A DNA stretch of 36,328 nt, from the IMG/VR virus record IMGVR_UViG_3300046048_000036, positions 1-36,328 of that record. One strand, written 5' to 3'. Positions 1-36,328 of this stretch are shown here, piece by piece. The position numbers and the translations under genes were made by a program. This stretch comes from a virus. How positions within the stretch are numbered: position 1 is the first letter of the stretch; the number at the start of each line of letters is the position of its first letter. The notes beneath the pieces are model-generated. The model did not search any database and was not told where the DNA came from. It saw only the letters and a program-made list of their open reading frames with translations.

Positions 1-83
1 TTTTCTTTTTTACTTGTATCTCTTCTTTCTAAAGGACTACCATAATTAATTGGCGTACAGTGTTTCGATGTAAACGGTTTCAT
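1..83 (-). CDS. Partial small basic protein, C-terminus outside window
   Basis: An ATG at position 83 opens a frame that stays open to the window edge (27 codons). It begins MKPFTSKHCTPINYGSPLE and becomes rich in Lys, Arg and Glu (RRDTSKKE). It lies 64 bases downstream of the 91-residue gene and continues the same transcription direction. The leader is A/T-rich with no Shine-Dalgarno sequence, like the other genes here. I do not recognise a function; the Cys/His/Pro-containing start followed by a basic tail resembles the many small virion-associated or accessory proteins of marine phages. The short length makes the call moderate. Confidence 0.5.
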   Translation of the reverse strand, partial: MKPFTSKHCTPINYGSPLERRDTSKKE

Positions 84-147
84 TATTTATAGTTTTTAAA
101 CATTAATTTATATAGCAAGCTATTCCAAGCCGCTTGTAACTTATCTA

Positions 148-423
148 TTATTTTCCGCATGGTTTTCCTGTTGCAACATTAATCCAATTTTCATTTTCAA
201 ACCAATCACGTAATGTAGCTCCCTTCTTACGAGCACCTTTTACGTTTGATTCACTAGAGCGTCTGTAATCTCCTTTAGCTGCTGCAGATCGTTTAGCTCT
301 AATCACTTTATCCTTTTCAGCTTTACTCATTGATCTTACCTTTGAAGCAGGCAGACAAACTTTTTTAGTTCCACCACCTTTTACTTTAGATTTTTTTAGG
401 AACGGTGAGTTTTGTACGTACAT
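148..423 (-). CDS. Small Lys/Arg-rich conserved phage protein (91 aa)
   Basis: A 91-residue very basic protein of unknown function. The N-terminal third has KVKGGGTKKVCLPASKVRSM, followed by a Lys/Arg/Ala helix (residues 33-55) and the stretch GARKKGATLRDWFENENW near the C-terminus, ending CGK. Two cysteines (residues 23 and 89) lie near the two ends. I recognise this pattern from small hypothetical proteins of marine phages and algal viruses, but I know of no proven function; nucleic-acid binding is possible given the charge. Its ATG overlaps the stop of the preceding 47-residue gene by one base (TAATG), which suggests translational coupling. Confidence 0.85.
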   Translation of the reverse strand: MYVQNSPFLKKSKVKGGGTKKVCLPASKVRSMSKAEKDKVIRAKRSAAAKGDYRRSSESNVKGARKKGATLRDWFENENWINVATGKPCGK

Positions 424-566
424 TACTTTTTCTTTTTACTTTTCCCCATTTTACCAGGTCCACCAGCTTTAGTACAACGTACACCCCAACCAGAGGCGTA
501 TGCTGATGGCCATACTTCAAACTTCTTTTTTGCTGCAGCCTTACAGGCTGGACTAATCTTACCCAT
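423..566 (-). CDS. Small basic protein with PSAYASGW motif (47 aa)
   Basis: This short ORF was found by reading the gap between its neighbours. It starts at ATG 566, two bases after the giant-protein stop, and encodes 47 residues. The start is MGKISPACKAAAKKKFEVW, followed by PSAYASGWGVRCTKAGG, and the end is a Lys run (GKSKKKKK). The PSAYASGW..C motif recurs in small hypothetical phage proteins; its role is unknown. The stop TAA (423-425) shares one base with the ATG of the 91-residue gene. Tight spacing on both sides, a leader of the same kind as other genes (GATAATTATGG) and a familiar motif support it as real. Confidence 0.75.
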   Translation of the reverse strand: MGKISPACKAAAKKKFEVWPSAYASGWGVRCTKAGGPGKMGKSKKKK

Positions 567-568
567 AA

Positions 569-3500
569 TTATCTTTTAATTTTTTTCTTTTTAATCTTTT
601 TCTTTTTAACTTTTCTAGATTTAGGTTTTTTCTTTTTCTCATCTTCAGGTTCTTCTATCTCCCACTCAGACCAACCACCAAATAAAGCTAAACGTTCCCA
701 AAGCTCTTTATCAGCTTCTGTAGCTGCTATGACGTTTTCAACTTTTTTTATAGCTTCATCTAATGGTACATTTGTGGTTGCCGATATTACACTTGCACCT
801 GCTAAATACGCTGGATTGTCAAAGCTAAAACCTTTACTCATCATTTCGTCTTTATCCCATTGATAAGATCTAGCGGCTTGATTTATTTTAGAAAGCTTAG
901 AAGAAACAGGTGGAGATATTTTAGTAAGTTCATATCCTACCTTTTCAAGTTTAGGCATTTTCTTTTCTTGCTCACGCATGATACGTATAATAGCATTTTT
1001 ACCTACAGATATCGCGGCACCACCAACACCTGTTCCGCGTAATATAGAATCAGCCATACCGTTAGCCACGTTAACATATTTTTTCTCGTACTTCTCATCA
1101 TCAGCATCTGCCTCACCAAAAGCTATAGCAAACAAACCTTGTTGAAGCGAGTTGAATATTAAATTCTGTACAGTGGTGTAATATATAATTTTGCTAATGT
1201 TTGTTTTAGCGTCACCTCTGCCAGCTTTTAAATCTTTAATAGCTTTATCTGTCAACCTTACGTACTGTGCAGGAGTGTTACCGTATGCAAGTATAGGACG
1301 GCCTAGCGGTCCTGCTTGTTGCATAGATATTCTATCAGGTCTTGACGACTGCTGAGATTCTTCTGCTGTCTCTCTAAAATCTTCAAATGCTTTAGCTTCT
1401 GCTTCAGCTGTGCTTAATCCTTGCTTTTCGTATGTCTTAATTCTGTTTCGGTAAAATGTAGAACCACCAGATGCAATAGCAAAACTATCTGCTATTTGTG
1501 TAGGTGTAAAACCAAATTGTAATAATCTATTAACAACACCTCTTGGGCCGTTTTTATTAGCAGCCTCTGCTATATCAGCTTCGTTAACATTCATACGCAG
1601 TCCGCCACGACGTTCTTTTAAGAAGTCAGAGTTCATTAAGTACTTAAAGTCTTTCCAGTATTGTTTCTGATTCGCAAAAGCCTTAGCTGCTTTAAGCGGA
1701 TTGTTATCTGAGAAGTTAACAAAGTTAACTGATGATAACGTTTGTAGCAAAGATGATCTTGTGTTAAAGAACATTGTTACACCAATACTACCGTTAAGCC
1801 AATCAGTAAATCTACCTGTTAAGCTATCATCTGAAAAAGATCTGTTACGACCAGTCTTCATACGTTGTAAACTATTTTCTATAGCTTTACGATACTTTTT
1901 ACCATACGCAGCTTCAAGTTTGTTTAAGTTTGCTTCGCTAAATATTTCATCTACATTTGTTTGCCACTGCTCTAAATACTTAGCACGTTTAGTAGTGTTA
2001 ACACCATCAAGCAAGTCAGTTGTAATACTACCAGTAAGCCATGTTTCTTTTGGCTTAGCATACCCGTCACCTTTATTGATAGCTACTAATTGTTCTGCAA
2101 ATACTTTTAGCTCAGGACTGTTATTAACAAATTCATTTAATGTTTTTAAGTCTGCTTTACTAACGCCTGGTACTTCCATACCTTGTAATTGATTCCAGGT
2201 ATACACCCGAACCGCTTGTTCTTTAGTGTAAGGTTCGCCTGGTAATTTTTTACGTAAGTCTTTAGGTATAACTCCAAGTTCTTTCTTTAAAACTTTGTAG
2301 TCATTAAACATAGCAATTCTGTCTCTTGATATATCGTTTACACCTCTAGCAAACGGATCAAGAAGATTATACTTGTACCAAGCCATTTGTTGATCACCTA
2401 ACTTACCTTTACCTAATGTTTCATAAAGCAAACCTGTAAAGTCTTGAGCTGAGTAAGGTATTCCTTTAAATATACTGCCTTTACTAGCGCCAACAACTTG
2501 AGCTTTAGCTCTGCTGTATACTTTATCTGCACCAATACCAGTTTTGTTTTCTATAATATCATTAAAGTCTTTGCTAAGATTTATATCTTTAGCATATCTA
2601 ACTTTAGCTTGTTGAACTTTAGACTTAACATCAAACACATTTAAAGCTTGCTTTACTGCTTTAACGTTTTTATACGCATCATCTACAAAGAAAAAATCGT
2701 TATAACCTTCTGCCGCTTTACCAGTTACCCATCTACCTTTAGCTTGTGGAGTTCCATCACCTAATCCAGTTATATTTTCAATAGGTATATCTACACCTAG
2801 AGCATCCATGAATTCTTTTATAGCAACAGCAGAATTAGAAGGTCTTGCAGTAAGTATAAATACGTCTTCAGCACCTCTAGCTTTAACTATATTTTCTATA
2901 GCTTTAAACACAGGACCTTTTTTACCATCAACCACTTTACTAAACTCAGCAAAATCAAACGTGGCTCCTTCCGCTTGTAATTGTTCTGCTTCTCTAGCAA
3001 ATTCTGTTGCTGTTATTTTTCTAGTTTTACCGTCTATCGTATTAACAATAACCTTGCTATTTGTTTTAGCCAATGTATCATCAAAATCAAATATTCTTAT
3101 TTTTTTAATTGGTGCTTTAGGATCTCTAGCTACTTTTAAAGCTTTGTCTAAATTTTCTAAAGACTTTATAACAACATCTCCACCTTGAATATCTTTAGCA
3201 AACCTTTGGCTAGAAGGTAATATAGGATTATTAACTTTTATATTAGCTTCCTTATTTTTTTCTAATATTTTAACAGCATCTGTTTCCATTAAAGATTTTA
3301 TTTCAGAAACATTATCTAAGCTATATTTACTTTTACCTAAACCTGTAAGCTTATCTGGAAGTATTCTTAGATTCATAGTTGTCATTTCAACACCATCCAT
3401 TGTGGTTCTTGAACCTCTAGAAACTCTTAAAGTTACATTAACATCAGCTTTAAATTCAGGTATAGGTAGGTTTAAAGGGTTTTTACCCATAAAAAATAAA

Positions 3501-6500
3501 CCTTTGTTTTTTATTTGTATATAGTTTGTAGGAGGAATTTTTTTAGAATATAACTCACTTATTATATCTTGGTTAAAATTAGTAGATTTAGTTATATTTT
3601 TTTGTAATCCTTCTGTTTGAAGAGTTTTATATATCTCCATAGGAAGTTTACCAGTTTTATCATATAATTTTAAATCAGCTCCTAATTCTCCAGCTCTTTT
3701 TCTATAATCAGACAAAGCTTTTTTAGATTTATTTATTAAATCTTCTTGAAGTCTTTCTGTAAAAGTATATCCTTTATCTTTACTAAAACTAGTTTTTTGA
3801 TTTCTGTGCGTTAAAGTTATACTGCTATATTGAGCTTTTTCAAGTTTAACCTCTACATCAAACTTAGCATCGTGTATAGACGACGCAAAGTCTGGTACAC
3901 CAACCTTGTTTCCTCCAGCTTCTTTAGAAACTTTAAAGCCAGGTATTTTAACCTTATCTAATTTATCTATTATAACATTCTCGTAAGCAAAACCTTTACT
4001 TTTACCTATTCTAGCAGCTTCAAATTCTATAGCTTCTTCTAAAGTTACTTCAGGATTTTTTTCTAAATTAGTTTTTACTTTTTTAATGAACAAATCTTTT
4101 TGATTTGCTTTGAAATCAATGTCTAACTCGTTAGTCTGTAGTTCTATTTCTTTAGCAAACCTAGTACCGCTGCTTAATCTTTTGGCTGTATCAGGAACCA
4201 TTTCTTCCATGATTCTATTACGCATAATAAAATTAATACCAGCTTTAAAATGCTGGGCATCTCTAAACAAAGGCATTTCCTTGCCTGTTTTAGAATCTAT
4301 TTTATTAAACTCCACACCATTAACAATAGTATTTTTGCCTTCAAAAACATTTTTAAATTGGTTAAATGTTCCTATAAGTTTACCTTTTTCATTATAAAAT
4401 GCTTTACCTATTTTAGTTTGATATATACCAGTTGCTTTAGGCGAACCTTTAGCAGGTTGTGTTTTTGTTTTTGGCAGTGTAGACCAAAAGTAATTTATAT
4501 TTTTAAGTATAAATTGTTGAGCAGCTCTAGCGCCTGCTCTATTTTCTATACTCCAATTACGTTTTGGCTGAGTTAATATTTCTAAACCAACCTTATTATT
4601 CATACCGAGCATTTCAGCATAAAGTTCTATAACTTCTTTAGGTGGTTCAGCTTGTTTAATTGATGATATTTCTTTACCTTCAAAAGCTTTATTTATAGCT
4701 TCAGATTCTGCTTTTAAAAATACTTGTTCTGGCGTTAAACCCTCTAACTCTTTTACTTTACCGGACTTTTTAATTTTATCTACAACTTTATTAAGCTGTG
4801 CTGGTATGTACTCAGTGCCTTCGCTAGGTTTTTTTGGTAAACTTTTTTCTAGAACTGTAGTAGTCTCGCCAACTCCTGGTTCTACAACCATTTTCTCTGC
4901 AGCACTACCTTCTATACGTGTAGTTTCAACCTCGCCTTTCTTTAATTGCTTTAAGATATTACCATAACGTAGCTTTAGTCTGGGTGCTAGGTAAGCTCCA
5001 AAATTAATTCTTTTACCAAGATCCTCTGCCTTACCTGTTACTACTATTGGTTCGTAGTTATTTATAATTTTAGTTAACTCTTCGTTATATCCTTGCTCAA
5101 ATTCTTGAGCTGTTTTTCTTTTACCTTTTTCTAAAGCTAATATTTTAGGATTGTTAGCGGCTTGAAAAGCTAATTTCTTTACTAAAGGTCTATTGATTTC
5201 TTCTAGCTCTCTAACAACTTTTTCTCTAGCCTCGCCTTCTAATTCTGAAACTTTAAAAGCGCCTTCTTGTATTATTCTTTCTTCAACTTTTAAGTTTCTA
5301 GAAGCTAACTCTTTATTAGTCTCTGATATTTCTTTAGCTGCCCTTGTTTCTGATACAGGTTTTTTATCTGATACAGGTTTTTTACCTGTTTTCATATCTA
5401 TTAACTTTTGACCGTCAATTTGTATTTGTTCAAATTGCTCAATCTTTTTTCTAACACCTCTACTAGTACCACGAGTTAGTGTAGTTCCAATACCTTCTAA
5501 AAAATTTATAAGTTCAGCAGCTGTAGTAAAATTAGTCTTGCTATTAAAACCAATACCCATTTTATTGCCTATGTTAACTATACTTCTTTTAATGCTAGGT
5601 AGTAAACCTTGTTTAAGTAATAAGTCTCTATACTGAGGTTGTTGTAAGAAGTTAACTACATTGGCAACATATTCCTCAGGTCTTGATGACGGTTTTTCTT
5701 TATAAGCTTCTTTTATAGCCTCTTCAAAAGTTAAATTTTTTTTATCACCTACAGTAAACTTTGTATCTTTAAAAGCATTGTTTACATCTGTTTGTATTTT
5801 TTCTTTAAAAACTTTTGCAGCTTTAGGATTTTGATCAAACATTTTATCAAACACCGCGTGGTAAAGCTCTTCAGATACAACGCCTAAGTTTAATTTTTCT
5901 GCATTTACTTTTACATCTCCAGACACAGGGTCGTACTCAGCTTTTGTATTAGGGTCTGCAAATGTTTCTCCGTCTTTTAAAACTTTAATAGCCGGACCAT
6001 CTTTATCTTTATTTTTAAATACTTCAGACTGCTTTAAGTTCTGTTCTATTTTAGATATCTTTGTAAGCATAGCAGTTTTATTAGCCTCGTAGTTAGCCAC
6101 AACTGTTTGAGCTTGCCTTTTTTGTTCTAAAGTAGAATTAGTATCGTTTATTACTTCTAAAGCTTTGTCGGCTTGCTCACTCTGTTTGCCAAGATCCATA
6201 TCGTTAAATGGCTTGTCTGCTTGATCTATAGTTCTTTTTAAATCTTGAGCTAGTCTTTCTTTGTTTTCAAGCTCAAAGCTTGACACTCGAGGATCACCTT
6301 CTTCTATTTTAGCTTTATCAGATCTTATTTCAGAGTTTAATTTATCGAGCATTCTTCTTCTTGATGAAATGCTTTTAAAATCTGTACCTTTAAGCTTGGT
6401 AATACCTAACACTCCAAATACAGCAGCGCTTACTAATTCTTCCTGTAAAGGATCGTCCATTGCACCATAATAGTCATTTAGGTATTTTTTAACACTATCA

Positions 6501-8647
6501 CTACCTGTTAAATCACTTATTATAGCTTCTGCTAAAACCGCTGTGTTACTACCAGCAACACCACCAACCGCACCACCTATAGATTTTTCTATAAGATTGT
6601 TAAATCTAGCTAGCTCACCAGAAAATTTACCTATAAATTTAGAAGCTGCCATACCACCAATAGCAAAACCACCACCAGCACCGGTAGGAGCTTCACCAAA
6701 ACTAACACCTTGAAACTTAATTTCTTCTAAAGCTGTAGACGCAAGAAAAGCTTCTACCTTTCTACCATCTTTAGCTAAACCAGCTATGTATCTAGTTATA
6801 CCAGCAGCCCCAGCTATTTTATTTGCAATAAAAAACTTGAATAACTCAGGTGTAAACTCACCTAAACCTTCAGCAAGTTTAGTACCAAACGTTCTTTCAA
6901 AGTTTTTCTTTTGTTCTGGAGTTAAAGTTATTCCAGCATCTAAAAATAATTTTTCTTGTTCGTCTAACTGCTTACGAACAGATGTTGGTAATACTCCTTC
7001 TGACAAACCACTAGCTTCTGCAGCTGTTTCTATATACCTACCTAACTTACCTAAAGCTGTTTTGTTTATACTAGCTGGATCTATATTTAATACATAAGTT
7101 GTATTAAGAGCTTCTTTTCTGAGATCAAGTTGTATTTTTTCATCATACAATGAGTCTATCATTGCTGGTAAATCTGGAATAAGATAATCCTTGCCTTCTG
7201 GCTGTGCTGCTTTTAAAGACTCTTGTATAAAATCTTTATTCATAAAACGAAGTTCACTAATAGGCACGTTTTTTATTATGCCATTAGCATCTGTTTTATA
7301 ACCTCTGCTAGTTAGAATAGCAGACATTTCTGCGGCTGACTGACCTGTAGGTTTTAAATCATATGTTGTTGCTAGGTTTTTTTCGTTGTCTTGTCTGTTT
7401 AAAACATTTAAAACAAACTCTCTTTCTAAAGCTTGTTCGTCTAAACTATAATATCTTTGTTCTAATTTTTCTACCTCTTCAGTATAATCTGTTACACTTG
7501 AAGCTGTAGCCGCTTCTGTTAAACCAACTCTATTACCAGAGTCTTCATCAAACAGGTATCTATAGCTAGCAGCTTTTATTCTTTTTTGTTGTCTATCATA
7601 ACCCTGCTCTCCAGGTTTTAATAAATCACCAGTTGCACCTATTTGCATACGCATGAAAGCATCATCTAATTCAGGTTGTAATTCAACTAGCTGACGCTTG
7701 GCCCGACTAATAGCCGCTTCATCTTGCGATGTAAATATTATTGATTCTAACTTTCTTCTTTGATTATTTAATAAACCGTACTGTCTTCTAAGGGGAGGTA
7801 TTTCGCTTAGTGTTTGTTTAACACCTTCGTCACGTCTTATATCATAAACACCTTGATCAATAGCTTGATCTACTTTTTTATACTTAGAAGCGTTTATAAC
7901 TTTAGATTCTTTTACTCTTTCTTTTTCAATTTCTTCCTGTATAATTCTTGTAAAAACTTCTTCTTGATCACCTATAAAAGTATCTGCGATAGGTTCAAGT
8001 TCAGTATCATATATACGAGATCTTTTTTTAATTTCATCAGCAACAGCAGTTTCTACTTTTACTAAATCTTCTATAGTTTTTCCTTCAACACCAAGATTAT
8101 ATATACCACCGTTTTGTATTACTTGTTTTACTTTGTCTCTATAGCTGTTTATTAATTTACGTTGCTCAATAGCAAACTTGCTACTAGTTTTTAATACACC
8201 GTCTTGAACCACCTTATCTGTAGTGATATCTTTTACTGCTGAAACTGGTTCTTCTACAATAACTTCTTCACTAATAGGAGCTTCAGCTTGTACGGTTTTA
8301 GCATCAAATTTTTGTAATGTTTTATTTTTATTATTTTTTATTGCTAGATCTACGGACTCCAATAAACCAGCTATTGAATCTGATTCCGTACTCTCTGGTT
8401 GAGCATCTACAATCATGGATGCTCTGCTTGGAGTTGTTACTGGTGCTACAGCCGCACCCTTTGCCACAGCACCGTTTGTCTTTCCCTTAGTTGGGGTTGT
8501 TTGTATTTCGTCTGTAACTTCTACAATTTCTAAACCATCTTTTTGATTTACATATTCATCAACAGAAAGCCCTTCAACTTCTGCAGCTTCAATAACAAAA
8601 GATTCACTTATTGGTTCACCATTAAAAGTGTAATCTGTATTTACCAT
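569..8647 (-). CDS. Giant polyvalent internal virion protein with nuclease and HAD phosphatase domains (2692 aa)
   Basis: The last and largest gene of the structural block, in the place of T7 gene 16 (ejected internal core protein). Visible parts: an N-terminal motif YTFNGEPIS and a Thr/Pro/Ala linker (about 50-80); long charged helical stretches; a Gly/Ala-rich hydrophobic zone (about 650-710) that could enter a membrane; a degenerate metallopeptidase-like motif EELYH (926-930); a PD-(D/E)XK nuclease signature (E1556, D1586, E1599, K1601, then AQY); a complete HAD phosphatase signature (DFDDTLAKT from D1854, T1933 in ILTARP, D1989/D1990 in FFVDDAYKN); a conserved C-terminal region with GNTPAQY; and a Lys-rich tail. 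I infer that it is packaged and delivered into the host with the DNA. Such multi-domain proteins fit the polyvalent-protein concept known for phages and plasmids. No lytic transglycosylase motif of the T7 gp16 kind was seen. It has a perfect 18-bp in-frame tandem repeat at 5349-5384. Confidence 0.88.
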   Translation of the reverse strand: MVNTDYTFNGEPISESFVIEAAEVEGLSVDEYVNQKDGLEIVEVTDEIQTTPTKGKTNGAVAKGAAVAPVTTPSRASMIVDAQPESTESDSIAGLLESVDLAIKNNKNKTLQKFDAKTVQAEAPISEEVIVEEPVSAVKDITTDKVVQDGVLKTSSKFAIEQRKLINSYRDKVKQVIQNGGIYNLGVEGKTIEDLVKVETAVADEIKKRSRIYDTELEPIADTFIGDQEEVFTRIIQEEIEKERVKESKVINASKYKKVDQAIDQGVYDIRRDEGVKQTLSEIPPLRRQYGLLNNQRRKLESIIFTSQDEAAISRAKRQLVELQPELDDAFMRMQIGATGDLLKPGEQGYDRQQKRIKAASYRYLFDEDSGNRVGLTEAATASSVTDYTEEVEKLEQRYYSLDEQALEREFVLNVLNRQDNEKNLATTYDLKPTGQSAAEMSAILTSRGYKTDANGIIKNVPISELRFMNKDFIQESLKAAQPEGKDYLIPDLPAMIDSLYDEKIQLDLRKEALNTTYVLNIDPASINKTALGKLGRYIETAAEASGLSEGVLPTSVRKQLDEQEKLFLDAGITLTPEQKKNFERTFGTKLAEGLGEFTPELFKFFIANKIAGAAGITRYIAGLAKDGRKVEAFLASTALEEIKFQGVSFGEAPTGAGGGFAIGGMAASKFIGKFSGELARFNNLIEKSIGGAVGGVAGSNTAVLAEAIISDLTGSDSVKKYLNDYYGAMDDPLQEELVSAAVFGVLGITKLKGTDFKSISSRRRMLDKLNSEIRSDKAKIEEGDPRVSSFELENKERLAQDLKRTIDQADKPFNDMDLGKQSEQADKALEVINDTNSTLEQKRQAQTVVANYEANKTAMLTKISKIEQNLKQSEVFKNKDKDGPAIKVLKDGETFADPNTKAEYDPVSGDVKVNAEKLNLGVVSEELYHAVFDKMFDQNPKAAKVFKEKIQTDVNNAFKDTKFTVGDKKNLTFEEAIKEAYKEKPSSRPEEYVANVVNFLQQPQYRDLLLKQGLLPSIKRSIVNIGNKMGIGFNSKTNFTTAAELINFLEGIGTTLTRGTSRGVRKKIEQFEQIQIDGQKLIDMKTGKKPVSDKKPVSETRAAKEISETNKELASRNLKVEERIIQEGAFKVSELEGEAREKVVRELEEINRPLVKKLAFQAANNPKILALEKGKRKTAQEFEQGYNEELTKIINNYEPIVVTGKAEDLGKRINFGAYLAPRLKLRYGNILKQLKKGEVETTRIEGSAAEKMVVEPGVGETTTVLEKSLPKKPSEGTEYIPAQLNKVVDKIKKSGKVKELEGLTPEQVFLKAESEAINKAFEGKEISSIKQAEPPKEVIELYAEMLGMNNKVGLEILTQPKRNWSIENRAGARAAQQFILKNINYFWSTLPKTKTQPAKGSPKATGIYQTKIGKAFYNEKGKLIGTFNQFKNVFEGKNTIVNGVEFNKIDSKTGKEMPLFRDAQHFKAGINFIMRNRIMEEMVPDTAKRLSSGTRFAKEIELQTNELDIDFKANQKDLFIKKVKTNLEKNPEVTLEEAIEFEAARIGKSKGFAYENVIIDKLDKVKIPGFKVSKEAGGNKVGVPDFASSIHDAKFDVEVKLEKAQYSSITLTHRNQKTSFSKDKGYTFTERLQEDLINKSKKALSDYRKRAGELGADLKLYDKTGKLPMEIYKTLQTEGLQKNITKSTNFNQDIISELYSKKIPPTNYIQIKNKGLFFMGKNPLNLPIPEFKADVNVTLRVSRGSRTTMDGVEMTTMNLRILPDKLTGLGKSKYSLDNVSEIKSLMETDAVKILEKNKEANIKVNNPILPSSQRFAKDIQGGDVVIKSLENLDKALKVARDPKAPIKKIRIFDFDDTLAKTNSKVIVNTIDGKTRKITATEFAREAEQLQAEGATFDFAEFSKVVDGKKGPVFKAIENIVKARGAEDVFILTARPSNSAVAIKEFMDALGVDIPIENITGLGDGTPQAKGRWVTGKAAEGYNDFFFVDDAYKNVKAVKQALNVFDVKSKVQQAKVRYAKDINLSKDFNDIIENKTGIGADKVYSRAKAQVVGASKGSIFKGIPYSAQDFTGLLYETLGKGKLGDQQMAWYKYNLLDPFARGVNDISRDRIAMFNDYKVLKKELGVIPKDLRKKLPGEPYTKEQAVRVYTWNQLQGMEVPGVSKADLKTLNEFVNNSPELKVFAEQLVAINKGDGYAKPKETWLTGSITTDLLDGVNTTKRAKYLEQWQTNVDEIFSEANLNKLEAAYGKKYRKAIENSLQRMKTGRNRSFSDDSLTGRFTDWLNGSIGVTMFFNTRSSLLQTLSSVNFVNFSDNNPLKAAKAFANQKQYWKDFKYLMNSDFLKERRGGLRMNVNEADIAEAANKNGPRGVVNRLLQFGFTPTQIADSFAIASGGSTFYRNRIKTYEKQGLSTAEAEAKAFEDFRETAEESQQSSRPDRISMQQAGPLGRPILAYGNTPAQYVRLTDKAIKDLKAGRGDAKTNISKIIYYTTVQNLIFNSLQQGLFAIAFGEADADDEKYEKKYVNVANGMADSILRGTGVGGAAISVGKNAIIRIMREQEKKMPKLEKVGYELTKISPPVSSKLSKINQAARSYQWDKDEMMSKGFSFDNPAYLAGASVISATTNVPLDEAIKKVENVIAATEADKELWERLALFGGWSEWEIEEPEDEKKKKPKSRKVKKKKIKKKKIKR
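5349..5384. repeat. Perfect 18-bp tandem duplication inside the giant gene
   Basis: Two adjacent identical 18-base units (5349-5366 and 5367-5384), each TCTGATACAGGTTTTTTA on the plus strand. In the protein they give a repeated Lys-Lys-Pro-Val-Ser-(Asp/Glu) hexapeptide in a charged linker. Being a multiple of three it keeps the frame, and its perfection implies a recent slippage event. Confidence 0.9.
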
Positions 8648-8650
8648 AAT

Positions 8651-10147
8651 TTAATTGTTTAGCAATGGGTTTGGTCCAAATGGAACTAAATCTTCTCCAG
8701 CCATTTCGTCAGCCGTAGCCGCATCAACACCGCTAGCTATTAATAGTATTTTTCTTATTTCTCTTGGAGATGTACCTGGCGATATTGTTTTACCTCCTAC
8801 TTCAATATCTTCACTATTTTCAAACTCTTCCACTTTTAAACCTTCATTTTGAGCTACTTTTTTTACTTGATTTAAATTTCTTAATCTATCTGTAGAATAA
8901 ATTTTATCAAAATACTCCCTTGTCTTTTTTTCTTTTTCAATAGCTTTAGTTTCTTTTCTTCTAGCTCTAAGCTCTGCATCTGTAGGTTCGTCGGGTGTAA
9001 TTTTTCTATAGTTACTAGCGTTGCCGCTTTTTTTCCTTAAATCATCTAAGAACCAAGCCGTGTAAGCTTCACCAAACGTTTTTGAAGATTCTTCGTCAAA
9101 CGCTGTACCAACTTGCCCGTTAGCATAGTTTAGTTCAGCACCCTCAGGAGCATAACCATTAAGAACATGCGACCACATGTTTTTAGCTTTTTCAGGAAAT
9201 TTAAGAAAGCTATTTACTTGAGCTGTAATAAAAGGTGTTGCTGTAGTTTCTATGTCCGCAAACTTGCTAGGTCTAAACGTATATTCAAACTGTTTATTTT
9301 CGGTTGTTTTTAATTCTGGTTCTGAAATATAATCATTTCCAAATTTACCATCTTTAAATATACCAGATTCTTCTAAGAATTTATTTCTATCAGAGGTTAT
9401 ATTTGGTATTTTACCACCATCAAAAGCAAATAAAACTTTAGGATCAGCTACAACATAGTTGTTTTTAATTTCACCTTTTTTGTAAGCCTGTGTTATCTGT
9501 TCGCTGGAATACGCTGTTTTGATTTTCCAATTATCATTTTCATCAAAAAACCATTGTTCTTCTGGATTACGTGTGGCACCTATTCTAGCTGGCATAGCAA
9601 GCTGGTATTGTTTAGATAAACCTACGTTTGCGTTAGTGGTTGATACACCGCCTTCTGTGTTTACTTTAGGGTAACCATCTACATAATCAGCATAATAACT
9701 TTCATTGGCTTCTTTTCCAGCGTTAATTAATTGAGTTAATTCATTTATTTTACCGTCCCATAAAGCGTATTCTCTAGCAGCTTCCATTTGCAGTTCTTTA
9801 GATGTAGAACTTTTCATAGCCATATATGCCTGGGCTTTTTTCTCTATAGCAAACAAACCAGCTTTATTAAGACTAGGATTGTTAACACCAACTTTTTCCA
9901 TGTTGGCACTAAACTCATCGTAGTTTTCTAAAACAAACTTAGCGTTGTAATCTAAATATTTTTGAGTTTCTTGTACAGCACTAGAGTTTCTTTTTGTTTT
10001 TTCGTTTATAACCTTAGCTACAGAATTACCTATATTAGTTATAGCTTTAGCATATTCTTTACCCGAATAATCTATTGCTGTTGCTGGACTTTCATAAGCA
10101 CCTCCTCTACTACCGTAGTTTCTTGAAAATTGTGGTAATTCTGCCAT
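8651..10147 (-). CDS. Putative internal virion protein, T7 gp15 position (498 aa)
   Basis: This gene sits between the S74-tailed internal protein and the giant protein, with gaps of only one and three bases, so it probably belongs to the same late operon. It starts MAELPQFSRNYGSRGG, then has long Ala/Lys/Glu helices (residues 30-150), a mixed middle region and a charged helical segment (about 390-440). No enzyme motif, signal peptide or membrane span is evident. By order and relative size it matches the second of the three T7 core proteins (gp14, gp15, gp16), which are ejected and form a channel across the envelope. That role is inferred from position only; I do not recognise the family by sequence. 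Confidence 0.75.
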   Translation of the reverse strand: MAELPQFSRNYGSRGGAYESPATAIDYSGKEYAKAITNIGNSVAKVINEKTKRNSSAVQETQKYLDYNAKFVLENYDEFSANMEKVGVNNPSLNKAGLFAIEKKAQAYMAMKSSTSKELQMEAAREYALWDGKINELTQLINAGKEANESYYADYVDGYPKVNTEGGVSTTNANVGLSKQYQLAMPARIGATRNPEEQWFFDENDNWKIKTAYSSEQITQAYKKGEIKNNYVVADPKVLFAFDGGKIPNITSDRNKFLEESGIFKDGKFGNDYISEPELKTTENKQFEYTFRPSKFADIETTATPFITAQVNSFLKFPEKAKNMWSHVLNGYAPEGAELNYANGQVGTAFDEESSKTFGEAYTAWFLDDLRKKSGNASNYRKITPDEPTDAELRARRKETKAIEKEKKTREYFDKIYSTDRLRNLNQVKKVAQNEGLKVEEFENSEDIEVGGKTISPGTSPREIRKILLIASGVDAATADEMAGEDLVPFGPNPLLNN

Positions 10148-10148
10148 G

Positions 10149-11081
10149 TTAATTTATTTGTTTAAACTCTACGTCGATTTTAGAATAATCTACACCATCA
10201 AATATACCAGTAAAGTTTTTAATAATAGCATTGTTAGGAACCTCGTCCGACATAACGCCTTGCCATTTACCTTTACCAAATATTTTATTTATATATTCAA
10301 AAGCATATATATTTAAACCGCTGTTAGATTTACCTATTAATTTTATATTCTTTTTAAGACGTCTATCAGATATAGCAGCACCAGCTATATTACCTAAAGC
10401 CCCAACACCAGCACCAATAGCTTGAGCCTTTGATTGCCGCGCCGCGACTTCAGCCTGTGCCGACCCGGTAATCTGTGCCTGTTTTCTATTTAGCTGTTGC
10501 ATTTCTCTACGTTCTTTCTCTCCGTAAACAAATTCTTTGCCTAGAACATCTGCTTGTTGCATACGTTGAGCCTCTGACATCTGAGCATTTTGAACACGTT
10601 GCGCTTCTGACATTTGTTTTGTTTGTAAGTTTTCTTCGCCTCTAGCTATCAACTCTTGGTTTTTAGCTTCTTGTGATTCTAAACTAGCGGCAATACCTCT
10701 TTTACTTTGCAGCGCAGCTTGCGCAAGAGCAGTTGCACCGCCAGCGCTAGCGCCAGTAGACGCTAATAAATCTAACGTATTAGCTAAAGCAATATCAGCT
10801 TCTTCAGCTTGAAACTCTGCAGCTTTTGTAGCAACCCCAATGTTTTTATAAGGGTTAGACAACATACCAGCGTTATCAACAACCATACTCTCTAATGAAG
10901 ATACATTTTCATAAGGATTTATAACTTCTTGTCTTGAGTTTTCAAGTTCTTCAAGCTCGTCTATTAAACGGTTTTTATCGCTTCTAGCTCTACGTTCTGC
11001 CTTTTTAGCTGAATTAGCGCCTATTACTGTAGAAGCTACTGTGCCTGCTACCGCAGCTCCAATTGCTACAACTCCTGCCAT
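10149..11081 (-). CDS. Internal virion protein with C-terminal S74-type chaperone domain (310 aa)
   Basis: The N-terminus is a Gly/Ala/Val hydrophobic segment (residues 1-22), then long Ala/Gln/Glu helices (30-215) containing an 11-residue repeat (QMSEAQRVQNA at 156-166, QMSEAQRMQQA at 167-177). A Gly/Ala linker (221-236) leads to SDRRLKKNI (238-246), followed by GLNIYAFEY and GVMSDEVP, which is the signature of the peptidase S74 / intramolecular chaperone family. The Ser and Lys five residues apart (S238, K243) match the autocleavage dyad known from endosialidase tails. The hydrophobic N-terminus and helical body resemble T7 gp14, the outer-membrane pore protein, and the gene is in the gp14 position. 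I infer an internal or ejected virion role; an S74 tail on such a protein is notable because the domain is best known from tail spikes. Confidence 0.82.
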   Translation of the reverse strand: MAGVVAIGAAVAGTVASTVIGANSAKKAERRARSDKNRLIDELEELENSRQEVINPYENVSSLESMVVDNAGMLSNPYKNIGVATKAAEFQAEEADIALANTLDLLASTGASAGGATALAQAALQSKRGIAASLESQEAKNQELIARGEENLQTKQMSEAQRVQNAQMSEAQRMQQADVLGKEFVYGEKERREMQQLNRKQAQITGSAQAEVAARQSKAQAIGAGVGALGNIAGAAISDRRLKKNIKLIGKSNSGLNIYAFEYINKIFGKGKWQGVMSDEVPNNAIIKNFTGIFDGVDYSKIDVEFKQIN

Positions 11082-11084
11082 GAT

Positions 11085-11495
11085 TTATATATTTTTAATT
11101 ATTTCGTGTGACGGTTCTTCATCAACAAGCCACCCTAATTTTTTATGTGTATTTATCAAATGTTTATTTCTACCGATAGTAAACATATGTACTTTACCTA
11201 ACTTCTTACATAATTCTTCTGCAGAAGTTATAAGTAACTCTATCGCTTGCTTGCGATCTTTATCTCTATACTCTGGATCTGATACTATCCATTCGAGTAA
11301 AACAGCGTCTGAGTTTGTCATGTATAAAAACCCAGCGCATACTGGCCTACCGTTTTTCTCTACCATTAATCCTCCTTTACCGTTATCAGGTAAAAAAGTT
11401 CTTGGTGGACTTACCGGCCATTTAGGCCAATGTTTCCACCACTCGCATAGAGTTTCGTAATCTTCGTCTTTTAATAGACGCGCTTTTAATTCCAT
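11085..11495 (-). CDS. GNAT-fold-like protein, T7 gp13 position (136 aa)
   Basis: The length and pattern suggest a small GNAT acetyltransferase fold: LKDEDYETLCEWWKHW at the start, a beta pair (GLMVEKNGRPVCAGFLYM), LLEWIVSDPEYRDKDRKQA in place of motif A, then a helix and HLINTHKKLGW at the end. The acetyl-CoA loop Q/R-x-x-G-x-G/A is degraded (YRDKDRKQA has no glycine), so catalysis is doubtful. It lies between the nozzle-like protein and the internal proteins, exactly where T7 has gene 13, a virion assembly factor of about 138 residues. I infer a structural or assembly role. A working acetyltransferase is the alternative. Confidence 0.75.
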   Translation of the reverse strand: MELKARLLKDEDYETLCEWWKHWPKWPVSPPRTFLPDNGKGGLMVEKNGRPVCAGFLYMTNSDAVLLEWIVSDPEYRDKDRKQAIELLITSAEELCKKLGKVHMFTIGRNKHLINTHKKLGWLVDEEPSHEIIKNI

Positions 11496-11500
11496 ATAAT

Positions 11501-12943
11501 TTAATAACTTGATTCTACGTATTCAGATGACACAGCGAACAGCTCGCGTGTTTTACCACCTGCTCCAGCCACTTGTGTACTATCATCTGTTCTTATAGTC
11601 ACAGTTGCATAGTAACCTTTTACACCTGAAATACTAGATCCATATACAACTTCTCCAGGGGTGCCAATATTGCTATTATTTACAATATTAGCAAAATACT
11701 TGCCTTCTTTATTGTAAAAACCAGCATAGTATTGTATACCGTCTTGAGTGTAAGCACCTTCGTCGTAGCTATAAATTAAGTTAGAAGTGTCATTTAATTC
11801 AAAACTTCTAGCCGCGTTAAAACTTGGAACTTCCCAACCGGTAGAACCTTCATAATTAATTGTTTTAAACACCTTAGACGCGCTTACTTTTGGATTAAAT
11901 ATAAACGTTACATTAGAATCAGAGTAAACTCCGTAGAAATTACCTCTATTGTTATCATTCCCAATTGATTGGTAATTATGCTCGTATAGCTTACCGTTAT
12001 TGATACTATAATATTTAGATTTAATACTAAAAGCTTGTTCTGGTTTATATGTAAATCTACTTGTCCAACCCAGTACAGACTCGTCAAATGATAGTGTTTG
12101 ATATGTATCTGAAAACTGACCTTGATCACCTGAAATTGTTGGTATTATATTTGAACCTTGCAAACTAACCACATATTGTTTTGTGTATATATCCCAAGCG
12201 CCTATAGCTTTATCTGAAGAGTTTAAATTACCAAGCTCATCTCTAAAATAGTCATACATACCGTAGTTAGATATCTCTGTAATGCCGTCTTGTGATAAGC
12301 GTATCACGGCGTTTCTGTTTTTATCTACAAAATATTTTCTGTAACCATATACCGCAAAACTTTCTGGATTAGTGCTTATACCAAAGTTACCAGCATAAGG
12401 AACTATTTGGCCAATAACTAAATTTAACTGACTAACAGCCGTGCCTCCGCCTTCCGCTGTATATATAGCATCTTTATCTATAAGAGCTCTATTTACTTTA
12501 TTTTCTTGGAATATAATAAGGTTTGTATCTTCCGCGTATAATTTTTGTATACTACCATTTGAAGGATCTACAGATTTAGTTATATCTTCACCTACACTAA
12601 AAACGTTAGTGTTGTTAATACCAGTTCTAGAGTTAAATATGCCTGAGTATATAAGTGCATTACCTCTTATACTTCCATTAGGCTCGTCGTCTACTAAATA
12701 GGCCCTTACGCCATAAGATATATTAGTGTTATTGTACCCACCTCTTATTCTAGACTCTTCAACAAACCAACTGTAATTTTGATCAGTTTGATTAGTTCTT
12801 GGATAACTGCCAATATTAGGATTTCTAACAGGCACACCTGTGCTACCATTCCATATAGGAGGTGTACTGCTCGTCGCTCCGCTAGGTATTGTCTTCTTTA
12901 ATAAAAAAGAGTTAAAATATTTTACTTCTACTATTGCTGCCAT
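11501..12943 (-). CDS. Putative tail (nozzle-like) structural protein (480 aa)
   Basis: A Tyr/Asn/Gly/Ser-rich, beta-predicted protein with repeated short aromatic turns, such as YGYRKYFVDKNRNAVIRLS, ISNYGMYDYFRDEL and WDIYTKQYVVSLQG. The last two resemble stretches seen in the beta-propeller part of podovirus tail tubular protein B (nozzle) proteins. It has no signal peptide or membrane span. It follows the 1320-residue tail protein by three bases and precedes the GNAT-like gene, where T7 carries gene 12. The two proteins may share the work of a single T7 gp12. The assignment rests on composition, motif and position, not on a confident family match. Confidence 0.7.
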   Translation of the reverse strand: MAAIVEVKYFNSFLLKKTIPSGATSSTPPIWNGSTGVPVRNPNIGSYPRTNQTDQNYSWFVEESRIRGGYNNTNISYGVRAYLVDDEPNGSIRGNALIYSGIFNSRTGINNTNVFSVGEDITKSVDPSNGSIQKLYAEDTNLIIFQENKVNRALIDKDAIYTAEGGGTAVSQLNLVIGQIVPYAGNFGISTNPESFAVYGYRKYFVDKNRNAVIRLSQDGITEISNYGMYDYFRDELGNLNSSDKAIGAWDIYTKQYVVSLQGSNIIPTISGDQGQFSDTYQTLSFDESVLGWTSRFTYKPEQAFSIKSKYYSINNGKLYEHNYQSIGNDNNRGNFYGVYSDSNVTFIFNPKVSASKVFKTINYEGSTGWEVPSFNAARSFELNDTSNLIYSYDEGAYTQDGIQYYAGFYNKEGKYFANIVNNSNIGTPGEVVYGSSISGVKGYYATVTIRTDDSTQVAGAGGKTRELFAVSSEYVESSY

Positions 12944-12946
12944 ATT

Positions 12947-15900
12947 TTAAAATGTACAAGGTGTTGAATCGTTGGTTCTAGCGCCTGAAGTAAACGCAGC
13001 TGTATAAGCACCGTCTCTTGTGTACTCTGGATTTGAAACTGCTGAACTTCCTCTTGTGTCCATTCTTCTAAACCTAGCAGTACCATTTATACTTGCTGGT
13101 GTTATAAGTGATGTGTTTGTGTAAAGCTGTGTGACGTATTTAGCAAAAGGCTCAGCAGCATAATATGAAGTACTTGTCTGTGTGAACACGTTACTACAAG
13201 AAATATTATTAGCTAATCTATATTCATACACACCATCATTATCACCCCACCAGTTAAAACTTGGATAATAAAAATCACCTATTTCTAGCCGCCCAAAAGC
13301 TCGCAAATCTTGTTGCCCTGCTGAGTTGCAATTATTACCAACTGGAAATACACCAAAATCAGATGATAAGTTACCGTAAATAATTCTATACTCACCAAGT
13401 GTATTAAAAGCAAAAACCTTAGCCCCTTGTCCAAAATTGTCTTGCGAGTTAGCACGTTGATCTACGCTTATAATGTTTCCACCATCATTATCCATACCTC
13501 TAAACGAGGTTGATGAATATTTGTAATCAGCCCCAACATTTGTACCACTAATTGTGATACCATTTAAATCAGCTAAATAATTCCAACCAGCTTGCGCGTT
13601 TGCTCTATATTGAATAGCCCATCTAACGTATAAGTTTGAAGTGATTCCAACCTGAGGAGGTATAAACGTGTTTATACCTTTTACAACTACATAAAAAGTA
13701 CCTTGAGTAAGACCCGTGCTTTTTGTCTGATTAGTAAACTGAGCCGCAAAACTTGAGGGGACGGGACATATACGATTAGTTATTGTGCTGTTAATAGTAG
13801 AAGGCGCTTGTAATCCATTTTGATATGTACCAGCTGTGAGTGGACTTCCAAAGTCTGGGTAGTTTGAACTTAAACTAGTAGCGTTGTTAGTAAACCAAAC
13901 CGCGCCACCATCTCCATCGCTAAAATTGGACGGTAGGACATTGCTTGTAAAATCCGATGGCACTTGTGGTTGTCCAAAATATACAGTAAATGTTTTGGGC
14001 GTTGCACTAGCGCCACCAGCGTCTTGTACGTTAAGTATAAACGTGCCTGTGCCCGCTGCTGAAGAGTCAGAGTTTAAAACTTGAGTTCCGTCTTGCGAAA
14101 TGCTAAAAACACCCGCGCCAGCCGTAGCGCCTATACTCCACGTTAAACCTTGAGTGTATGTGTTAGTATTAGGGTTGCCTGTATTTGATCCATTATAACC
14201 ATCTAAAGTACTTATTATAACTGATTGCCCAGTAGTCGCGCTGATTGGACTAGCGTTACTGTTGTTAATAATAGGATTTATATTATCAAGATCACCGCTT
14301 TCTGGAACAGTCGCTGTACCACCACCAGCCGTTACGTTAAAACTAAATGTATATTGTCTAGATAATGGATTACTTCCGTAGTAAAAATATGCGTCAGCTA
14401 GACTACCGTTAGCAACAGAAGCAGTTCTTAGTATAAAATTACCATTAGCGATATCCGCATCATCTAGATAAAACTGATCCTTTAAGTTAACGCCAGAACC
14501 TGTATTATCTATAACATAATTGATTGTAACGTCGCTGGGTATTAGTTTTGTATTTCCAAAGTTTATAAAATAAAACGTACCTGATATATCAGTTCCAGGT
14601 GCCATACCTTCATTATGATTGTAATTAAAATCTACTGTACCAGTGGCTGTACCGCCTCCGCCACCACCACTACTTATCGCGCCATTTAATATAGATATAA
14701 GACCAGATGTACTTGTTTCATAAAACAACTCAAGCCTAGATACTGTAGGTTTAGTTTCTAGTACTACTAAATTTGAAAATTTAACAAAATCCCCCGAAGC
14801 GTCTTCTGCTTTGTTTATGACACCAAATTGATTTGCTGTTGTTTTAGATGTAATAAACTCTGCTATAAAAGGATTTGATTCTGATCTATAAAAAGCATAA
14901 TAAGGATTATCTTCACTTGTTATTGGAGGATTACCACCGCTTGGATCATAATCAGCTACATCAAACAAATCAAATAAATCTTCTATAGTATTTGTAGTAA
15001 AAGATTTTCTACCAGGAAAATACTGTTCATTGCCTATATTGCTAAAAGCCTTACCTGTATTTTCTACTCTACCAAAAAGCTCAACTGAACTTCTAAACTG
15101 CTTATCTTGAGGACCTACTTCAGATAAATCTCTAGGTACTTTATTTATATTGTCGTTTAATAAAGTTATAAACGATGCGTTTTCAGCTGTTAAAGGTACT
15201 GGGGTTGGATTTCCTTGCGTAGTGTAATAAGGCAAACCCTTCATTGCACCAGTCGCATATACATTGTAATACTCTTGTTCAATTTGTTTTACTACAATTT
15301 TATAACTATACCAACCTAAGGGTTTGTAGTCAACACTGTTTATAGAACTGTCGTATAAACCGGGTGTTAAAAAAACTAAATTTTGAGTACTATTTATAGG
15401 TTGGTTAAAAGAAATTTTCAATGAATCTCCTAAAAAACTAATTGAATCTTCTTCTTCTCTATACGGAAGATACACTGTGTCTGCTCCAAAATCACCTGAT
15501 CCAGCGCTAATATCGTTTGAAAGTATAACTGTTGATTGTCTTCCATATCTATCAGACAACACAACGCCTACTTGATAATTTCTATTTTGTTTGACAGAGT
15601 GATTTGGATATTCTATACTTGTTTTTGAAGAATAAGTGCCTGTTGATGGGTATTTTTCATTAGCCCCAACTTGATATTTTATACCAGAAGGCGGCGTATG
15701 TTTATCTTGAAAGTTAGAATATACAACTCTATTAGATATTATTTCTTGTCCTAAAGCTTTTACTGGTATTTTGTCATAAACTCTAGTGATTTCATTTCCC
15801 GGTAAGGTTTTGTATGGTTTTGTAGAATTATAAGTATATTCAAAAAAATCATTAGAAGAAGTAATTTCTGAAACTTGTAAAGTTTCAACTACTTGCAAAG

Positions 15901-16909
15901 CTAAACCGTCAGATTCTTTATATATAATATCTATTTCAGAGACATGAAACAACGTGTTAAGTTCAGCAGCGGTAGCTGCACTACCGTCTTGTTTAATCGG
16001 TAAAGGTATTTGTAAAGCTATTTTATTAACTTTATTTTCCATAAACTCTACAACCGTACTCGCTACAGTTTGCTCTTCATCACCTTCTAAAAAATAACCA
16101 TCTTGTTTTGGTATAAAGCAAGGTTGAGTAAATGGAGCTATTAAAGAATATTCACCATCTGAAAATTTAAATCTATAACTAAATCTTACAAACTTGTCTT
16201 CTAAAAATTGTGGATCACCTACAAAGTCCTGTTCGTAATAAGGATTATTTATATTTGGAGACTGCGGAACACCACCAGTGCCGTTGTTAATAGGTATATA
16301 TTCACTAGCAGCATCATACATGCTTGTTTCGTATTCACCAGGCGTAGATGTTTCTTTTATTACTTGTGGAGATTCAAACGGATAATACTTAGCTACAGAT
16401 ATTTGATCTTCGTTTGTGTAATAATTTATACCTTGGCTTTGCGCTAAATTAACATTAATTTTTCTAGGTTGATTTCTATTGTCTGTAAAAAATAAAAAAT
16501 CTTCTAAAATATTTACACCTATTATAGGGTTTAAAGTGGAAAAATTAAGGAAAGCTCCTTGTACTAATTTTACTGGAACAGAAGAGGCTTGAGCATTGTA
16601 AGAATATATAAAATTTTCCTCTGAAGGTGAATAATTTCCAAGTGTGTTTGTAGTAAAAAATAAATATACAGTACTATCAAAATCATTTACAAAGTAGCCA
16701 ACACAGTATAAATTAGAAACTCCAGAAATACTTTCAAAATCAGCTAAACTAACATTGCCAAGCACATTTTCTAAAGCTCCAACGTCGTCACCTTCTGATT
16801 TGCTAACTTGTATGTTAACAGCATCGCGATATTCACCTTGTGGTATAAGTCTAGCATCAAGGTCTTTATTCATCTTTGATTTGATGAACGCATTTTTTAC
16901 TTCAGCCAT
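12947..16909 (-). CDS. Large tail structural protein with Gly hinge and Ig-like C-terminal half (1320 aa)
   Basis: The N-terminus (MAEVKNAFIKSKMNKDLD, then RLIPQGEYRDAVNIQ and GALENVLGN) is typical of podovirus nozzle or stabilisation proteins, in which a conserved Arg/Asp/Ala/Asn segment opens a beta-rich body. Residues 1 to about 740 form this conserved-looking half. A hexaglycine hinge (SSGGGGGG, about residue 748) joins a second half rich in Thr, Ser, Asn and Gly, with Ig/cadherin-like beta stretches (GQSVIISTLDGYNG, GTGTFILNVQDAGG). It ends in a Tyr-rich region with a Cys near the C-terminus. I infer that the first half forms the tail nozzle and the second is a surface-exposed, possibly receptor-facing appendage. 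No separate tail-fibre gene is visible in the window, which makes this half a candidate host-recognition part. Confidence 0.78.
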   Translation of the reverse strand: MAEVKNAFIKSKMNKDLDARLIPQGEYRDAVNIQVSKSEGDDVGALENVLGNVSLADFESISGVSNLYCVGYFVNDFDSTVYLFFTTNTLGNYSPSEENFIYSYNAQASSVPVKLVQGAFLNFSTLNPIIGVNILEDFLFFTDNRNQPRKINVNLAQSQGINYYTNEDQISVAKYYPFESPQVIKETSTPGEYETSMYDAASEYIPINNGTGGVPQSPNINNPYYEQDFVGDPQFLEDKFVRFSYRFKFSDGEYSLIAPFTQPCFIPKQDGYFLEGDEEQTVASTVVEFMENKVNKIALQIPLPIKQDGSAATAAELNTLFHVSEIDIIYKESDGLALQVVETLQVSEITSSNDFFEYTYNSTKPYKTLPGNEITRVYDKIPVKALGQEIISNRVVYSNFQDKHTPPSGIKYQVGANEKYPSTGTYSSKTSIEYPNHSVKQNRNYQVGVVLSDRYGRQSTVILSNDISAGSGDFGADTVYLPYREEEDSISFLGDSLKISFNQPINSTQNLVFLTPGLYDSSINSVDYKPLGWYSYKIVVKQIEQEYYNVYATGAMKGLPYYTTQGNPTPVPLTAENASFITLLNDNINKVPRDLSEVGPQDKQFRSSVELFGRVENTGKAFSNIGNEQYFPGRKSFTTNTIEDLFDLFDVADYDPSGGNPPITSEDNPYYAFYRSESNPFIAEFITSKTTANQFGVINKAEDASGDFVKFSNLVVLETKPTVSRLELFYETSTSGLISILNGAISSGGGGGGTATGTVDFNYNHNEGMAPGTDISGTFYFINFGNTKLIPSDVTINYVIDNTGSGVNLKDQFYLDDADIANGNFILRTASVANGSLADAYFYYGSNPLSRQYTFSFNVTAGGGTATVPESGDLDNINPIINNSNASPISATTGQSVIISTLDGYNGSNTGNPNTNTYTQGLTWSIGATAGAGVFSISQDGTQVLNSDSSAAGTGTFILNVQDAGGASATPKTFTVYFGQPQVPSDFTSNVLPSNFSDGDGGAVWFTNNATSLSSNYPDFGSPLTAGTYQNGLQAPSTINSTITNRICPVPSSFAAQFTNQTKSTGLTQGTFYVVVKGINTFIPPQVGITSNLYVRWAIQYRANAQAGWNYLADLNGITISGTNVGADYKYSSTSFRGMDNDGGNIISVDQRANSQDNFGQGAKVFAFNTLGEYRIIYGNLSSDFGVFPVGNNCNSAGQQDLRAFGRLEIGDFYYPSFNWWGDNDGVYEYRLANNISCSNVFTQTSTSYYAAEPFAKYVTQLYTNTSLITPASINGTARFRRMDTRGSSAVSNPEYTRDGAYTAAFTSGARTNDSTPCTF

Positions 16910-16915
16910 TTAATT

Positions 16916-18127
16916 TTAGTGTTTAATCCATTTAGATTTACCACGCATAACTTGTACTATTTCGCTAAGCTTGATATTTGACAAACGTATTTTAGTGTTT
17001 CTAAGTTTAGCACTACGCTCACGTTTTAAACGTTGAACTACATATTCGCTTTGATTTATTCTAGATGCTAGTATAGCGTGCGATATATGCGCGTAGAGAG
17101 CTTCTTCTGCCATCTTAGGTATCTTTGTATCTAAGTCAACAGAAAGACCATCAGAGATGTATTCTAATACTACTATTTTATCTACCAAGTCAGCAGAAAA
17201 AGAAAACTTATTATATCTTTCGTCTATATTAAAGTAACCATTACCATTAGCAAACTGTGGATCTAAACCATATAACTGCCCATAGCCAAAGCCGTAAATA
17301 TCATAATAGCCTGAGCTAAATATTATATCGTTTACCAACTCATCGTTGTTTGTATTTTTTAAAAAATTATTATCAAAGCGATCGTTAGTTATAGATGTAG
17401 TTTCAACATTGCTATCAAAGCTATCTTGAATTGGTACGCCTTTGTTATCGTCTAAAAATACATCTGTTGGTTTTGTAGTAAGCATATTTCCAGGCATTAT
17501 AGTATGTTTAACACCTGAATTATCTATCCAATATAGGCCTACATAATTAACGTAGTCTTGCGGTATTGGTATACTTAAATTGTGAGGCACGGTAGCTTCT
17601 AATTTGTTTACACTTTTTAAAGTGTCGTAGCTAAACTCTTGTAAACCTCTTTTAGCGTGAAAAATTATATCTGTCCGCTTGACACTAGTTATTAATTTAT
17701 CCGTTCCAACATATGCAACTTCGAAATTATTTATTATATCGTCCAATGATATATAGGCGTAAGAGCCGTAGTTTTTTTCTACAGCATCACCATATGCTTT
17801 TTGTTGTTGCGTGTTAGCGTAGTTACCACCATCAAGTTTTTTAAGCTGCACTACAATATATAAAAGATCAGCTGGCGCTGCGGTAAATGTAATAGTGTTT
17901 CCACTAACTGTATAACCAGCAATAACTTCTGACCATGTGCCAGGAATAGCGTTTGTGCTGGTGTATATTTTAAAATTATTTAAAGCGTAGTTTACGTTTG
18001 TATTACTTGCAGCTCCAAATATTAAATCAGTATTAAAAGTAGTTGTAAAGTTAACAGTTGCACCATCACCTCTAAAGCCTTGAGCGCCTTCGTAATATTG
18101 TCTATTGTTTTCTGTAAGTAACGCCAT
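16916..18127 (-). CDS. Head-tail connector / tail tubular A-like protein, copy B-prime (403 aa)
   Basis: Domains in order: residues 1-115, a beta module with GAQGFRGDGATVNFTTTF and GYTVSGNTITFTAAPADL, of a type common at the N-terminus of phage tail fibres and tail-attached proteins; residues 127-170, SLDDIINNFEVAYVGTDKL followed by RTDIIFHAKRGLQEFSYDT; a central beta region with LSIPIPQDYVNYVGLYW; and a C-terminal helical part with MAEEALYAHISHAI and a basic helix. The core is a helical connector protein of the tail tubular A/ring type. It is a paralogue of the 123-residue gene at 18901-19272: 27 of 43 residues match in the SL(D/N)D segment. Its upstream partner is duplicated as well. Confidence 0.8.
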   Translation of the reverse strand: MALLTENNRQYYEGAQGFRGDGATVNFTTTFNTDLIFGAASNTNVNYALNNFKIYTSTNAIPGTWSEVIAGYTVSGNTITFTAAPADLLYIVVQLKKLDGGNYANTQQQKAYGDAVEKNYGSYAYISLDDIINNFEVAYVGTDKLITSVKRTDIIFHAKRGLQEFSYDTLKSVNKLEATVPHNLSIPIPQDYVNYVGLYWIDNSGVKHTIMPGNMLTTKPTDVFLDDNKGVPIQDSFDSNVETTSITNDRFDNNFLKNTNNDELVNDIIFSSGYYDIYGFGYGQLYGLDPQFANGNGYFNIDERYNKFSFSADLVDKIVVLEYISDGLSVDLDTKIPKMAEEALYAHISHAILASRINQSEYVVQRLKRERSAKLRNTKIRLSNIKLSEIVQVMRGKSKWIKH

Positions 18128-18130
18128 TTA

Positions 18131-18892
18131 TTAGCTTTTTGAATTAACTTCGTTTTGTTGTATCTCAGCTGCAGCCGCTTGAACTATTTGAGTATCTCTA
18201 ATTATAATACCAGAGTATTGAAGTATTCTAAGTATTACATTAACTTGTTCACTAGATTCTAATTCAAAATTTTGTGAATTAGAGCTGGGATCATATATGT
18301 ATTGACCTTGCGCCCCAACTGTAAAAGCCCATTTAACATTTAAAGGTTTTCTTAAAAATGAAGTCGAAACACCACTTACTATACTAAGAGGATATACTTT
18401 AATTTTATTATTTTCATATATATAAACAGGATATTCATTACTTGGAGATGCTAAATCTGATTTTAATATTTTATATATATTATTTCTTTGAGCTCTTTGC
18501 ATGTCAGCATCGTATGTTCCTCCAGTATACACAGGATCTCCTAGCGTATAAAAAGAAAACTCATTACTTGCAGCTTCACCGCTATATACTATATTTCTAC
18601 CAGTGTTAATATCAATAGTTGGTAAGTTAAAATTGCCTGCAGAATAACTGCAATTTCCAAAACATTTAAACTGTGATATTTTATTATCTATATTTGTTTG
18701 TCTATTAGAGTAATCAAAATTAGTTTGAGGGACTCTAATTTGTTGATTTAAACTATCAAAGTATTGTTCGAATATATCTAGTTGAACCTGTGTGGCTGTT
18801 TTGTTAAACTCGTCAGGTGTAATATAACCTCGCTGTTCTTTGTTTATAATTAACAAAACGGTTTGGTAAACTGTATTTACATTAATAGCCAT
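18131..18892 (-). CDS. Connector/ring protein, copy A-prime (253 aa)
   Basis: Paralogue of the 230-residue protein encoded at 19279-19971. Both begin MAINVN, and 29 of the first 57 residues are identical by eye (for example P-x-EFNK-x-ATQ-x-Q). Both share later segments with YPVY, KVYP, VKW-x-FTV and a Ser/Asn-rich turn before the last helices. This copy has an insertion with a Cys-Phe-Gly-Asn-Cys turn (about residue 75) and a Gly/Thr/Tyr-rich middle. There is no enzyme motif. It is three bases from the 403-residue gene and eight from the 123-residue gene. I infer a head-completion or ring component between portal and tail nozzle. Confidence 0.75.
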   Translation of the reverse strand: MAINVNTVYQTVLLIINKEQRGYITPDEFNKTATQVQLDIFEQYFDSLNQQIRVPQTNFDYSNRQTNIDNKISQFKCFGNCSYSAGNFNLPTIDINTGRNIVYSGEAASNEFSFYTLGDPVYTGGTYDADMQRAQRNNIYKILKSDLASPSNEYPVYIYENNKIKVYPLSIVSGVSTSFLRKPLNVKWAFTVGAQGQYIYDPSSNSQNFELESSEQVNVILRILQYSGIIIRDTQIVQAAAAEIQQNEVNSKS

Positions 18893-18900
18893 GTTTATTA

Positions 18901-19272
18901 TTAATTAAAATTAGTAAATACTAACCTTGATTTAGCTTCTTTTAGTTTTTCTCTTTTCTCTAAAATTAACTTTTGTAGTATGTTTGGATTAGGATTTTCC
19001 ATATCTGAAAGCATATAATAAGCTATGCTAGTGTATAAATAATCTTCTGCTAGCTTTGGAACTATAACTGGAGTGGTAATAATTGGAGGTGTAAAACCTT
19101 CTTGAGTATAGTAAGTCTCATAATTAAACTCCTGTATAGATCGTTTAGCGTAAAATATTACATCTGTTCTTTCTACTTCAGGTATAAGTTTGTCAGGTCC
19201 TATATATAACAATAAAAAGTTATTTATAAGATCATTTAAAGATACACTACCGTTGATTAAATCTCCTGCCAT
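18901..19272 (-). CDS. Minimal connector protein, copy B (123 aa)
   Basis: A short paralogue of the 403-residue connector. Residues 11-53 (SLNDLINNFLLLYIGPDKL then RTDVIFYAKRSIQEFNYET) align with residues 127-169 of the longer protein, and the C-terminal helices (LAEDYLYTSIAYYML, then a Lys/Glu-rich helix) align with its C-terminal helices. The long protein's N-terminal beta module and central beta domain are missing, and a Pro/Ile/Thr-rich link takes their place. It therefore looks like the bare helical core of a connector subunit. It may be the ancestral form or a secondary deletion; the sequence alone does not say which. It forms a cassette with the upstream 230-residue gene, six bases away. 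Confidence 0.75.
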   Translation of the reverse strand: MAGDLINGSVSLNDLINNFLLLYIGPDKLIPEVERTDVIFYAKRSIQEFNYETYYTQEGFTPPIITTPVIVPKLAEDYLYTSIAYYMLSDMENPNPNILQKLILEKREKLKEAKSRLVFTNFN

Positions 19273-19278
19273 TTTTTA

Positions 19279-19971
19279 TTATTTTTGCCCGTCAATATCT
19301 ATTTTTTGTTCTTTGCTAGAAGCTAAAGAAGCTGCCAGTTGATCATTTGATAAAACACCTGCGTAAGCTAGTATTTTACTAACTAACAAAGGTTGATCAA
19401 ACTCATGTATTTCAAAATCAGTAGAACCAGAAGAACTATAAACATAATTACCAAACTCTTGGTTTACTGTAAAATTCCACTTAACATCAGAAGGAAAGCT
19501 TAAATAGTCTATATCTACACCACCAGTAAGAGTTGTTGGATATACTTTTAATTGCCTATCGTTTATAGTGTATACAGGATATTTAGCAGAAGGAGCTGTT
19601 AATGGTGATTTGTTTGTTGTATAAAGATCGCGCTGTTCTATTCTTTCTACCTCTTCGGTTTTATAAGAAACTGTATTAACTTCTTTAATGCTAGAAGTCA
19701 AAACAACTGTAGTACCAGATGTAAAATTAATAGAAGTATTGCCTTTAAATAAAGCTATTTTTTCTTCTAACAAAGCTATTCTATCTGCTTGCGCCACATC
19801 TGTTTTAGGTAGTCTGAGCAATAAGTTTAACTCGTTAAAGTATTCTGTGTATATTTCTTGTTGAGACTGCGTAGCTATTTTATTAAACTCAGTTGGGGCA
19901 AGAGGCCCTCTATTATTCTGGTCTAAAACTACTAGCACGGCTTTATATACGTCGTTTACATTTATTGCCAT
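19279..19971 (-). CDS. Connector/ring protein, copy A (230 aa)
   Basis: First gene of the duplicated connector cassette. It starts MAINVNDVYKAVLVVLDQNN, followed by APTEFNKIATQSQQEIYTEY, a pattern of short helices, then a beta-rich middle with KYPVY and LKVYP, VKWNFTV, and a helical C-terminus. It is homologous to the 253-residue protein two genes downstream. It follows the unknown 256-residue gene after a 57-base gap that holds a GC-rich hairpin. Position after the capsid protein and before the nozzle proteins suggests a head-to-tail joining ring. I do not know a specific family name for it. Confidence 0.75.
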   Translation of the reverse strand: MAINVNDVYKAVLVVLDQNNRGPLAPTEFNKIATQSQQEIYTEYFNELNLLLRLPKTDVAQADRIALLEEKIALFKGNTSINFTSGTTVVLTSSIKEVNTVSYKTEEVERIEQRDLYTTNKSPLTAPSAKYPVYTINDRQLKVYPTTLTGGVDIDYLSFPSDVKWNFTVNQEFGNYVYSSSGSTDFEIHEFDQPLLVSKILAYAGVLSNDQLAASLASSKEQKIDIDGQK

Positions 19972-19990
19972 TTATATTTTTTTAAGTATT

Positions 19991-20010
19991 GGGCCCGAGT
20001 GAACGAGCCC
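19991..20010 (-). terminator. GC-rich hairpin in intergenic gap, weak terminator or processing site
   Basis: In a 57-base AT-rich gap a 20-base GC-rich element can fold (GGGC/GCCC outer stem, one mismatch, then two more pairs and a six-base loop). On the transcribed strand it is followed by an A-rich stretch, not a U-run, so it is not a textbook intrinsic terminator. It may be an attenuator, RNA-stability or processing element separating the capsid-region genes from the tail genes. Confidence 0.45.
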
Positions 20011-20028
20011 ATATACTATTGTTACATG

Positions 20029-20799
20029 TTATTTTAACTTTTTCTCGATAGACTTGAAAACTTCTACGCCTTCATCTGTCTTAAAGAAAGCTGCCATAGC
20101 AGAGTAAGGATTTTCATCAAATGGTACTGTCATAAGTTTTTTACCGTTTGATGCCCAAGAGAAAGATCTTTGATCATCTGACAACTTAATTATTTTAGCT
20201 TCAGCAGCTTTAATAGCAAAGTTTCTTAGTTGAACATTTTCGTCTTTAGCTAGTTCTATAAATAAAACTGGGTTTTGTCTAGCAAATATAAGTACATCTC
20301 TTTTTAATTCTTTAGATGACATTTCATTTACTTTACTTCCAAACTCAACTCTTAATATAGCTTCTATTTGATCTATATCCATGCCTCTAGCAGCATTGAG
20401 TGCGTCTATTTGAAGTTCCATCATATCAAGTTCGTCAGTTGCTTCTACAACAGAATCGAACTCTTTATAACGTTTTCCATTTAATGGGTGATACAAAGAT
20501 AACATTTTTTGTAAGGCTTGTTTTTCTTTTGGAACAAATAAAGCACCGTCTTTAAATAATATAGTGCCTAATGTTACTTCGCCTTTTTGCTCATCTACAA
20601 ACGGTGAGTTCATATTTGTAGCATATCTAAGCTCTCTTTGTTGATTTGTTTCACTATCATACCATAGCATAGGTTTTTTAACGCTATGTTTTGATGGTAT
20701 TCTAAGTGTTAATGGTTTGTATCTTCCTACTACTAGATACGTTCTATCTTTAATTTCCCAACCTTTTTCTACAGCTGGGGCTTCTTTTGTTTTTGACAT
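20029..20799 (-). CDS. Conserved phage protein of unknown function between capsid and connector genes (256 aa)
   Basis: The N-terminal third is beta-rich (WEIKDRTYLVVGRYKPLTL, then HSVKKPMLWYDSE and ELRYATNMNSPFVDEQKGE). The middle has a Leu/Asp/Glu helix (ATDELDMMELQIDALNAA), and the C-terminal third is helical, ending with FFKTDEGVEVFKSIEKKLK. It is soluble, with no catalytic motif. The pattern is familiar to me from uncultured marine phages, always as a hypothetical protein. It lies between two hairpins, downstream of the MCP terminator, so it may be expressed at a level different from the capsid protein. A decoration, head-completion or assembly role is possible; I cannot choose between them. 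Confidence 0.72.
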   Translation of the reverse strand: MSKTKEAPAVEKGWEIKDRTYLVVGRYKPLTLRIPSKHSVKKPMLWYDSETNQQRELRYATNMNSPFVDEQKGEVTLGTILFKDGALFVPKEKQALQKMLSLYHPLNGKRYKEFDSVVEATDELDMMELQIDALNAARGMDIDQIEAILRVEFGSKVNEMSSKELKRDVLIFARQNPVLFIELAKDENVQLRNFAIKAAEAKIIKLSDDQRSFSWASNGKKLMTVPFDENPYSAMAAFFKTDEGVEVFKSIEKKLK

Positions 20800-20826
20800 A
20801 ATATAATATAATAAAATTAATAAAAT

Positions 20827-20859
20827 AAAGGCTTAGGGCGCCGAAGCGCCCGTACCTTT
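20827..20859 (-). terminator. Strong UUCG-loop hairpin terminator after the capsid gene
   Basis: On the transcribed strand a perfect six-pair GGGCGC/GCGCCC stem closes a UUCG tetraloop (20836-20851), with an outer AAAGG/CCTTT stem extending it, and a U-rich tail (ATTTTATTAATTTTATT) follows. It starts nine bases after the MCP stop codon. This is the clearest intrinsic terminator in the window. Partial termination here would let the capsid protein be made in excess of the genes downstream. Confidence 0.85.
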
Positions 20860-20867
20860 AAAGTAAT

Positions 20868-22331
20868 CTACTTAGTAAACAATACAAAGTTGTTTGCACC
20901 TTGTACACATAAACATCTTTCAGATAAGAAGTTAACCTCCATAGCATCTAGATCAGATGTGAAAGCACCTCCAACAGAACCAGTCAACCAAGACTTCATA
21001 CGACGATCGTCAGTTTGTGACGCTCTGTATCGCACGTGTAAGAATGGACGACGGATATTACTACCAAGAACTTGATCGTAAACTGTTGATGTACCTGCAG
21101 GAATCAATACCCCGTCAATAGCACTTACGCCATAATCTGGTGGAATTAATCCATCGCTAATAGCACCACGAGTAGAAGCATCGTTTAGATATTTCCAGTC
21201 AGTCTTATAGAAGTCGTAAGAACCTCTGCGGAAACCACTAAACCCTAGGTTTAATGCCATGTCTTCAGAGTTTTCAAACAATCCATAAGCAGTACCACCA
21301 TTGGCACCGTTAGAGATACCAGCTAGCATATCATCAAAACCTAGAGACGTTTCACGATTCAAGAAAAGCATATTTTCTTCAATTGCTCCTTGCGTGTCTA
21401 AGTTACGTAAGATATTATCAAATTCTCCTAGTGCACTAGCAGCAGCGTTAAAGCCAGCTTCTACATTACCACGACCTTGAATAGCAGCAAATAAACCTTC
21501 TGTACCTTTGTAACCAGCAGCAGCCGCAGAACCAGCACCTAAAGCAGCATCAGCTTTTTCGCCTTCAACCACACTCATTTCAAGATAATCTTCGAAACGT
21601 AGACGAGTTTCAGACTCAGCTTTTAGATACCATAGGTAACCTCCAGTTCCATCTTCTGTAGCAACTTCTACCCAACCAATCTGAGCTGTGTCAGAACCAG
21701 ATACTACGTATTTGTTACGGATAATAACTGGTGAGTTAGAAAATTGTGTGAAAGAAGGATCTACACTCACATAACCATCAGCTGCAGTAGCTGAAGTATT
21801 GTTAGGTGTAGAAGAACCTTTAGCATATTCAGAACCAAATACAAAGATTTTAATTCCAGTTGTAGCAAGCGCAGCAGTTGTAGTAGCATCATAAGGAGCA
21901 ACAGTAAGTGCGCCAGTTGTTAAGTTAGACGCGGTTACAACAGCTTTAAGCTCGTTACCAGCACCATCTAAAGCTACAATAGTAGCTTGTGGAGAAATAA
22001 CGTTTTTAACATCAGCTGCTACAGGAATAGTAATTGTATTTGTTTGATCGTTGGTACAACCATCATAAGAGATGTGTAAACGGTTTTGTTCAGACCAAAT
22101 AACTTGATCAGAGGTCATTGGCATTTCAGCTCCTACCATACGTAAGAATCCAGAAAGCGTACGATTTCCGTAACGCTCTACTTCTGCTTCGTAAATTTCA
22201 GGTAGATACTGTTGTGCAAATGTATCAGAATCGCCAGCACCAGCACCTCCGTTAAAAGACAGGAAGTTTGTGTCTAGCAATTGTTGTTTTTGACTTGGGA
22301 CTATACTCCCAAATAAAGGACTTAAAGCCAT
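20868..22331 (-). CDS. Major capsid protein (487 aa)
   Basis: Identified by position (portal, scaffold, then this gene), length and composition: an Ala/Gly/Thr-rich protein of mixed helix and strand, with EAEVERYGNRTLSGF (about 49-63), VGAEMPMTSDQVIW and LHISYDG near the N-terminus. The C-terminal part has HVRYRASQTDDRRMKSWL and ends with a hydrophobic strand (NNFVLFTK). I infer an HK97 fold from size and context; the family match itself needs a profile search. GC content looks higher and codon use more regular than in the neighbours, as is usual for a highly expressed gene. A strong terminator follows directly, consistent with very high expression. Confidence 0.85.
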   Translation of the reverse strand: MALSPLFGSIVPSQKQQLLDTNFLSFNGGAGAGDSDTFAQQYLPEIYEAEVERYGNRTLSGFLRMVGAEMPMTSDQVIWSEQNRLHISYDGCTNDQTNTITIPVAADVKNVISPQATIVALDGAGNELKAVVTASNLTTGALTVAPYDATTTAALATTGIKIFVFGSEYAKGSSTPNNTSATAADGYVSVDPSFTQFSNSPVIIRNKYVVSGSDTAQIGWVEVATEDGTGGYLWYLKAESETRLRFEDYLEMSVVEGEKADAALGAGSAAAAGYKGTEGLFAAIQGRGNVEAGFNAAASALGEFDNILRNLDTQGAIEENMLFLNRETSLGFDDMLAGISNGANGGTAYGLFENSEDMALNLGFSGFRRGSYDFYKTDWKYLNDASTRGAISDGLIPPDYGVSAIDGVLIPAGTSTVYDQVLGSNIRRPFLHVRYRASQTDDRRMKSWLTGSVGGAFTSDLDAMEVNFLSERCLCVQGANNFVLFTK

Positions 22332-22343
22332 AATTATTTATTT

Positions 22344-23528
22344 TTAGTTTTTTATTGTTACTTTTTTGATTTTCAATTTTGAAGAATCAACTCCGCTCAT
22401 TGCTTTTACTTTAATTCCATTAACAAATACTTCACCAGCAGCTGTTTGACGAGGTTCAGTCGAAATGTTTTTCGATTTAGCCATGACATCTTTAACAGCG
22501 TCAGCTTTTCCTTGTTCATAAAAGTGTTGGGCAATGGTATCAGCGTTTCTAGCAGCATACAAAGCTTTGTGGTAGTCTTTAACTTTAACGACTTCGCCTT
22601 TATCATTCAAGAACGTCTTGACAAAATTAGCTATATCTTTTTGTGCTTCAGCTACACTTTCAGGATTTTTAACACCGTATCTAAATTTTTTCTCTCCTAC
22701 GTTGAAATCAAAACCTTTGAAATCATTAGAAAAAAGACTAGAAGTTTGGTTAACAAAAGCCTGTTTGTTTTGTTCTACTGTTTGTTGCTCTTCATTGTAT
22801 CGGTTGAAAAAGTCTAATGCTTTTTGTTGCTCTTGGGTTACGCCGGGTCTCAACTTGATCTCGTCGTAGTATTTACCTTTTAAGCCTTCAAGAAAGTCTT
22901 TAGCTTTCGCAGCCTCCTCTTTGAACGCAATTTTCTTTTTGCGTATGTCTTTTGGTTCATCTATATCTTCATCATAATCAAAGTCTTCTAATAAAAGACT
23001 TACATCTTCAGAATCTAAGTGTGGTTTAGTTTGTTTATAATATTCACTAATTAAAGTTTTATTATCAACATTGGTATAATCTGCGTTAAGCCTAACATAG
23101 TCTTGCACAGTTCCACCAGTTTCTTCCATAAAAGTAACTAGCTTATCAATATTTTCTGGTAATTGTTTTTGCTCTACAATTGTTTGTTGTGGTTGTTCCT
23201 CAACAACTTCTTCTTCAGTGTCTTCAACTACAGTTAAAGGAGATTCTACTCCTTCGTTGGCGGTCCGTATTTCTTCAACCACTTCTTCGCTGTGGCTACT
23301 GTTTGGGGACTCTTCGATAACAGCATTGCTATCATCTGTCTCTTGTGTTTGAACGGCATCTTCGTTTTTTATTTCTACTTTAGTAACCTCAGGAATTACT
23401 TCTCCTTGAGATTCAATACCTTCTTTGGGTATTTCAATTTTAGTTACTTCGTTTGATTTACCTAAGTTTTTAGGTTTAGTAGGAGTTTTTATTTTAAACT
23501 CTCCCTCTTGTTTTATTTCTTCTGACAT
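22344..23528 (-). CDS. Scaffolding protein (394 aa)
   Basis: A very acidic, Glu/Val-rich N-terminal third without clear fold (residues 1-120), carrying an imperfect repeat (VTKIEIPKEG and VTKVEIKNED). A helical core follows: NIDKLVTFMEETGGTVQDYV (about 125-145), then ADYTNVDNKTLISEYYKQT and an acidic LLLEDFDYDEDIDEP. Charged helices come next, then a basic C-terminus (KLKIKKVTIKN) that could dock on the capsid protein. The gene sits between portal and MCP as in T7 (genes 8-9-10). Composition, order and the FMEETGGT-x-x-DYV pattern known from marine podovirus scaffolds support the call. There is no protease motif, so maturation cleavage is not evident. Confidence 0.78.
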   Translation of the reverse strand: MSEEIKQEGEFKIKTPTKPKNLGKSNEVTKIEIPKEGIESQGEVIPEVTKVEIKNEDAVQTQETDDSNAVIEESPNSSHSEEVVEEIRTANEGVESPLTVVEDTEEEVVEEQPQQTIVEQKQLPENIDKLVTFMEETGGTVQDYVRLNADYTNVDNKTLISEYYKQTKPHLDSEDVSLLLEDFDYDEDIDEPKDIRKKKIAFKEEAAKAKDFLEGLKGKYYDEIKLRPGVTQEQQKALDFFNRYNEEQQTVEQNKQAFVNQTSSLFSNDFKGFDFNVGEKKFRYGVKNPESVAEAQKDIANFVKTFLNDKGEVVKVKDYHKALYAARNADTIAQHFYEQGKADAVKDVMAKSKNISTEPRQTAAGEVFVNGIKVKAMSGVDSSKLKIKKVTIKN

Positions 23529-23561
23529 AATATAATAGTATAAAATTAAAGGATTTTATTT

Positions 23562-25979
23562 TCAACGAGGTTCAAACTGTTCAAGTCCAAATCCTCCTAG
23601 TGAGTCAAATCCAGATGACTCGAAGTTTTTAGGTAGTTCATCGTTTTGACGTTGCGCAATCATTTCTGATTGTTGTGTACCTATAATTCTAGCACGCTCG
23701 TCTTTGCGATCTTCTATTTTATCTTCTTTTTCTTTCTGCGCATCCACTTCTAGCTTAGCTAATTGCATATCATATTGGAATTTTTCAGCCATTAATTGCT
23801 TTTTAATTTGAGCTTCTAATTCCATTTTTTGTATTTCAAACTGTGACTTACCTTGTTCAAGTTGAAGTTTAGTTTCTGTAAGCGCTTGTTGTTTTTGCAC
23901 CTCAGATAAAGCAGCTTGTTCAGCAGCTTGAGCGTTTGCTTGAGCTTGCATTTGTATATTTTGCTGTTGAGCCATTGCCGCGGCTTCAGCTCTTTCAGCT
24001 TGTTTTTGTTTTAGATATTGATTAGCTAATTTAATATTTTTAATTTGTCTAATATCTATAGCATCTTCTAGATTTATTCCTCCAGACTGTAAAGCTATTT
24101 GAACATTTTGCTCTAGCATTTGTTGCTGCTCTTCGTCTGGTTCTAACTCTAAAAATATACCAAACTCATGCATATTTAGTTTCTCTATTTCCTCTAAAGA
24201 ACCTACGTTATATTGATTTATACAACTAATCAAAGCGTTTTTAGTTAAAGGAAAGCTAAGCATGTCACTAGCTTTTAAACTTACATTTTCACAAGCTCTT
24301 ATTGTTAAATACATTAATGATTGAAGTATATGCTTTGTTGCCGTGTTAGATGCGGCTGCGGCTAATTTTTGTAAACCTACTAAAGCATCTTTGGTTGGTT
24401 GACTACCGTCTCTAGCTTCATTCAACCCTGTTACGTCACGAATCATTTGTAAATAATACTGATATGTTTGTGTAAGCGCTTGGATTTTTTGTATACCAGA
24501 AGAAGTTTGTAATTCTTGTATTGGTACTTTACCTCTATTGGGATCACCATCTTGGGTTAAACTTCTACCTACAATACTACCAGTTTGAAAATACATGTTC
24601 AAAGCTTCTTGAGCATTATAACTTGTACCATTACCAAGATCTACCTCTGCTAAACCATCTACGTCTACAAACACACCATCGGGCACTGTTCGCGCTAGCA
24701 CTTGTTGTATTTTTAAATGTGTAAGCTGTATCATATCAGCAAAGCTAATACACTTACTAACTAAACTATCTATACGACCTTTATACATTCTAGGCGCTGA
24801 TATAGCGTAGTTCATTTGCACTTTAGTTTGATCGCTAAAAGGACGCGTCATATTTTCAGCAAGTTCCCATTTGAGCATTTTTTCATGCCCAAGTATTTTA
24901 GCTCCGCTGTATAAAACTTCTATAGCCCGATGCACTCTTTCAAAGTTATCGTTTTCAGGCGGATCAAATGTATCTGGTTTTTCTAGAGCTTTTTCAAGAC
25001 CTTGATCAGTTTGTTTTATTTTAAATACCTGGTTATTATAGGTTTTATATTCAAAAAATAAAACTTGAACCTGATTATATTGATCGTCTTGACCATAATA
25101 ATTACGGGTGTAGTTAGCATCACCGGGATATTTTTGTATTTCTTCTAACTCTGAATCTGTTAAATAAGGAAAAAGTTTTTTAACCTCTTGCAGACTCATT
25201 GATTTCATTTCACCTACATAATAAATATCTTCAAAATTAGGATCTTCTGTATATGAATAAACTAAATTAGCAGGATCCACATAATCAATAGTAATACCAT
25301 TAGCTAAATTAAAGTCTGTTTTAACAGCTGATATACCTAATACAACTAAATCATAAGCAAGACGTTTTTTAATTTCATCGTACTTATTATAATTTAAAAC
25401 ATTTTCAATAAGTTCTTCTTCTGCTATTTCTATAGACTGCTTATAACTTAATTGCATATAAAGCTCTAGCTCTTCTTCATTTTGAGGAAGCGCGTCTGGA
25501 TTTACACTTGAAAAAAAGTTTTGACCAGTAGCTTGATTTAATGCTTCTATTTGCTTACGACTTTGCATGTCTTTTATAGCATCGAAAACAAATTGAGTTC
25601 TTTGTTTAATAGCAAATGGGTCTGAAGCGAAAGATTTTATTTCATAACCTTTATCTGTCATACCATTTACTACTATATCAACAAATTTAGATAATACAGG
25701 TATTGGCTTCCAGTCTAAATTTAAATAAGATAAATCACCATTAATAGATAGTTCATCTTTGTATTTAGCTACTGACTGTTCGCCTCTAGCGTATAGTCTA
25801 AGCCTGTGAAAGTCTTGCCAACTATTACCAAAACGACCACCAGCACCTAGGCCTTTGTCACCTCTAAACCATTCGTTTTCAATAGCTCTACCTACAGCTA
25901 AGCCGTAATCATAATTATTTTTCTCTGCGTCTGGTACTACCTGACTTGGAAAAGAACTATTAACATTAGTATAAACCAT
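23562..25979 (-). CDS. Portal protein (805 aa)
   Basis: The ATG at 25979 is adjacent to the terminase stop (25980). The N-terminal and central parts (about 1-640) show a portal-like mixture: WQDFHRLRLYARGEQ, then NLDWKPIPVLSKFVDIVVNG, IDYVDPANLVYSY, an acidic linker, and a helix-rich clip/stem region with IRDVTGLNEARDGSQPTKD. The C-terminal part (about 655-775) is a long Gln/Ala/Glu/Lys coiled coil, as in portals that extend a barrel into the capsid. It ends in a Gly/Phe tail (DSLGGFGLEQFEPR). It forms the DNA channel at one vertex and is the terminase docking site. Order terminase-portal-scaffold-MCP makes the call secure. Confidence 0.88.
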   Translation of the reverse strand: MVYTNVNSSFPSQVVPDAEKNNYDYGLAVGRAIENEWFRGDKGLGAGGRFGNSWQDFHRLRLYARGEQSVAKYKDELSINGDLSYLNLDWKPIPVLSKFVDIVVNGMTDKGYEIKSFASDPFAIKQRTQFVFDAIKDMQSRKQIEALNQATGQNFFSSVNPDALPQNEEELELYMQLSYKQSIEIAEEELIENVLNYNKYDEIKKRLAYDLVVLGISAVKTDFNLANGITIDYVDPANLVYSYTEDPNFEDIYYVGEMKSMSLQEVKKLFPYLTDSELEEIQKYPGDANYTRNYYGQDDQYNQVQVLFFEYKTYNNQVFKIKQTDQGLEKALEKPDTFDPPENDNFERVHRAIEVLYSGAKILGHEKMLKWELAENMTRPFSDQTKVQMNYAISAPRMYKGRIDSLVSKCISFADMIQLTHLKIQQVLARTVPDGVFVDVDGLAEVDLGNGTSYNAQEALNMYFQTGSIVGRSLTQDGDPNRGKVPIQELQTSSGIQKIQALTQTYQYYLQMIRDVTGLNEARDGSQPTKDALVGLQKLAAAASNTATKHILQSLMYLTIRACENVSLKASDMLSFPLTKNALISCINQYNVGSLEEIEKLNMHEFGIFLELEPDEEQQQMLEQNVQIALQSGGINLEDAIDIRQIKNIKLANQYLKQKQAERAEAAAMAQQQNIQMQAQANAQAAEQAALSEVQKQQALTETKLQLEQGKSQFEIQKMELEAQIKKQLMAEKFQYDMQLAKLEVDAQKEKEDKIEDRKDERARIIGTQQSEMIAQRQNDELPKNFESSGFDSLGGFGLEQFEPR

Positions 25980-28205
25980 TTATTTTATTATTTTTGAAGA
26001 ATAACCTGTGTTATCGTATTTTGTAAAATTAATACTAACTGGCTCTTTTTTTATTTCAGCCACTGGTGAGTATTTGTTTTTGTTGCAAGCCATTATAGCT
26101 AAACCAGAACTTATTGTTGCATCGAACTTTGTTCTGTTGTTTATATTAAACTTAGCCCAGTCTTCAAGTGTACGTTGAAAATACATTTGACCGTACTCAG
26201 TTTCTTTTAAACCTACATAATCTTCTATATAAGATTCTATAGCCGCGGCATGCGCTTGTTTAATATCCTCGCTAGAGTTAGGTATACCACCTATTTCTCT
26301 CTCAGCAACTGAAAGTTTGTTAAACGTTTTATCAGGTCTATTTATAGAGAAGTTTCTATAACCTCTTCTTTTTAAATAATACAGTAGTCTTGGTTTGTTA
26401 TTCTCTGCTAGTATAGGCATACCATAAAAATGTAATGCCATAAGCACGTCTTCAAAGAATATTTCAGCAGTTGGAGGTCTTGATATATATTCTAAAAAGA
26501 ACATATTAAAAGGTGCCTCTTCCATACTAAACTTTGTAAGACCGTGTAAAGATCCTTTAGAACCTTTATTGTCTACTGTACCTGATATATCGTATGAGTC
26601 ACAACCAAAAGCACCAATATGCTCGTTACCCGGATGTTTAACTCCATTCTTTATTATTACACGATTTTGTAATCTTGCAGATGGAATCCAAGAAACTAAA
26701 AACCTACCATTGTTTTCTGGTATGAAATTAACTGTTGTATCTTTTACTCCTCCTGCCCATTGGAAGTTACCTTGTGTTACTAAGGTTTTATTCCTCATGT
26801 CTTCATTATAATCTATTTGCTCGTATATTTTAGTTAGATTAAATAAAGATAATTTAGCTTCATCTCTGAAAGCGTGTTTCTCTGTACGTGGAAACTGACG
26901 GTAGTATTCGTTTAAACTATCTTGGTCATTTTTAAGACCATCTACTTCATTTTCCCAGTGTTCGATAACACCTGTTGTGATAAGGTCTCCGTGTGGATCT
27001 CTAATGGCGTCTTTTGGTTTGTCGAATACAGGTACGCCATAAGCATCAATGAATCCCTCGTAGTTCCATTCCATAGGTATGAACAAACTATATAGTCCTG
27101 AGCTAGTCTGCCCATTGCGGTTTCTTTGCGTGACATCTGAAGCATAGTACAATTTCTTAAAGTTTCCTCCTCCTTTTTCTATAGCGTTACTAGTTGAACC
27201 CATCATACACTTACCAACGATCTTACTACCAAGTCTCATCGTGGTTTTTGTAACCCTCCAGTTGTTTAATATGTTATCAGGTCTTTCCCATTTACCTGAT
27301 TCATCATGAACAAGCAACTTTAGTTTTTCACCATCATAACTGTTGTCACCTGTGTTTTTCCAGTCAATAGTTGTATCAAGACCTTCTATTTCTTCTGATG
27401 CAATACCTTCATCTAACTTTCTACGAGTTAATTTAGAGGCCGGGACCCTATATGCTAATTCTGTTTTTGGTCGATCCATACCGTCTTGTATAGGACGGAA
27501 AAAGAAAGGGTAGTTAATTGATATTGGTACTACCTTGTCGGTAAACATTTTTTTAGCATCAGCCCCTGATTTTGATAGTATACCGAATCTTGAGTCTGAG
27601 CTAATTGTAGCTTGGTTAACTGTGTCTGATGATGCCATAAAGGAGAAACCAGACCGTCTGTTTTTAAGGTAACATATACCATAGCATCTTTGGTCTGCTT
27701 TGCAAGCTTCCCAGAAAATGTAGAATAATCTATTTGATTCCCTATAATCTGCTGCCCCAACATCAATCTTGCTCCACTGCAAGAACATATAGTGAGAACC
27801 AGTAATGTAAGTAGCCAAACCTTTATTATAGAACCAATACCCTTGTTCACGTCTTTTAAATTCTTCATCGATATAATCGTACCATTCTTCTTTAAAACTA
27901 TTAGGATATCTCTGCCAATCAAAAACACTTTTAATTTTAGATAATGTTTTTGGATATTCTGCTTTAACCCATTTTTGCTCTTCTGTTTTTTTAGATATAC
28001 TAAAAACATTTTCAGGTTGTTCAGGTAAAGCTATTTTAAGATTTTGTATTTCTACAATTTCACCTATAGTTCCATTTTTGCTTATGATTATAATATCGTG
28101 TTCAACATCATAACCATACTCCCATTTTTTATACCTATTGTTTCTTTTTAAAACTTTAGGTTTTATATGGTCTTGTATTGTTTTAACTAAAGACTGCCTG
28201 TACAT
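25980..28205 (-). CDS. terL: Terminase large subunit (741 aa)
   Basis: The DNA-packaging motor. ATPase part: an atypical Walker A segment KNRRSGFSFMAS (181-192), Walker B LLVHDE (297-302) and coupling motif GSTSN (336-340). Nuclease (RNase H-like) part: GCDSYD (534-539), E601 in PILAENNKPRLL, and D695 in KFDATISSGLAI, giving the expected acidic triad. The usual GKS/T of Walker A is absent; the RRSGFS form is seen in other terminases that use an Arg-rich P-loop variant. It starts with a TAATG overlap with the putative small subunit and ends against the portal start. At 741 residues it is longer than T7 or lambda enzymes. The large size also fits crAss-like phages, which I cannot exclude as relatives. 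Confidence 0.9.
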   Translation of the reverse strand: MYRQSLVKTIQDHIKPKVLKRNNRYKKWEYGYDVEHDIIIISKNGTIGEIVEIQNLKIALPEQPENVFSISKKTEEQKWVKAEYPKTLSKIKSVFDWQRYPNSFKEEWYDYIDEEFKRREQGYWFYNKGLATYITGSHYMFLQWSKIDVGAADYRESNRLFYIFWEACKADQRCYGICYLKNRRSGFSFMASSDTVNQATISSDSRFGILSKSGADAKKMFTDKVVPISINYPFFFRPIQDGMDRPKTELAYRVPASKLTRRKLDEGIASEEIEGLDTTIDWKNTGDNSYDGEKLKLLVHDESGKWERPDNILNNWRVTKTTMRLGSKIVGKCMMGSTSNAIEKGGGNFKKLYYASDVTQRNRNGQTSSGLYSLFIPMEWNYEGFIDAYGVPVFDKPKDAIRDPHGDLITTGVIEHWENEVDGLKNDQDSLNEYYRQFPRTEKHAFRDEAKLSLFNLTKIYEQIDYNEDMRNKTLVTQGNFQWAGGVKDTTVNFIPENNGRFLVSWIPSARLQNRVIIKNGVKHPGNEHIGAFGCDSYDISGTVDNKGSKGSLHGLTKFSMEEAPFNMFFLEYISRPPTAEIFFEDVLMALHFYGMPILAENNKPRLLYYLKRRGYRNFSINRPDKTFNKLSVAEREIGGIPNSSEDIKQAHAAAIESYIEDYVGLKETEYGQMYFQRTLEDWAKFNINNRTKFDATISSGLAIMACNKNKYSPVAEIKKEPVSINFTKYDNTGYSSKIIK

Positions 28206-28477
28206 TACCTTGATCTACCCTCTGCAAAACCTTTAAAACTTTTTTCTTTAGTTTCTTTAGCATCGCCGTCAAGCATTGATTTTTCTTCTTCTATTCTAGC
28301 AAGTATTTCAAACGCATCGAATATAGCAAGCTTCTTTGTAGCAGCTGCGTTCTTAAGCCTATCAGCAGATATGTCATCGTCAGAATCAACTATAGGTTCT
28401 TTAGCTACCTTTATCAATTCCTCAACTGCTCTTTGCCCAGCTTGGATTATATTCTTCCTCGTTTCCTTTGAACTCAT
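28205..28477 (-). CDS. Putative terminase small subunit (90 aa)
   Basis: A small, almost wholly helical, charged protein (MSSKETRKNIIQAGQRAVEE, then DDDISADRLKNAAATKKLA and DAFEILARIEEEK, with a Gly/Arg tail). It sits directly upstream of the large terminase and shares one base with it (TAATG). Position and helical build fit the DNA-recognition subunit of terminase, but no helix-turn-helix is obvious. Its first 56 bases overlap, in another frame, the end of the double-GroES gene. Function is inferred from position; a small regulatory or scaffold-type helper of the terminase is the alternative. Confidence 0.68.
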   Translation of the reverse strand: MSSKETRKNIIQAGQRAVEELIKVAKEPIVDSDDDISADRLKNAAATKKLAIFDAFEILARIEEEKSMLDGDAKETKEKSFKGFAEGRSR

Positions 28478-29027
28478 ACTTAACTAAAATATCATTTGAT
28501 TGCATACAGTATAGTCTTTGTTTGTTTATAACAAACTCAAACTCTCTATTAGATTTAAATCCAACAAGATCACCTTCGTTTATACCTAAAGTTTTTAAGG
28601 TTTTATTACCTATCTTTACTATACCTTTATTTTTTACTTCAACTTCTTGTGACCAGTCGTCTGTGTTTTTTATTGGTATTATAAAACAATGTTCACCTAA
28701 AGGTTTCCATTGATATATATTTTTGTAAAGATATATTTGATCTAGTTGGCATAAGTATTGATTGTCGTTTAGCGTTTTACTACTATCAACTTCTTTACCT
28801 TGGTGGTTATAATATCTTCTAAATACATTGTGGTGTATTATAACCTCGTCACCTTCTTCTATGGGTGTTGAATAAGCTGATGGTGTAGAAACAACTATAG
28901 CTTTTCTACTTATTAACTTAAAGTTTTCTATACTAGAATTAACTACAAGTTTACTACCATCTATATCAACCTCATTGTCATACCTACTTTTAACAGGCGT
29001 GACTATAAAATCAAAAACGCTCCTCAT
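28422..29027 (-). CDS. Tandem double GroES-fold co-chaperonin-like protein (201 aa)
   Basis: Two GroES-like barrels in one chain. Domain 1 (about 4-102): DFIVTPVKSRYDNE, then SKLVVNSSIENFKLISRKA in the place of the GroES mobile loop (LVV for the IVL that contacts GroEL), then EEGDEVIIHHNVFRRY and CQLDQIYLY. Domain 2 (about 112-187): HCFIIPIK, GIVKIG, EGDLVGFKSNREFEFV and MQSNDILVKYE, matching the GD-x-V-x-F and SDIL features of the GroES C-terminal half but lacking a long mobile loop. A double-Cpn10 layout is known from chloroplast Cpn20. It ends with EEEYNPSWAKSS, in the region overlapping the small terminase gene. Position beside the terminase suggests help in virion assembly, a role like that of T4 gp31; this is inference. 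Confidence 0.75.
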   Translation of the reverse strand: MRSVFDFIVTPVKSRYDNEVDIDGSKLVVNSSIENFKLISRKAIVVSTPSAYSTPIEEGDEVIIHHNVFRRYYNHQGKEVDSSKTLNDNQYLCQLDQIYLYKNIYQWKPLGEHCFIIPIKNTDDWSQEVEVKNKGIVKIGNKTLKTLGINEGDLVGFKSNREFEFVINKQRLYCMQSNDILVKYEFKGNEEEYNPSWAKSS

Positions 29028-29254
29028 TAATACTCTAAATCATACTCAACAGATACAGCCATGTTAGAATTAAATTTCTTCCATGGCAATACCTCGTTGT
29101 TTTTCTTTATAAATATGTTATAAGAAGCATCTTTATCTTCAAACAAAATATGCGATATTTCATGTCCGCCATATACTTGCTGACCAACAGCATAATGCAT
29201 CGCGTCGTTTTTGTAATCAGAACCAATACTGATTTTTCTTATAACAGTACTCAT
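29027..29254 (-). CDS. Small conserved phage protein (75 aa)
   Basis: A soluble, beta-predicted protein: MSTVIRKISIGSDYKNDAMH, then YAVGQQVYGGHEISHILFE, and a C-terminal VLPWKKFNSNMAVSVEYDLEY. It has no known motif. The same layout is familiar to me from hypothetical proteins in uncultured marine phages. TAATG overlaps join it to both neighbours (29254 and 29027), so it is probably translated by re-initiation together with the double-GroES gene. I cannot assign a function; proximity to the terminase and chaperonin-like genes suggests a morphogenesis role. Confidence 0.75.
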   Translation of the reverse strand: MSTVIRKISIGSDYKNDAMHYAVGQQVYGGHEISHILFEDKDASYNIFIKKNNEVLPWKKFNSNMAVSVEYDLEY

Positions 29255-29526
29255 TAGTCTTCTGCTTTAACCACAGCTAGTTCACCTTCATCTTCTTCTT
29301 TTTCGATTTCAGTGTACGTACCATCTTCTAAATTAATATTAATAGATCCGTATATTTCTTCTAGTTGTTTTTTAGTATCTTCTATACCTTCGTTAATACC
29401 AGCAATTTTATGAAGCAATGAATGTTTATTTGCTTCTAATTGACCTATCTGATTTACAACAGTACTTAACTCTGTTTGTTGTTCTTTAATAGTTTTAAGC
29501 TCTTCAGCTGTAATTGAATTTGACAT
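29254..29526 (-). CDS. Small coiled-coil protein (90 aa)
   Basis: Residues 7-58 form a heptad-like coiled coil (EELKTIKEQQTELSTVV, QIGQLEANKHSLLHKIAG, then DTKKQLEEIYG). A short beta segment follows (INLEDGTYTEIEKEE) and then an acidic tail. It is soluble, with no catalytic motif. The coil plus L-E-D-G-T-Y turn is common in hypothetical proteins of marine phages. The start has a (TTAAA)n leader, and the stop overlaps the next start (TAATG). Probable structural or assembly partner; function unknown. Confidence 0.75.
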   Translation of the reverse strand: MSNSITAEELKTIKEQQTELSTVVNQIGQLEANKHSLLHKIAGINEGIEDTKKQLEEIYGSININLEDGTYTEIEKEEDEGELAVVKAED

Positions 29527-29540
29527 TTAATTTAATTTAA
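29527..29540 (-). promoter_or_regulatory. (TTAAA)n translation leader of the coiled-coil gene
   Basis: The transcribed strand reads TTAAATTAAATTAA directly before the ATG at 29526. There is no Shine-Dalgarno sequence. The same period-5 element precedes groEL and the secreted-protein gene. Confidence 0.55.
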
Positions 29541-29551
29541 GTTATTTAACT

Positions 29552-29950
29552 TTACTTATTATTACTTATTTTTTTACCTTTTTCCCACGTACGACCCACA
29601 AAGTAAGCGCCATACACAGTTATTAATAACGATTGGAATATAGGTATATAATCCTCTGCTATTGAAAACTCCCCTATGTTACCATCAAAAAATGCTAATA
29701 CAGAAAATATAAAGGTAAGGTATATAAGAACCATTGGCCTTATATTCTTAGACAAGAAGGAATCGGACTTCATATCCGACTCCCATCTCGCTGTTACCTG
29801 GTCTTGAGCGTCTTTATCTGCTTGCTCTAGCAGCTCTTCAACTTTTTGTTTAGCTGCAAGTCTTTCTTCATCTGTAGTTACTAAATCATCTATTACTTGA
29901 CCTATATCTTTGATGAGACCTCCAGTTATAAATTGAAGAATTTTTTTCAT
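29552..29950 (-). CDS. Holin, two-span (132 aa)
   Basis: N-terminal amphipathic and charged helices (ITGGLIKDIGQVIDDLV, then a Lys/Glu coil 27-50) are followed by two membrane spans: RPMVLIYLTFIFSVLAFF (71-88) and IPIFQSLLITVYGAYFVG (102-119). A basic tail follows (TWEKGKKISNNK). The pattern SKNIRP plus a hydrophobic span, then PIFQSLLITVYGAYF-x-GR, is characteristic of the phage/gene-transfer-agent three-span holin superfamily. It would permeabilise the inner membrane to release the peptidase encoded at 32078-32440. It is separated from that peptidase by several genes, and another membrane protein lies closer to it, so the division of labour is unclear. Confidence 0.82.
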   Translation of the reverse strand: MKKILQFITGGLIKDIGQVIDDLVTTDEERLAAKQKVEELLEQADKDAQDQVTARWESDMKSDSFLSKNIRPMVLIYLTFIFSVLAFFDGNIGEFSIAEDYIPIFQSLLITVYGAYFVGRTWEKGKKISNNK

Positions 29951-29953
29951 TTA

Positions 29954-30769
29954 TTAACCCTTTAGTTTAGTACTGTATGTTTGTATTTTACCGCCTTTGT
30001 AATCTTTTTTTCCATATTGGAAAGTTTTAGCTCCGCTTTCTCTTGCTTTCCTAAACGCATCGTTAAATGTGTTTCTAGTACTATTGTTTCCATATTGAGT
30101 ATAACCGCTTGCGTTTAACGAACCAGTTGATGGGTATGTATACTCTCTAACTGCTGTTTCACCACTAGCTGTTCTCTTTGGTGTACCACTGGTAGGATAT
30201 AAAGTACTTCCAACCATACCTTTATTTGGTTGTGCTGCTGGACCTGGTGCTGCAAATCTAGTATTGCGTTCAGTTAAATAATCATTTTGTATTACCGGAT
30301 TTCCAAAACCATCTACATCTGCTCCCGGGGAAAGTTTTCGTTTACCACCGTCTTTAGGATCGTTTTGATTTAGTGGCCCTCGCATATGGTTTGTTGAAGT
30401 GTCTTCTGAGTCTTCAGGAATTCTTCCTTGTTTTTTCTTCATTTTTTGCTCAGCTCGTTGACGCCTCGCCGCTCCCGCTGCTTTCTTTTCTTCTCGCTTA
30501 AACATAAGCTCTTCTTTTTTATTTGCGGCTGCTATCGCTGCTTTCTCTTTTCTTTGAGCTATTTCTTCGTTTCTAGCATTGATACGTGCTTGGCGTGCGT
30601 CTTCAGAAGATATTGACTTATCTTGGCCAGTTACCACTACTCCATCCTTTGGATCTATTGTTTGGTGTAGTGCCGACATATAAGCCGCTGAACCTTCAGT
30701 CATAAATCCTACCGCTTTGTTACCAGTGGACGCTTTCATATGCCCTACTGGTTCTTTTTTATATCCCAT
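29954..30769 (-). CDS. Disordered charged protein with conserved C-terminal motif (271 aa)
   Basis: The N-terminus is MGYKKEPVGHMKASTGNKAV. A Lys/Glu/Ala/Arg-rich helix (about 55-115) follows, then a long Gly/Pro/Ser/Asn-rich disordered region. The C-terminus has FNDAFRKARESGAKTFQYG and ends YSTKLKG. This C-terminal F-x-x-AF-x-x-AR-x-x-G-x-x-x-F pattern recurs at the ends of many phage virion proteins. It has no membrane span or enzyme motif. It lies between the holin and the secreted-protein gene. I infer a virion or assembly protein, with low certainty about the exact role. Confidence 0.7.
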   Translation of the reverse strand: MGYKKEPVGHMKASTGNKAVGFMTEGSAAYMSALHQTIDPKDGVVVTGQDKSISSEDARQARINARNEEIAQRKEKAAIAAANKKEELMFKREEKKAAGAARRQRAEQKMKKKQGRIPEDSEDTSTNHMRGPLNQNDPKDGGKRKLSPGADVDGFGNPVIQNDYLTERNTRFAAPGPAAQPNKGMVGSTLYPTSGTPKRTASGETAVREYTYPSTGSLNASGYTQYGNNSTRNTFNDAFRKARESGAKTFQYGKKDYKGGKIQTYSTKLKG

Positions 30770-30771
30770 TT

Positions 30772-31137
30772 TTATCCTTTTAATTGTTTATTTGCAAATA
30801 ATCTTTTATATACTAATGTTGTATTTATATCACCTTTAAATTTGCAGGTAATAGTGTTTTCATTTTTTAATTTATATTTAACCGTTACTGTGTAACCATT
30901 ATTTCTGTTAAAAACACGTGTTACAAAAGTATTTTTATTTCTTTTAATTATAGTCTCTTCAATAGTTACACCATTAACAGTATTGATATTTTTTATATCT
31001 CTTACACCATACTCACCTTCATAAATAACAGTTATATATTTAGACGTTGGTGTTACCCACGATCCTTCAAAAGACTTTTGTGCGTATATAAACGCAGAGC
31101 TAAAGCAAAAAGCAATAACTAATATTATATTTTTCAT
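30772..31137 (-). CDS. Secreted beta-rich protein with Flavobacteriia-type signal peptide (121 aa)
   Basis: The N-terminus has a basic start and a hydrophobic core (MKNIILVIAFCFSSAFIYAQ), a signal peptidase I type signal with predicted cleavage after A19, just before the Gln of A-Q, typical of Flavobacteriia. The mature part starts KSFEGSW and is mostly beta (YITVIYEGEYGVRDIK, FVTRVFNRNNGYTVTVKYK, TITCKFKGDINTTLVYK), reminiscent of lipocalin-like or DUF2147-like barrels of host proteins; this is a resemblance, not a proven match. It is likely exported to the periplasm or cell surface. A superinfection-exclusion or envelope-modifying role is one possible use. It resembles a gene taken from a host. 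It has a (TTAAA)n leader. Confidence 0.78.
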   Translation of the reverse strand: MKNIILVIAFCFSSAFIYAQKSFEGSWVTPTSKYITVIYEGEYGVRDIKNINTVNGVTIEETIIKRNKNTFVTRVFNRNNGYTVTVKYKLKNENTITCKFKGDINTTLVYKRLFANKQLKG

Positions 31138-31140
31138 TTT

Positions 31141-31158
31141 ATTTAATTTAATTTAATT
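31141..31158 (-). promoter_or_regulatory. (TTAAA)n translation leader of the secreted-protein gene
   Basis: On the transcribed strand AATTAAATTAAATTAAAT lies three bases before the ATG at 31137. There is no Shine-Dalgarno sequence. It is the same period-5 element as before groEL. Confidence 0.55.
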
Positions 31159-31159
31159 A

Positions 31160-31366
31160 CTATTTTATAGGTTTTTCTATAACGTATTTAGCCCCTGGAA
31201 ATATATAATCATAACCTGGGTACATAACTTTAGTGTAGCCTCTGTCGTCAGTACCTAACACTTTAAACTCTACTCCTTTCATTGTTATGTTACCACCTTG
31301 TATTACATTGTAAGGTTTGTTTACATCAGGGCTATTTTTTAAATATCCTTTTTTAGAAGTTTTCAT
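31160..31366 (-). CDS. Small conserved phage protein (68 aa)
   Basis: Residues include LKNSPDVNKPYNVIQGGNIT, then MKGVEFKVLGTDDRGYTKV, then YPGYDYIFPGAKYVIEKP. Gly/Pro/Tyr-rich beta turns suggest a compact small domain. No catalytic motif, signal or membrane span is visible. The pattern (LKNSPDVN, GGNITMKGV, PG-x-DY-x-FP) is one I associate with uncultured marine phages, always unannotated. It starts with a TAATG overlap with the HExxH gene. Function unknown. Confidence 0.72.
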   Translation of the reverse strand: MKTSKKGYLKNSPDVNKPYNVIQGGNITMKGVEFKVLGTDDRGYTKVMYPGYDYIFPGAKYVIEKPIK

Positions 31367-31671
31367 TATGCGTTATCGTAAGCTTCTTTTTCCCAAGGTA
31401 AGTTTTTAGCTCCTTCTTTAATACTTGAGCGAGGTATTACCTTACCTTTCCAATATACGTTTTTATTATCATAATCTAAATCACCTCTACGCATTTGGTT
31501 TATATGTATCATTTCGTGATCAATAACCTCTTGCATTTTATTAGGTGATACGTTTTTATTTATAATAATCGTACCGTTATTATTAGCTTTACCTAATACA
31601 CCGTCCTCCATATCTACACTATATATAGGAGTATTGTCTATTGAAAATGGTGGTGTTAATTTAAAAGCCAT
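31366..31671 (-). CDS. Small HExxH metallopeptidase-like protein (101 aa)
   Basis: The central motif is HEMIH (H52, E53, H56) in EVIDHEMIHINQMRRGDL, the zinc-binding signature of a metallopeptidase. A downstream Glu in LPWEKEAYD (E94 or E96) could be the third ligand. The N-terminus MAFKLTPPFS resembles that of the 391-residue protein (MAFKLPNPSPF). At 101 residues it is a minimal domain with no signal or membrane span. It might mature or degrade a virion protein; the target is unknown. It ends in a TAATG overlap with the 68-residue gene. Confidence 0.75.
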   Translation of the reverse strand: MAFKLTPPFSIDNTPIYSVDMEDGVLGKANNNGTIIINKNVSPNKMQEVIDHEMIHINQMRRGDLDYDNKNVYWKGKVIPRSSIKEGAKNLPWEKEAYDNA

Positions 31672-31672
31672 A

Positions 31673-31828
31673 TTATTTGTTGTAAGGTACTTTATCGTTG
31701 AACCAGGCTTGTCTAGCAGAGCAACCGCAAGGAATATTTAATCCTTCTGAAACTTTATCAACTACGGTTTTAATACCTGTAGCTTTAGTAAACTTCGCTA
31801 TGTCGTCTCCTAATCCTCTTGATTTCAT
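31673..31828 (-). CDS. Small conserved Cys-containing protein (51 aa)
   Basis: Found by reading the 156 bases between two longer genes. The ATG at 31828 overlaps the previous stop (TAATG). It encodes MKSRGLGDDIAKFTKATGIK, then VVDKVSEGLNIPCGCSARQA, ending WFNDKVPYNK. The GLGD-x-x-x-K-x-T-x-ATGIK and CGC segments are a pattern seen in small hypothetical proteins of T4-like and other marine phages. The two Cys flanking one Gly may bind metal together with a partner. Function unknown. Confidence 0.75.
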   Translation of the reverse strand: MKSRGLGDDIAKFTKATGIKTVVDKVSEGLNIPCGCSARQAWFNDKVPYNK

Positions 31829-32088
31829 TACCATTTAACTTTATCTGCCCAGTAAGCGGCAGACATTTTTCCTTTTTTAATGTTCTTTGCGTGACGAGCT
31901 TTAAAACTAGCTCTACGCGCTTTAGACTTAGCGTCTGTTTTTTTACCAGCAGTGCTTACACCTTGCTGACCAAACCTTATGATTTTTTCTAAACCACCAC
32001 TGCAAGCTTTTACAATATGTGACTTAGTCTTATGATCTGGCGTACGCCGAGGTTTATTACACTTAAGTGTTTTTTTATCAGTTGCCAT
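31828..32088 (-). CDS. Small basic conserved phage protein (86 aa)
   Basis: A highly basic protein: an N-terminal Cys/Lys/Arg stretch (LKCNKPRRTPDHKTKSHI), then KACSGGLEKIIRFGQQGV, then KARRASFKARHAKNIKKGKM and SAAYWADKVKW at the end. The IRFGQQG plus FKARH...KMSAAYWA-x-KVKW layout is widespread in phages but, to my knowledge, without a known role. Charge suggests nucleic-acid binding or packaging with the genome. The start overlaps the end of the M15 peptidase gene by 11 bases; the stop overlaps the next gene (TAATG). Confidence 0.8.
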   Translation of the reverse strand: MATDKKTLKCNKPRRTPDHKTKSHIVKACSGGLEKIIRFGQQGVSTAGKKTDAKSKARRASFKARHAKNIKKGKMSAAYWADKVKW

Positions 32089-32440
32089 ATGTCCAAATTA
32101 CATTAGGTGATTTATCATCGTCTATATCAGCGTGAATAAAAGTATCACCAATACCTATACGGTCTACACCGTGTTCTAATAATTCTCTAACTAAAGAAAA
32201 ACGTTCTTTACTTTTGCTGCAAGCTATATCTACAGCAAGTCCTTTCAAATGAGATGACTTACTTGTACCGCCTACAGCTTCGTTATGTGAAGGTGTTCGA
32301 TAACCAGATGTTATACGTAAAGGTGTACCTAACTCTTCTCTTATACTGTCTAATATGCTTATAAGCTTTTTACTCATCATCTGCCCGCTACCTTGCACAT
32401 CAGGCGAATCGAACTCTTCATAAGTAAAATACTTAAACAT
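32078..32440 (-). CDS. M15-family peptidase, probable endolysin (120 aa)
   Basis: Compact M15 (D-Ala-D-Ala carboxypeptidase-like) fold. Key pieces: ITSGYRTPSHNEAVGG (43-58), SSHLKGLAVDIA (62-73) with zinc ligands H64 and D71, and FIHADID (101-107) with H103. At 120 residues it is the minimal catalytic domain with no cell-wall-binding part and no signal peptide, so it would need a holin. It cuts peptide cross-links in peptidoglycan. Its start overlaps (TAATG) the stop of a 51-residue membrane protein, as expected of a lysis cassette. It could instead be a virion-associated peptidase; the holin-like neighbour favours lysis. Confidence 0.85.
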   Translation of the reverse strand: MFKYFTYEEFDSPDVQGSGQMMSKKLISILDSIREELGTPLRITSGYRTPSHNEAVGGTSKSSHLKGLAVDIACSKSKERFSLVRELLEHGVDRIGIGDTFIHADIDDDKSPNVIWTYGN

Positions 32441-32595
32441 TATTTTTTCTTTTTAAGCTTCACCCATTTGTTTACAGTGTAACCAATTGTTACCACTAAC
32501 AATAGCAATTTTAAACCCATCTCTATCTCTGCGAATGTTGTTACCCCTAATGTAGTTGTGTTTATAGCGTAAAGTTTAAAATCGTTAAAACTCAT
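32440..32595 (-). CDS. Small single-span membrane protein, holin candidate (51 aa)
   Basis: Not an obvious long ORF; found by translating the 156 bases upstream of the peptidase. It reads MSFNDFKLYAINTTTLGVTT, FAEIEMGLKLLLLVVTIGYT, then VNKWVKLKKKK. One membrane span (about 27-41) follows a mildly hydrophobic N-terminal part, and the basic tail would stay in the cytoplasm. Spacing (2 bases from the upstream stop) and the TAATG overlap with the M15 gene argue that it is real and co-translated with the peptidase. Small size, a single span and a Lys tail fit a small holin or a pinholin-like helper. The two-span holin at 29552-29950 may be the main one. Confidence 0.72.
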   Translation of the reverse strand: MSFNDFKLYAINTTTLGVTTFAEIEMGLKLLLLVVTIGYTVNKWVKLKKKK

Positions 32596-32596
32596 T

Positions 32597-32806
32597 TTAC
32601 AATCCTTTTGCTCTTTGCGTAATTGGTCCTTGTAGACTATATGATTTGCAAGGGTATTTTTTTACTTGCATACCTGTAATACCAGAACTACTACCCTTAC
32701 CCATTGGAAAACCAGTAGTATCTAATGGCCCGTCCCAAACATGCGACTCACCTACTTGACCTTCTAACGAAGGCTTACCTAGTAATTTACTTATTTTGTG
32801 ATCCAT
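32597..32806 (-). CDS. Small protein of unknown function (69 aa)
   Basis: Starts MDHKISKLLGKPSLEGQVG, continues SHVWDGPLDTTGFPMGKG and KKYPCKSYSLQGPITQRAKGL. Gly/Pro/Ser-rich with one Cys, probably little regular structure. No membrane span or catalytic motif. The leader AATAATTATGG is the same as before the capsid gene. It is nine bases downstream of the 391-residue disordered protein and directly upstream of the lysis pair. I do not recognise it beyond a general similarity to small marine phage proteins. Confidence 0.65.
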   Translation of the reverse strand: MDHKISKLLGKPSLEGQVGESHVWDGPLDTTGFPMGKGSSSGITGMQVKKYPCKSYSLQGPITQRAKGL

Positions 32807-32815
32807 AATTATTTA

Positions 32816-33991
32816 TTATTCGTTTTCGTCTTTATCTCCTTTTTTCTTTTCAATAAGTTTCTCAGCTATTTGTCCAAAAGCTTCAGCCGCTTTACTAGCT
32901 ACATAACCGTGACTATCATCTATAACGGTTTTAGGATTTTCATAGCTAGCGGCTGGTGAATTATCTCCAGCTTTTAAACCTTCGTATATAGCTGTATTAC
33001 CACCTTCATACACTTCGCTACCAGGCCCAAAAGCTTTTTCTTGTTTAGCACTCATTTGTGTAACTGATCCAGACTTAGGCATAGACATTTGTCTTTCTAA
33101 ACCAGATCCAAAAGCAGTTTGCGCCATACCTTGAGTTTGTTCACTAAACGTAGGCTTGGCATTACCCATCATGTTAGCCGGAGTAATTTGAAATGTTTTA
33201 CCTTCGAAAGGATTTGCTTGGTCCATAGCGCCGCCGTCCATTGTTGCTCCTGCAGACATATCAGCTATAGGTGCTACTGGAGTTGTTGGTGCCGCTGAAG
33301 CTGCTTGCTGAGCTTGCTTGCGTTGCATTGCCATTTGATATGCAGTGTTATTTTCTAGAAATCCACTCATAATACTTGAGTTTCCCGTACCTATTTGACC
33401 AGCAGCCGCTGCAATACCTCCTGAAAATTTATTTGGTGAATCATTTTTTATCTCTAAGTTACTTCCATCAATACTAGTATCTAATGATTTTTTAGTCATT
33501 TCTTTTTGTCTTCCTGAAACGCGTTTTGTTTTTTTAGCTTGTCTATCTTCAATTCTTTGAGCTCCTTCTGTTTGTCTTTCAACACGTCTATCTTGTCTAC
33601 CTTGTAATCTAGCTGCTCTTTTTAAATTACCTCTAGACTTAGCTGTTTGTATCTTAGACTCTAAATCTGGACTAGCGCCTTCTTTTAAAGTTTTTGTTTT
33701 TTTGGCGGTGTGTTTGTTTTCAAAATTTGGGCGATCTTTAGACGTTGTCATCATCTTCTTTCTATCAGCAATAGCATCAGCAATAGCTTCACCAGCAGAA
33801 GATATACCTTCTCCCATACTATCTGAAGCATACGTCTGTGGATCAAGTGAAGGGTTTGAGTATGTTCCATATTCACCAGCGTTAAACCCTTGGCGCATAG
33901 AATTTGTAAAAAAACTATTATCAGCGAAGCTACTTTTAGGTTTATCTACCTCTTGTCTAAAAGGTGATGGGTTTGGTAATTTAAAAGCCAT
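32816..33991 (-). CDS. Disordered, low-complexity virion-type protein (391 aa)
   Basis: Starts MAFKLPNPSPF, then Ser/Gly/Asn/Tyr-rich segments. A basic Lys/Arg/Gln helix (about 95-165; HTAKKTKTLKEGASPDLES, RRVERQTEGAQRIEDR) follows. The remainder is rich in Ala, Gly, Met, Gln and Thr, including SAAPTTPVAPIADMSAGATM, and it ends with a charged helix (KAAEAFGQIAEKLIEKKKG). No enzyme motif or membrane span. Composition fits a disordered internal or packaged protein or assembly aid. Its N-terminal pentapeptide MAFKL is shared with the 101-residue HExxH protein encoded nearby. Function unknown. Confidence 0.65.
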   Translation of the reverse strand: MAFKLPNPSPFRQEVDKPKSSFADNSFFTNSMRQGFNAGEYGTYSNPSLDPQTYASDSMGEGISSAGEAIADAIADRKKMMTTSKDRPNFENKHTAKKTKTLKEGASPDLESKIQTAKSRGNLKRAARLQGRQDRRVERQTEGAQRIEDRQAKKTKRVSGRQKEMTKKSLDTSIDGSNLEIKNDSPNKFSGGIAAAAGQIGTGNSSIMSGFLENNTAYQMAMQRKQAQQAASAAPTTPVAPIADMSAGATMDGGAMDQANPFEGKTFQITPANMMGNAKPTFSEQTQGMAQTAFGSGLERQMSMPKSGSVTQMSAKQEKAFGPGSEVYEGGNTAIYEGLKAGDNSPAASYENPKTVIDDSHGYVASKAAEAFGQIAEKLIEKKKGDKDENE

Positions 33992-33993
33992 AA

Positions 33994-34437
33994 TTATCTT
34001 TCTTTATCTTTGTTGACATTGTTAATAGCAAATGAATAAACTTTATCGCTATAGCTTTTGCCCTTCATTATACTGTTTCGCCTGGTGCTTGTAGGTATAT
34101 CCTCTTCACCTAGCATTATTTTATATACTCTTGATATTAGTTGTTTACCTTTGAAAGACACTTTATATATATTATACTTTTGTGTAGTCCTATTGTTGTG
34201 CCTCCAAACAGTAATCCAATCGTTTTGTAAAAGCTTGTTCCACCTGCGATTATCCCAACTAAAAGAATATACGCCATCTTGAAAATCTTTTCTAGTAAAC
34301 ATATCCATGCAGTCTAGATATATTAAAAGCTCTAGCTCTGCATCATTTAAACCATTATTTTTACAAGCCCACTTACGTATTATACGGTAGTGTTTTAAAA
34401 GATTTAAATCCCTAATGTCACTAGCATCTATTTTCAT
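33994..34437 (-). CDS. Winged-helix DNA-binding protein, MarR-like layout (147 aa)
   Basis: Helical N-terminus (DLNLLKHYRIIRKWACKNNG), then LNDAELELLIYLDCM, then SFSWDNRRWNKLLQNDWITV in the place of the recognition helix and wing, then QKYNIYKVSFKGKQLISRVY. This is the order of a MarR-type winged helix: dimer helix, helix-turn-helix, Arg-containing wing, tyrosine strand and a final helix. A basic, flexible C-terminal tail follows. Its ATG overlaps the groES stop (ATGA), so it may be translated together with the chaperonin genes. I infer a transcription factor acting on late phage genes or host genes; no target site is identified. Confidence 0.68.
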   Translation of the reverse strand: MKIDASDIRDLNLLKHYRIIRKWACKNNGLNDAELELLIYLDCMDMFTRKDFQDGVYSFSWDNRRWNKLLQNDWITVWRHNNRTTQKYNIYKVSFKGKQLISRVYKIMLGEEDIPTSTRRNSIMKGKSYSDKVYSFAINNVNKDKER

Positions 34438-34697
34438 AACACTATAACAACATCAATATCTTTTATAACGTAAAAAACTTCTTTATCAACTTCAAGGCGA
34501 TGGCTAGCATTTTTGTCATAGAATATTGTTTGACCTTCTTCTATACCTTTTACATCACTACCACAGTGAAGTACAGTTGCTTCTTTATAACGAACGTCAA
34601 CTCTTTGAGAACCTGTAAGCATGAGACCACCATCGGTTTTTTTAATGGTATCTTCTTTTTTCTTTTGTATTACTATATTTCTACCTACTGCTATCAT
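34434..34697 (-). CDS. groES: Viral co-chaperonin GroES (87 aa)
   Basis: Small cpn10-like barrel: MIAVGRNIVIQKKKEDT, then the mobile loop GGLMLTGSQRVDVRYKEATV with LML in place of the IVL that docks on GroEL, then EEGQTIFYDKNASHRLEVD and YVIKDIDVVIVL, matching GD-x-V-x-F and SDIL regions of GroES. I chose the ATG at 34697; an in-frame TTG at 34703 would add two residues. The reading frame overlaps the groEL end by 17 bases. Order is groEL then groES, the reverse of the usual bacterial operon. At 87 residues it is slightly shorter than E. coli GroES (97). Confidence 0.86.
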   Translation of the reverse strand: MIAVGRNIVIQKKKEDTIKKTDGGLMLTGSQRVDVRYKEATVLHCGSDVKGIEEGQTIFYDKNASHRLEVDKEVFYVIKDIDVVIVL

Positions 34698-36237
34698 CTC
34701 CAACTCTTAAATTATTGATTACACAATCTGTAGAAAGTATAGTGGTAGCCACTGAAGCCGCGTGTTTGAGTGCGCTTTTAGTTACAAGCAATGGATCAAT
34801 AATACCTGTATCAACCATATGAACAGTTTCACCTGTAACTACATTAACACCCATACCTTCTTCGGGCGTACCAACCTCTTCTAGTCCAGCGTTATTTAGT
34901 ATAGTTTTAAATGGAGCTTTAATAGCTTCTAGCAATATCTTTTCACCAATGTTTTTACTTTTGGTTTTATTAGATGCATCGCGAAGAGCTATGCCACCTC
35001 CAGATACTATACCTTCTTTTATCGCGGCTTTAGTAGCACAGATAGCATCTTCGACTCTATCTGATTTTTCTTTTAACTCTATCTCTGAGTTAGCCCCTAT
35101 TTTTACAACTGCAACTTTCGCTGATAGTCTAGCTAATCTTTTTTCAAGTCTTATAACTTCACCAGGAGCTTTAGCTTTAGATATCAATTTTTTAACTGAA
35201 TCAACTAGGTGCTTTATCTCGTCAGTAGAAGTATCTACTTGAAGTATTGTATCTGTATCACTAGTTGTGCTCTTAAAACACGATCCTAGAAAGTCTGGGT
35301 TTATAACATCTAAGTCATCACCAAGATCTTCGTTGATAACAGTAGCACCGGTAAGTATAGCTAAGTCAGACATTGTATCTTTCTTGTTTATACCGTACGT
35401 AGGCGCGTTTACTACATTTACTTTTATATTACCTTTAGCCTTGTTCATCGCTAGTGTTGATAACACTTCTGTTTCTAAATCACCTATAATAAGCAATGGC
35501 TTTTTATTTTTAATTACATACTCAAGTACTGACTGAATCTTGCGTACAGATTCTATAGGTGACTCGATTAGTAATACAAGTGGGTTGTCAAGTTCTGCTA
35601 CACGTTTTTCTTTACTTGTAACAAAGTGAGAGTTGGTTAAACCCTTTTCGTATTGTACACCGTCAACAAGTTCAAACTCTGTTTTGTCCTCTGTTGTTGG
35701 CTCCATTATAACAACACCGTTTTCACCAGCTGCTTTAAAAGCATCACCGATTATTTTACCTAGTTCTAAATCATTGTTACAACTAATTGTTGCTACATCA
35801 TCAAGCATGCTACCTTTTACTTCAATAGCTTTTGCTTCTAGGTATTTAACAACTTTATCAACGGCGTTTGTTATACCGTTTTTAATATTACGTATATTAT
35901 CTTTGTCGATATTTTTATACGCTTCAGTTAAAATTGAGTGCGCTAGTACTGTAGCCGTTGTTGTTCCATCGCCAGCTTCTTGAACAGTTTTTCTAGCAGC
36001 TTCCTTTAGAAGCGTAGCACCCATATTTTCTACTGGGTCTAATAGTGTTATAGCATTTGCTACAGTTACACCATCTTTTGTAATGACAGGTTTACCCTGA
36101 TCATCTTCTAGTATTACACATTGGCCGCTAGCCCCAAGTGTGGAGCTAACAGCCTTTGTTAATTTATCTATACCTTTAAACACCTTATCTTTAGCCTCTT
36201 GACCAAAGTTAAGATTTTTGACAATTTTGTCAGTCAT
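34681..36237 (-). CDS. groEL: Viral chaperonin GroEL (60 kDa class, 518 aa)
   Basis: Complete group I chaperonin. Equatorial ATPase parts: ITKDGV with D55, GDGTTT (89-94), and D397 in VEDAICATKAAIKEG, the equivalent of E. coli D398. SGGGIAL (412-418) and the C-terminal KHAASVATTILSTDCVINN are conserved. The apical groove is altered: at the place of E. coli YLSPYF (199-204) it has LTNSHF (200-205), so Y199 and Y203 become Leu and His, while the two Leu of the next groove helix remain (L259, L262). The C-terminus stops at RVGDDSSR with no Gly-Gly-Met tail. It is 518 residues against 548 for E. coli. The paired groES follows, overlapping. It may fold phage capsid or other virion proteins; target is inferred. 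Confidence 0.97.
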   Translation of the reverse strand: MTDKIVKNLNFGQEAKDKVFKGIDKLTKAVSSTLGASGQCVILEDDQGKPVITKDGVTVANAITLLDPVENMGATLLKEAARKTVQEAGDGTTTATVLAHSILTEAYKNIDKDNIRNIKNGITNAVDKVVKYLEAKAIEVKGSMLDDVATISCNNDLELGKIIGDAFKAAGENGVVIMEPTTEDKTEFELVDGVQYEKGLTNSHFVTSKEKRVAELDNPLVLLIESPIESVRKIQSVLEYVIKNKKPLLIIGDLETEVLSTLAMNKAKGNIKVNVVNAPTYGINKKDTMSDLAILTGATVINEDLGDDLDVINPDFLGSCFKSTTSDTDTILQVDTSTDEIKHLVDSVKKLISKAKAPGEVIRLEKRLARLSAKVAVVKIGANSEIELKEKSDRVEDAICATKAAIKEGIVSGGGIALRDASNKTKSKNIGEKILLEAIKAPFKTILNNAGLEEVGTPEEGMGVNVVTGETVHMVDTGIIDPLLVTKSALKHAASVATTILSTDCVINNLRVGDDSSR

Positions 36238-36256
36238 AATTTAATTTAATTTAATT
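36238..36256 (-). promoter_or_regulatory. (TTAAA)n translation leader of groEL
   Basis: The 19 bases directly before the groEL ATG read AATTAAATTAAATTAAATT on the transcribed strand, a period-5 repeat. No Shine-Dalgarno sequence is present, as expected for a Bacteroidota host, where A/T-rich leaders support initiation. The 32-base gap to the upstream stop shows no convincing promoter. Confidence 0.6.
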
Positions 36257-36269
36257 GTATTGTATAATT

Positions 36270-36328
36270 TTATTCAAAGGTTTTAACGACTTGTGGTCCG
36301 CGTAAGTAACCAAGCTTTTTTTCATAGT
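36270..36328 (-). CDS. C-terminal fragment of an upstream gene
   Basis: The frame reads YEKKLGYLRGPQVVKTFE and then TAA (36270-36272), entering from the window edge. It is the most protein-like of the three minus-strand frames; another frame holds a 24-residue ORF starting at 36325 that seems less likely. It ends 32 bases before groEL. Too short to identify. Confidence 0.4.
   Translation of the reverse strand, partial: YEKKLGYLRGPQVVKTFE

What the first reader, a model, noticed from the sequence alone, without database searches (positions are those of the whole stretch)
2600..4000. Nuclease and phosphatase signatures together inside a giant ejected protein
Seen: E1556, D1586, E1599 and K1601 fit PD-(D/E)XK spacing. 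D1854/D1856, T1933 and D1989/D1990 fit a complete HAD active site about 250 residues later. All key residues are present, so both may be active. Established: HAD phosphatases include DNA 3-prime phosphatases such as that in T4 polynucleotide kinase; polyvalent proteins bundle many enzymes to be delivered on entry. Inference: DNA-end cutting and cleaning, or attack on host DNA, in the first minutes of infection.
Basis: partly seen in the sequence, partly recalled or inferred. Interest (0 to 1): 0.68.

Follow-up and report, generated by a model that had tools for sequence, protein, structure and literature searches.

The report
Giant phage protein with swappable nuclease
A marine phage related to flavobacterial viruses carries a 2,692-residue protein, probably injected into the host with its DNA, whose C-terminal part is shared with its relatives while the rest is exchanged between phages; in this phage the exchanged part includes a restriction-enzyme-like DNA-cutting domain next to a phosphatase-like domain.

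Summary
The giant gene (569-8647, minus strand) holds both domains. The nuclease domain (residues 1541-1790) belongs to a marine-phage family with a stand-alone member in cyanophage P-SSM2. E1556, D1586, E1599 and K1601 are invariant in 68 of 68 homologues covering them. A 65-sequence AlphaFold2 model (pLDDT 84.6) best matches HhaI endonuclease (Z 11.2); the next twelve rows are other PD-(D/E)XK nucleases. The phosphatase domain (1825-2023) is HAD-type: D1854, D1856, T1933, D1989 and D1990 are invariant in about 85 homologues, and PHROG 'polynucleotide kinase' matches 64 of 65. Its fold was not predicted.

The HAD is a near-constant neighbour of a 660-residue C-terminal domain and occurs in 81 of 85 sampled sequences without the nuclease. 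The nuclease occurs in six giants, one without HAD. Against the close relative L002, residues about 70-1833 have no detectable DNA match; in L004 the nuclease position holds an unrelated domain. This is a giant cargo-type protein with an exchanged interior, a new variant of the polyvalent-protein theme. Injection and enzyme activity are inferred, not shown.

The parts
569..8647 (-). Giant protein, 2692 aa, last gene of the structural block
   Evidence: single open frame; giants of mostly 2,200-3,600 aa in about 80 related viral contigs
8438..8530 (-). Short conserved N-terminal element, residues about 40-70 (VEVTDEIQTTPTKGKTNGAVAKGA), function unknown
   Evidence: shared with L002, L003, L005, L007 and in part L008, L012, L073: 8 of 88 giants, and the core pattern occurs nowhere else in 217,224 aa of giants; 93% DNA identity to L002 at residues 43-63 while the residues on either side are about 50%
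3149..8440 (-). Replaceable interior, residues about 70-1833
   Evidence: no detectable DNA match to L002, although matches resume at residue 1833 and run past the gene end; pairs of giants with 82-95% identical C-domains can have 0-46% alignable interior, others are fully alignable
5858..5872 (-). EELYH at residues 926-930, possibly a degenerate zincin motif
   Evidence: 78 of 87 unique giants carry an HExxH motif; the window does not. That it is the same site was not shown by alignment
3278..4027 (-). PD-(D/E)XK nuclease domain, residues 1541-1790
   Evidence: invariant E/D/E/K, AF2 pLDDT 84.6, HhaI Z 11.2, phrog_26930 E 1e-8
3845..3982 (-). Span holding the nuclease catalytic residues E1556, D1586, E1599, K1601
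2579..3175 (-). HAD phosphatase-like domain, residues 1825-2023
   Evidence: phrog_415 in 64/65, TIGR01509 E 6e-6 just below cut-off and TIGR01664 in 37/65 far below cut-off, DUF2608 above its cut-off; motifs invariant
590..2578 (-). Conserved C-terminal domain, residues 2024-2686, unknown function
   Evidence: directly follows the HAD in nearly all sampled giants; a 137-column stretch matches Tenacibaculum phage Gundel gp74 'structural protein', E 9e-11 with filters off
11501..12943 (-). Muzzle-like tail gene upstream (context)
   Evidence: Pfam crAss_MUZ_C, E 8.9e-13, above its cut-off

Best explanation
The protein is a giant virion cargo (ejection) protein of a podovirus related to Flavobacterium, Cellulophaga and Maribacter phages. 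Its C-terminal unit (HAD phosphatase-like domain plus a 660-residue domain) is conserved; ahead of it lies a large interior that is exchanged between phages by recombination and in most relatives contains a zincin-type HExxH motif. In this phage the position just before the HAD holds a PD-(D/E)XK endonuclease domain of HhaI/Hjc-like fold, shared with a stand-alone nuclease family of marine phages. Shown here: the domains, the predicted fold of the nuclease, the conserved active-site residues, the exchange of the interior, and synteny with a giant virion protein annotated from MS/MS in another phage. Inferred: that the protein is packaged and injected, that the nuclease cuts DNA (host, rival element, or a structured intermediate) early in infection, and that the HAD removes phosphates from nucleic-acid ends or nucleotides as a separate function.
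For: Nuclease. HAD. HAD plus C-domain as a near-constant pair. Exchange; L004 matches the window at residues 974-1505 and 1792-1845 but holds the unrelated family S between them. Cargo position: after terminase, portal, structural and muzzle-like genes; Cellulophaga phage phi18:3 gp123 in the same position is annotated from MS/MS; residues 501-910 of L017, which carries the same nuclease, HAD and C-domain, match a profile of phi18:3 gp123, phi38:1 gp101 and Gundel gp74 at hhalign E 9.6e-32, reversed control 0.026. Purifying selection: window versus L017 nuclease dN 0.17, dS 0.71; HAD versus four relatives dN 0.17-0.28, dS 0.82-1.15.
Against: No experiment on this phage. The window's own region 471-920 does not match phi18:3 gp123, so the packaging link runs through L017, and phmmer did not report the L017 link at E 1e-3 although L017 was in the set searched. 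No PDB Foldseek match passes 0.001 (HhaI 3.1e-3). No clear avoidance of any palindromic tetramer in nuclease-bearing contigs.
Confidence: 0.66

Rival explanations
1. The nuclease domain is a junction- or structure-specific nuclease (Hjc-like) that helps the incoming phage genome recombine, circularise or replicate, rather than attacking host DNA.
For: All five PDB sequence matches to the 65-sequence profile are Hjc-type resolvases (one, ST1444, is called a Holliday junction resolvase), with E, D, E and K in register in the alignments shown (E 0.03-0.78); VIA rows 3-12 are Hjc; no palindrome avoidance.
Against: The best fold match is HhaI, a sequence-specific enzyme, over 187 residues against about 100-110 for Hjc; the E-values are not significant on their own; the domain is absent from most giants, so these phages do not generally need it.
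Confidence: 0.3
2. The giant is not injected; it acts later, in assembly or host takeover, as a non-virion protein.
For: No proteomics for this phage; large multidomain proteins need not be packaged.
Against: Position after the tail genes; syntenic giants annotated as structural, one from MS/MS; L017 homology to it.
Confidence: 0.15
3. Both enzymatic domains are no longer catalytic and serve as structural parts of the virion.
For: The window has EELYH where most giants have HExxH, so another domain of this protein may have lost its site.
Against: Active-site residues are invariant over homologues down to 20-25% identity, and both domains are under purifying selection.
Confidence: 0.07
4. HAD and nuclease act as a pair that cuts DNA and trims the 3' ends.
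For: Adjacent in the window, L017, L027, L065 and L103; weak 3'-phosphatase signal.
Against: 81 of 85 sampled HAD sequences come from proteins without the nuclease; L134 has the nuclease without HAD; PD-(D/E)XK products normally carry 3'-OH (general knowledge).
Confidence: 0.06

Closest known systems
Polyvalent proteins (Iyer et al. 2017, PMC5512222)
   Same: giant multidomain phage protein, unrelated enzyme domains in one chain, zincin-like motifs in most relatives, encoded with virion genes
PhicrAss001 cargo proteins gp45-gp50 (PMC10172136)
   Same: large proteins of a muzzle-bearing podovirus stored in the virion
   Different: those are thought to be channel- or RNA-polymerase-related; homology to them was not tested here
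Prochlorococcus phage P-SSM2 PSSM2_192 (phrog_26930)
   Same: same nuclease family, same four residues
   Different: stand-alone 225-aa gene of a T4-like cyanophage, annotated hypothetical
HhaI restriction endonuclease (6uke)
   Same: best fold match, 187 residues aligned, rmsd 4.1
   Different: 15% identity; specificity unknown; a methylase partner was not sought
Archaeal-type Hjc Holliday junction resolvases
   Same: catalytic E, D, E-x-K in register and core fold
   Different: about 120-160 residues, about 100-110 aligned; sequence match not significant
T4 polynucleotide kinase-phosphatase
   Same: HAD motif I (hhalign E 1e-4); PHROG 415 bears this name
   Different: only motif I aligns; no kinase domain was detected beside the HAD

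Membership tests
PD-(D/E)XK nuclease superfamily | catalytic E / D / (D/E)xK motif conserved across the family | tested here: met
   68/68 homologues
PD-(D/E)XK nuclease superfamily | restriction-endonuclease-like fold | tested here: met
   AF2 model pLDDT 84.6; VIA rows 1-13 are HhaI, I-Ssp6803I, Hjc and HinP1I; Foldseek E for HhaI 3.1e-3
PD-(D/E)XK nuclease superfamily | metal-dependent phosphodiester cleavage | not testable with these tools
   needs protein
Hjc Holliday junction resolvase | significant sequence similarity to known Hjc | tested here: inconclusive
   best E 0.031, residues in register
HhaI-type restriction enzyme | recognition of a specific site, visible as site avoidance in the carrier | tested here: inconclusive
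   no clear avoidance of palindromic tetramers; TCGA 0.68 against 0.86 in controls, significance not tested
HAD superfamily | motif I DxDxT, motif II T, motif III K, motif IV DD | tested here: met
   D1854, D1856, T1933, D1989, D1990 in 84-85 of 85; K1970 at least 95%
HAD superfamily | match to curated HAD models above cut-off | tested here: inconclusive
   TIGR01509 26.5 bits against 29.4; PF11019 DUF2608 24.7 against 22.6, a HAD-clan family from memory; PF00702 below cut-off
HAD superfamily | Rossmannoid HAD fold | not tested
DNA 3'-phosphatase / T4 Pnkp | equivalog-level match | tested here: not met
   TIGR01664 17.4 bits against cut-off 107.65; phrog_415 'polynucleotide kinase' in 64/65 keeps it the nearest named phage family
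Polyvalent / ejected cargo protein | giant multidomain protein encoded among virion genes | tested here: met
Polyvalent / ejected cargo protein | present in the virion and delivered to the host | not testable with these tools
   indirect only: phi18:3 gp123 annotated from MS/MS and its homology to L017

The most novel reading that the evidence does not exclude
These phages inject a giant protein whose enzyme load, including a DNA-cutting domain, is exchanged between phages in blocks ahead of a constant C-terminal unit, comparable to the exchange of toxin domains in polymorphic toxins but delivered by the virion on entry.
Probability: 0.35. Interest if true: 0.8.

Novelty: new variant of a known kind. 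Interest (0 to 1): 0.58.

Why it matters
It gives a concrete case where most of a probable virion cargo protein is replaced between close relatives while its C-terminal unit and the surrounding genes stay the same. It also gives a likely activity to a marine-phage protein family that the P-SSM2 record and PHROGs list without a function. The conserved C-terminal unit and the short N-terminal element are handles for testing what directs such giants into the virion.

Tried and rejected
A first AF2 model from 4 sequences was poor (pLDDT 52.7) and was replaced by the 65-sequence model. PDB profile searches with the 4-row nuclease alignment and with the HAD alignment gave nothing relevant. Pfam gave no family for the C-domain or for slot family S. 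One pattern scan of genome contigs found no relative of the nuclease, which does not exclude any. tblastn of the whole giant and of the HAD against the phage collection found none. The window's region 471-920 does not match phi18:3 gp123. phmmer of the reference giants reported no IMG/VR giant at E 1e-3, while blastp gave 1e-11 to 1e-12 for L017 and L008; 300 shuffles of the L017 segment gave no blastp E below 0.013 and hhalign gave 9.6e-32, so the L017 link was kept. A first reading that residues 1-100 form a constant N-terminus was dropped: against L002 only about residues 43-63 are strongly conserved. Palindrome avoidance gave no clear signal. The HhaI structure paper is not held.

Full report
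Setting. The window is a 36.3 kb virus record. Its terminase and portal are closest to a Manatee Spring podovirus (62% and 51%) and then to Flavobacterium elemo, Maribacter and Cellulophaga phages. The giant gene is the last of a block that runs terminase, portal, structural proteins, a muzzle-like protein (Pfam crAss_MUZ_C, E 8.9e-13), a GNAT-like protein, a fibre-like protein and a 498-aa protein.

The nuclease domain. Starting from the window and L017, the searches led to Prochlorococcus phage P-SSM2 PSSM2_192, a stand-alone 225-aa hypothetical protein, and to phrog_26930. Scans of viral contigs gave 69 unique sequences. E1556, D1586, E1599 and K1601 are invariant in all 68 that cover them. 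An AlphaFold2 model from 65 sequences has pLDDT 84.6 and pTM 0.79. VIA-align gives HhaI Z 11.2, rmsd 4.1 over 187 residues, well above the following rows, which are PD-(D/E)XK nucleases down to row 13. Foldseek E for HhaI is 3.1e-3, not below 0.001. With the 65-row profile the only PDB sequence matches are Hjc-type resolvases with the motif in register, E 0.03-0.78. I read this as a genuine PD-(D/E)XK domain whose substrate is open.

The HAD domain. The residues of motifs I, II and IV are invariant in about 85 sequences, and K1970 is a likely motif III. Named matches are PHROG 415 'polynucleotide kinase' (64/65), DUF2608 (59/65) and generic HAD models. DNA 3'-phosphatase TIGR01664 is matched by 37/65 but far below its cut-off. 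T4 Pnkp aligns only at motif I. The fold was not predicted.

Architecture. In nearly all sampled giants the HAD is followed at once by a 660-residue C-domain. L010 and L011 have the C-domain without HAD, and L134 has the nuclease directly before the C-domain. Six unique giants carry the nuclease: window, L017, L027, L065, L103 and L134. The records of L017, L027, L065 and L103 encode a relative of the window's terminase at 74-75% identity; L134's record was not searched. In 62 ORFs a different family, S, lies in the region just before the HAD; it has an invariant Glu-His pair and no Pfam family. 78 of 87 unique giants carry an HExxH motif.

Exchange. Against L002 the upstream gene is mostly 95-100% identical in DNA, falling to 82-90% over its last 250 bases; inside the giant only about residues 43-63 are strongly conserved (93%), and nothing is detectable from residue 69 to 1833. 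The match resumes at the HAD (71-81%) and rises to 91-100% from about residue 2083. L004 matches the window at residues 974-1505 and 1792-1845 but has S between them. Across 77 giants, pairs with 82-95% identical C-domains range from fully alignable interiors to none, so replacement is common but not universal. Between window and L002 the HAD is far more diverged than the C-domain (dS 0.82 against 0.12), which points to an exchange point near residue 2050-2080.

Injection. The gene order is that of cargo genes. Phi18:3 gp123 in the same place is annotated from MS/MS. A segment of L017, the relative with the same three C-terminal modules, aligns with a profile that includes gp123 at hhalign E 9.6e-32, reversed control 0.026. 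The window's own interior does not. So injection is likely but indirect.

Verdict. Both domains are confirmed as domains, the nuclease also by its predicted fold. The pairing as one machine is not supported. The main result is the exchanged interior ahead of a conserved C-terminal unit. I place it as a new variant of the polyvalent-protein theme, whose main description does not mention phosphatases and says that its ParB-like DNases are not accompanied by other DNase domains (PMC5512222).

Noticed in passing
window 590-3175 versus L002 and L004: Nucleotide identity steps from about 0.71-0.84 to 0.88-1.0 near residue 2050-2080, close to the HAD/C-domain boundary, suggesting a recombination point.
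   Followed up: partly
window 8438-8530: Short conserved element VEVTDEIQTTPTKGKTNGAVAKGA near the N-terminus, in 8 of 88 giants and nowhere else in them; packaging signal, processing site or recombination anchor are all possible.
   Followed up: partly
window 11501-12943: crAss_MUZ_C muzzle-type domain in a phage related to flavophages.
   Followed up: no
window 34681-36237 and 28422-29027: Phage-encoded GroEL and a GroES-like protein.
   Followed up: no
window 11085-11495: GNAT acetyltransferase-like gene (Pfam E 2.8e-4) between the muzzle-like and fibre-like genes.
   Followed up: no
L008:4247-12586, residues 840-963: A second HAD-like stretch in one giant (E 8e-7 with filters off, 4e-5 by default).
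   Followed up: no
62 giant ORFs, e.g. L005:7509-8198: Slot family S with an invariant Glu-His pair, no Pfam family.
   Followed up: partly
window 5858-5872: EELYH in the window's giant, while 78 of 87 giants have an HExxH motif; homology of the site was not aligned.
   Followed up: partly
L002, L004: Giant ORFs interrupted near the HAD in two close relatives, by frameshift or assembly error.
   Followed up: no
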